From Muribaculaceae bacterium (GTDB lineage: Bacteria; Bacillota; Clostridia; Lachnospirales; Lachnospiraceae), in the NCBI GenBank assembly GCA_023663465.1, contig JAMPHJ010000012.1, forward strand, positions 1 to 42,760: a stretch of DNA of 42,760 bases, written 5' to 3'. Below are positions 1 through 42,760 of the stretch, piece by piece. The stretch's first letter is position 1; each line of letters begins with the position of its first letter. Position numbers and translations under genes: made by a program. The notes under the pieces are model-generated. The model made no database searches and was not told the origin of the DNA. It saw only the letters and a program-made list of their open reading frames with translations.

Positions 1-1
1 A

Positions 2-235
2 GCGCTGGAAGACTGGATAGAGGAAGAAAGAGCGGAAGGAAAAGCAGAAGGAAAAGCAGAAGGGCTGGAAGAAGGAAGGGCAAAAGGAATAGCAGAAGGA
101 AAAATAGAAGGCGTTATTTTAATGTGCAGGGAATTTGCCCTATCAGATGACGCAACCGTAAAGAAACTCCAGAAGATGTTTTTCTTATCTGAGAAAGAAG
201 CAAAAAAATATCTGGAAAGACATAACGGATTATGA
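2..235 (+). CDS. C-terminal tail of an Rpn-type (PD-(D/E)XK transposase-like) nuclease, 5'-truncated by the window
   Basis: The frame is open from base 2 to a TGA at 233-235 and gives 77 residues. It begins with an acidic, glycine-punctuated run (AEGKAEGKAEGLEEG and similar) and ends in a helical segment with FLSEKEAKKYL. EGKAEG-type tails followed by a short helical end are characteristic of the Rpn family of recombination-promoting nucleases/putative transposases in Lachnospiraceae. The catalytic domain lies outside the window, so the assignment rests on the tail alone. A second intact rpn gene and a decayed one lie near 23.5-25.1 kb. Other proteins with EG-rich coiled tails cannot be excluded. 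Confidence 0.55.
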   Translation, partial: ALEDWIEEERAEGKAEGKAEGLEEGRAKGIAEGKIEGVILMCREFALSDDATVKKLQKMFFLSEKEAKKYLERHNGL

Positions 236-313
236 TCTATAGAACAATATCATTTTGGTGATTTCATAAATCAAATAATTGCAATAATTTCGTCAAAACA
301 TCTAGATTTCCAG

Positions 314-344
314 CAGCTCTTTGTGCATTTTGCAGAAAGAGCTG
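314..344. other. Hairpin in the intergenic region between rpn tail and giant surface protein
   Basis: A 9-bp perfect inverted repeat (CAGCTCTTT / AAAGAGCTG, arms 314-322 and 336-344) sits between the rpn tail and the next promoter. It has no clear T run after it, so it is at best a weak terminator for the upstream gene. Apart from this and the promoter at 409-437, nothing else is seen in 236-515. Confidence 0.35.
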
Positions 345-408
345 TTCTGCTGTATGCAATTTGCACAAAACTTTTAAAAATTGGCAAAAAATAATTGCAG
401 TTAGGCAT

Positions 409-437
409 TTGACAAATAAAAACAGGGGGCGTATACT
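409..437 (+). promoter_or_regulatory. Sigma-A-type promoter of the giant surface protein
   Basis: TTGACA at 409-414, a 17-base spacer and TATACT at 432-437 give an almost consensus vegetative promoter. It lies about 80 bases upstream of the start codon at 516 and is the only strong promoter seen before that gene, so the giant protein is probably transcribed independently of the upstream rpn gene. Confidence 0.8.
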
Positions 438-515
438 GAAAAAACAACATGGGTATACTCTACCCTTTGTATGTTAGTGCAACTTTTAAATCTTAAAGGA
501 GGAGAAAAGAGAAGT

Positions 516-3500
516 ATGAAGAAAGTAGTTAAAACACTAAAACAATCACTTTCTATCTTGCTCGCTGTAGCAATGGTCATTACTTGTGTCCCACAGACAA
601 CAACTTCGGTGCTTGCAGCCCCGGACGAGGACGTTACTGCGGAAACAGGTATCGATACGGACGCCCAGGAAATAGAAACGCCCGTTTCCACACCTGACAC
701 AAATTTGACATCGGATGACGCATCGGGCGACGATACGGAAGAATCTACGGAAGGAGGAGAAACCACTGACCCGGAAGAGGGTGGCGAGACGATTGACCCA
801 GGAGAAGGCGGAGAGACTACTGAGCCAGGCGAAGGTGGCGAGACGAACGACCCGGCAGAGGGCGGAGAGACGACTGACCCAGGAGAAGGCGATGAAACTA
901 CCGATCCGGCAGAAGGCGACAATACAGTCTATACCGTAACCTTCCCGACGCCGGAAGAAGATCATGCGACCGTTACGATAAAAGGCGGCGCAGAAAAGAA
1001 TGAGGAAACTGGCGCATGGACAGTAATCAGCGATACAGACATCACCTTTACGGTAACACCTGTTACGGAATATGCAGTTGACGCCGTAAGTTATACCGTA
1101 GGCGGAGAGAAAGAAGTTACCCTTACTGCAGCAGAGGGTGAAGCAGACGCAGAAGCTGTTTATACAATTCCGAAAGATGCCATCACAGGTAATATCGTTA
1201 TCAAGGTAACGACGAAAGCCGTGGAGGCAAAAAACATCACCCTGACCCTCAAAGACTACACAGATAAAGAAACTAACAAATTTGAAGTGTTTCCACTGAC
1301 AAAAGTAGAGGGAGATGGATACAACAGTACATATAAAAAAGCAGATACAGCAGTTACTGCGGATGGTTGGACTGTTGAAAAAGGTCAGGATGTCTTTTTT
1401 ATCGTGGAAGCAGACGAGAGATATAATGTGACCGTAGAATCTGCGAATGGCAGCATTCCGCAACAATGCGTACGGTTGTCTGAAGCCAAAGAATATGCAT
1501 GGGCTTATTATGTAGGCGATGTGTCTGCGGATACGCAAATCACAGTTACTTTAGAGGTAAAACAAAATAAGAATAGCGGCGCATACTGGGCATCTTTCAC
1601 GAGTGCAGTGGATGCAACCTACGATATATCAACAAATGGTAACAAAACTCCCAATTTAACTGATACCAGTGTAGAAAAGAAGCGAGTTATTACCACATTA
1701 GAAGATATCACTTACACAATAACACCGAGGGCTAATTATCGGGTAGAAAAGGTAGAAAAGATTATTGATGAAGAAACTGAGCCTGAGCCGCTGGAGGATA
1801 TCGACAGCGACGATACTACCTTCACTTTCGCCGGAAAATTCAGCCAGGACGAAAAAAGCGTGACATATCGTGTAACCGTTACAGCCATACCATTAACGGA
1901 AGACGGCGGCACGATTACTTTCAAGCAGGATGATGTAGCAACCGGCTTGACATTAGACGTTACGCCGGCCGGCGTAGAAGCAACTTCTACCGAGAATCAA
2001 TATCAGGTAAAGAGCGGCGCTCAATACGTTGAATTTGCATTGACGGCTGCTAATACAAGTATTGCGCCGGTGGTTATCGTAGGCGGGGACGAAGAAGAAT
2101 GGCCTGCGGAAAATGCGGAAGAACGCGAGGATACAGACCCTTATCTGTATAAGGTGCGTGCGAGCCGTTTCACAGCGGGCACCAATACGGATATTTCCAT
2201 CAGCCAGAAAGCGGCTCCTAAGACGCTTACCATAGTAAGCAATGAGGAATATTTTGAACGGTTGGCGGTGGCTGTTACCGGCAAAGAAGATACATGGAAC
2301 TTCGGTGATGGTGATGGATATTACTTGTACGATGATGATGATGAAATTATAGGTTATTATTGGAATTGTACAATCCCGGCTGGCTCTGAAGTTACTATAG
2401 ATGCTGAGGCAGATAGCCGGCATAAGATTGCATCTTATCAGATTGGCAGCGGAGCAGTCCAGACAGTAGATGACAAAAATGCTGCAATAACGTGGACGCT
2501 TACAGACCATACGACAGTAGACATCACTCAGGCGGACGCGCCGTATGTCGCCGAACTGAGATTAGGAGACGGTTATGACGGAACGCTGGTAGAAGCCGTA
2601 GAAGACGGCGTATATTCTGTTAACAATGGTCAGACTTATACGATATTAATGAATCGCGGCGGTGAACAGGAATATCTGGAGAAAGCAACAATAACTCTCG
2701 CAGATGGAACAGTATGCGCCTCGACTGTAACAACAAATTCAACAACAAAAGCTGCAGTTACCGTATCCGCAGAGGATGCGGGCAAAGAGCTGCTCGTAAG
2801 CGTATGGTCTGATAATGATGCATGGGAGGATGACCACGCTCCTTCTGTAACCCTCAGGCTAAAAGTCAAGAATGCTATTGGCACTGCAGCTACCCAAGCA
2901 ACTGTTACTGGTGTTAAAAACGGGGAACTCACACAGACTGTAGACACCAGACAGACTTATGAGATAAAAGTAGAACCTGCGGAAGCAGATGCAGATAATC
3001 TGAATGCAGTCGTTGAATGGCCTGAACAGGCGACGAATACAGATAAAGAGACAGTAAAAGCAGTGATAGTAGACGGCAAACTTGTTATCACTACTGCTCC
3101 GGTTCAGAACCAGGCAGCGATAGATGCACTCAATGAATTGGCGCCTAAAATCAGTCTGAAAGGGACAGGGGATGCTTTAACAACATTTACATTGATTCTT
3201 GAAGCTCCCAAGGCTTTAACAGGTTTAACCCCTACTCTGAAGCTGAAATCTTCTAATGATATCAGCCTGACGCTGACACTCGGCGTTCCGGCGAAGGTGA
3301 ATCTGCCAGTCAATAAAGGCAAGCTATGGTATAAAGTAGTCGTAGAGCAGAAGGGAACTGATACTGTAACGGGTAATGACATCGCAGAAGGGGGAAAAGC
3401 AACCTATTATATTGAAAAAATAGCAGATAAAGCAACACAAGATGAAACAATTCAACTAATTAACAGAGAGTTTGGAAGCGGCGTGGCTTGCAACTTTACA

Positions 3501-6500
3501 GTAAATGCAACAGTCGTACAGACAATCGATAAAACTGATTTGAACAAATTAACAGAAGCGGCAATAGCAGGCAAAATTGCATTTGAAAGTAAAGCGAAAA
3601 GCGTCAGCGCAGCTACCAAAACACCTTATTACGCAACCAAACTGACCCTAAAGAAGGGCACGACCAATGTTTATACGGGCATGGAAGGCGTTAAGATTGC
3701 TACGATAAACTTTGGCAAAGATGCAACTTATACGGATGATAATACTGTTACCGTAGAAGATGTAACAACGGGGGTTACGACAATCCCCAAAGAGGCATTC
3801 AAAGTAGAAGGCGGAGACGTCAAGATAACGTTGAATGGTGATACGCTGGATTGGGATGACGAGGGCTTTTTAGATGCCGCTATCGGCAAACATACCATCC
3901 GTGTAACGGCAGATGCGCCGTCAGATGTAACACCGGCACATGCGGATATCGTTATCACACTAAATCGTGGTATCGAAACGTTCTACCTGACCTATGCATC
4001 CGATACGATTTGGAAACCGACGGGTAAAGCGGTTTCCTTAAAGGGAACTCCGACTTATAACTGGAATGAATCTCAGTACCAGCCCAAAACCAAGAAAGTA
4101 AAAGACTACGTTCTTGTAAAGGCTGCGAAAGATGAGAATGGAATTTATAGTCCGGCGAAAAAGAGCGATGGCACAGACGATATCCTGGAAAACATTCAGG
4201 GACTGTTCATCAATACAAAGAACGGCACGATAAGCGTAACCAAAGACTATAATGTGACCGGGACAGACCAAGACAAATTCTTCGTAAGGGCAACCTCTGC
4301 TGACTGGACTGACAAAGCATCAGGCACAAGCAGCAGCGTACCCGGCTATTCTCAGTTGATTACGGTTACAGGTGCGGCGCTAGAGCTGGGCGAAGTAGTT
4401 GTTGTAGGCTGGGATAATGAAAACGGCGGTTATTATATACCGATTCTCGGCGGCAGCGCTAAGAATGTAACTTCTGAAAAACTCTCTGACGCTAAGGTTG
4501 CCGTATTGAAACCGGGTATTACAGCAAAAACAGAGGGCGTTTATAGCGCAGATAATTTTGTAGATTCAGGCTATTTGTCCTATAAGTCCAATAGCAAAGC
4601 GTTAACAGTCGATAAAGACGGTTTGGTAAAAGTAACTAAGGCGAACCCTAAGGCTAATATCATCCTTACGGTTTCCAACAATGACGGCTCCAAAAAGTCC
4701 GCGCAGCTTAAAGGGATTAGCATTGGTTATGAAACGCCAGACCTCGGTCTGAGAGTGGAACGTCAGAATGCGTGGGCTCGCACTGGCGAGGATGAGAATT
4801 TCCAAAGAATCGGCGGAACCGATTACGGATATAAAAACAGCACGATATCCTATAATGCAGCGAGCGACAGCGTTTTACGGCTTGTCGTATTGGAAAAGGA
4901 AGGGGAGGATGAAAATGGAAAGGCATTCTATGAACCCATACATTCCTATGCGAACTATACAATCGCTGTAAACGGCGCAAAGGTACTAAGTAAAACGACT
5001 GACGCATATGGACAGTGTTATACTACCATCCTGCCGAATAAAAAGGACGTTACCGTTACCCTGACGGATAAAGGGAACAACCTGCGCAAAGTTACCTATA
5101 CCATTACCAACACAGGATTTAGCCCGGCGACAATTGCCGCTAAAAATATCAAGACAACGGATAAGCTGACAGCGGGCGTTAACCAGCATCAGGAGATTCG
5201 TTACAACGTAACCAATCTGCCGGACTCTCTGGTGAGCGTATGCGAAGAAGAGCAATTATACGTCATGGTGAGAACCGATGCAACAGACCGCCGCAATGCT
5301 AAGAAGGCTTCTAGTTATGCAACATTTGAGCAAGCAGGTAACGTAATCGACTGTATTGCGGTAGAGCCTTATGAGTACCAGGTAAAGAAGGGTAAAAATA
5401 CCGTGACCATGACAGGCGGTACTTTCGTTTTGAATTTCAACGAGGCAGTACCTGCAGGCAGCTATAAACTACAGCTTACTTTCGGTACAGCCAATAACGA
5501 TAGTAGCTACGAAAATGAAAATTACAACGAAATCCAACCGTTAACGAAAGCGGTAGCAGTTACCCTCAAGGCAACGGCAGTCAAGAAAGGTTCTTATAAA
5601 CCTGTTACGACAGTCAAGATGTCTGTAAAAGATATGCCGCAGGTAACGCTTGCTGGAACCGGGAAAAATTATGATAACGAGTGTTATTATAATTTGCGCA
5701 ATGCGAATCTAAAAGGCGTATCCAATGGCTTTACAGATTATTTTGAAGCGGTTTATGAAAAGGATAGCGACGGCGAGGATACCGATACCGTTGTTGCCTT
5801 AAAGTTAAAAGATTTTGAAGCAATCAGGCAGTTACTGGCACAGGAACAAAAGAAAGAAGCGAAAGACATCACAGATAATGAGGTCAATGAAAGACTCGAC
5901 TGGCTGACCGGAAATACCAAGAACAAAAACGCCAAAGGACTGACTTCCAAAGACGTCCGCACAGGCTACATCAGCTATGAAGTTTATAACTTGGATGGCA
6001 CGCTCTTAAAACGCGACGTGACAAAACTTACCGTAAACTTCACCAGCGCGACAACTGACCTTGCGAAAGTAAAATCCGTAAGCGCGTATGCAGCAGCCGG
6101 CGTCAAGATTATGGAAGGCACCAAGAATGCGGAGCTTCATGTTACCGCAGCTAAGAAACCGGCAGATATCGCTTATGCTTATGTAGCGACGAATGACGGC
6201 GGATTTGAGGTGGCTAAGGTAGAAGGGGATACCATTAGCCTTGAAATAAAAGGAACACCTGCAGTAAAAGGTCACAAACTTACACTGTATGTAGTTCCGG
6301 CGAACAGCTACTATGTATCAGAAATTAGAAATCTAGCGACGGCTGCTGAAAAAACCGATTTTGTCGATGCTATCACAACAAAAGGCGTGAAACTTACACC
6401 GACAGTTACGGTTGTAAGGAAGGCGACCGGTAAAAAAGTAACTGTTGCAAAAGCAAACCTGAAACAGACATTTGCAGTAAACAACGAAGATGGTTTGCGC

Positions 6501-8243
6501 GGCTATGATGGTCAGAATGCTAACTATTGGATTGACGTCCCTTACACGATGAATGTGGGTGGTGTGCACATTGTCGATAAGATTGTTACTACTGTCAAAG
6601 ATACGAACAATCAAAACAGTACTGAACTGATTAACTGCTATCCAAATTATCAACGCGGTGTGGAGGATGGTGGAAATTACATCGGTATTTCCATAAACAA
6701 GGCAGATATCAATAAGGTTAAATGGAGTAAGAATGGAACTGTTCAGGTCAAAGCCGAGCTGCCTTTCGGTATGCTAAAGAAAGAAGAGCTAAAGGATAAC
6801 GATTGGTACGATGAAGATTTGACCATTACGAAAGAAACTCTTACTTTCACACTGACAAGACCCAAGGAAGTCAGCCATGAAAATAATGTAAAGAATGTGA
6901 AAGAAAATATAGAAAAGATTGCCACAGCAGTGGAAAAAGAAAAGAAACCAGCATTCTGGAGGGATATGCATATCAATGTGTCCAATTATGTAGCCCAGGA
7001 TAACATGTATTATCTCCATGAGATCCAGTGGGAAGATAGACAGGAAGTGCATAATGACTTATTCGACAGTTTCACGGAGGCAATCTGGATGGTACACGAC
7101 ATCATTACAGAAATGTATGTGCTGGAAGACAGCACAAGCGTAGAGATGCCACAGTTCCAGACTTGGAGGGGAGAGAATCAGTACACTGAATGGCTGGCAT
7201 TGTCGGGCGAGGACTTCACACTACCTACGCTCACGACGAAAGGGAAATTTACCGTACAGGTAGAATTGAAAGACCCCGACAAGCCCGAAACAAAGGAAAT
7301 TGTTAAGATTCCGCTGACTATCGACACTCTCAAAGAACAACCCAGCGATGTAAAAGACGCTCTTGAAACCTTCGTAGAAGAAGTACAGAGCAGAAACCTT
7401 TATAACTTACGTTCCAATACTGCTGATTACGACAAGATTGCTAGGGCGGCAAGGGATTATATCAAGTTAAGCGGATACCCGACACTGAGACTGGATGTAT
7501 GGGATCCTGAAAGGGATGAAAAGGGTGAGCACAAGGGTATGTTCTATCTAGACGACTTTGGCTGGGTGAGTGAGACCAGACAGGAAGCTACTGAGGAGGA
7601 AGACGGTTATATTGCTGCACTGCTCCACGTCTACGGCAGCAGATATGGCGGACAGGAAGTGTTTGTACCGTTTACCATCATCATTCCGAAGCTCAATCCA
7701 GAGGTTGAAGACCTGAAAGCAAAACTGGATGGCATCGTTGAAGCTAATCTGACCAAACTGGAAGGAATCGACGGTGTAAATGATGTTACATACGACCGCG
7801 ATAGAAATAAGTTTACGGTTACTGTAACGGATGACCCGAAGAAAGTGGTAGACTACTGCGAAACATGGAAGAAAGCAAATGAAGAGGCTTATAAGAAAGA
7901 ACTTGTAGATAGTCTCACAGAAGCCTTCGGAAAAGAATGGGAGTCTGTAAGCGGGATTACTGTCAATGCGAAAGCATTTGCGACAAATCCGCTGACGGCA
8001 ACAGATATTGAAAAAGAGATAACAGTATCTGTCACGAAACAGAGTGGTGAAACAATCGAAGCTTTTGCCGACAGAATGCAGAAGGAAGCTGAAAAGAAAT
8101 ATGAAGCGGCGCTGAAACGCTATCCTGATGCAAAAGATGTTGTTTTCCCGGCATTACATGGTGCAACCGGAAATGTAAACATCACTGTTGCTTATATAGA
8201 TGCAACAAGCGTATCGCAGGCATACCTTTTAACAGTAAAATAA
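516..8243 (+). CDS. Giant secreted surface protein, 2575 aa, unknown function
   Basis: The start at ATG 516 is chosen because AAAGGAGG lies at 495-502; the in-frame ATG at 471 has no ribosome site. Residues 1-35 form a signal peptide: basic KKVVKTLKQ, hydrophobic LLAVAMVI, and a VLA-A cleavage region. Residues 36-79 are acidic and Thr/Asp-rich, and residues 80-133 are six 9-residue units of the GGETTDPEE type. The remaining ~2400 residues are Thr/Lys/Val-rich, beta-like sequence resembling stacked Ig-like modules (TYTITP, FTVTVT, VTITL patterns), with more helical stretches near residues 2150-2250 and at the C-terminus. I see no LPXTG motif, SLH domain or C-terminal membrane segment, so retention at the surface is unexplained. 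No enzymatic motif was recognised. It precedes the capsule locus but has its own promoter. Confidence 0.85.
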   Translation: MKKVVKTLKQSLSILLAVAMVITCVPQTTTSVLAAPDEDVTAETGIDTDAQEIETPVSTPDTNLTSDDASGDDTEESTEGGETTDPEEGGETIDPGEGGETTEPGEGGETNDPAEGGETTDPGEGDETTDPAEGDNTVYTVTFPTPEEDHATVTIKGGAEKNEETGAWTVISDTDITFTVTPVTEYAVDAVSYTVGGEKEVTLTAAEGEADAEAVYTIPKDAITGNIVIKVTTKAVEAKNITLTLKDYTDKETNKFEVFPLTKVEGDGYNSTYKKADTAVTADGWTVEKGQDVFFIVEADERYNVTVESANGSIPQQCVRLSEAKEYAWAYYVGDVSADTQITVTLEVKQNKNSGAYWASFTSAVDATYDISTNGNKTPNLTDTSVEKKRVITTLEDITYTITPRANYRVEKVEKIIDEETEPEPLEDIDSDDTTFTFAGKFSQDEKSVTYRVTVTAIPLTEDGGTITFKQDDVATGLTLDVTPAGVEATSTENQYQVKSGAQYVEFALTAANTSIAPVVIVGGDEEEWPAENAEEREDTDPYLYKVRASRFTAGTNTDISISQKAAPKTLTIVSNEEYFERLAVAVTGKEDTWNFGDGDGYYLYDDDDEIIGYYWNCTIPAGSEVTIDAEADSRHKIASYQIGSGAVQTVDDKNAAITWTLTDHTTVDITQADAPYVAELRLGDGYDGTLVEAVEDGVYSVNNGQTYTILMNRGGEQEYLEKATITLADGTVCASTVTTNSTTKAAVTVSAEDAGKELLVSVWSDNDAWEDDHAPSVTLRLKVKNAIGTAATQATVTGVKNGELTQTVDTRQTYEIKVEPAEADADNLNAVVEWPEQATNTDKETVKAVIVDGKLVITTAPVQNQAAIDALNELAPKISLKGTGDALTTFTLILEAPKALTGLTPTLKLKSSNDISLTLTLGVPAKVNLPVNKGKLWYKVVVEQKGTDTVTGNDIAEGGKATYYIEKIADKATQDETIQLINREFGSGVACNFTVNATVVQTIDKTDLNKLTEAAIAGKIAFESKAKSVSAATKTPYYATKLTLKKGTTNVYTGMEGVKIATINFGKDATYTDDNTVTVEDVTTGVTTIPKEAFKVEGGDVKITLNGDTLDWDDEGFLDAAIGKHTIRVTADAPSDVTPAHADIVITLNRGIETFYLTYASDTIWKPTGKAVSLKGTPTYNWNESQYQPKTKKVKDYVLVKAAKDENGIYSPAKKSDGTDDILENIQGLFINTKNGTISVTKDYNVTGTDQDKFFVRATSADWTDKASGTSSSVPGYSQLITVTGAALELGEVVVVGWDNENGGYYIPILGGSAKNVTSEKLSDAKVAVLKPGITAKTEGVYSADNFVDSGYLSYKSNSKALTVDKDGLVKVTKANPKANIILTVSNNDGSKKSAQLKGISIGYETPDLGLRVERQNAWARTGEDENFQRIGGTDYGYKNSTISYNAASDSVLRLVVLEKEGEDENGKAFYEPIHSYANYTIAVNGAKVLSKTTDAYGQCYTTILPNKKDVTVTLTDKGNNLRKVTYTITNTGFSPATIAAKNIKTTDKLTAGVNQHQEIRYNVTNLPDSLVSVCEEEQLYVMVRTDATDRRNAKKASSYATFEQAGNVIDCIAVEPYEYQVKKGKNTVTMTGGTFVLNFNEAVPAGSYKLQLTFGTANNDSSYENENYNEIQPLTKAVAVTLKATAVKKGSYKPVTTVKMSVKDMPQVTLAGTGKNYDNECYYNLRNANLKGVSNGFTDYFEAVYEKDSDGEDTDTVVALKLKDFEAIRQLLAQEQKKEAKDITDNEVNERLDWLTGNTKNKNAKGLTSKDVRTGYISYEVYNLDGTLLKRDVTKLTVNFTSATTDLAKVKSVSAYAAAGVKIMEGTKNAELHVTAAKKPADIAYAYVATNDGGFEVAKVEGDTISLEIKGTPAVKGHKLTLYVVPANSYYVSEIRNLATAAEKTDFVDAITTKGVKLTPTVTVVRKATGKKVTVAKANLKQTFAVNNEDGLRGYDGQNANYWIDVPYTMNVGGVHIVDKIVTTVKDTNNQNSTELINCYPNYQRGVEDGGNYIGISINKADINKVKWSKNGTVQVKAELPFGMLKKEELKDNDWYDEDLTITKETLTFTLTRPKEVSHENNVKNVKENIEKIATAVEKEKKPAFWRDMHINVSNYVAQDNMYYLHEIQWEDRQEVHNDLFDSFTEAIWMVHDIITEMYVLEDSTSVEMPQFQTWRGENQYTEWLALSGEDFTLPTLTTKGKFTVQVELKDPDKPETKEIVKIPLTIDTLKEQPSDVKDALETFVEEVQSRNLYNLRSNTADYDKIARAARDYIKLSGYPTLRLDVWDPERDEKGEHKGMFYLDDFGWVSETRQEATEEEDGYIAALLHVYGSRYGGQEVFVPFTIIIPKLNPEVEDLKAKLDGIVEANLTKLEGIDGVNDVTYDRDRNKFTVTVTDDPKKVVDYCETWKKANEEAYKKELVDSLTEAFGKEWESVSGITVNAKAFATNPLTATDIEKEITVSVTKQSGETIEAFADRMQKEAEKKYEAALKRYPDAKDVVFPALHGATGNVNITVAYIDATSVSQAYLLTVK
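753..914 (+). repeat. 27-bp tandem repeat coding for an acidic GGET(T/I/N)DP linker
   Basis: Six consecutive 27-bp units encode nine-residue repeats of the form GGETTDPEE / GGETIDPGE / GGETTEPGE / GGETNDPAE / GGETTDPGE / GDETTDPAE (residues 80-133 of the giant protein). The units are in frame and multiples of three, so copy-number change would alter linker length without a frameshift. The antisense reading also stays open, which explains the Ser/Pro-rich reverse-strand ORF here; that ORF is a by-product of the repeat. Confidence 0.85.
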
Positions 8244-8318
8244 GGATCCTGCAAATATCGTAATAAAATACAGCTAACTCCAATCCTTAATTTTAACCCC
8301 AAAGGAGCGTTGCAGGAT
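8241..8318 (+). promoter_or_regulatory. Possible alternative mRNA structures over the cpsB start
   Basis: ATCCTGCAA at 8246-8254 is perfectly complementary to TTGCAGGAT at 8310-8318, which covers the cpsB start codon. TAAGGAT at 8241-8247 is complementary to ATCCTTA at 8283-8289. The two pairings share bases 8246-8247, so they are largely mutually exclusive. Whether either forms is unknown. Confidence 0.25.
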
Positions 8319-9114
8319 GACAGATTTCTGTTGTCCGCAGCGCACCCCTGCAGGGGTATCAAAAATAATCTTAAAGCAGAATGAAAAGATGACAGAATAT
8401 TATATTGATATGCACAGCCACATCTTGCCCGGCGTGGATGATGGCGCACCAGACATGGATACGACGATGAAACTCGTATCCGAAGCATATAAGCAAGGGG
8501 TACGACGTATGATAGCGACCCCGCACTATTATCCGGGACATATGAAATATCCAATAGAACACCTGGAAAAAGTTTACCAGGAAACACAGTCTGTAATTAA
8601 AGAAAAATACAGCGATTTTACGCTCTATTCCGGTAATGAGATTTATTATCGGGACGAAGTCGTGGAAAAACTTAATCATAAACGAATTTTTACCTTAGCC
8701 AATACCCGCTATATCCTACTGGAGTTCTCGCCCGGTGCAGAATACGGTTATATAACGGGTGCGGTACGAAAGTGCATAGAAGACGGATACTATCCGGTGC
8801 TAGCGCACACCGAGCGCTACGATTGTCTATGGAGGGATACGGATAACATCGCTGCACTGATTCGGATGGGAGCCTATATGCAGATGAATGCAGAAAACTT
8901 CCAAGGCGGACTTTTTTCTGCCAGAAAACGCTGTCTGAAACTAATCCAGCACGGCATGATACACTTTCTCGGAAGTGACTGTCACAACATGCAGGAGCGG
9001 CGCCCCAACTTAGAACCGGCGTTTACTTACCTGAAACCCAGGCTTTCGCCGGAACAGTTCCGACAGTTGGCGATAGAGAACCCAGCGAAGCTTTTAGACA
9101 ACCAATATTTATAA
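8317..9114 (+). CDS. cpsB: CpsB/CapC-family protein-tyrosine phosphatase (PHP fold)
   Basis: This manganese-dependent phosphatase removes phosphate from the cognate capsule tyrosine kinase and so tunes polysaccharide length and output. PHP-domain metal ligands are visible: DMHSHILPGVDDG, ATPHYYPGH, a GNEIYY segment, LAHTERY and FLGSDCHNM. The start at 8317 has AAAGGAG at 8301-8307 with 9-base spacing, but it adds 24 residues before the usual family start. The ATG at 8389 (MTEYYIDMHSH) matches homologues better but has a poor ribosome site. It is the first gene of the capsule control block, followed by the Wzz-like modulator and kinase, the usual cpsB-C-D set. No strong promoter was seen in 8244-8316, so transcription may start within or upstream of the giant gene. 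Confidence 0.9.
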   Translation: MTDFCCPQRTPAGVSKIILKQNEKMTEYYIDMHSHILPGVDDGAPDMDTTMKLVSEAYKQGVRRMIATPHYYPGHMKYPIEHLEKVYQETQSVIKEKYSDFTLYSGNEIYYRDEVVEKLNHKRIFTLANTRYILLEFSPGAEYGYITGAVRKCIEDGYYPVLAHTERYDCLWRDTDNIAALIRMGAYMQMNAENFQGGLFSARKRCLKLIQHGMIHFLGSDCHNMQERRPNLEPAFTYLKPRLSPEQFRQLAIENPAKLLDNQYL

Positions 9115-9205
9115 AATAGAAAATAAAAACAGAAACACCTTGGAGTAAAGCTCTGAAATAATCAGTATTTATCAAGGGAAAAACAAAACATTTTGGGAGG
9201 AAGCA

Positions 9206-9970
9206 ATGAACAAGCAGGAAGAAACCGTGGAAATTGACCTGTTGGAAATCCTTTATCTGCTCGTGCACAGGATATGGAGCATTCTGGCGGCGGGCATGAT
9301 TGTCGGCGCGCTGACAGGCGTTTTTACGCATTATTGTATCGAAGAAGTATACAGCTCCACATCAAAACTCTATATTTTATCCACTTCAACCTCGATTACG
9401 TCCCTGGCGGATATCCAAATCGGAACCTCTCTTACGAAGGATTACATTGAGTTGGTGCAGAGCCGTCCGGTTGTAGAGGAAGTGATTGAAAATTTGGGGC
9501 TGGATAAAACCTACGAAGAAGTCCTTGAACAAATGACTTTTTCCAATCCTGCCGATACCCGGATCCTCGTCATGACGGCGAAGGATCCTGACCCGGTGCT
9601 GGCAAAGGACATCGTGGATGAATTTGCCATAGTGGCAAGGACGAATATTTCCACCATCATGAAAACCGAAGAACCTAGCGTCGTAGAGTTGGGCTATATC
9701 GAAGAGGATCCGGTTAGCCCGAACTTACTGAAAAATGTCTTAATCGGAACGCTTATTGGCATATTTGCGATGGCTGCAATTTTCATTGCCACTTATATGA
9801 TAGACGATACCGTGAAATCTTCCGATGACATCGAGAAATACTTAGGGCTAAATACCCTGACTTCCATTCCGCTTCTGGAAGGAGATGAAAATAATGGGAA
9901 AAACGGCTTAAAAGGTCTTGGCAAAAAGAAAAAGAAGAAAACACGGGAACAGGTTAAGAGGAAAGGATAA
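9206..9970 (+). CDS. cpsC: Wzz/CpsC-type polysaccharide chain-length and tyrosine-kinase modulator
   Basis: This is the membrane partner that activates the CpsD-type tyrosine kinase and sets chain length. The 254-residue protein has the expected two-helix topology. An N-terminal helix lies near residues 23-45 (ILAAGMIVGALTGVF), followed by an extracytoplasmic region to about residue 165, the family's proline-containing motif EDPVSPNLLKN, and a second helix near residues 174-196 (VLIGTLIGIFAMAAIFI). The cytoplasmic tail ends in a strongly basic KKKKKK stretch. GGGAGG precedes the ATG by a normal distance. The kinase gene starts six bases after its stop, indicating tight co-expression. Confidence 0.92.
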   Translation: MNKQEETVEIDLLEILYLLVHRIWSILAAGMIVGALTGVFTHYCIEEVYSSTSKLYILSTSTSITSLADIQIGTSLTKDYIELVQSRPVVEEVIENLGLDKTYEEVLEQMTFSNPADTRILVMTAKDPDPVLAKDIVDEFAIVARTNISTIMKTEEPSVVELGYIEEDPVSPNLLKNVLIGTLIGIFAMAAIFIATYMIDDTVKSSDDIEKYLGLNTLTSIPLLEGDENNGKNGLKGLGKKKKKKTREQVKRKG

Positions 9971-9975
9971 GACAC

Positions 9976-10845
9976 ATGGCAAATAGTATAGCATTTCAAA
10001 ATCTTGAAAAACAGACCTACGCCAGACGGGAAGCTTTCAATTCCCTGCGGACCAATTTGCAGTTTTGCGGTGTAGATAATAAAGTCATCATGTTTACAAG
10101 CTGTACCCCCGATGAAGGGAAAAGTACGGTGACAATGGAGCTGGCAAGGTCTTTAAATGATGACGGAAAAAAAGTAATTCTGGTGGATGCCGATTTGCGC
10201 AAATCTGTTTTCGTCGGCAGATATCGTATTCGTTCTGAGGAAACCATTTTCGGACTGTCCCATTACCTTTCTGGGCAGAAAAAAATGGAAGAGGTCATCA
10301 ATACCACCAATATCGAGAACTTGGATATGATTGTCGCCGGTCCCGTCGCACCTAACCCGACGGAGCTGCTGGGCAGGGAACTATTCATCAATCTGCTCGC
10401 CACCCTTAAAGAACGCTACGACGTGGTCCTAGTGGACTGCCCGCCCCTTGGCTGGGTTATCGACGCCGCGGTTGTGGCACCAAATTGTGACGGAGTGGTC
10501 CTGGTAGTGGAAAGTGGAACGATTAGCTATCGTTATCTTCAGGACGTCAAAAAACAACTTGAAGTAACCGGTGTCAATATTCTGGGTGTCGTACTCAATA
10601 AAGTAAAAGTACAGGGCGGCGGCTACTATAACCGTTACTATTCCGGACACTACAAAGGCTACTATAAAAAATATGGCAAATACGGATACGGCAAGTATGG
10701 GAAATATGGCAAATACGGAGAGTATGGACAGTACGGTCAGTATGGCGAATACGGCACAGAGCTGGATGAATCCCTGCAAGGGAGCCTAGGGGAAGGCAAC
10801 CTTTCGGATAGTTCCAATGAAAAACTCCGGGGGGGGGCAAAATGA
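9976..10845 (+). CDS. cpsD: CpsD/CapB-family bacterial tyrosine autokinase (BY-kinase)
   Basis: This cytoplasmic P-loop kinase autophosphorylates on a C-terminal tyrosine cluster and controls Wzy-dependent polymerisation with its membrane partner. The BY-kinase motifs are in order: Walker A SCTPDEGKST (residues 42-51), Walker A' ILVDADLRKS, and Walker B VVLVDCPP. The tail at residues 217-259 carries 17 tyrosines in a Tyr-Gly-Lys/Glu/Gln repeat, far more than the few tyrosines usual in streptococcal homologues. The final codons run through nine consecutive G residues (10829-10837) to give RGGAK and stop. Loss of one G would instead extend the protein by 20 residues and end it in a TAG overlapping the GTG of the next gene by one base. 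The annotated stop may therefore be one phase state. Confidence 0.93.
   Translation: MANSIAFQNLEKQTYARREAFNSLRTNLQFCGVDNKVIMFTSCTPDEGKSTVTMELARSLNDDGKKVILVDADLRKSVFVGRYRIRSEETIFGLSHYLSGQKKMEEVINTTNIENLDMIVAGPVAPNPTELLGRELFINLLATLKERYDVVLVDCPPLGWVIDAAVVAPNCDGVVLVVESGTISYRYLQDVKKQLEVTGVNILGVVLNKVKVQGGGYYNRYYSGHYKGYYKKYGKYGYGKYGKYGKYGEYGQYGQYGEYGTELDESLQGSLGEGNLSDSSNEKLRGGAK
10829..10837 (+). repeat. G9 homopolymer at the 3' end of cpsD
   Basis: Nine G residues lie four codons before the cpsD stop. In frame they encode the C-terminus RGGAK. With G8 the reading continues as RGG-QNDPALNFDQLYHIVRK-EKK and stops at TAG 10898-10900 (window coordinates), one base overlapping the downstream GTG at 10900. 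With G10 it ends RGGGKMTLH. Tracts of this length are prone to slipped-strand mispairing. A base-calling error is the main alternative. Confidence 0.75.
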
Positions 10846-10899
10846 CCCTGCACTAAATTTCGACCAGTTATACCACATCGTAAGGAAGGAGAAAAAATA

Positions 10900-12294
10900 G
10901 TGAAAGAGCAGCATATCAGAAATCGAAACAAAAAAACCAATTTTACCCGGATATCTTGTCTGGCAATTGAAATCTTACAGCTTATGATCTTTGGATATGT
11001 CTGGATTTTTTACTATAATACGTTTGCCTTCCGAACCCACCGTATCACCGGCGGAATCATTTCTTTGCTGCTTTACTATATCCTTTACGGAAGGCTGACA
11101 AGAATTTACCGGGCGAATAAAATCGCACACTACTCCATCGGCGAAATCGTTTTTTCCCAGCTCCTTGCTTTTGGGATAACGGATTTGATTTTCTATGTGG
11201 AATGCTGTTTTATCGCCCGCAGATATGTGTCCATCGTTCCGGGACTTTTTACCGTAGTCATACAATTTTTGGCTGCTTGTATCTGGGCGCTTCTGGCGAA
11301 GCGGTATTATATGAACCATATTTCACCCCAGGATACCGTTGTCATATACGGGGATGAGAGCGTAAAAGGATTCCTCAGGAAGATGGAAGAAAGACCCAGC
11401 CATCTTTTTAACATCAACAAAAAAATCTCTTCCGGTGAGAAAACAGAAAAGCTCTACGCGGCAATCGATGCCGCCGAGGTCGTCATCCTCTATCAGACCG
11501 ATTACCAGCTGCGGGAAGAGTTAATGCACTACTGTATCAACCAGAAAAAAGTGTTCTATGTAACGCCTACCATTACGGATATCATCGCCAGCGGCTTTGA
11601 AAACAGGCATTTCATAGACAGCCCCCTGATGAAGTACGATTGCTACAGAGAATCCCTAAGCATGGAATTTATCAAAAGAAGCATCGATATCGTAGTATCC
11701 CTGTTCGGGCTGATTATCTCACTGCCGATTACGTTAGTTACCATGCTGGCAATCAAGTTAGAAGACGGCGGCACAATCTTTTTCAAACAGGAACGCTACA
11801 CGAAAAACTGGAAGAAATTTAAGATACTCAAGTTCCGAAGCATGGTCATGAATGCGGAAGAAAACGGCGCGCTTCTCTGCAGCGCAAACGATAGCAGAAT
11901 CACGAAAGTAGGAGCCGTCATCCGACGATTCCGCATCGACGAGATTCCCCAGCTCCTCAATGTCCTAAAAGGAGACATGTCTCTCGTCGGTCCCCGTCCG
12001 GAGCGGGTGGAAAACACGGAAAAATATACGGAAGAACTACCGCAGTTTGCATACCGGCTGCAGGTCAAAAGCGGGCTGACAGGGTATGCGCAGTTGTATG
12101 GAAAGTATAACACGTCCGCTTACGACAAGTTGAGGTTAGATTTGATATACATAGAAAACCGAAGCCTGATTCTGGATATGAAGCTGATCATGCTGACCTT
12201 GAAGATCCTGTTTATTCCTGAGAGTACGGAAGGGTTTAGTGAGGAGGCGGTGCAGTTGATGAGGGTGGAGGTGGATAAGAGACAGGCGGTGTGA
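10900..12294 (+). CDS. Initiating sugar-phosphate transferase (polyisoprenyl-phosphate hexose-1-phosphate transferase)
   Basis: The enzyme transfers a sugar-1-phosphate to undecaprenyl phosphate to start the polysaccharide repeat unit at the membrane (WcaJ/CpsE type). The 464-residue protein has about four N-terminal membrane segments (residues 15-135), a middle region, a further membrane helix near 262-285, and the Bac_transf catalytic core. Core motifs visible are FFKQERYTKNWKKF, KFRSM, RRFRIDEIPQLLNVLKGDMS, LVGPRPE and SGLTGYAQLYG. The start is GTG at 10900 with AGGAAGGAG about eight bases upstream. It is the last gene with the GC content and codon use of the conserved control block; sequence after it turns AT-rich. 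Sugar specificity (galactose or glucose) cannot be told from sequence. Confidence 0.92.
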   Translation: MKEQHIRNRNKKTNFTRISCLAIEILQLMIFGYVWIFYYNTFAFRTHRITGGIISLLLYYILYGRLTRIYRANKIAHYSIGEIVFSQLLAFGITDLIFYVECCFIARRYVSIVPGLFTVVIQFLAACIWALLAKRYYMNHISPQDTVVIYGDESVKGFLRKMEERPSHLFNINKKISSGEKTEKLYAAIDAAEVVILYQTDYQLREELMHYCINQKKVFYVTPTITDIIASGFENRHFIDSPLMKYDCYRESLSMEFIKRSIDIVVSLFGLIISLPITLVTMLAIKLEDGGTIFFKQERYTKNWKKFKILKFRSMVMNAEENGALLCSANDSRITKVGAVIRRFRIDEIPQLLNVLKGDMSLVGPRPERVENTEKYTEELPQFAYRLQVKSGLTGYAQLYGKYNTSAYDKLRLDLIYIENRSLILDMKLIMLTLKILFIPESTEGFSEEAVQLMRVEVDKRQAV

Positions 12295-12346
12295 ATTAAC
12301 AATAATAATATGAAAGGTCTGTATAATTACATAAAAATATGGCGTA

Positions 12347-13516
12347 ATGATGAAACAAGATGCAATGATACATGTCTTTATCGTAGGTAGTAAAGGGATT
12401 CCGGCGCAGTACGGCGGGTTTGAAACATTTGTAGATAATTTGACTGCAAGAAAGGAATCAAAAAATATAAAATATCACGTTTCTTGTATGGATAATGAAG
12501 AAAAATGTTTTGAATATAATGGTGCAGACTGTTTTAATATAAAACTTCCACTAAAAGGCGCTCCTGGAAGGATTCTACATGTAGCCAAGGCACTTAGATT
12601 TGTTGAAAAGTGGAAAAAAGAGCACAAAAATGAAATTGCTATTGTGTACATTCTAGGATGTCGTATAGGTCCGTTTCTGATTTCGTATTATCGCAGATTA
12701 CATAAATTATGTGTGAAAATATTCGTCAATCCTGACGGTCTGGAATGGAAAAGAGATAAATGGAATGCACTTGAAAAAAAATTTTTAAGATACTGCGAAA
12801 AATGTTTGGTAACAAATTCAGACATGATAATTTGCGACTCTATTCATATTGAGAAATATATAGTGAAAACATATCCATCTACAAAAGGCAAAACAACTTA
12901 TATCGCTTATGGTGCAGATACAACACGTTCAGAATGTTCTGATGAAAAAATACAAGATTGGTTCCGTGAACATGAGATTGACCGACAAGAATATTATTTA
13001 GTTGTCGGAAGATTTGTTCCAGAAAATAATTATGAAACAATTATATCTGAATATATGAAAAGTGAGACGGATAAACCTCTTATTATTATTTCTAATGTAG
13101 AAAATAATAATTTTTATATGAAATTAAAGGAAAAAACACACTTTGAACAAGACAACAGAATAAGATTTGTTGGTACGGTATATGACCAGGATTTGCTGAA
13201 AAAAATCCGTGAAGAAGCATATGCATATATACATGGACATGAAGTCGGAGGCACAAATCCAAGTTTGTTGGAAGCATTAGCAAGTACAAAGTTGAGTCTT
13301 TTGCTGGATGTTGGGTTTAATAAAGAAGTTGCAAAAGATTCAGCATTATATTGGGAAAAAACAAGTAATTCATTATCAAGGTTAATTAATGATTCAGAAA
13401 AGTTATCATCAGATTTTATTCATCAAAAAGATGATATGAGCTATGACCGTATAAAAAATGAATATAGTTGGAGTAAGGTTTGTGCTTTGTATGAAGGATT
13501 GTGGGATAGAGAATAA
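12347..13516 (+). CDS. Rhamnosyltransferase-like GT family 4 glycosyltransferase with DUF1972 N-terminus
   Basis: A cytoplasmic glycosyltransferase that probably adds the second sugar of the repeat unit. The N-terminus HVFIVGSKGIPAQYGGFETF is the signature of the DUF1972 family typified by Cps2T/RgpA beta-1,4-rhamnosyltransferases. The C-terminal half carries a GT-B donor-binding region with LVVGRFVPENNY, HGHEVGGTNPSLLEAL and an E-rich end. The 389-residue length fits. ATG 12347 and ATG 12350 are adjacent, and ATG 12365 is also possible; none has a strong ribosome site. It is the first gene of the AT-rich cassette, 52 bases after the sugar-phosphate transferase. Specificity is inferred from family only. 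Confidence 0.85.
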   Translation: MMKQDAMIHVFIVGSKGIPAQYGGFETFVDNLTARKESKNIKYHVSCMDNEEKCFEYNGADCFNIKLPLKGAPGRILHVAKALRFVEKWKKEHKNEIAIVYILGCRIGPFLISYYRRLHKLCVKIFVNPDGLEWKRDKWNALEKKFLRYCEKCLVTNSDMIICDSIHIEKYIVKTYPSTKGKTTYIAYGADTTRSECSDEKIQDWFREHEIDRQEYYLVVGRFVPENNYETIISEYMKSETDKPLIIISNVENNNFYMKLKEKTHFEQDNRIRFVGTVYDQDLLKKIREEAYAYIHGHEVGGTNPSLLEALASTKLSLLLDVGFNKEVAKDSALYWEKTSNSLSRLINDSEKLSSDFIHQKDDMSYDRIKNEYSWSKVCALYEGLWDRE

Positions 13517-13555
13517 AAAGTTATCAATATGATACAAAATGGAGTTATTGGCTGT

Positions 13556-14518
13556 ATGAAAAAATTCATAGAGATATTTAAGAGAGTAGATGGAAAAAAT
13601 GTACTGAAACAGTATGCTCGAACCCGTGTATTATTTTTTGCATTGATACAAACCGTATTGTTAGGATTTTCAAGGAAATCGTTAGAGATTGTAAGACTTG
13701 CAGTCGATAATAAGATTTACTCTCGTTTAAGAAAAGAGAATTTAAAATTTATCGAGTTATATAAAGCAGAACATAAGGCAGATGATAGGGAAAGAAAATA
13801 CAATCCGGTCATTTGGACGATGTGGTTGCAAGGAATGGATAAAGCGCCTGCCATAGTACAAAAATGTCATGAATCAATCAGAAAAAATATTTCTGATCAT
13901 GAAATTATTGTTATCACGGAAAAAAATTTTAACCAATTTGTAACTTTGCCGGATTATATTTTAGAAAAATATAAGAACGGTAATATATCCAAAACACATT
14001 TTTCAGATATTGTGAGAATTGAATTACTGGCGGTTTATGGTGGAACATGGCTTGATAGTACAGTTTTTTGTAGTGGTGTGCCGGAACATAAATATATGTT
14101 AGATTCTGAATTATTCTTGTTTCAAACCCTTAAACCCGGTTTGAATGGACATTGTAGGTCGGTTTCCACTTGGATGATGACCGCTTATTCTAATAGTAAG
14201 ATTATTCTTCTTGTTAGAGCTTTGTTACATAATTATTGGAAAAGACATAACTTCCTAATTGACTATTTTATAATACATGACTTTATTCAGATGGCAGCTG
14301 AGGTATATCCAGAAGAATGGAAGAGAGTTGTGCCATTTAGTAATTCTACACCACATATACTGCTTCTCCGTCTATTTGATAGATATGACAATAATATATG
14401 GCAAGCATTGGAAAAACAGACAAGTTTTCATAAACTGAGTTATAAATTTGATGCCAAAATGTATGAACAGAAGGGAACCTATTACGATATAATCTTAAAT
14501 CACGGCAATAAGGTATAG
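13556..14518 (+). CDS. Capsular polysaccharide synthesis protein, GT32-like glycosyltransferase
   Basis: The protein matches the Caps_synth/GT32 type: IWTMWLQGMDKAP near the N-terminal third, then KTHFSDIVRIELLAVYGGTW and LDST, where the D-x-D-like acidic motif expected for donor-metal binding sits (WLDS). ATG 13556 is preferred because GGAG lies at 13541-13544; the in-frame ATG at 13529 has no ribosome site. The length from 13556 is 320 residues. The stop is TAG 14516-14518, after which the same frame stays open for 23 more codons and ends in a TGA that overlaps the ATG of the next gene. The present stop may therefore be a late truncation of a longer, translationally coupled protein. Confidence 0.8.
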   Translation: MKKFIEIFKRVDGKNVLKQYARTRVLFFALIQTVLLGFSRKSLEIVRLAVDNKIYSRLRKENLKFIELYKAEHKADDRERKYNPVIWTMWLQGMDKAPAIVQKCHESIRKNISDHEIIVITEKNFNQFVTLPDYILEKYKNGNISKTHFSDIVRIELLAVYGGTWLDSTVFCSGVPEHKYMLDSELFLFQTLKPGLNGHCRSVSTWMMTAYSNSKIILLVRALLHNYWKRHNFLIDYFIIHDFIQMAAEVYPEEWKRVVPFSNSTPHILLLRLFDRYDNNIWQALEKQTSFHKLSYKFDAKMYEQKGTYYDIILNHGNKV

Positions 14519-14586
14519 ATTGTTTTAAAATTAGTAGAGGAGATAGAGAAACTGCGGCTGTTGTTGGCAGAAGCAGATAGGAATAA

Positions 14587-15399
14587 ATGAAAAGTAAAAT
14601 TGCAATTGTAACGGTAGCGCTTAATGCAAGACAAGAAATAGAAAAAACGATAGAATCGGTTTTTCGACAGGATTATAGCAATTATGAATATATTATACAA
14701 GACGGCGGATCTGCAGATGGGACAATTCAATTTGCAGAACAATATAAGATAAAATTTGCTAAAAAAAATATTAGATATTTTATATATGATGAAAAGGATG
14801 AGGGTATATATGATGCAATGAATAAAGCTGTTTTAAAAACAGATGCAGAATATGTATTATTTTTGAATGCAGGAGATTATTTAGCAAGTGCAGACGCGTT
14901 GTCAAAAATTTTTGTAGAATTAGAAGGCGAAATTCCTGATATTGTTTATGGAAATTATTACTATTGTTATAAAAATTATAGAAAACAAGCTGTTTCTCTC
15001 AAAGTAGAAAAAATAACGAAAAAAATGATATGCGCACATCAAGCAATTTTGACTAAATTAGAATTGTTAAAAAAGCGGCCATATGAGACAGATTATAAAA
15101 TGGCAGCAGACTATGATTTTTATATACAAATGTATTTGGAAAATAAGACTTTTAAAAAAATAAATATAGAAATAGTATATTTTGATATAAATGGAGTTAG
15201 TCAGAAAAATGCAAAATTAACCCAATTGGAAAGGCTGGATATTTTGCACAAGTATGGCTATATATCTGCAATAAAATATAGGCTGCGAGGAATAATCAGT
15301 TCATATATATCCTTCAAAAAAGGAATTATTAGATTTGCACCTACAAGAATAAGATTTAGAAATTATGAATTATTTAATTCCTATATAAGTGTAAAGTAA
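14587..15399 (+). CDS. Family 2 glycosyltransferase (WcaA/EpsE-like)
   Basis: A GT-A inverting glycosyltransferase with the typical N-terminal fold: AIVTVALNARQEIEKTIESV, QDYSNYEYIIQDGGSADGT (nucleotide-binding region), and FLNAGDY, which holds the position normally occupied by DXD. DEGIYDAMNKAV is the strongly conserved segment seen in colanic-acid-type GT2 enzymes. No membrane helices were seen, so it should act at the inner membrane face. The length is 270 residues. The start ATG overlaps a TGA that closes the open frame continuing from the previous gene, and the ribosome site (ATAGG) is weak, which suggests translational coupling. Acceptor and donor sugars are unknown. Confidence 0.88.
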   Translation: MKSKIAIVTVALNARQEIEKTIESVFRQDYSNYEYIIQDGGSADGTIQFAEQYKIKFAKKNIRYFIYDEKDEGIYDAMNKAVLKTDAEYVLFLNAGDYLASADALSKIFVELEGEIPDIVYGNYYYCYKNYRKQAVSLKVEKITKKMICAHQAILTKLELLKKRPYETDYKMAADYDFYIQMYLENKTFKKINIEIVYFDINGVSQKNAKLTQLERLDILHKYGYISAIKYRLRGIISSYISFKKGIIRFAPTRIRFRNYELFNSYISVK

Positions 15400-15466
15400 A
15401 GTTGTTCTAATAATTCATGCAGTGAGTATTCTGCTAGGATTTTTTGCTTAACTTATGGAGACAAAT

Positions 15467-16666
15467 ATGAAAATAAAGATTAATTTAGATGTGTTGCTGA
15501 TTTATGTTGAGGTATTTTTAATAATTTATTTGTCTGGCTCATGGAGACAGAACGATGAACTAGAGATGATAAAATGGCTGATGCTTGTTATTGGTTTTTT
15601 TTGTGCAATTAGAGCGTTTACATTAAAATATGAGTGGAAAATTTTTTTGCTTTTGAGTGGATGTTGTATTGTTTACCTATTATTGGAGTTTAGAATGTTT
15701 TCCGCTTCTATAAATACATTTTTATTCTTTTTAGTTAAGCTTTTAATGTTTGTTTTTTTTGTATTATTTGCCAGCAAAAGAAATGTCAGTATTCTTGAAG
15801 TAATTGGGAATATTGTTTTTGTAATTTCCGTATACTCACTATTTATGTATACTATTTTACACATATTTCATTTTAATCTACCCTATATAATGTCTCCAGG
15901 ACATGGTATAGAATATGAAAAATATTTTTTATATATTACAACAGAACTCCCGTCTTTTCAATTTAATATAGGGAATTTTCAGATTCGGCGTTTGATGTCC
16001 TTCTTTTGGGAACCAGGAGTATATCAAATATATTTATGTTATGCTTTATTTTTCTTTTTATATTGTAAAGCTGAAAAAAAGACTGCTACAATAATTGTTT
16101 TAATTATCAATATTATTCTTACAACATCGATTACTGGTGTCTGCGCAGCTATTATTATGTTATGGTACGCAGTGATTAAAAAAATGGGGATAAATAAGAA
16201 AACGATTTTCTTTTTGGCAGCCAGCGTTTTGATAGCTGTTTTTGGTGTAGTATATCTATGGCAATTAAAGATGCAGACATCCTCGTATTTCACAAGACTA
16301 ACTGATTTTATAGTAGGATTGCGTATTTTTGGACAGCATTGGTTTTTTGGGACAGGGTTTCAAAATGATGCAGAGTACATATTAGTACGAGGAATTAATA
16401 AGGGAAATTCTAATGGGCTGATTAGTTGGCTGACTTCTATGGGACTTATAGGTGGAATACTGTTACTTGCGCCCTTTTTGATACGGCTTCATAATATTAC
16501 AGACACAGAAAACAAAAGACTCTACATTCTTTATTTTAGTTTGTTTATACTTCAGAATATGGCTGAACCAATCACAAACTTCCCAATTATGTCTTTGATT
16601 GTAACGGTAGAGTATAGTTATTTACTATTTAATAAGGAGTTTAAAAATTCTTATGCTTATTGGTAA
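15467..16666 (+). CDS. wzy: Wzy-like O-antigen/capsule polymerase
   Basis: A very hydrophobic 399-residue protein with about ten to eleven predicted membrane segments spread over its length and a longer extracytoplasmic loop around residues 135-185 (containing SFQFNIGNFQIRRLMSFFWE). This topology, its place between glycosyltransferases and a Wzx flippase, and the motif FFWEPGVYQIYLCYALF are typical of Wzy polymerases, which join repeat units on the outer membrane face. ATG 15467 is preferred over ATG 15455 because GGAG lies at 15457-15460, six bases before it. Sequence similarity within the family is low, so the call rests on topology and context. Confidence 0.8.
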   Translation: MKIKINLDVLLIYVEVFLIIYLSGSWRQNDELEMIKWLMLVIGFFCAIRAFTLKYEWKIFLLLSGCCIVYLLLEFRMFSASINTFLFFLVKLLMFVFFVLFASKRNVSILEVIGNIVFVISVYSLFMYTILHIFHFNLPYIMSPGHGIEYEKYFLYITTELPSFQFNIGNFQIRRLMSFFWEPGVYQIYLCYALFFFLYCKAEKKTATIIVLIINIILTTSITGVCAAIIMLWYAVIKKMGINKKTIFFLAASVLIAVFGVVYLWQLKMQTSSYFTRLTDFIVGLRIFGQHWFFGTGFQNDAEYILVRGINKGNSNGLISWLTSMGLIGGILLLAPFLIRLHNITDTENKRLYILYFSLFILQNMAEPITNFPIMSLIVTVEYSYLLFNKEFKNSYAYW

Positions 16667-16704
16667 AAAAGTTGATTGAAGCATCTTTCAGGAGGAAGCG
16701 TTTA

Positions 16705-17448
16705 ATGCTTAAAAGAATGTTCAAAAATAGTAAGTATGCAGGTTACTATAAAAAAATATATAGAGAAATTAAAAATTTGAAATGGCATATATTTAGTCTT
16801 TTGAAAGGAAAGCCCTATAATTGTCTGATACATCCAAGTGCAAAAATAATAAATAGTAAAATATGCGGCAGGAACAAAATTAATAAAAAAGCGGTTATTA
16901 AAAATTCAGAAATTGGATATGGGACATATGTTGCTGATAATTCCATAATTAATCGATGCAAAATTGGAAAATACAGTTTGGTAGGATTTCAATCATTAAT
17001 CGGAGCGCACCCGTTACACGAGATTGTTTCTTTACATCCTGCATTTTATTCAACTTTGGAACAATATGGTTTTACTTATACAGATAAGCAATATTTTGAA
17101 GAGTTTGTATATGCAGATTTAGAAGGACATTCGATTGTAATTGGCAATGACGTATGGATTACGGCAGGTGAGACAAAGATTATTCAAGGAATTACAATTG
17201 GCGATGGAGCGGTTATTTTGGTTAATGCAGTAGTGACTAAAGATGTTCCCCCATATGCTATTGTAGGTGGAATACCTGCCACAATTAAAGGTTATAGATT
17301 TACTCCTGAACAAATTGATTTTTTGCTTAAATTGAAATGGTGGGATAGGAGTGAGGAATGGATTCGACAACATATTACATATATGTCAAATATAGAACGG
17401 CTAATGCGCCAAATGTATGTAGAAGAGCCAGAATTATATGGGAAATAA
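16705..17448 (+). CDS. Hexapeptide-repeat acetyltransferase (CatB/LbetaH type)
   Basis: Residues from about 40 onward show left-handed beta-helix hexads (AKIINSKICG, NKAVIKNSEIGYGTYV, SIINRCKIGKYSLVG) and the family's C-terminal signature IGNDVWITAG, GDGAVILVNAVVTKDVPPYAIVGGIPA. A histidine-rich loop (GAHPLHEIVSLHPAF) is in the position of the catalytic histidine of xenobiotic/CatB-type acetyltransferases. It probably O-acetylates a capsule sugar using acetyl-CoA. The open frame begins with a TTG at 16660, but AGGAGG at 16690-16695 with 9-base spacing selects ATG 16705 (247 residues). The 3' end overlaps the flippase gene by 11 bases. Confidence 0.85.
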   Translation: MLKRMFKNSKYAGYYKKIYREIKNLKWHIFSLLKGKPYNCLIHPSAKIINSKICGRNKINKKAVIKNSEIGYGTYVADNSIINRCKIGKYSLVGFQSLIGAHPLHEIVSLHPAFYSTLEQYGFTYTDKQYFEEFVYADLEGHSIVIGNDVWITAGETKIIQGITIGDGAVILVNAVVTKDVPPYAIVGGIPATIKGYRFTPEQIDFLLKLKWWDRSEEWIRQHITYMSNIERLMRQMYVEEPELYGK

Positions 17449-18904
17449 GATGAATAATATGAAATCAATAAAGGTAAATGCAATATTGAATAGCATACAG
17501 ACGGTTTTAAAATTTATATTTCCGTTGATTATCTTTCCATATGTGTCGCGGATTTTAGGGACTGAACAACTAGGGAGGTATAATTTTAGTAATTCGGTTA
17601 TAAGTTACTTTATTTTAATAGCGGATGCTGGAGTAAAAACATATGCTGTAAGAGAAGGAGCAAAAATTCGGAATAATAAGAAAGAAATTACAAAATTTTC
17701 AAATGAGGTTTTTTCGATTAATTTGTATACAACTCTCTTTTCCTATCTATGTTTAATTCTTGTATTGTTTTTTTCGGTAAAGGTAAGAAGTTATGGAGAA
17801 ATTATTATTGTTTTAAGTTTTCAAATTATACTCATAACATTAGGAAGAAGCTGGTTATTTAATATTTATGAAGACTTTTTTTATATAACTATCCGAAATA
17901 TTTGTTTTCAAATAATTTCTATGATACTACTTTTTTGCATTGTTAAAAATAGTAATGATGTATTTAAATATGCTATCATTGTTACGGTCGCAGCAGTTGG
18001 AAATGAAGTGTTAAATATGTTTATTAGTAGAAAATATAGCAGGATTCATTTTGCTTTTAGCATCAATAAAGAACATATAAAACCTTTGATATATTTATTT
18101 AGTACGACGCTCAGTATAACAATTTATCAATCTTCGGATATTATTATGTTAGGCTTTATTGGAACAGACTACAATGTGGGAATATATAGTGTTAGCGTAA
18201 AGATTTATAACATATTAAAGCAGTTGGTTGCAGCCATTTTATTTGTAACGATTCCGAGGTTTTCTTACTATTTGGGAAAGAAATTATATGATGAATATCA
18301 AAATTTGTTTACAAAAGTATTTAATTTTTTAACATTAGTTCTGCTTCCTGCCTCGGTGGGGTTAATAATGGTTAGTCAAGAAGTTATATTATTGTTTGCA
18401 GGACAGGCTTATCGGGAATCGGTATTGTCATTGATATTATTAAGTATTGCTATGATTCTTAATTTATATTCTTATATGTTAGGATATTGCGTAATATTAC
18501 CGAATGGAGAAGAAAAGTATTTTTTTTGGATAACTCTATTCGGTGCAATAGTGAATATTTCCCTAAATATAATTATGATGCCTGTGTATCTGCAAAACGC
18601 GGCTGCATTTTCAACAATAGTTGCAGAAGCAAGTACGTTATTATTGGGTATAAGCAAAGCCAAAAAATTAATAAGATTTAAGGGGGTTTTTGGCAATTTA
18701 ATTTGTACAATGGCAGGATGCATTTGGATTATAATTGTTGGAGTCGTAGTTCATTTGATTTTTGATAATGTGTATTACAGTTTAAGTATAATAATTTTAT
18801 TGTCTATACTAGGTTATTTTATGATACAAATATGTTTGAAAAATCAGATTATATGGGAAAGCATTTCAATAGGGATAGCTTATATAAAAAATAGAAAGGC
18901 ATAA
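17438..18904 (+). CDS. wzx: Wzx-type polysaccharide flippase (MATE/MVF-like exporter)
   Basis: A 488-residue, strongly hydrophobic protein with 12-14 membrane segments. The N-terminus holds the Polysacc_synt signature: NSIQTVLKFIFPLIIFPYVS followed by RILGTEQLGRYNFSNSVISY. It moves undecaprenyl-linked repeat units across the membrane before polymerisation. It overlaps the preceding acetyltransferase gene by 11 bases, so coupling is likely. In-frame ATGs at 17450 and 17459 are alternative starts, and no clear ribosome site distinguishes them. Confidence 0.9.
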   Translation: MGNKMNNMKSIKVNAILNSIQTVLKFIFPLIIFPYVSRILGTEQLGRYNFSNSVISYFILIADAGVKTYAVREGAKIRNNKKEITKFSNEVFSINLYTTLFSYLCLILVLFFSVKVRSYGEIIIVLSFQIILITLGRSWLFNIYEDFFYITIRNICFQIISMILLFCIVKNSNDVFKYAIIVTVAAVGNEVLNMFISRKYSRIHFAFSINKEHIKPLIYLFSTTLSITIYQSSDIIMLGFIGTDYNVGIYSVSVKIYNILKQLVAAILFVTIPRFSYYLGKKLYDEYQNLFTKVFNFLTLVLLPASVGLIMVSQEVILLFAGQAYRESVLSLILLSIAMILNLYSYMLGYCVILPNGEEKYFFWITLFGAIVNISLNIIMMPVYLQNAAAFSTIVAEASTLLLGISKAKKLIRFKGVFGNLICTMAGCIWIIIVGVVVHLIFDNVYYSLSIIILLSILGYFMIQICLKNQIIWESISIGIAYIKNRKA

Positions 18905-18942
18905 TAACATTAACAATTAAAGGAAGGATAGTAGGCTAAGTT

Positions 18943-20193
18943 ATGAAAATGAAAGCTGTGATAATGCGGGCATTTGCACCTATAATTAATCTGATGACTT
19001 GTATAGTGAATTTATTCGTATGGCGAGATAAACGAATCATATTATGCGGCGCTTGGATGGGTGACAAATTTGCCGATAATTCAAGAAATTTATACCAATA
19101 TCTTTTTGCTAATCAGGAGCAATACGGTTTAAAAAAAGTTATATGGGTAACTCGCAATGAAAGAGTATACAACATTCTGAAAAAATCGGGATATGAAGTA
19201 TATATGATGCACAGCATGAAGAGTATTTATTATCATTTTAAGGCAGGAGTGTACATTATTTGCAATATCGGATTTTATGTTAGTGGTTATGCAGGTGATA
19301 CAATGGGGCATTTGGCGGGGCATGCTCTAAAAATATTTACTTGTCATGGAATCCCTCTAAAGGCAGGAAAATCCACAGGACAAAATACAAAAGAGGCAGG
19401 TATCAAAGGCAGGATTATATATACTTTACGGACTAGTCCGTTGTTTTGCGCTATATTTACACCGGGACATTGGGACAAGGCGTATTATTTATCAACAGGA
19501 CAAGAATGTACCAGAAGATGTGCTGTAGTTCGGGGAATTAGTGAAACTCAGTTTATAGAGACCGGGTATCCGCGGGATTGTATGGATATTATGTATTTAA
19601 GCAGGGAAAAAGAGATTATATCCTTTATAAGAAAATCGAAATCAGATAAAATTATTCTTTATGTTCCTACTTTCAGGGAACATGGCAAGGTGCCTAATCC
19701 GACAGATGATTTACAATTTCTTTCTTTTATAAATGAAAGTGGATATTTATGGATTGAAAAACCTCATTTTGCCTCAAAGAATTTTGGGGCTGACATAAAG
19801 AAGGAAAGTAATAATATTTTACGTTTGGAAGAAGATTTTGATATTAATGTAATTTTGCCAGAAATCTCATTATTAGTTACAGATTATTCCTCGGCCTGTT
19901 ATGATGCAATTGCACATCAGAAACCTGTATTATACTATGCTCCAGATTATGAGTATTATTTGTATGAGGAAAGAGGATTTGTATGTGATTATAAAGAATT
20001 TACAAACAACTGTTTTTCTGCCACACCTGCGGAATTAAAAAATTATATAAATACTTTTTTTAATGACCCAAAATATGAGAAGTATATCAAAAATAGGGTA
20101 AATGATTTGAGAAAAGAGATGTTTGATGATTTATCTTTTAGTGAGGAAATAATTGTAAAAAAAATAGGAGAACGATTAGGTATTTTTTGTTAG
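18943..20193 (+). CDS. CDP-glycerol:polyglycerol-phosphate glycerophosphotransferase family protein (TagB/TagF-like)
   Basis: The 416-residue protein carries the CDP-glycerol transferase family signatures: an N-terminal membrane-associating helix (residues 5-25), TCHGIPLKAG in the middle, YVPTFREHG, LVTDYSSACYDAI and the KPVLYYAPDYEYY segment. Such enzymes transfer glycerol phosphate from CDP-glycerol to teichoic acid or to capsule sugars at the inner membrane face. The next gene encodes the enzyme that makes CDP-glycerol, which supports a glycerol-phosphate decoration of this polysaccharide rather than a bulk teichoic acid pathway. ATG 18943 and ATG 18949 are both usable; AAGGAAGG lies somewhat far upstream. 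Confidence 0.9.
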   Translation: MKMKAVIMRAFAPIINLMTCIVNLFVWRDKRIILCGAWMGDKFADNSRNLYQYLFANQEQYGLKKVIWVTRNERVYNILKKSGYEVYMMHSMKSIYYHFKAGVYIICNIGFYVSGYAGDTMGHLAGHALKIFTCHGIPLKAGKSTGQNTKEAGIKGRIIYTLRTSPLFCAIFTPGHWDKAYYLSTGQECTRRCAVVRGISETQFIETGYPRDCMDIMYLSREKEIISFIRKSKSDKIILYVPTFREHGKVPNPTDDLQFLSFINESGYLWIEKPHFASKNFGADIKKESNNILRLEEDFDINVILPEISLLVTDYSSACYDAIAHQKPVLYYAPDYEYYLYEERGFVCDYKEFTNNCFSATPAELKNYINTFFNDPKYEKYIKNRVNDLRKEMFDDLSFSEEIIVKKIGERLGIFC

Positions 20194-20230
20194 GTCTTCG
20201 TAAGAATTATGTAGAGGAGGATATTTTAAA

Positions 20231-20644
20231 ATGACTATCGGATATACAACAGGAGTCTATGATCTTTTTCATATAGGACATGTTAATTTGTTAAAAAATG
20301 CCAAGGGGATGTGTGACAAACTGATTGTAGGAGTAACTGTAGATGAATTAGTAACTTATAAAGGAAAGCATGCGATGATACCATTTAAAGATAGGATTGA
20401 AATTGTAAGAAGTATCAAATATGTTGATGCAGCAGTACCGCAGTATGATATGGACAAACTTTCGGCATGTAAAAAGCTGGGAGCGTCAGTTTTGTTTGTG
20501 GGAGACGACTGGTATGCAACAGATAAATGGAAAGTATACGAGGAGGAGTTTACGAAAGAGGGGGTGAAAATAATTTATTTTCCGTATACGAAGGGCGTTT
20601 CATCAACACAGATATCTAAGGCTTTGAACTCGGTTAGAGAGTAG
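20231..20644 (+). CDS. tagD: Glycerol-3-phosphate cytidylyltransferase
   Basis: This small nucleotidyltransferase makes CDP-glycerol from CTP and sn-glycerol-3-phosphate. GVYDLFHIGHVNLL contains the HxGH catalytic motif (HIGH), and the nucleotide-binding signature appears as YTKGVSSTQISK near the end in place of the RTEGISTT form. VGDDWY and VPQYD are further conserved elements. The length of 137 residues is typical. It follows the CDP-glycerol transferase directly and has an AGAGGAGG ribosome site about ten bases before its ATG. The local pairing of TagD with its user enzyme means the CDP-glycerol is probably consumed in this locus. Confidence 0.93.
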   Translation: MTIGYTTGVYDLFHIGHVNLLKNAKGMCDKLIVGVTVDELVTYKGKHAMIPFKDRIEIVRSIKYVDAAVPQYDMDKLSACKKLGASVLFVGDDWYATDKWKVYEEEFTKEGVKIIYFPYTKGVSSTQISKALNSVRE

Positions 20645-20670
20645 AATTGTTTAAGGAAAGGGATAATATT

Positions 20671-20877
20671 ATGGTAAATAAAAAATATTGCATGAGTTCT
20701 TTTTTGATGTTTAGGACAATCGCGAATCATGAGATGGCTTTTTGTGAGGAGCTGCCACCGAATTTTTATGTGGATAAAGGGAAAAAAGAGCAGATACATA
20801 ACAGTTTTGAATTGGAAGAGTCTCTTAGACGTCAGATAGAAGAAGCAAAGTTTTTGGATTTATGTGAGAATAAATGA
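20671..20877 (+). pseudogene. 68-aa peptide resembling the N-terminus of an asparagine-synthase-like protein; probably a gene fragment
   Basis: The start at ATG 20671 is supported by AAGGAAAGGG at 20653-20662; the frame also extends back to a TTG. The peptide (KYCMSSFLMFR near its start, SFELEESLRRQIEEAK near its end) resembles from memory the N-terminal segment of asparagine-synthase-like ATP-pyrophosphatases found in polysaccharide loci, which would normally continue into an SGGMDS loop. Here it stops after LCENK with no such domain following. It could instead be a genuine small protein. The resemblance could not be tested here. An imperfect hairpin (GCTTCCA 20879-20885 / TGGAAGC 20910-20916) follows. 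Confidence 0.4.
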
Positions 20878-20968
20878 TGCTTCCATAAGGCATTTTATCT
20901 TACATATTGTGGAAGCCTTTCCGTAGAATTAGCAGGCAAGGCGCTTCATACTTTTGGGAGGAACTCTT

Positions 20969-22076
20969 ATGGAAAAAAGAGAAGATAATTATGATTTGCT
21001 TAGAATTATATGCGCTGTTGCAGTGATCATGATACATGTAAGTGGAAGATGGTTTGTAAATGCTATCAATGATATTGCGGAAAGAGGCTTGTTTATAGAG
21101 GACATATTACATCCATTTTGGATTTGTATATATGATTCGATTTCAAGATTTGCCGTTCCGTGTTTTGTAATGCTGTCGGGAGCATTTATTTTAGATAATG
21201 AAGAGAATATCGAATATAAAGAATTTTACTCTAAAAATTTTTCTAAAATTGGCATTCCAACGATTGTATTCAGTATTCTGTACATCTTATATCAAATACC
21301 GATTTGTCTGTGCGTTGAGAATAAAGGTATTGGCACCTTAATGATCAGTGTTATACAAGGACGCCCGATGTATCATATGTGGTATCTGTATATGCTCATA
21401 GGGCTATATGCCTTGGCGCCAATTGTTATACGTTTTAAAAATAGTATTCCAGAGGAAAATTTTTATAAAATTACCTTTGTATTTTTGATATTAGCAAGCA
21501 TCAGCATGTGGACAAGCAACGACATATTAGCGTGGGATGTTGGAAGTTCCTTTGAATATCTTGGATATTTTATGGTTGGATATAGCATTCGGAAAATTAG
21601 TGCGGGGGGGGGGTAAAAATAACAGAAAAGCGCTACTCTCAGTGCTGATAGGAATATTACTTGAATTTTGTGTAGCAGGATTGAAATATCAACAAATGAC
21701 AGCAGGGATTGCAGAAGCTGAATTGGAATACAGTATTGTAGGATTAAGTAATTCACTTATTGTTTTAGCATCGATATTAATTTTCTATGGCTTTACGGTT
21801 TTAGATATGAAAAAAGATTTGAGGAAATTATCAAGTTTAACTTTTTGGATATATCTTATTCATGCAGGAGTGTGGGATTTTATTCATAAAGTAATCAGGC
21901 TGGTAAAAGGGATGGATGTATTTACCAAAATGGATGGAGCGATATGGATTCCGGTATTCGTAATAGTCGTGTTTGCTGTTTCTTGTGTGCTGAGCAAATT
22001 ATACATATGGCTGTGGGGAAAGCTTGATAAGGAAAAGAGGATTACAAACAAATTGTTGCGGATAGTGCATTTATAA
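20969..22076 (+). CDS. Acyltransferase-3 family membrane O-acyltransferase, split by a G10 tract (phase-off allele)
   Basis: Acyltransferase-3 proteins are integral membrane enzymes that move acetyl or other acyl groups to extracytoplasmic sugars. The N-terminal half starts at ATG 20969 (GGGAGG at 20956-20961) and shows the signature NYDLLRIICAVAVIMIHVSG and later FAVPCFVMLSGAFIL. It ends prematurely at TAA 21614-21616, straight after ten Gs (215 residues). The other half (KNNRKALLSVLIG to KLDKEKRI and beyond) continues in the +1 frame to 22076 with FWIYLIHAGVWDF, the usual C-terminal family segment. Removing one G joins both halves into 368 residues with no other change, the normal family length. 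The sequenced allele is therefore off, or this is a base-calling error in the homopolymer. Confidence 0.85.
21604..21613 (+). repeat. G10 homopolymer inside the acyltransferase gene (phase-variation candidate)
   Basis: Ten consecutive G residues. The upstream frame reads AGT GCG GGG GGG GGG TAA, a stop. With nine Gs it reads AGT GCG GGG GGG GGT AAA AAT and enters the downstream half in frame. G9 and G12 would be on; G10 and G11 off. Confidence 0.85.
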
Positions 22077-22174
22077 GTGAGATGACATCGTGGCGGCAAA
22101 CAGGCGGCAATACCACATCTAAATGAGCGATATAACAGGAGTGTAATCATGGCAGAAATACGAGGATAACCACA

Positions 22175-22801
22175 ATGCAAATGCAGACTGCCACAACAAT
22201 ATTATCCACAGTACTTGACGATTGCAGGATATATTTGAATGAATATTTTTATGATGCTTTATGCGCGGGAGCAGTATTGGCATTTCTCTACTGCTCTATT
22301 TCCTTGTGCCAGTTTCTTTTTATGCGGAAGAACTCCAGACATGACTTTTTATATTTCATTCTAAAGGCGCCCTTTGTGGCATTGCTAGGCTTTTACTGCT
22401 ATATGGTTCTTGGCATAACCATTTTATCCAGAAATGAACGTGATATATATATTATCCTGTTAACACCCTTCAGTACATGGGGTTTAAATCCTAAAAATCT
22501 TACATTCTGGATAGAAAATATTCTTATGATGATTCCGCTTGGCATTTTGCTTTACATATTATGGAAACCTTTTCGCAAGATTGGCTGGCTATTGCTTTCA
22601 GGATTCCTTTTCAGCTTGTTGATTGAGTGTATCCAGCTTGTGTCGCGGCGGGGAAAATTTGAAACAGACGATATTATGAATAATGTGTTTGGTATGCTGC
22701 TTGGATTTGGATTATGTAGGGGGATGGAGTGGATATATGGGGTGGCAGGTAAGATGCTTTATGCTTATGTGAGGAACTCTTATAGAAAAAAGAAAAAATA
22801 G
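22175..22801 (+). CDS. VanZ-family membrane protein
   Basis: A 208-residue protein with about four to five membrane helices. VanZ-family features are visible: LGITILSRNERD, an NLTFWIENILMMIPLGILLY segment, FLFSLLIECIQLVSRRG and FETDDIMNNVFGMLLGF. VanZ-like proteins are associated with glycopeptide (teicoplanin) tolerance in a few cases, but most members have no known role; here it follows polysaccharide genes. GAGG lies about ten bases before the ATG. Its final 10 or so codons coincide with a direct repeat of the acyltransferase ribosome site and start codon, suggesting the 3' end was shaped by recombination. Confidence 0.85.
   Translation: MQMQTATTILSTVLDDCRIYLNEYFYDALCAGAVLAFLYCSISLCQFLFMRKNSRHDFLYFILKAPFVALLGFYCYMVLGITILSRNERDIYIILLTPFSTWGLNPKNLTFWIENILMMIPLGILLYILWKPFRKIGWLLLSGFLFSLLIECIQLVSRRGKFETDDIMNNVFGMLLGFGLCRGMEWIYGVAGKMLYAYVRNSYRKKKK
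22771..22793 (+). repeat. Direct repeat of the acyltransferase start region, in the 3' end of the VanZ gene
   Basis: Bases 22771-22793 match 20958-20980 at 22 of 23 positions (GAGGAACTCTTAT shared exactly, one mismatch, then GAAAAAAGA). In the first copy this is the ribosome site and start codon (ATG) of the acyltransferase; in the second the ATG is ATA. The following bases still read E-K-R-K-N-S-F-D-V-V-L against E-K-R-E-D-N-Y-D-L-L-R, so the second copy is a decayed remnant of another acyltransferase start. Confidence 0.65.
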
Positions 22802-22833
22802 TTTTGATGTAGTTCTGGCAAGCGAAAAATTGG

Positions 22834-22862
22834 TTGACGCAAGGACTGATAAGTGCTAAGAT
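22834..22862 (+). promoter_or_regulatory. Promoter of the candidate antitoxin RNA
   Basis: TTGACG at 22834-22839, a 17-base spacer and TAAGAT at 22857-22862. No open reading frame follows before the terminator at 22920-22959, which points to a short non-coding transcript. Confidence 0.55.
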
Positions 22863-22868
22863 ATTCTA

Positions 22869-22959
22869 TGAAAAAGGTGTTACTATAAAGCAACGGTTCG
22901 CCTTAGTTAAGAGTAAATCAAAAAAGCAACCTAACCTTGGTGAGTGCGGTTGCTTTTTT
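22869..22959 (+). ncRNA. Candidate type I antitoxin RNA (about 90 nt)
   Basis: The predicted transcript begins about seven bases after the TAAGAT box and ends at the strong hairpin 22920-22959. Its 3' part is antisense to the stop-codon end of the toxin mRNA made from the other strand, the arrangement of convergent type I toxin-antitoxin modules such as txpA/RatA and fst. The 5' part contains GGTGTTAC (22876-22883) and CGGTTCGCCTT (22894-22904), which also occur in the toxin leader on the opposite strand. Expression is inferred. Confidence 0.5.
22920..22959. terminator. Bidirectional intrinsic terminator shared by toxin and antitoxin
   Basis: A 12-bp perfect stem (AAAAAAGCAACC 22920-22931 / GGTTGCTTTTTT 22948-22959) with a 16-base loop. 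A-runs on one side and T-runs on the other make it work in both directions. The toxin stop codon (TAG, 22931-22933 on the minus strand) lies in the stem. Confidence 0.85.
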
Positions 22960-23065
22960 GGTTTTCTTTATTTCTTCTGGTCTGTCGGATACTGATTATC
23001 GTAACGATGATGCTGATAACCGTCACTACAATACCGACAGATTCCAAAATTATGCCGAACACCAA
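22931..23065 (-). CDS. Candidate type I toxin: 44-aa single-helix membrane peptide
   Basis: The frame on the minus strand runs from TTG at 23065 (or GTG at 23062) to TAG at 22931 and encodes 44 residues. Residues 3-26 form one hydrophobic helix (VFGIILESVGIVVTVI then SIIVTIISI), followed by a polar basic tail RQTRRNKENQKSNRTHQG. AAAGG lies about nine bases before the TTG. The stop codon is embedded in a bidirectional terminator, and a short convergent RNA is predicted from the other side. Small hydrophobic helix plus charged tail plus convergent antisense RNA is the pattern of Fst/TxpA-type toxins, which damage the membrane. The plus-strand ORF over the same bases is a shadow. Not assigned to a known family. 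Confidence 0.5.
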   Translation of the reverse strand: MVFGIILESVGIVVTVISIIVTIISIRQTRRNKENQKSNRTHQG

Positions 23066-23180
23066 TAGAATTTACCTTTCACTTTATTTTCCATACATAT
23101 CCCCTGGTACTGGAAGTTCTCAAAATGTACTCATTTTGGCGAAAGGCGAACCGCTACCCGTTTTGGTAACACCCATTTAT

Positions 23181-23208
23181 ATTTTATCATAGTGGCAAGA
23201 TTTTGCAA
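23181..23208 (-). promoter_or_regulatory. Candidate promoter of the toxin mRNA
   Basis: On the minus strand TTGCAA (23208-23203), a 16-base spacer and TAAAAT (23186-23181) would start transcription near 23174, giving a leader of about 108 bases before the toxin start. Long leaders are usual for type I toxins. The match is moderate. Confidence 0.4.
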
Positions 23209-23261
23209 GATGATTCGTTTGAAATTCGTTAAAATATATTTGCAATTTCACCCATAATAAG

Positions 23262-23290
23262 TTGACAAACTAACTTTTCTACTTTATGAT
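23262..23290 (+). promoter_or_regulatory. Strong promoter facing the decayed rpn gene
   Basis: TTGACA at 23262-23267, a 17-base spacer and TATGAT at 23285-23290. The only thing downstream is the broken rpn-type gene, so this is probably its orphaned promoter. Confidence 0.65.
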
Positions 23291-23499
23291 AGACCTATAC
23301 AGTAACAAACGGAAAGCTTCTTCTACAAGTTTTCTGGTATCATTGGCATTTTTACTGCCATGATTCTATATCCATGTGCATTTCGCACATTCGGACAGTT
23401 TCTGTCAGATTTTCTAATCATTCAATTAAATATGGCAGGAACGACGAAGGCTGTACGAGCCATGCATATCCGTTTCTGCTGCAGACGGGAGGATACGAT

Positions 23500-24003
23500 A
23501 TGCAGAGAAACAAGTGCGATGTCTTTTACAATGGGGAAAAAGATGTCCCGGAAGAACAAGTATTGCGCTTTTCCGACGCCTTTGAAAACAAGACGCAGCC
23601 GGGCGATGTGGAATTGAAAGTGCGGATGCTGAATATCAATTATGGACACAACCAATCTTTAATGGACAAATGTAAGGCCTGGAAGAATACGCAAGGTTTG
23701 TGGACATAACCAGACAATATGTCAAAGAAGGAAAAAACCTGTAGGAAGCTTTAAACGAAGCGGTGGACTACTGCATAGATCACGATATCCTAGCAGATTT
23801 CCTTAAAAAATACCGTGCGGAGATGTTGGGAATGTTATTGGAAAAGTTTGATGTAAAGAAATATGAGAGGAGTCTATGGGCGGAAGGGTTTGAGGAAGGT
23901 ATAGAGTACCCTATCCGAACAAAACCGTACTGATGATATTATCCGGGCGGCACGCGATACGGAATATCAGGAGCGGTTGTTTCGAGAGTTTCATTTGCTC
24001 TAA
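23500..24003 (+). pseudogene. Decayed Rpn-family nuclease/transposase-like gene
   Basis: Pieces of an Rpn-type protein are readable in three frames. VFYNGEKDVPEEQVLRFSDA and NINYGHNQSLMDKCK read from 23521. After a one-base shift near 23676-23684, LEEYARFVDITRQYVKEG continues in the next frame. A TAG at 23742-23744 then interrupts EALNEAVDYCIDHDILADF and RAEMLGMLLEKFDVKKYE, with GFEEG further on. After another shift, DDIIRAARDTEYQERLFREF runs to TAA 24001-24003. The order matches the C-terminal two thirds of Rpn proteins; the N-terminal catalytic part before 23500 is not recognisable. The gene is clearly dead, and its orphan promoter lies at 23262-23290. Confidence 0.75.
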
Positions 24004-24043
24004 TCTATAACTTCCCTTGTAACTTACATTCTAATAAGCATAA

Positions 24044-24074
24044 AGAGGAAAGCCAATGGAGCTTTCCTCTAAAA
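24044..24074. terminator. Terminator between the decayed and the intact rpn genes
   Basis: A 10-bp perfect stem AGAGGAAAGC (24044-24053) / GCTTTCCTCT (24061-24070) with a 7-base loop, followed by AAAATTTT. It could end transcripts arriving from either side. Confidence 0.7.
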
Positions 24075-24169
24075 TTTTATGCAGTATTCGCATGATTTAT
24101 TTCCACTTTATAGGTAATCAGGATATCTTTCTGTCGTAGATAAATCATACCTAAAAGTTATTAAAAATG

Positions 24170-25078
24170 TTATTCTTTCATCCTCAGCCTTTCATTTTCT
24201 GCACGCAGCCGTTGGATGAGAGCTTCCTGCTCCGCAATGGCGCTATCCCGTTCTGCAATAATATTGTCCCGCTCCTCAATTGCCCTTTCATAATTTTTTA
24301 AATCCTGATAATATTCCACGATATCGTGGCATTGCTTCAGAATTTCTTTATTGGCGCTCAGCCGGGAGAGGGTTTCGGCTGCTTCTTCTAAATATTCATT
24401 TTTAGCTGCTAACATTCTGATTTCCTCCCAGGTTGTGGCTTTCATAAATGACATCCAGTCATCTATGTGGTACTGTTTATCTTCTTCTGTTGCCAAATCG
24501 ATACGAGATAAGTCTATCACGTTCAGAGTGATAATGTCACTATATTTGCGTTGGTTTTTAACGTTTATCAGTTGATAAGATGCATAAAATTCAGGGCAGT
24601 CACGAAACAGGGTATAGTCCAGAAGTCCGATATGTATGACTGGTTTTGCTTCCAAATAGTCCTGCCCGTGGTCGAGACTGTCAAAGGAGCGACAAAGATA
24701 AATGACCGAGCGGTTTTTCCAGTTCAGTCGGTTTGCCACCTGCATTTCAAGATTAATCAGCGTATGGTTATTCAGCAGGACATAGACGTCCAGCCGGATC
24801 TCTTTGTGCTTTATTGTTTCTCCCAGAAGAATACTGTTCTGAATACTGATGGAAGTAACTTCTTCTTCAGAAAGATGGAGCAGCGAACAAATCAGCCCCC
24901 GCAGGACTTTATTGCTGCTCTGCAAAACGGCGCGGAACATGTAGTCGTTGGTCATGCCGTAAGGAATCTTACCGCTGGCAGTTTTCCAGGATTTTCCAAT
25001 GCCGGGGGACGCCGGCTGTTTCTTAGGGCTGTGCTGAATGCACGGAATGTTTTGGTTTTGTTTTTTGCTCATAGACAT
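24170..25078 (-). CDS. Rpn-family recombination-promoting nuclease/putative transposase
   Basis: Rpn proteins are PD-(D/E)XK-fold nucleases first noted as transposase-like; E. coli RpnA cuts DNA and raises RecA-independent recombination. This 302-residue protein shows the family pattern: GMTNDYMFRAVLQ near the N-terminus, KEIRLDVYVLLNNHTLINLEMQ (the D...ExQ nuclease core), WKNRSVIYLCRSFD, and later DDWMSFMKATTWEEIRMLA. The C-terminal 40 residues are coiled coil (ERDNIIAERDSAIAEQEAL). AAAGGG just before ATG 25078 sets the start; ATG 25072 is an alternative, and upstream extension to 25144 lacks a ribosome site. A TATAAT box lies at 25181-25176 on this strand. Confidence 0.85.
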   Translation of the reverse strand: MSMSKKQNQNIPCIQHSPKKQPASPGIGKSWKTASGKIPYGMTNDYMFRAVLQSSNKVLRGLICSLLHLSEEEVTSISIQNSILLGETIKHKEIRLDVYVLLNNHTLINLEMQVANRLNWKNRSVIYLCRSFDSLDHGQDYLEAKPVIHIGLLDYTLFRDCPEFYASYQLINVKNQRKYSDIITLNVIDLSRIDLATEEDKQYHIDDWMSFMKATTWEEIRMLAAKNEYLEEAAETLSRLSANKEILKQCHDIVEYYQDLKNYERAIEERDNIIAERDSAIAEQEALIQRLRAENERLRMKE

Positions 25079-25144
25079 GCTTCCCTTTCTTAATGAAATG
25101 ATGATAAAGTATGGTTCCAAAGATGAAATGGAACCGAAGTGCAT

Positions 25145-25539
25145 AAATAATAAGTAATCGGTATTCGGGTTTTATATTATAGGAAATTACTTGTTTGTAT
25201 CCGTTACCGTCTGATATAAAACATAAAATATAAAATATAAGATATAAGATATATATACCATAAGCCCAGCAGAATCACAAACGTTTTTAAGCACATGGCA
25301 TGTAGAAAAATAATTAACGGTATATTGATAGCTCGGAAAAAGCATCAATATATAGAATAAAACAAGAACATTTTAAAAATACACTACCATATCTTGTATT
25401 GTGCATTTTTTTCGAGCATCGTTTTAACAATTACTCATTTTAACCCTAAGTTATACCCAAAAGCAGGAAACTCTGGAACTTTTGGGAAGAAACTTTAGAA
25501 ATCTTTAATAGTTGTGTCTAGAAATTCATAAATCTCTTA
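25145..25539. other. AT-rich intergenic region upstream of ftsH
   Basis: No gene is seen in this stretch. Around 25214-25260 there is a run of short imperfect ATAAAATATAAGATATA-type repeats. A minus-strand TATAAT (25181-25176) may serve the rpn gene. The remainder has no recognisable element before the ftsH promoter. Confidence 0.6.
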
Positions 25540-25568
25540 TTGATTTATAAAAAAGGGTTCCCTATAAT
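25540..25568 (+). promoter_or_regulatory. ftsH promoter
   Basis: TTGATT at 25540-25545, a 17-base spacer and TATAAT at 25563-25568, about 70 bases before the ftsH start. Vegetative type. No CIRCE-like inverted repeat was noticed nearby. Confidence 0.75.
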
Positions 25569-25639
25569 AAAGGAAGAAGAAATTCTCAGAGCTAGAAAGA
25601 TACAAACCATAAATTTTAGAAAGTGAGGACGCCTCATTC

Positions 25640-28072
25640 ATGGATGATAATCTAAACCAGTATGATGGTAATTATAATAACGGCAATAACCCCAACAGGG
25701 GACAGGATAATAAAGGCGGTCCCGGCGGTCCGGGAAATAACGGCGGAGATCCGAAGAAGCAGAGTTTTATTATTCTGATTATTGCGGCGCTGATTACTTT
25801 ATTCAGTATCAGCATGTTTATGAAATTTATGACCGGCTCTACCAATCAGGAAATCACTTATAATGAATTTGTCGATATGGTAGAACAGGGTGCGGTGGAA
25901 AGCGTCGTAGTGGATTCGGATAAAATTACCATTTATCCTAAGAAAGTAGAAAATAACAATCCTTTTATGCAGGTATATGGGGGCAGTGTCACTTATTATA
26001 CAGGGCGTATGGAAGATGACGATGCGTTGACCGAACGGCTGTTAGCGCATGATGTAGAGTTGAAAAAACAGGTGGCAGACAGCTCCAGCGTTATTATCAC
26101 GGTGCTTTTATATTATGTCCTGCCAATCCTGCTGATGTGGGGGCTGCTGAGTCTGTTGTTCCGTAAAATGGGCAGCGGTGGTCCAATGGGCGTGGGCAAA
26201 AGCAATGCCAAGGTGTATGTCCAGAAGGAAACAGGGATTACGTTTCAGGATGTAGCGGGGGAAGATGAGGCGAAGGAATCGCTTGTAGAGGTCGTAGACT
26301 TTCTGCACAACCCCGGAAAATATTCCAAAATCGGCGCAAGACTGCCCAAAGGCGCGCTTCTTGTAGGACCGCCCGGAACCGGTAAGACGCTGCTTGCAAA
26401 AGCGGTGGCGGGCGAGGCGCATGTGCCCTTTTTCTCCCTGTCCGGTTCGGATTTTATCGAGCTGTATGTGGGCGTGGGCGCTTCCCGTGTCCGGGATTTA
26501 TTTAAGGAGGCGGAAAAGAACGCTCCCTGTATTGTGTTTATCGACGAAATTGACGCAATCGGCAGAAGCCGTGATACGAAATACGGCGGCGGCAACGAAG
26601 AGCGGGAGCAGACATTGAATCAGCTGCTGTCCGAGATGGATGGTTTTGATGGGAAAAAAGGAATTATCATTCTGGCGGCGACGAACCGTCCCGAAATTCT
26701 GGATAAGGCGCTGCTGCGTCCGGGACGTTTTGACAGAAGGATTATCGTGGATAAACCGGATTTAAAAGGGCGTGTAGATATTCTGAAAGTCCATGCCAAA
26801 GATGTGTTAATGGATGAAACGGTGGATTTTGACGAGATAGCGCTTGCCACTTCCGGCGCGGTAGGCTCTGACCTTGCCAATATGATTAATGAGGCTGCCA
26901 TCAATGCGGTCAAGATGGGCAGGGAATTTGTCAGCCAGAAGGATTTGTTTGATGCGGTAGAGCAGGTTTTAGTAGGAAAAGAGAAAAAAGACAGAATCAT
27001 GAGCAAAGAAGAACGTAAAATCGTTTCTTATCATGAGGTCGGTCATGCACTTGTCAGCGCACTGCAGAAAAATTCGGAACCTGTGCAGAAGATTACCATC
27101 GTGCCGAGGACGATGGGCGCACTCGGCTATGTCATGCATGTGCCGGAAGAAGAAAAATATCTGGATACGGAAGCGGAGCTGCGGGATAGGCTGGTAGGAC
27201 TGCTGGGCGGACGCGCAGCGGAAGAGATTGTATTTGATACGGTCACGACGGGCGCGGCGAACGATATAGAACAGGCGACGAATATCGCCAGAAATATGAT
27301 TACCCGATTCGGTATGAGTAAGAAATTCGGGCTGATGGGTCTTGCGACGGTAGAAAGTCAATATCTGGACGGTAGGGCGTCTTTATCCTGTTCAGACGTG
27401 ACGGCGGCGGATATCGATACGGAAGTCATGAAACTTTTGCACGACAGTTACAAACAGGCGAAAAAATTGTTAAAGGCAAACCGGGAAGTCATGGATAAAC
27501 TGGCGGCGTATCTGATTGAAAAAGAGACGATTACCGGCAAGGAATTTATGAAGATTTTCCGCAAAGAAAAGGGACTCCCCGAACCGGAAGAAGAGAACGA
27601 GAAAGAGCAGACGGACGCCCAAAAGGATAAGACAAACGAAAAGCAGCAGGAAAATAAGGACGGTCAGAACAGTCAGAATGGTCAAGACAGCGGGATGAGC
27701 CAAGGCAACTGGAATAGCCAGAACAGTCAAAGTAACGGGATGAACCAAGGCAACTGGAACAGCCAGAACAACCAAGGCAGCGACATGAATCAGGACCGCA
27801 AGGACGGAAACGTCGGTCTATTTTCCCACTCTAGTCTGCCCCAAAGCTCCTTGCCGACTGCACCGCCGAATGCAGAACAAAGAGCAGATTTTTCACAAAC
27901 ATTGACGCAAGAGACAGATTCCCTGCGCCAGCAGACGCAAACGCAGGATACAGATTCCCTGCGCCAGCAGGCACAGCCGGGTCAGAGCCAGCCGGAGCAA
28001 AACCCGACCGGATATATGCAGCCAGAGCAATCTGGACAGGTACAACCGGAGCAAAGTCAGGATACACAATAA
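25640..28072 (+). CDS. ftsH: ATP-dependent zinc metalloprotease FtsH with a long Q/N-rich tail
   Basis: FtsH is a membrane-anchored hexameric AAA+ protease that degrades misfolded membrane proteins and regulators. The order is standard: a Gly/Asn-rich N-terminus (residues 1-35), a first membrane helix at about 41-62, an extracytoplasmic domain, a second helix near 150-170, Walker A GPPGTGKT (residues 243-250), Walker B FIDEID near 300, the SRH region [20 protein letters not shown], and the zinc site HEVGH near residue 465. The catalytic core ends near residue 645. About 165 residues of low-complexity Gln/Asn/Ser sequence with internal repeats follow (GNWNSQN twice, TDSLRQQ twice), much longer than the short tail usual in Bacillota. 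GTGAGGAC upstream may be the ribosome site. Confidence 0.97.
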
Positions 28073-28086
28073 GCTGAACGCAGCAA

Positions 28087-28118
28087 ACAAGGCAAAGCAG
28101 GTATCAGCTTTGCCTTGT
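28087..28118. terminator. Terminator after ftsH
   Basis: A 12-bp perfect stem ACAAGGCAAAGC (28087-28098) / GCTTTGCCTTGT (28107-28118) with an 8-base loop. The T run after it is poor, but its place between convergent ftsH and the small coiled-coil gene fits a shared terminator. Confidence 0.65.
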
Positions 28119-28127
28119 GTTATGGTA

Positions 28128-28397
28128 TTATGCGGTTGCTGTTTTTAAGTTGGCAACTTCTTTTTCAAGTAAATCAATTCTTGACTTTAGACTTGTCATT
28201 TGTACCTCATACATTAGTGTTTTATCAGCTACTTTGATAGATTGATTTAATTTATCAATTAAAGTTATATGATTTTCCGCCAACAATTGTATGTTGCGAT
28301 TTGTTTCATTTTCAAGAGTCAATTCAATATTAGTTGTTCGTCGTTTTAGCTCTTGTATTTCTGATATAATTAAATCAAGTTTTTCGCTGTCTGTCAT
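28128..28397 (-). CDS. Small coiled-coil protein, 89 aa, unknown function
   Basis: The sequence is almost entirely heptad-like: SEKLDLIISEIQELKRR at the N-terminus, ENETNRNIQLLAENHITL in the middle and SRIDLLEKEVANLK at the end. A clear ribosome site (AGGTGAT) lies about seven bases before ATG 28397. Similar small proteins with an ENETN-N-I-LLAE/IIAE motif are, from memory, common in Lachnospiraceae but uncharacterised. It is more AT-rich than its neighbours and points against them, which suggests a separate insertion between ftsH and uvrC. No catalytic motif or membrane segment was seen. Confidence 0.75.
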   Translation of the reverse strand: MTDSEKLDLIISEIQELKRRTTNIELTLENETNRNIQLLAENHITLIDKLNQSIKVADKTLMYEVQMTSLKSRIDLLEKEVANLKTATA

Positions 28398-28542
28398 ACA
28401 ATCACCTGCCTTTTATTGTGTGGCTTGTATTATTACAATAAAGTATATCATAAGTTAGATGTAAAGTCTATTTAATTATTAAGGTACTTGTTATTTTGAT
28501 ATTGTGCCTAAAGAAAATGAAAAGAAAGGCATGGTCCCCCGC

Positions 28543-30429
28543 ATGTTCGACATCGCAGAAGAGTTAAAAAAGCTCCCGCCCAGTCCGGGAGTTTATATTA
28601 TGCATGATTGCAACGACACGATTATCTATATCGGTAAAGCAGTCAACCTGCACAACCGTGTCCGCTCCTATTTTCGCAAAATCGTGGGCCGCGGACCGCA
28701 GATTGATAAAATGGTGGAGCAGATTGCGAGATTCGAGTATATCGTGACGGATTCGGAGCTGGAAGCGCTTGTTTTGGAAAACAATCTGATAAAAGAGCAT
28801 AGTCCGAAATACAATACGATGCTGAAGGATGATAAGACGTATCCTTACATTAAAGTTACGCTGGGGGAAGAGTATCCGAGGATTCTTTTTGCAAGGGAAA
28901 TCAAAAAGGACCGCTCGAAATATTTTGGACCTTATACAAGTGCGGCGGCGGTAAAAGATACGATAGAGCTGATGAATAAACTGTATCAGTTGCGGACGTG
29001 CAACCGGAAGCTGCCACGGGATATCGGGCTGGACCGCCCCTGTCTGAATTATCATATTAAACAGTGTCTTGCGCCCTGTCAGGGATATATCGAGAAAGAA
29101 CATTATAGGGAGCGTGTGGAACAGGCGCTGGATTTCCTGAATGGAAACTATAAACCCATTTTGAAGGAGCTGGAGCAGAAAATGCAGGAAGCTTCCGAGC
29201 AGCTTGCGTTTGAAGAGGCGATTCGTTACCGGGATTTATACAATAGTGTAAAGAGCGTGGCGCAGAAGCAGAAGATAACGGACAGCAATGGGGAAGATAA
29301 AGATATTATCGCACTGGCGAAGGACGAGAACGATGCAGTGGTACAGGTCTTTTTCGTGCGGGACGGCAGGCTGATTGGGCGGGAGCATTTTTATATGACA
29401 CATGTGTCAGGAAATGACAGCGCTCAGATTCTCTTGGATTTCGTCAAGCAGTTTTATGCGGGCACGCCGTATATTCCCAAGGAGCTGATGCTGCAGGAAG
29501 AAATCTCAGATGTGGAAATTCTGGAAAAATGGCTGAGTATGCGCAAGGGCAGCAGGGTCTATCTCCGGGTGCCGAAGAAGGGAAGCAAGGAAAAATTAGT
29601 AGAGCTTGCCGCGCAGAATGCGCAGCTTGTACTGAGTCAGGATAAAGAGCGGATTAAACGGGAAGAGGGGCGGACTATCGGCGCGGTCAAAGAGATTGCC
29701 AGGTTATTGGACTTGGAGTCCATTTACCGGATGGAAGCTTTTGATATTTCCAATATCAGTGGATTCGCCAATGTAGGCTCTATGGTCGTCTATGAGAAAG
29801 GAAAACCGAAGCGCAGCGATTACCGGAAGTTTAAGATACAATCCGTGTCGGGACCGGATGATTATGCTTGTATGAAAGAAGTGCTTACCAGACGTTTCGT
29901 ACACGGCATGGAAGAGCGGGCGGAGTTAGACCGCAAAGAGATCGACAAGGAATTTGGCAGTTTTACGAAATTCCCGGATTTGCTTTTGATGGACGGTGGC
30001 AAAGGGCAGGTGAACATCGCGCTGCAGGTGCTTGACGAACTGCACATCGATATTCCGGTATGCGGCATGGTCAAGGACGATAACCATAGGACGAGAGGGC
30101 TTTATTACCACAATGTGGAAATTCCCATAGACGTCCGCTCGGAGGGTTTTAAACTGATTACGAGGATTCAGGACGAGGCGCACCGCTTTGCCATTGAATA
30201 TCACCGTTCTATCCGTTCTAAGGTACAGGTGAAGTCCGTGTTAGACGACATACCCGGCGTGGGACCGGCGAGAAGGAAGGCGCTGATGCGGCATTTTAAA
30301 TCGATAGAGGATATCAAAAACGCGGAAGTGGCGCAGTTATGCGAAGTCCCGGAGATACCGGAGCATATTGCAAGACAAATTTATACATTTTTTCACAAGG
30401 GCGGGATTGATATTGAGGGTGAGATATAA
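28543..30429 (+). CDS. uvrC: Excinuclease ABC subunit C
   Basis: UvrC makes both incisions in nucleotide excision repair with UvrA and UvrB. The domains are in order: GIY-YIG nuclease at the N-terminus ([20 protein letters not shown]), a cysteine-bearing segment ([17 protein letters not shown]), the UVR UvrB-binding motif ([13 protein letters not shown]), the RNase H-like 3' nuclease domain ([23 protein letters not shown]) and C-terminal helix-hairpin-helix pairs ([15 protein letters not shown]). ATG 28543 gives the usual start [12 protein letters not shown] and 628 residues. The frame extends upstream to a GTG at 28504 and includes ATG 28531, neither well supported. It heads a run of genes on the same strand with hprK 50 bases later. 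Confidence 0.96.
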
Positions 30430-30479
30430 TAAAATAATAAAATAGTGTGAATAATACGAGGGGGCAAAGGAGAAGGGAT

Positions 30480-31418
30480 ATGGCAAGCATAAGTCTGACA
30501 AAGGTAATAGAAAAATGGAAATGGGAAAATCTGACGCCGGAAATAGATATTTCCAAAATTAAGATTACCCAGCCCGATATCAACAGGCCTGCTTTGCAGC
30601 TGGCGGGGTATTTCGAGCATTTTGAGGCGACCCGTCTGCAGGTGGTCGGTTTCGTGGAGTATTCTTATATGAACGGGCTGGACGAGGAAAAGCAGGTGGA
30701 AATATTTGAGAAACTGTTAAACAATCCGATTCCGGGCATTGTGTTCTGCAGGGAATTGCATCCGAACGATTTGTTCCGGGAAATTGCCATCAAGTACGGC
30801 GTGCCGCTTCTGATGTCGAAATCGGCGACGTCCGCATGTATGGCGGAAATTATCAGATGGCTGAATGTCCAGCTTGCTCCTTGTATTTCCATTCATGGCG
30901 TGCTGGTAGACGTCTATGGGGAAGGCGTGCTGATTACGGGTGAAAGCGGTATCGGTAAATCCGAGGCGGCGTTAGAGCTTATCAAAAGAGGGCACCGTCT
31001 GGTGACGGATGATGTGGTGGAAATCCGAAAAGTCAGCGCAGATACGCTGATCGGTTCCGCACCGAATATTACGAAGCACTTTATCGAGCTGCGTGGTATC
31101 GGCATTGTGGACGTGAAAGCATTGTTCGGCGCGTCCAGCGTAAGGGACACGCAGAACATCGATTTAGTCATTCACTTAGAAGACTGGGATAAAGAAAAAG
31201 AATATGACCGTCTCGGCATGGAAGAAGAGTATACGGAATATCTTGGTAATAAGGTAGTCTGCCACAATATCCCTATCAGACCGGGGCGTAATCTGGCAGT
31301 TATCTGTGAATCAGCGGCGGTCAACCACCGTCAGAAGAAAATGGGTTATAACGCGGCGCAGGAGCTGTATCAGCGCGTACAAAATTCTCTGGCGCAGAGA
31401 CGCGAGGAAGATGAGTAG
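30480..31418 (+). CDS. hprK: HPr kinase/phosphorylase
   Basis: HprK phosphorylates and dephosphorylates Ser46 of HPr and Crh in response to glycolytic intermediates, setting CcpA-dependent catabolite control. The P-loop GESGIGKS is at residues 154-161, preceded by HGVLVDVYG, and followed by LVTDDVVEI and the HprK signature ELRGIGIVDVKALFG. ATG 30480 is chosen because AAAGGAG lies at 30466-30472; the frame extends upstream to a GTG. The length is 312 residues. Its likely substrate Crh is encoded five genes downstream, and the next gene is a glucokinase, so this is a compact sugar-sensing cluster. Confidence 0.96.
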   Translation: MASISLTKVIEKWKWENLTPEIDISKIKITQPDINRPALQLAGYFEHFEATRLQVVGFVEYSYMNGLDEEKQVEIFEKLLNNPIPGIVFCRELHPNDLFREIAIKYGVPLLMSKSATSACMAEIIRWLNVQLAPCISIHGVLVDVYGEGVLITGESGIGKSEAALELIKRGHRLVTDDVVEIRKVSADTLIGSAPNITKHFIELRGIGIVDVKALFGASSVRDTQNIDLVIHLEDWDKEKEYDRLGMEEEYTEYLGNKVVCHNIPIRPGRNLAVICESAAVNHRQKKMGYNAAQELYQRVQNSLAQRREEDE

Positions 31419-31437
31419 AAAAAAGGGGGACAGGCAT

Positions 31438-32376
31438 ATGGCAAATTATGTATTTGGAGTAGACGTAGGCGGTACAACCGTTAAATTGGGATTATTTGAC
31501 AGCGAGGGGACGGTTCTGGATAAATGGGAAATCCCAACCAGAACAGAGAACAGTGGAGCCAATATTTTACCGGATATTGCGGCAAGCATCCAGGAAAAGA
31601 TGACGGAAAAGAAAATCGGCAAAGAAGATGTAGCGGGCATAGGCGTAGGCGTGCCGGGACCGGTGGATGGCAATGGAATTGTACATAAGGCGGTCAATCT
31701 GGGATGGGGTAAATTTAATCTGAAAGAAGAGCTGACAAAACTTCTGGACGGAATGCGCGTAGAGGGCGGCAATGATGCGAATGTGGCGGCGCTTGGGGAA
31801 ATGTGGAAAGGCGGCGGACAGGGATATCAGAATCTGGTTGCCGTTACCCTTGGGACAGGTGTTGGCGGCGGCATTATCATCAACGGTGAAATCATGACAG
31901 GCTCCACGGGCGCGGGCGGCGAAATCGGTCATATCCATGTGGAGGATCATGAGACGGAAAGCTGTGGGTGCGGGAATTACGGCTGTCTGGAAGAATATAC
32001 GTCGGCGACGGGTATTACGCGGCTTGCCCACAGAGCGTTGGAAGCCAGCGATAAGGACAGTGTTTTAAGAACCGGTGAAGTATCCGCCAAAACCGTTTTT
32101 GACGCGGTAAAACAGGGCGATGGGCTGGCAGTGGAAATCGCGCAGCAGTTTGGGGAATATCTTGGCAAAGGTCTTGCTGTTATCGCGAGTATCATCAACC
32201 CGGAAATTTTCGTAATCGGCGGCGGCGTTTCCAAAGCGGGCGAAGTCTTATTCGACTATATCCGGCCGGCTTATGAAAAGAACGTCTTTCACGGCAGCAG
32301 GGATACCATTTTCGCCCTTGCCACGCTGGGCAACGACGCAGGAATTTATGGGGCAGCCAAAATGGTATTAAGCTAA
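31438..32376 (+). CDS. glcK: ROK-family glucokinase
   Basis: The enzyme phosphorylates cytoplasmic glucose with ATP. ROK features are complete: phosphate-1 loop GVDVGGTTVKLGLF, GVPGPVDGNG, EGGNDANVAALGE (catalytic Asp), TLGTGVGGGIIINGE, GAGGEIGHIHVE with the conserved His, and the zinc-binding CGCGNYGCLEEY. ATG 31438 gives 312 residues and the usual start; AGGGGGACAGG precedes it. An ATG at 31411 overlaps the hprK stop and is a less likely alternative. Lack of a DNA-binding N-terminus separates it from ROK repressors. Placement directly after hprK fits a role in carbon control. Confidence 0.94.
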   Translation: MANYVFGVDVGGTTVKLGLFDSEGTVLDKWEIPTRTENSGANILPDIAASIQEKMTEKKIGKEDVAGIGVGVPGPVDGNGIVHKAVNLGWGKFNLKEELTKLLDGMRVEGGNDANVAALGEMWKGGGQGYQNLVAVTLGTGVGGGIIINGEIMTGSTGAGGEIGHIHVEDHETESCGCGNYGCLEEYTSATGITRLAHRALEASDKDSVLRTGEVSAKTVFDAVKQGDGLAVEIAQQFGEYLGKGLAVIASIINPEIFVIGGGVSKAGEVLFDYIRPAYEKNVFHGSRDTIFALATLGNDAGIYGAAKMVLS

Positions 32377-32458
32377 GAAAGCCGCATATGATAGTAATTA
32401 AGAAGCAGCTTATCGCCTGTAGGGCGTAAGAGGAAAAAAGACAGGGCGGGAGTTAGGT

Positions 32459-33370
32459 TTGGGCACATTTATGTATGATTATATCGAAGAGATTATTCCT
32501 AAGGAAAGAATCTTGTCTGAAGAACCCATGAGCAGACATACGACTTTCCGGGTAGGCGGGGAAGCGGCGTGTATGCTTCTCATAGAGCAGGAGGAAGAGC
32601 TGCTTAGACTGATTCCGTATCTGAACAAGGTGGGGCGGGACTACTTCATCTTGGGAAATGGAAGCAATCTGCTCGTAGGCGATAAAGGCTACCGGGGGAT
32701 TATCATTAAAATCGGAAACGGTATGGATAATCTGACGGTGGAAGGAAACCAAATCCGGGTACAGGCGGGAGCGCTTTTGTCCCAGACGGCGGCAGCGGCA
32801 AGGGATGCCGGACTTTCGGGACTGGAATTTGCCGCAGGGATTCCCGGCAGCGTCGGCGGCGGCATTGTCATGAATGCGGGCGCATATGATGGGGAAATGA
32901 AGCAGGTTATCCAGTCTGTTAAGGTCATGGATAAGGAAGGGACGATTCTGGTATTGGACAATGATACGATGGAGTTTGGCTATCGCACAAGCATTATCAA
33001 GAACAGACCCTTTATCGTATTGGAAGCGGTATTGCAGTTACAGCCGGGGAACAAAGAGGAAATCCGGGCAAAGATGGAAGAGCTGATGGAAAAACGCAGA
33101 AGCAAACAGCCGCTCTCTTATCCCAGCGCGGGCAGCACCTTTAAACGCCCGGAAGGCTATTTTGCCGGGAAACTGATTATGGACGCCGGGATGCGCGGTT
33201 ATCGCATCGGCGGGGCGCAGGTTTCAGATAAGCACTGTGGGTTCGTAGTCAATACCGGGAATGCGACGGCGGCGGATATCCGGGAAGTAATTGAGGAAGT
33301 ACAGGAAAGAGTCAAAGAACGTTTTCAGGTAACGTTAGAACCGGAAGTGATTTTTCTGGGTGATTTCTAA
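32459..33370 (+). CDS. murB: UDP-N-acetylenolpyruvoylglucosamine reductase
   Basis: MurB reduces UDP-GlcNAc-enolpyruvate to UDP-MurNAc using FAD and NADPH, the second committed step of peptidoglycan synthesis. Visible signatures are FILGNGSNLLVGDKGYRG (FAD binding), GLEFAAGIPGSVGGGIVMNA, YRTSII, YPSAGSTFKRPEG with the catalytic serine, and the C-terminal LEPEVIFLG. The length is 303 residues. The start is probably TTG 32459, with GGGAG about six bases upstream; ATG 32471 is the alternative. RapZ begins 20 bases after its stop, in the usual Bacillota order. Confidence 0.95.
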   Translation: MGTFMYDYIEEIIPKERILSEEPMSRHTTFRVGGEAACMLLIEQEEELLRLIPYLNKVGRDYFILGNGSNLLVGDKGYRGIIIKIGNGMDNLTVEGNQIRVQAGALLSQTAAAARDAGLSGLEFAAGIPGSVGGGIVMNAGAYDGEMKQVIQSVKVMDKEGTILVLDNDTMEFGYRTSIIKNRPFIVLEAVLQLQPGNKEEIRAKMEELMEKRRSKQPLSYPSAGSTFKRPEGYFAGKLIMDAGMRGYRIGGAQVSDKHCGFVVNTGNATAADIREVIEEVQERVKERFQVTLEPEVIFLGDF

Positions 33371-33390
33371 GACGAGGAGCAAGGTACAGG

Positions 33391-34251
33391 ATGAGATTTG
33401 TAGTAGTGACCGGCATGAGCGGCGGCGGTAAAAGTACGGCGTTAAAAATGTTGGAAGATTCCGGCTTTTATTGCGTCGATAATATTCCGGTTCCTTTGAT
33501 TGAAAAGTTTGTAGAGCTGATTGTGACGCCGGGCACAGAGATAACGAAAGTTGCCCTGGGACTGGACGTGCGGGCGGATCAGCCGTTTAACGACGTGCAG
33601 AGAATCTTAGAAAAGCTGAGGGCGGACGGATATGTGTTTGAAATCCTTTTTATGGACGCCAGCAATACCGTCCTTATCAAGAGATATAAGGAAACCCGCA
33701 GGGTGCACCCGTTATCCCCCGAAGGCAGGGTAGAAGACGGCGTGAACAAAGAGCGGGAAATTCTGGAGGACATGAAGAAGAAGGCGGATTATGTCATCGA
33801 CACGTCCCATCTTCTGACCAGGGAACTGCAGGAAGAAATGAATCGTATTTTCGTGCGCAACGAGGAGTATAATTCCCTGATTGTGACGATTCTTTCTTTC
33901 GGTTTTAAGAACGGAATCCCGGCGGACGCGGATTTGGTTTTCGACGTCAGATTTTTGCCCAATCCGTTCTATATTGAAGAATTGAAAAATAAGACGGGCG
34001 ACGATAAGGAAGTGCAGGATTATGTTATGAGCTTTCCGGAGGCGTCCATTTTCAGGGATAAATTAGTGGACATGCTGCATTTTCTGATTCCGAATTATAT
34101 TAAAGAGGGAAAACATCAGTTAATCGTAGGCATTGGCTGTACGGGGGGCAGACACCGGAGTGTCACGCTTGCCAACGAGTTGTATGAGCGGATGAAAAGT
34201 GGTAGCAGCTGCGGTCTGAAATTGTATCACCGGGATAAAAATGGGCGATAA
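33391..34251 (+). CDS. rapZ: RapZ/YvcJ-type nucleotide-binding protein
   Basis: Members bind nucleotides through a Walker A motif. In enterobacteria RapZ is an adapter that delivers small RNAs to RNase E, and in Bacillus YvcJ affects competence. Here GMSGGGKS lies at residues 8-15, followed by YCVDNIPVPLIEKF, LGLDVRAD, HPLSPEGRVEDG and the C-terminal GIGCTGGRHRSVTLAN, all family-defining. The length of 286 residues is normal. The stop overlaps the open frame of whiA. The companion yvcK gene found between yvcJ and whiA in Bacillus is absent here. Confidence 0.95.
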   Translation: MRFVVVTGMSGGGKSTALKMLEDSGFYCVDNIPVPLIEKFVELIVTPGTEITKVALGLDVRADQPFNDVQRILEKLRADGYVFEILFMDASNTVLIKRYKETRRVHPLSPEGRVEDGVNKEREILEDMKKKADYVIDTSHLLTRELQEEMNRIFVRNEEYNSLIVTILSFGFKNGIPADADLVFDVRFLPNPFYIEELKNKTGDDKEVQDYVMSFPEASIFRDKLVDMLHFLIPNYIKEGKHQLIVGIGCTGGRHRSVTLANELYERMKSGSSCGLKLYHRDKNGR

Positions 34252-34279
34252 GGTGTTAGAAAGGGGTATGACTATAAAT

Positions 34280-35158
34280 ATGTCATTTTCCGGGACGGTA
34301 AAGGAAGAGCTGGCGGAGCATATCAGTCAGGCCAGGCACTGCAGATTAGCGGAGCTGGCGGCGTTAATTCATTTTGGCGGAAAGCTGACTCCAGACGGTA
34401 TGCATTTGGAATTAGGGTCGGAAAATAAAACGATTGCCAGAAAATACTTTACATTATTGCAAAAAACATTTAATATAAATAAGGTTATGCAAGATGCAGA
34501 GGAGGAAAAAGTTTTTCAGGCATTGCATCTGTATGATAGCAACCATCATATTATTCCACTGGATATGCCGGTGAACTCTCTTTTAATCAAAAATAGCTGC
34601 TGTATGCGCGCTTATCTGCGGGGAGCATTTCTCTGCGTCGGTTCCATCAGTGACCCGGAGAAAAGTTATCATCTGGAATTTGTGTGCAGCCGCCTCGAAC
34701 AGGCAGAGCAGCTAAGGAATATCATTCAGGAATTTCAGATAGAAGCCAGAGTGATCAAACGTAAGAAATACTACGTCGTATATTTAAAAGAAGGCGCCGG
34801 ACTGGTAGATTTACTAAATGTCATGGGCGCGCATGTTTCCCTGTTGAATCTGGAAAGTCTTCGTGTTATGAAGGATATGCGCAATTCCATCAACAGACGC
34901 GTGAACTGTGAGGCGGCGAATATCACCAAGACAGTGAACGCTGCATCTAAGCAGATAGAAGATATTCTGCTGATTAAAGAGCGGTACGGTTTTGAGAAGT
35001 TACCGGATAATCTGCGCCAGATGGCGGAGGTACGTCTGGAACACCCGGAAGCCGCCCTGAAGGAATTGGGAGAGTATCTGGAACCTGCCGTCGGCAAGTC
35101 CGGGGTAAATCACCGGCTGAGGAAGTTAAGTGAGATTGCTGAACATATGAGGTTGTAA
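34280..35158 (+). CDS. whiA: WhiA-family DNA-binding regulator
   Basis: WhiA combines a catalytically inactive LAGLIDADG homing-endonuclease-like domain with a C-terminal helix-turn-helix and influences division and sporulation genes. The protein starts MSFSGTVKEELAEH, the family start, and contains ARHCRLAELAALIHFGG, RAYLRGAFLCVGSISDPEKSYHLEF and the C-terminal NAASKQIEDILLIKERYGFEKLP. ATG 34280 is chosen by homology (292 residues). ATG 34268 and ATG 34241 are in-frame alternatives; AGAAAGGGG lies just before 34268, so the true start is uncertain by up to 13 codons. Confidence 0.93.
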   Translation: MSFSGTVKEELAEHISQARHCRLAELAALIHFGGKLTPDGMHLELGSENKTIARKYFTLLQKTFNINKVMQDAEEEKVFQALHLYDSNHHIIPLDMPVNSLLIKNSCCMRAYLRGAFLCVGSISDPEKSYHLEFVCSRLEQAEQLRNIIQEFQIEARVIKRKKYYVVYLKEGAGLVDLLNVMGAHVSLLNLESLRVMKDMRNSINRRVNCEAANITKTVNAASKQIEDILLIKERYGFEKLPDNLRQMAEVRLEHPEAALKELGEYLEPAVGKSGVNHRLRKLSEIAEHMRL

Positions 35159-35174
35159 AAAGGAGGATATCTTT

Positions 35175-35432
35175 ATGATTCAAAAATCTATCCAAATCAA
35201 ACTGGAAGGCGGTTTGGAAGCGAGACCGGTAGCCATGCTCGTACAGGAAGCAAGCAGGTACGAGAGCAGTGTATATATCGAGTCCGCTAACAAAAAAGTC
35301 AATGCCAAAAGTATTATGGGCATGATGGGTCTTGGATTAGGTACTGATGAGACTGTGACGATTCTTGCAGACGGAAATGATGAAGAAGCGGCAGTAGCAG
35401 GGATTGAGAACTTTTTAGGCGGCAAACAGTAA
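35175..35432 (+). CDS. crh: Crh-like HPr paralogue lacking the phosphorylatable histidine
   Basis: An 85-residue HPr fold. The normal HPr active-site signature GLHARPA reads GLEARPV here, so His15 is replaced by Glu15 and PTS phosphotransfer through this residue is impossible. Ser46 is kept in the context VNAKSIMGMMGL, the target of HprK. This is the pattern of Bacillus Crh (Gln15), which acts only as a CcpA co-regulator after Ser46 phosphorylation. The genomic place after whiA is also that of Bacillus crh. A strong AAAGGAGG ribosome site precedes the ATG. A separate true HPr must exist elsewhere if a PTS is present. Confidence 0.9.
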   Translation: MIQKSIQIKLEGGLEARPVAMLVQEASRYESSVYIESANKKVNAKSIMGMMGLGLGTDETVTILADGNDEEAAVAGIENFLGGKQ

Positions 35433-35443
35433 GGCAGAAGATG

Positions 35444-35475
35444 AAAGAGATTTCCAGAGTCGGGGGTCTCTTTTA
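35444..35475 (+). terminator. Terminator after crh
   Basis: A 12-bp stem with three G-T pairs (35444-35455 against 35462-35473) and a 6-base loop, ending in TCTCTTTTATT. It separates the uvrC-to-crh run from the lipid kinase gene. Confidence 0.65.
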
Positions 35476-35494
35476 TTGGTAGGAGGTGGACGTT

Positions 35495-36403
35495 TTGGGG
35501 AAAACGATGCTTTTTGTATATAACCCAAGAGCGGGCAAGGCGCAAATTCGGAGTAATCTGCTGGATATCATCGATACTTTTGTGAAAGCGGAATATGAAG
35601 TGACGGCATATCCGACGCAGAAACCGGGCGACGCAATCAAGGCTGTCAGGGATAGAAGGGATGGCTATGACATTGTTGTGTGCAGCGGCGGCGACGGAAC
35701 GTTGGACGAGGTAGTGACTGGGATGATGATGTGTGAGGATAAACTGCCCATCGGCTACGTTCCCGCAGGAAGCACCAACGATTTTGCAAACAGTTTAAGG
35801 ATTCCGAGAAGTATGATTAAAGCGGCGGACGTGGTCGTAAACGGCAGGAATTTCCGCTGCGATATCGGCGCGTTTAATGACGACAGTTTTATTTATGTGG
35901 CGGCGTTCGGGCTTTTTACGGACGTATCTTATGAGACCAGGCAGGATGTCAAAAACGTGCTCGGACATACGGCGTATCTGCTGGAAGGCGTAAAGCGCCT
36001 TTCCTCCATCAAGTCCTACAAAATGAAAATAAGTTATGATGACGTCTGTCTGGAAGATGAATATCTTTACGGTATGATTACAAACTCTAATTCCGTAGGC
36101 GGTTTTCGGGGGATTACCGGTAAAGATGTGGAGTTAAACGACGGCTTATTTGAGGTGACGCTGATTAAGAAACCGGCGAATCCTCTGGATATCAACAATA
36201 TCATAGCGGCATTGGTGGATAAAAGGCTTCACTCGGACGCTATCCAGTGTTTCAAGACTTCTAAGCTTCTGATAGAAGCCGAGCAGGAAGTGGCATGGAC
36301 ACTGGACGGGGAATACGGCGGCGACCATCTGACGGCGGTGGTTGAGAATAAAAAAGAGGCGCTGGAAATCCGGGTTCCGTGGGAAACGCAGCTGGAAATC
36401 TGA
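35495..36403 (+). CDS. Diacylglycerol/YegS-family lipid kinase
   Basis: A soluble or peripheral lipid kinase of the DagK type that phosphorylates diacylglycerol or related lipids, recycling lipid made during envelope polymer synthesis. Signatures are FVYNPRAGK, VVCSGGDGTLDEVV, the nucleotide-binding GSTNDFANSL, and FGLFTDVSYET. The start is set by AGGAGGTGG at 35481-35489: TTG 35495 is correctly spaced (302 residues), the longer GTG 35486 overlaps the ribosome site, and ATG 35507 is too far. No membrane helix was seen. Substrate specificity is not deducible. Confidence 0.9.
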   Translation: MGKTMLFVYNPRAGKAQIRSNLLDIIDTFVKAEYEVTAYPTQKPGDAIKAVRDRRDGYDIVVCSGGDGTLDEVVTGMMMCEDKLPIGYVPAGSTNDFANSLRIPRSMIKAADVVVNGRNFRCDIGAFNDDSFIYVAAFGLFTDVSYETRQDVKNVLGHTAYLLEGVKRLSSIKSYKMKISYDDVCLEDEYLYGMITNSNSVGGFRGITGKDVELNDGLFEVTLIKKPANPLDINNIIAALVDKRLHSDAIQCFKTSKLLIEAEQEVAWTLDGEYGGDHLTAVVENKKEALEIRVPWETQLEI

Positions 36404-36405
36404 TA

Positions 36406-36432
36406 GAAATTTGCGGCAGAAATTTCCTTTTA
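36406..36432 (+). terminator. Probable terminator after the lipid kinase
   Basis: An AT-rich 7-bp stem GAAATTT (36406-36412) / AAATTTC (36420-36426) with a 7-base loop, followed by CTTTTA. Weak stem. A TATAAT at 36460-36465 just downstream is the likely -10 box for the aldolase gene; its -35 is poor (TTTTCT). Confidence 0.5.
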
Positions 36433-36524
36433 ATGGTTTTCTTTTTCCGGGGAATGCTGTATAATAGCATCAGATAATTGGGCGGACAGCCTGAATATAA
36501 AATTTATAATGGAGGTAGAATAAA

Positions 36525-37388
36525 ATGTTAGTTTCAGCAACAGAAATGCTTCAAAAAGCAGTGGCTGGCCATTATGCAGTAGGTCAGTTCAATATTAACA
36601 ATCTGGAGTGGACCAAGGCGATTCTTTTGACGGCGCAGGAGTGCAACTCACCTGTTATTCTCGGCGTATCCGAAGGCGCAGGAAAGTATATGGGCGGCTA
36701 TGACGTCGTTATGGGTATGGTAAACGGTCTGATTAAAGATCAGAATATCACAGTGCCCGTAGCAGTACATCTGGACCACGGTTCTTATGACCATTGCTAC
36801 AAATGTATGGAAGCAGGATTCCCGTCCGTTATGTTTGACGGCTCCCATTATTCTATCGACGAGAATATTGCGAAGACGAAAGAGTTAGTTGAGGCGGCTC
36901 ATGCAAAGGGAATTTCCATCGAAGCAGAAGTAGGCTCCATCGGCGGTGAAGAAGACGGTGTCGTAGGAATGGGCGAATGTGCGGATCCCGCAGAGTGCAA
37001 ACAGATTGCAGACCTCGGCGTAGATTTCCTGGCAGCAGGTATCGGCAATATCCACGGCAAATATCCTGAAAACTGGAAAGGCCTTCAGTTTGACGTACTC
37101 GAAGCAGTACAGGAAAAGACAGGAACGCTCCCGTTAGTGCTTCACGGCGGGACAGGTATTCCCGATGATATGATTAAGAAAGCGATTTCTCTTGGCGTTG
37201 CAAAGATTAACGTAAATACAGAGTGTCAGCTCGTATTTGCAGAAGCGACCCGCCAGTATATCGAGGCAGGCAAAGATCAGCAGGGTAAAGGTTTTGACCC
37301 TCGTAAGCTGCTTGCTCCGGGCTTTGAAGCGATTAAGGCAAAAGTAAAAGAGAAAATGGAATTATTTGGTTCTGTTGGCAAAGCGTAA
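36525..37388 (+). CDS. fba: Class II fructose-1,6-bisphosphate aldolase
   Basis: The zinc-dependent glycolytic aldolase splits fructose-1,6-bisphosphate into dihydroxyacetone phosphate and glyceraldehyde-3-phosphate. Metal and active-site motifs are complete: VAVHLDHGSYDH, EAEVGSIGGEEDGV, AAGIGNIHGKYP and LVLHGGTGIPDDM. The length of 287 residues is usual for the short class II form of Gram-positive bacteria. GGAGG precedes ATG 36525 with normal spacing. A lone TATAAT box lies upstream, and a strong terminator shared with the convergent symporter gene follows, so it is probably monocistronic. Confidence 0.97.
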   Translation: MLVSATEMLQKAVAGHYAVGQFNINNLEWTKAILLTAQECNSPVILGVSEGAGKYMGGYDVVMGMVNGLIKDQNITVPVAVHLDHGSYDHCYKCMEAGFPSVMFDGSHYSIDENIAKTKELVEAAHAKGISIEAEVGSIGGEEDGVVGMGECADPAECKQIADLGVDFLAAGIGNIHGKYPENWKGLQFDVLEAVQEKTGTLPLVLHGGTGIPDDMIKKAISLGVAKINVNTECQLVFAEATRQYIEAGKDQQGKGFDPRKLLAPGFEAIKAKVKEKMELFGSVGKA

Positions 37389-37425
37389 GCAGGAATGAAA
37401 TGGAATCAAGAATAAAGTAAAAAAG

Positions 37426-37461
37426 AACCCGGAAGCGATGAGAAAACGTTTCCGGGTTTTT
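37426..37461. terminator. Bidirectional terminator between fba and the AGCS symporter gene
   Basis: A 12-bp stem with one G-T pair (37426-37437 against 37447-37458), a 9-base loop, and runs of T on the plus side and T on the minus side. It sits between convergent genes. Confidence 0.9.
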
Positions 37462-37473
37462 CATTTCATTTAT

Positions 37474-38967
37474 TTAAGCGTCTAAATTCTTTTCCTGCTC
37501 CGCCTGGATCTCAGGGATGGCGGACAGCATCGGTTTTTCCTCTTTTCCCTTAAAGATTCGGTTTACATAATTCTTAGTAATCTGGTATACCTGCGGTGAA
37601 AGCGCCAGCACACCGATTAAGTTGGGAATCATCATCATACCGTTGAAGGTATCCGCTAAATCCCAGGCAAGATTGTCGCCCATGACCGCGCCGCCGAAAA
37701 TGGCGATAACGAAAATCACCCGATAGACGATCGTATATTTTTCCCCGAATAAAAATTCGCAGGCTTTCGTACCGTAGTGACTCCAGCCGAGGACAGTGGA
37801 AAAAGCAAACAGCATAACCGATATCGCTACAAAAGCCGCGCCAAGTTTTCCGAAGTGCATGGAGAAAACGGTAGAGACAATATTTGCTTTGGTTAACGTA
37901 ACGCCGTTATACGCTTCCATCGTAATGCCGGTGTTCAAATCCACAAGTCCCGAAGAGAGCACGGAAAAAGCGGTCAGCGTACAAACCACGATGGTATCCG
38001 CAAATACTTCAAAGATTCCCCACATGCCCTGCCGTACCGGTTCGCTGACATTGGAATTGGAGTGTACCATGACGGAAGAACCAAGTCCTGCCTCGTTGGA
38101 AAATACGCCTCGTTTCATGCCCTGTTCAATCGCAAGTTTCACGCCGTACCCGACGATACCGCCGCCCGCCGCCTGCAATGCGAAAGCGCCTTTGAAGATT
38201 GCAGCAAATACCGTGCCAACCTGGGAAATGTTCGTTATGAAGATAACGATACTTCCGACTATGTATAAAACAACCATGAAAGGAACGATTTTTTCCGTCA
38301 CGGAAGCGATACGTTTCAGACCGCCGACGATAACAAGACCGCCCAGAATCAGGACCGCAATACCGGTAATCCAGGTAGGAATGCCGAAAACGCTTTCCAT
38401 GTTACCGGATATGGAATTGACCTGTGTCATATTGCCGATACCGAAAGAAGCAAGGAAACAGAAAATGGAAAATAGAACTGCAAGAATCATTCCCAGTTGT
38501 TTACAGCCTTTCTTTTTTCCAAGACCGTCCCGCAAATAGTACATCGCGCCGCCCGACCATTCGTCGTTTTTGTTTTTGCGGCGATAGTAAATGCCGAGGA
38601 CATTTTCCGAATAATTGGTCATCATACCGAAGAAGGCGATAAGCCACATCCAGAACACCGCGCCCGGTCCGCCGACCATGATTGCGCCCGCTACCCCGAC
38701 GATATTGCCGGTTCCTACCGTAGCGGCAAGCGCGGTACAAAGGGACTGGAATTGGGAAATGGACTTGTCTTTCGTGTGCCCTACCACATCTTTGTCTTTG
38801 AAAATCGCGCCGATTGTCATTTTCATCCAGTGTCCGATATGGGCAATCTGGAAAAATTTCGTCAGGCAGGTCATTAAAATGCCTACAAAAGCTAAAAGGA
38901 TTAAAGCGGGCCAGCCCCAGACGATATTGTTGACGACATTGTTTACATTGGTAATAATTTCTAACAT
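37474..38967 (-). CDS. AGCS-family sodium:alanine/glycine symporter
   Basis: A 497-residue integral membrane protein with about 11 helices. AGCS signatures are present: QFQSLCTALAATVGTGNIVGVAGA, GPGAVFWMWLIAFFGMMTNYSE (each shortened here), YYLRDGLGKK, GVKRGVFSNEAGLGSS-type text reading GMKRGVFSNEAGLGSS, and the C-terminal FSTVLGWSHYGTKACEFLFG. It imports alanine or glycine with sodium. The start at 38967 has GGGAGGAAC directly upstream, whereas the longer open frame to 39129 has no ribosome site and non-conserved sequence. The TTGACA/TAAAAT promoter at 39105-39077 drives it. Confidence 0.95.
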   Translation of the reverse strand: MLEIITNVNNVVNNIVWGWPALILLAFVGILMTCLTKFFQIAHIGHWMKMTIGAIFKDKDVVGHTKDKSISQFQSLCTALAATVGTGNIVGVAGAIMVGGPGAVFWMWLIAFFGMMTNYSENVLGIYYRRKNKNDEWSGGAMYYLRDGLGKKKGCKQLGMILAVLFSIFCFLASFGIGNMTQVNSISGNMESVFGIPTWITGIAVLILGGLVIVGGLKRIASVTEKIVPFMVVLYIVGSIVIFITNISQVGTVFAAIFKGAFALQAAGGGIVGYGVKLAIEQGMKRGVFSNEAGLGSSVMVHSNSNVSEPVRQGMWGIFEVFADTIVVCTLTAFSVLSSGLVDLNTGITMEAYNGVTLTKANIVSTVFSMHFGKLGAAFVAISVMLFAFSTVLGWSHYGTKACEFLFGEKYTIVYRVIFVIAIFGGAVMGDNLAWDLADTFNGMMMIPNLIGVLALSPQVYQITKNYVNRIFKGKEEKPMLSAIPEIQAEQEKNLDA

Positions 38968-39076
38968 GTTCCTCCCTCCCAAAGCGGGTTTGCCGCTTCT
39001 TTGTCCGTGATTTTCTATCAATATAAAAATGGTATAACAGTTGACTAACCGACCGTTACACCATTGCAACGATATT

Positions 39077-39105
39077 ATTTTATTATAGATGGGAAAGGAT
39101 GTCAA
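39077..39105 (-). promoter_or_regulatory. Promoter of the AGCS symporter gene
   Basis: On the minus strand TTGACA (39105-39100), a 17-base spacer and TAAAAT (39082-39077), giving a leader of about 100 bases. An imperfect hairpin (GGTGTAAC / GTTATACC on the transcript) lies in that leader. Confidence 0.7.
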
Positions 39106-39213
39106 TAAAAAGTGTATTATTGTATACAATTTGTCATATATGAGAGGAAAATTTGGCTGTAAATCTGTAGATGAAAGTTAATTTGTGGATAAAACGACCC
39201 CGGAGAAGGGAGG

Positions 39214-39240
39214 ATGCCAAGTAAATAAATTACTTGGCAT
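39214..39240. terminator. Orphan terminator-like hairpin
   Basis: An 11-bp perfect stem ATGCCAAGTAA (39214-39224) / TTACTTGGCAT (39230-39240) with a 5-base loop, followed by TTATTAT. No gene on either strand ends here. GGGAGG directly before ATG 39214 would allow only a four-residue peptide (MPSK). It may end an unrecognised small transcript. Confidence 0.5.
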
Positions 39241-39441
39241 TTATTATGAAAAAGTATTAATTAATCTGTTAGTGCAATGTCAGCTCTTTTGTTCTCTTAT
39301 GTTATAAGTATATGCAAAAGAAATGTCTAAAAAATGTTGCTGAAGTGAAGTTTCTTTAAATTAAATATGAACAAATTATGAACAGGGAAAAAGCTGCTTA
39401 TCAAAGCCAGACATTTGAAATTATGATATAATATAATAGTC

Positions 39442-39591
39442 GCAAAGGAAAATCAAGCGACGCGCAGCGGCATTTGATTTTCCTGCGGCATTAACGAGCA
39501 AACGTCCGATGAAATCGGACAAAGAGCGCGATAGCGCGGGTTTGCGAGTATAGAAGTATAGCAAAGGAAAATCAAGCGACGCGCAGCGGCA
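39442..39591. repeat. Structured intergenic repeat element with 31-bp direct repeats
   Basis: Two identical 31-bp copies (39442-39472 and 39561-39591; core AATCAAGCGACGCGCAGCGG) flank a palindrome-rich stretch. AGGAAAATCAA (39446-39456) pairs with TTGATTTTCCT (39474-39484). Then GCAAAC (39498-39503) pairs with GTTTGC (39540-39545) around two hairpins, GTCCGAT-GAA-ATCGGAC (39504-39520) and GCGC-GATA-GCGC (39526-39537), a three-way-junction shape. GC content is sharply higher than the AT-rich flanks. This resembles a dispersed REP/MITE-type element; no coding potential is seen. Confidence 0.7.
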
Positions 39592-39613
39592 GCAAACGCA
39601 CAGATTTTTGTCG

Positions 39614-39652
39614 AAAAGTGCAAAGTATACCCAAAAAAGTGCGAAGTATACC
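39614..39652 (+). promoter_or_regulatory. Tandem site spaced by 21 bp upstream of the GHKL/LytTR pair
   Basis: AAAAGTGCAAAGTATACC and AAAAGTGCGAAGTATACC differ by one base and are exactly 21 bases apart start to start, two helical turns. LytTR regulators bind direct repeats with this spacing, and a LytTR regulator is encoded 1.5 kb downstream, so this is a candidate autoregulatory operator. No good promoter could be placed between here and ATG 39741, as expected for an activator-dependent start. Confidence 0.5.
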
Positions 39653-39740
39653 AGAAAAAGGTATTCATGCTGATTATTTGATATTCTGGTGTAAGAGTAA
39701 AAGGATAGTAAAAAGGATAGTAAAAGGAGATAAAATAAAT

Positions 39741-41075
39741 ATGTTAGGTGGTCCTGTATATATAGCGTTCATCCGCTTTGCGATAAGCCTTGCAGGGGTT
39801 ATTTTGTTATTTTCCCGCATGAGCGAATCCCGTTTTGATAGGAAAAAGACAATCCTTTATTATGGAGGCTTCAGCGTAGCACTTCTGGCAGCGGCGTCTG
39901 TCTGGTATGTGGTGGATTGGGAAAGCTGTGTGCGCATCGTCGCCTTTGCCATGTATCTGTGCTTTGCGATATTCGCCATTATCATGAGCAGGGATTCCAT
40001 TTATCTGTCCATCTATAAACTGGCGCTGACCTTTTATCTGCTGGCGGTGTTCCTCATCGGAGGGCTGGAAGTTGCCATTGTCTTTTTTAACAGAAATGTA
40101 TGGGCGGATATCATTACGCGCGTGATATTGATTCTGCTGATGGCTTTCTTTATGGAAAAAAAGCTGAAAAAATCGCTAATCGGATTTGGCGATTATGTAG
40201 AAAAAGAGGTAGATAAATTCAGCGTAGCAATTATGATTATCTGCATTCTTCTGGGAATCGGTTTTATTTTGAATCCAAATCTCAGAGATGGAACGCCGTA
40301 TCGTATTTATCAGTTGGCGGTGAATTTCATCCTGATAGGAACTTTGCAGCTTCTTGTCTATCGTTTTTACCTGCATATCGGAATTGAGAAGGAATATGAA
40401 AAAGAAAATCAGCTGATACAGATGAATCACCGGTTGCTAGAGCGGCAGGTGGAAATTCTGGAAGAGTCCGTGGAATCGGGAAAAAGACTCCGGCATGATA
40501 TCAGGCATCATAATGCGGTTATCGCAGAATATGTGCGCCAGGGGCAGAAGGAAGAGCTTCTGCAATATCTAAAAGAGTATGAAAAAGAAACGGACGGAGG
40601 TATGGTAAAACCAATATGCGCCAATACCGCAGTCAATAATATTCTTGCAGCGTATACGAGAAAAGCGAGAAACGAGCAGATTAAGGTGCAGCTTGACATT
40701 GAGGTCGGAAGAGATATGGCGATACCCAGTATCGACTTGGTGGCGATTCTTGCCAACGCTTATGAGAATGCGATTTATGCCTGTATGGAAGTGAAGAAGT
40801 ATTCTGAAGGGCGGGAATGTTTTATTCAGTTGATGGTCAAAAGAAGAAAAAATAAACTGATTATCTTCTGCAGTAACACCTGCAGGGCGGAAACTGCACT
40901 AAAGGACGGGCAGCCGAAGACGGAATTTACAGGCGGGATTGGTGTTTCGAGCATTATTAAGACGGCGGAAAAGTATGATGGGGAATGCGATTTTAAAAAT
41001 GATAACGGCGTGTTTATTTTCAGATTGATTATGAACATTCCATCGGATTATAAAACAGCAGAATATTCAGGTTAA
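39741..41075 (+). CDS. GHKL-type sensor histidine kinase (AgrC/VirS-like)
   Basis: About six to seven membrane helices fill residues 1-215, followed by a coiled-coil linker (EKENQLIQMNHRLLERQVEI) and a kinase core. The phospho-accepting histidine is His252 in RLRHDIRHHN; the ATP-binding N-box is ANAYENAIYA near residue 338, and GGIGVSSI supplies the G-box. This layout is that of AgrC-like kinases that pair with LytTR regulators, often in peptide quorum sensing. ATG 39741 is chosen because AAGGAGA lies at 39724-39730; the longer open frame starting upstream overlaps the tandem operator. No autoinducer peptide gene or AgrB-like processing gene was seen nearby, so the signal is unknown. Confidence 0.9.
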   Translation: MLGGPVYIAFIRFAISLAGVILLFSRMSESRFDRKKTILYYGGFSVALLAAASVWYVVDWESCVRIVAFAMYLCFAIFAIIMSRDSIYLSIYKLALTFYLLAVFLIGGLEVAIVFFNRNVWADIITRVILILLMAFFMEKKLKKSLIGFGDYVEKEVDKFSVAIMIICILLGIGFILNPNLRDGTPYRIYQLAVNFILIGTLQLLVYRFYLHIGIEKEYEKENQLIQMNHRLLERQVEILEESVESGKRLRHDIRHHNAVIAEYVRQGQKEELLQYLKEYEKETDGGMVKPICANTAVNNILAAYTRKARNEQIKVQLDIEVGRDMAIPSIDLVAILANAYENAIYACMEVKKYSEGRECFIQLMVKRRKNKLIIFCSNTCRAETALKDGQPKTEFTGGIGVSSIIKTAEKYDGECDFKNDNGVFIFRLIMNIPSDYKTAEYSG

Positions 41076-41103
41076 AAATAGCCGGAAATAAGGAGGGAAA
41101 CGC

Positions 41104-41853
41104 ATGTACCTGCTGGCGCTCTGTGATGACGAATTGACAGAATTGGAAAAAACAGAAAGATTGCTGGGCGACTATGAGAAAAAACACTCCGGGCTGGATT
41201 TCTCGATTCGGCGGTTTGAGAATGCAGACGGACTGCTGAATGCAGTCAGGGAAGAAAACTATATGCCGGATTTGATATTCATGGATATTTATATGCCGGA
41301 TAAAGAAAGCAATTCTTATCCGCTGGGGCTGGAAGCGGCAAAAGAGCTTCGCTGCAGGAATTACCAAGGAAAAATCGTTTTTCTTACGACGTCTAGGGAG
41401 TATGCATTGGAGGCTTTCGATGTGGACGCCTGGCAGTATATCGTCAAGCCGGTATCGGAAGATAAGCTCCAGGCGCTGCTTGATGGTCTCTTGAAAGATA
41501 TCGAGGAGGAGCAGAAGAAATATATTCTGCTGCGGATGGACGGGCGGCTTGTGAGGGTATCGGTAAACGATATTGTATGCTGTGAGGCGCAGGGAAAAAC
41601 GCAATGTATGCATTTTGCAGACGGCACGAAATGTATCCTGCGGATGACGATGATGGAGCTTTACGATTTGCTTTCCCATTATCGGGAGTTTGTGAGGCTC
41701 GGCATTGCGTTTATCGTCAATCTTGGTTATATTGGCAGCTTGAGCGCCAAGGAAATCTGTATGGACAACGGCATGAAGATTTATCTGCCAAGAGGCGCTT
41801 ACAAAAGTTTAAGAGAGCAATATTTTAACTATTATTGCAGAGAAAACGAATAG
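41104..41853 (+). CDS. LytTR-family response regulator
   Basis: The receiver domain spans residues 1-125, with the phosphorylated aspartate at Asp61 in LIFMDIYMPD, the acidic pair at ALCDDE, and the conserved lysine in YIVKPVSEDKL. The LytTR DNA-binding domain covers about residues 145-245 (VNDIVCCEAQGKTQCMHF, REFVRLGIAFIVNLGYIGSL, MKIYLPRGAYKSLREQY). It partners the kinase gene that ends 28 bases upstream; an AAGGAGGG ribosome site precedes it. A tandem 21-bp-spaced repeat upstream of the pair is a plausible binding site. Target genes are unknown, although the next gene, a methyl-accepting-type protein, follows by 16 bases and may be cotranscribed. Confidence 0.93.
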   Translation: MYLLALCDDELTELEKTERLLGDYEKKHSGLDFSIRRFENADGLLNAVREENYMPDLIFMDIYMPDKESNSYPLGLEAAKELRCRNYQGKIVFLTTSREYALEAFDVDAWQYIVKPVSEDKLQALLDGLLKDIEEEQKKYILLRMDGRLVRVSVNDIVCCEAQGKTQCMHFADGTKCILRMTMMELYDLLSHYREFVRLGIAFIVNLGYIGSLSAKEICMDNGMKIYLPRGAYKSLREQYFNYYCRENE

Positions 41854-41869
41854 AGGGGGATTCATCATT

Positions 41870-42760
41870 ATGGAACAGGATATTTTTTATGAAAATGACA
41901 TGAAAGTGACGAAAACTGCTGTCAAGGTGCTGCGGTGGCTGATTCTTGTATTTCCGTTATTATTTGTTTTTTCGGTGACAGGGCTTTTTCAGATAAAAAT
42001 CAGCGCTTTGATTCCACTGACGCTGATTGGAGTCGTGGTAACAATGGGACCGGGGCTGGCTTATAAGATGAATGTATCCATCGGCGTCCTAAAATATATG
42101 ACAACGCTGGCGCTTGCGATCCTGATAGCGATTATGGCGACGAATGCGGCGATAGGCATTTATATGACATATGCGTTTGCCATGATATTCAGTCTGTTTT
42201 ATTATGATAAAAAATTCACAATGCGGATTTCGGTGGTTTCCTATATTCTATTGGTGATTTCACTGTATTTCCGTTCGCTGAATGTGGCGCAGATTGAGTA
42301 CGATACTAATATGATGTGGTTTATTACCCGTTCGCTGGGCTTTCTGTTGGAATCGATTGTTATGAGTGTCGTTTGTATAAAAATTGCGGATCTGTCCCAT
42401 CAGATGCTTGTCAAGTTCGCCGATACAAAGCGGACGGTGGAGCTGATAGACGAGTGCGAGAAATCTTCCGAGCAGTTGAACGACGTGGTAGAACGGCTGG
42501 AAACTTATATTCACGGTTTCGCCCATACCAACGGAGTCATTACGGATTCCGCGCAGATGACGCTTCGGGACTGCAACGAAAGTTTTGAGTTCGTCAATTC
42601 CGTCCGGGAATCCATGAAAGAGTTGAGTGGGAATGCAGACGGCGTCGTACATAATATGGAAGAAATGCAGGAAATATCCAGAGAGACAACGGAAAAAATA
42701 CAGGGTTATATTGAAAGAATGCAAAAGACTACCGAGAGCATCCAGGTCATCGAGCAGTCC
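41870..42760 (+). CDS. Methyl-accepting chemotaxis-type membrane protein, N-terminal part, cut by the window end
   Basis: The frame opens at ATG 41870 (AGAGGGGG upstream) and remains open for 297 codons to the last base. About six hydrophobic segments lie between residues 20 and 170 (LRWLILVFPLLFVFSV, TLALAILIAIMATNAAIGIY, VVSYILLVISLYF, SLGFLLESIVMSVVCIKI). After these comes a helical coiled-coil region with MCP-like periodicity (SSEQLNDVVERLETYI, NGVITDSAQMT, NADGVVHNMEEMQEISRETT, then ERMQKTTESIQVIEQS). The signalling hairpin tip would lie beyond the window, so the call is based on the helical pattern. The multi-helix N-terminus without an extracellular domain is unlike typical Cache-type receptors. 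Confidence 0.75.
   Translation, partial: MEQDIFYENDMKVTKTAVKVLRWLILVFPLLFVFSVTGLFQIKISALIPLTLIGVVVTMGPGLAYKMNVSIGVLKYMTTLALAILIAIMATNAAIGIYMTYAFAMIFSLFYYDKKFTMRISVVSYILLVISLYFRSLNVAQIEYDTNMMWFITRSLGFLLESIVMSVVCIKIADLSHQMLVKFADTKRTVELIDECEKSSEQLNDVVERLETYIHGFAHTNGVITDSAQMTLRDCNESFEFVNSVRESMKELSGNADGVVHNMEEMQEISRETTEKIQGYIERMQKTTESIQVIEQS

What the first reader, a model, noticed from the sequence alone, without database searches (positions are those of the whole stretch)
20969..22076. G10 tract switches a capsule-locus O-acyltransferase off: predicted ON at G9
The acyltransferase-3 gene is intact in two halves that meet exactly at ten consecutive Gs (21604-21613). With G10 translation stops at TAA three bases after the tract; with G9 the halves fuse into 368 residues, the normal family length, with all conserved segments. 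The break at the only long homopolymer, with no other damage, fits slipped-strand phase variation of sugar acylation, a known mechanism in pathogens but little described in gut Clostridia.
Basis: partly seen in the sequence, partly recalled or inferred. Interest (0 to 1): 0.75.

Follow-up and report, generated by a model that had tools for sequence, protein, structure and literature searches.

The report
Poly-G tract splits capsule-locus acyltransferase gene
In a bacterium of a family common in the gut, a run of ten Gs splits a gene for a probable sugar-decorating enzyme, and some relatives carry dozens of such runs, many in sugar-modifying genes, which suggests that they reshuffle their surface coats by DNA slippage as Campylobacter does.

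Summary
In detail: an Acyl_transf_3 gene lies in two frames that meet inside a G10 tract (21604-21613); no other damage was seen. The 3' half keeps the identity and codon-position pattern of a living gene. It is not the only long tract: a G9 ends the capsule kinase gene (10829-10837), and a 91%-identical orthologue in another species has G11 there. Relatives make slippage the best reading. The genome has 12 G8, 16 G9, 2 G10 and 1 G11 tracts; a relative, G095, has 78 tracts of G9 or longer and few G6-G8. In nine G9-rich genomes of the genus, 27 of 68 Acyl_transf_3 regions carry a G7 or longer tract, at many places. Among 59 regions that a local model could read, 7 of 22 with a tract are split there, against 1 of 37 without. 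This resembles the published Campylobacter phasome, but in Lachnospiraceae, for which my searches of an open-access library listed no report. Switching itself (mixed tract lengths in one population) could not be tested. Verdict: a likely phase-variable acyltransferase, part of an apparently unreported, lineage-specific poly-G repertoire.

The parts
20969..21616 (+). 5' half of the Acyl_transf_3 (PF01757) gene, ATG 20969 to TAA 21614-21616; GGGAGG ribosome site at 20956-20961
   Evidence: 60-67% identity to L009, L010, L011
21604..21613 (+). G10 tract, proposed slippage site; lies where homologues have the short stretch between GYSIRKM and KNN
21614..22076 (+). 3' half of the same gene in another frame, to TAA 22074-22076
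   Evidence: codon-position pattern of a constrained gene
9976..10845 (+). CpsD-like tyrosine kinase ORF (AAA_31), stops just after the second tract
10829..10837 (+). second poly-G tract (G9); orthologue in G024 (L224) has G11 at the same site
10838..10900 (+). conserved C-terminal tail of CpsD in a frame not read at present; ends overlapping the GTG start (10900) of the next gene
   Evidence: NFDQLYHIVRKEKK here, DFDHLYQTVRKENKR in L224
8317..20641 (+). Wzx/Wzy-type capsule locus: CpsB, Wzz, CpsD, sugar transferase, GT4, Caps_synth, GT2, Wzy-like, hexapeptide protein, Wzx, Glyphos_transf, CTP_transf_like
   Evidence: Pfam, (Wzy_C and Hexapep below their cut-offs)
22745..22808 (+). 81%-identical copy of the start of the acyltransferase gene (20932-20995), probable remnant of a second copy

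Best explanation
The gene at 20969-22076 encodes a membrane acyltransferase of family PF01757 that probably O-acetylates (or otherwise acylates) the capsule made by the adjacent Wzx/Wzy locus. Replication slippage at the G10 tract changes its length and moves the downstream part of the gene in or out of frame, so a population is a mixture of cells with and without the modification; the assembled consensus is an out-of-frame form. It is one member of a genome-wide set of poly-G contingency loci, which some lineages of this Lachnospiraceae genus have built up much further, often in surface-glycan and surface-protein genes. Shown: the split at the tract, a constrained 3' half, the G8-G11 excess, tracts at other places in homologous genes, frame splits concentrated at tracts. 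Inferred: slippage rate, reversibility, capsule acylation, and selection (phage or host) as the reason.
For: Split exactly at the tract. 3' half 61.5-65.3% identical to intact homologues, with substitutions by codon position of about 0.3/0.18/0.59; 5' half about 0.25/0.16/0.52. Own genome: 19 G7, 12 G8, 16 G9, 2 G10, 1 G11, not a steady decline. Relative G095: 9 G7, 5 G8, 69 G9, 9 longer; in a 720 kb sample partly chosen around tracts 379 G5, 10 G6, 4 G7, 1 G8, 50 G9. Nine G9-rich genomes: 27 of 68 Acyl_transf_3 regions above the family cut-off carry a G7 or longer tract in or beside the match, 23 of them an exact G9, where 1.4 would be expected for 59 such regions. Of 59 regions read by a local model, 7 of 22 with a tract change frame there, 1 of 37 without (P 0.003). 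Frame calls: own G9+ tracts 6 split of 9 (5 of 8 in the subset) against 45 of 2061 random sites; G095 7 of 37 (6 of 26) against 75 of 1988. CpsD orthologues carry G9 and G11 at the same site.
Against: No variation in tract length within one species or sample was seen; one genome per species is held. The genome is a draft of 182 contigs, 86% complete, so the G10 could be a consensus error by one base. In the own genome only this one of 11 Acyl_transf_3 matches has a tract: seven others have no G7 or longer, and the contigs of the last three have no G8 or longer. The two closest homologues, L009 and L010, and the partial L012 have none in this gene. With 16 G9 the own genome is 14th of 77 in its genus, well below the nine relatives used; its G8 tracts are mostly in open frames (6 of 7). 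A/T runs of 7 or more in G095 are also called split in 9 of 104, above the random rate.
Confidence: 0.8

Rival explanations
1. A recent ordinary pseudogene: a one-off frameshift fixed in this strain, at a homopolymer simply because such runs mutate often.
For: One sequence cannot separate an OFF allele from a fresh, fixed loss; the own genome has one tract among 11 acyltransferase-3 matches. Loss without slippage does occur: L217 is split without any tract.
Against: 3' half still constrained; seven own genes are split at tracts while A/T runs of 7 or more give 0 of 31 in the own genome; homologues carry tracts at other places, some open, some split.
Confidence: 0.1
2. Assembly or sequencing error: the true tract differs by one and the gene is simply intact with a long tract.
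For: Homopolymer lengths in a draft genome are the least certain calls, and in a mixed population the consensus is arbitrary.
Against: The split pattern recurs at tracts in other genomes. Even if true, a long in-frame G tract in the gene would still be a candidate slippage site, as in L011, L060 and L061.
Confidence: 0.06
3. The out-of-frame gene is expressed by transcriptional slippage or ribosomal frameshifting at the G run, so the DNA length is not a switch.
For: Homopolymers can cause polymerase slippage (recalled); nothing here excludes a small amount of full-length product.
Against: Tract lengths differ between cpsD orthologues (G9 and G11) and some tracts lie before genes, a few apparently in promoter spacers, where recoding cannot act.
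Confidence: 0.04

Closest known systems
Campylobacter poly-G phasome (PhasomeIt, PMC6321876; section 16 read, other passages seen)
   Same: Poly-G on the coding strand (5% poly-C there; here 1 of 28 tracts in acyltransferase-3 regions), modal length 9 (53%) then 10 (26%), most in ORFs, 5-81 phase-variable genes per strain, several SAM-dependent methyltransferases in its table
   Different: Campylobacterota; here Lachnospiraceae drafts with variation not measured; a MutS_I match is present in all 21 genomes tested
oafA of nontypeable Haemophilus influenzae (PMC6479036; passages seen)
   Same: Phase-variable O-acetyltransferase of a surface glycan, switched by repeat length
   Different: GCAA tetranucleotide repeats, lipooligosaccharide, a pathogen
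Neisseria SSR contingency genes (PMC5084427, PMC5953494; search listing and start of abstracts only)
   Same: Multi-locus phase variation by simple repeats; PMC5953494 covers commensal as well as pathogenic species
   Different: Gram-negative; another phylum; a genus that includes pathogens

Membership tests
Poly-G contingency locus (phase variation by slipped-strand mispairing) | Homopolymer of about 8 or more in a coding or promoter region | tested here: met
   G10 at 21604-21613 inside the gene
Poly-G contingency locus (phase variation by slipped-strand mispairing) | Frame changes at the tract and both parts are intact | tested here: met
Poly-G contingency locus (phase variation by slipped-strand mispairing) | Tract lengths over-represented genome-wide with a preferred length | tested here: met
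   sharp in relatives, weaker in the own genome
Poly-G contingency locus (phase variation by slipped-strand mispairing) | Length of this tract differs between orthologues | tested here: inconclusive
   Shown for the cpsD tract of the same locus (G9/G11); for the acyltransferase, homologues have tracts at another site or none
Poly-G contingency locus (phase variation by slipped-strand mispairing) | Mixed tract lengths within a clonal population, reversible switching | not testable with these tools
   No reads and one genome per species
Acyl_transf_3 (PF01757) | Match to the curated model above cut-off | tested here: met
   5' half 95.8 bits, cut-off 31; 3' half alone 25.3 bits, below the cut-off, covers positions 212-325 of 326
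Acyl_transf_3 (PF01757) | Acyl transfer to a surface glycan | not testable with these tools
   Inferred from position after the capsule genes

The most novel reading that the evidence does not exclude
Some Lachnospiraceae have independently evolved a Campylobacter-like phasome: up to about 80 poly-G switches per genome, with a preferred length that differs by lineage (G9 in some, G8 in others), placed in reading frames, before start codons and in promoter spacers of genes for glycan methyl- and acyltransferases, lipoproteins and DNA methylases. This would make repeat-driven multi-locus phase variation a property of gut commensals in a phylum where it is not described, testable directly in metagenomic reads.
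Probability: 0.7. Interest if true: 0.82.

Novelty: new member of a known kind. Interest (0 to 1): 0.7.

Why it matters
A 2025 review of phase variation (PMC11868660, passages seen) names as a major question why multi-locus phase-variable genomes seem restricted to pathogens, with database bias as one possible reason (commensal Neisseria are a known exception by the title and abstract of PMC5953494). Lachnospiraceae genomes with tens of G9 tracts, many in surface-glycan genes, are a new kind of counter-example candidate, and metagenome reads can test it. If true, surface acylation and methylation of gut commensals would vary within one host, with possible consequences for phage sensitivity, antibody binding and strain typing, and some 'pseudogenes' in such genomes would be OFF alleles.

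Tried and rejected
Loss of mismatch repair as the cause of the tracts: a MutS_I (PF01624) match is present in 21 of 21 genomes tested, tract-rich and tract-poor alike; a simple loss of MutS is rejected, weaker repair is not.

Phage origin of the locus: no match of window 20231-22400 in the phage collection; plasmids were not searched.

A structural model of an intact homologue, to place the tract in a loop, was poor (mean pLDDT 39.6) and is not used. A first-order Markov expectation over-predicts G5-G8 runs, so I lean on the length distribution itself.

My first codon-score classifier was weak on AT-rich glycan genes; replace it. It leaves many tracts without an open or split call on the G strand: 16 of 31 in the own genome (one of them open on the C strand) and 41 of 78 in G095 (one of them split on the C strand). 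It-4% of random sites split, and 9 of 104 A/T runs in G095.

My first count of tracts in acyltransferase-3 genes used a local model that missed several divergent genes; one search recounts from the Pfam matches: 72 of 79 matches, those above the family cut-off, merged into 68 regions (two of the 68, on L211, look like pieces of one gene). The split counts still rest on the local model (59 regions besides the window). Pfam pieces on L211 and L220 also meet at a tract but were not classed by it.

Promoter-spacer tracts in G095: 4 of 78 against 0.88 in shuffles, 5 of 300 shuffles as high; suggestive only. For the own genome 1 of 30, with 85 of 300 shuffles as high.

Ten of 77 genus genomes have 25 or more exact G9; I followed nine and left out G030 (31).

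Full report
The window is the whole of contig C33 of a draft genome (G000, 182 contigs, 86% complete). The isolate name suggests a rabbit source; the genus was not named by any search. The capsule locus runs from CpsB (8317) to a cytidylyltransferase (20641), with Wzz, CpsD, an initiating sugar transferase, glycosyltransferases, a Wzy-like protein, Wzx and a Glyphos_transf protein. The acyltransferase follows it.

Observation. The gene at 20969-22076 is in two frames that meet in G10 at 21604-21613. Intact homologues exist: L009 (68% over the 5' half), L010 (67%), L011 (60%); a genus search at E<=1e-20 finds homologues in 5 genomes of 77 besides the own. The two halves abut against these with nothing missing. 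The 3' half is 62.7, 65.3 and 61.5% identical to L009, L010 and L011, the 5' half 67.8, 66.8 and 61.5%; both show the low-second, high-third position pattern of a constrained gene. dS is saturated or nearly so, so no ratio is claimed.

Tracts in the same gene elsewhere. L011, L060 and L061 carry G9, G10 and G9 at one shared place before the conserved xGxPxYHxWYLY-like stretch, all open. L009, L010, L059 and the partial L012 carry none; L062 has one only upstream of the gene. In nine G9-rich genomes of the genus the Pfam search gives 79 Acyl_transf_3 matches. The 72 above the family cut-off form 68 regions: 27 carry a G7 or longer tract within the match, 130 nt before it or 60 nt after it, 23 an exact G9; of 28 tracts 27 are poly-G on the coding strand. 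From the genomes' density 1.4 exact G9 would be expected in 59 regions. A local family model read 59 of these regions besides the window's; tracts lie from 60 nt before to 831 nt after the start of its match. Seven of its 22 with a tract (L115, L137, L169, L180, L207, L210, L221) change frame at the tract; of 37 without, one does (L217) (P 0.003). In the own genome only the window's gene, of 11 matches, has one.

Genome-wide. Exact run counts in the own genome are 19 G7, 12 G8, 16 G9, and two G10 and one G11. G095 has 9 G7, 5 G8, 69 G9 and 9 longer. In 720 kb of it, partly chosen around tracts, there are 379 G5 runs but 10 G6, 4 G7 and 1 G8; nine arbitrary 20 kb stretches hold 129 G5, 1 G6, 1 G7 and none longer. 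In the genus, 39 of 77 genomes have 0-5 exact G9, ten have 25-81, and the own 16 ranks 14th (my count of its rows). Some lineages prefer G8: G020 34 G8 and 2 G9; G007 54 and 6. Across 299 family genomes of 298 genera, 165 have any exact G9; by my reading seven exceed ten, the own genome among them and G245, of another genus, with 105 in 1.6 Mb. So a high load is sporadic and lineage-specific.

Frame state. With one codon-based classifier, own tracts of G9 or more give 6 split of 9 with a call and G8 tracts 1 of 7; G095 tracts give 7 of 37. In the subset used beside the controls the figures are 5 of 8 (own) and 6 of 26 (G095), against random sites 45 of 2061 and 75 of 1988, and A/T runs of 7 or more 0 of 31 and 9 of 104. 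Fisher P for the fuller sets against random sites: 1e-8 and 5e-4. Own genes split at a tract include an MBOAT acyltransferase (L104), a BspA-type LRR protein (L101) and a Big_2 protein (L099).

Gene content. The 78 tracts of G095 gave 73 ORFs to scan (one duplicate, one of 29 aa and three short C-strand ORFs dropped). Of these 9 match Methyltransf_11, 5 FkbM methyltransferase, 5 Acyl_transf_3, 4 CotH, 4 HATPase_c and 2 N6_N4_Mtase. Of 120 control ORFs from nine arbitrary stretches (120 of 132 found; the rest dropped for the size limit), HATPase_c and MBOAT have two members each and none of the other families named has two or more. Fisher tests that allow one control member give P = 0.0008 for Methyltransf_11 and 0.03 for Acyl_transf_3.

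Second candidate switch in the same locus. The CpsD-like kinase ends just after G9 (10829-10837). Its orthologue in G024, 91% identical over residues 1-277, has G11 at the same site and also ends just after it. In both, another frame encodes a conserved tail (NFDQLYHIVRKEKK; DFDHLYQTVRKENKR) that ends overlapping the start of the next gene. A motif scan of the more distant CpsD relatives L225-L252 found no such tail. This is direct evidence of a length difference at an orthologous tract.

Comparison. The length peak at 9, coding-strand bias, methyltransferase content and numbers per genome resemble the Campylobacter phasome (PMC6321876). A phase-variable O-acetyltransferase is known in Haemophilus (oafA, PMC6479036). 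A survey of 99 prokaryote genomes found poly-G of 7-8 over-represented in only 9 (PMC2831843, passages). Searches pairing phase variation, homopolymer, contingency loci, slipped-strand or poly-G terms with Lachnospiraceae, Clostridia, Clostridium, Clostridiales, Blautia/Roseburia or gut terms listed no paper on poly-G switching in Lachnospiraceae. Two of these lists were capped (20 of 48 papers, 15 of 118), and subscription papers are largely not in that library.

Limits. Switching was not observed; the exact length of the G10 rests on one draft assembly; capsule acylation is inferred from position and family.

Noticed in passing
window 10829-10900: G9 at the 3' end of the CpsD-like kinase gene; orthologue in another species has G11; a conserved Tyr-containing tail lies in a frame not read at present and overlaps the next gene's start.
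   Followed up: yes
window 22745-22808: 81%-identical copy of the acyltransferase gene start at the end of ORF 22175-22801, probably what is left of a second acyltransferase gene.
   Followed up: partly
L141 near 6285, L082 1502, L086 1502 (G095): G9 tracts between -35-like and -10-like hexamers, all three with 19-base spacers; possible promoter-strength switches.
   Followed up: partly
L122, L141 (G095): Tracts directly after what look like lipobox cysteines (LAGC-GGG, TAC-GGG); motif recalled, not tested.
   Followed up: no
A1 members (G095): Two tract-bearing ORFs match N6_N4_Mtase DNA methylase, possible phase-variable methylation regulons.
   Followed up: no
G245 (another genus of the family): 105 exact G9 tracts in a 1.6 Mb, 68% complete genome: the highest exact-G9 count among the genomes searched; it also has 50 exact G7.
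   Followed up: partly
window 471-8243: ORF of 2590 codons without any Pfam match.
   Followed up: no
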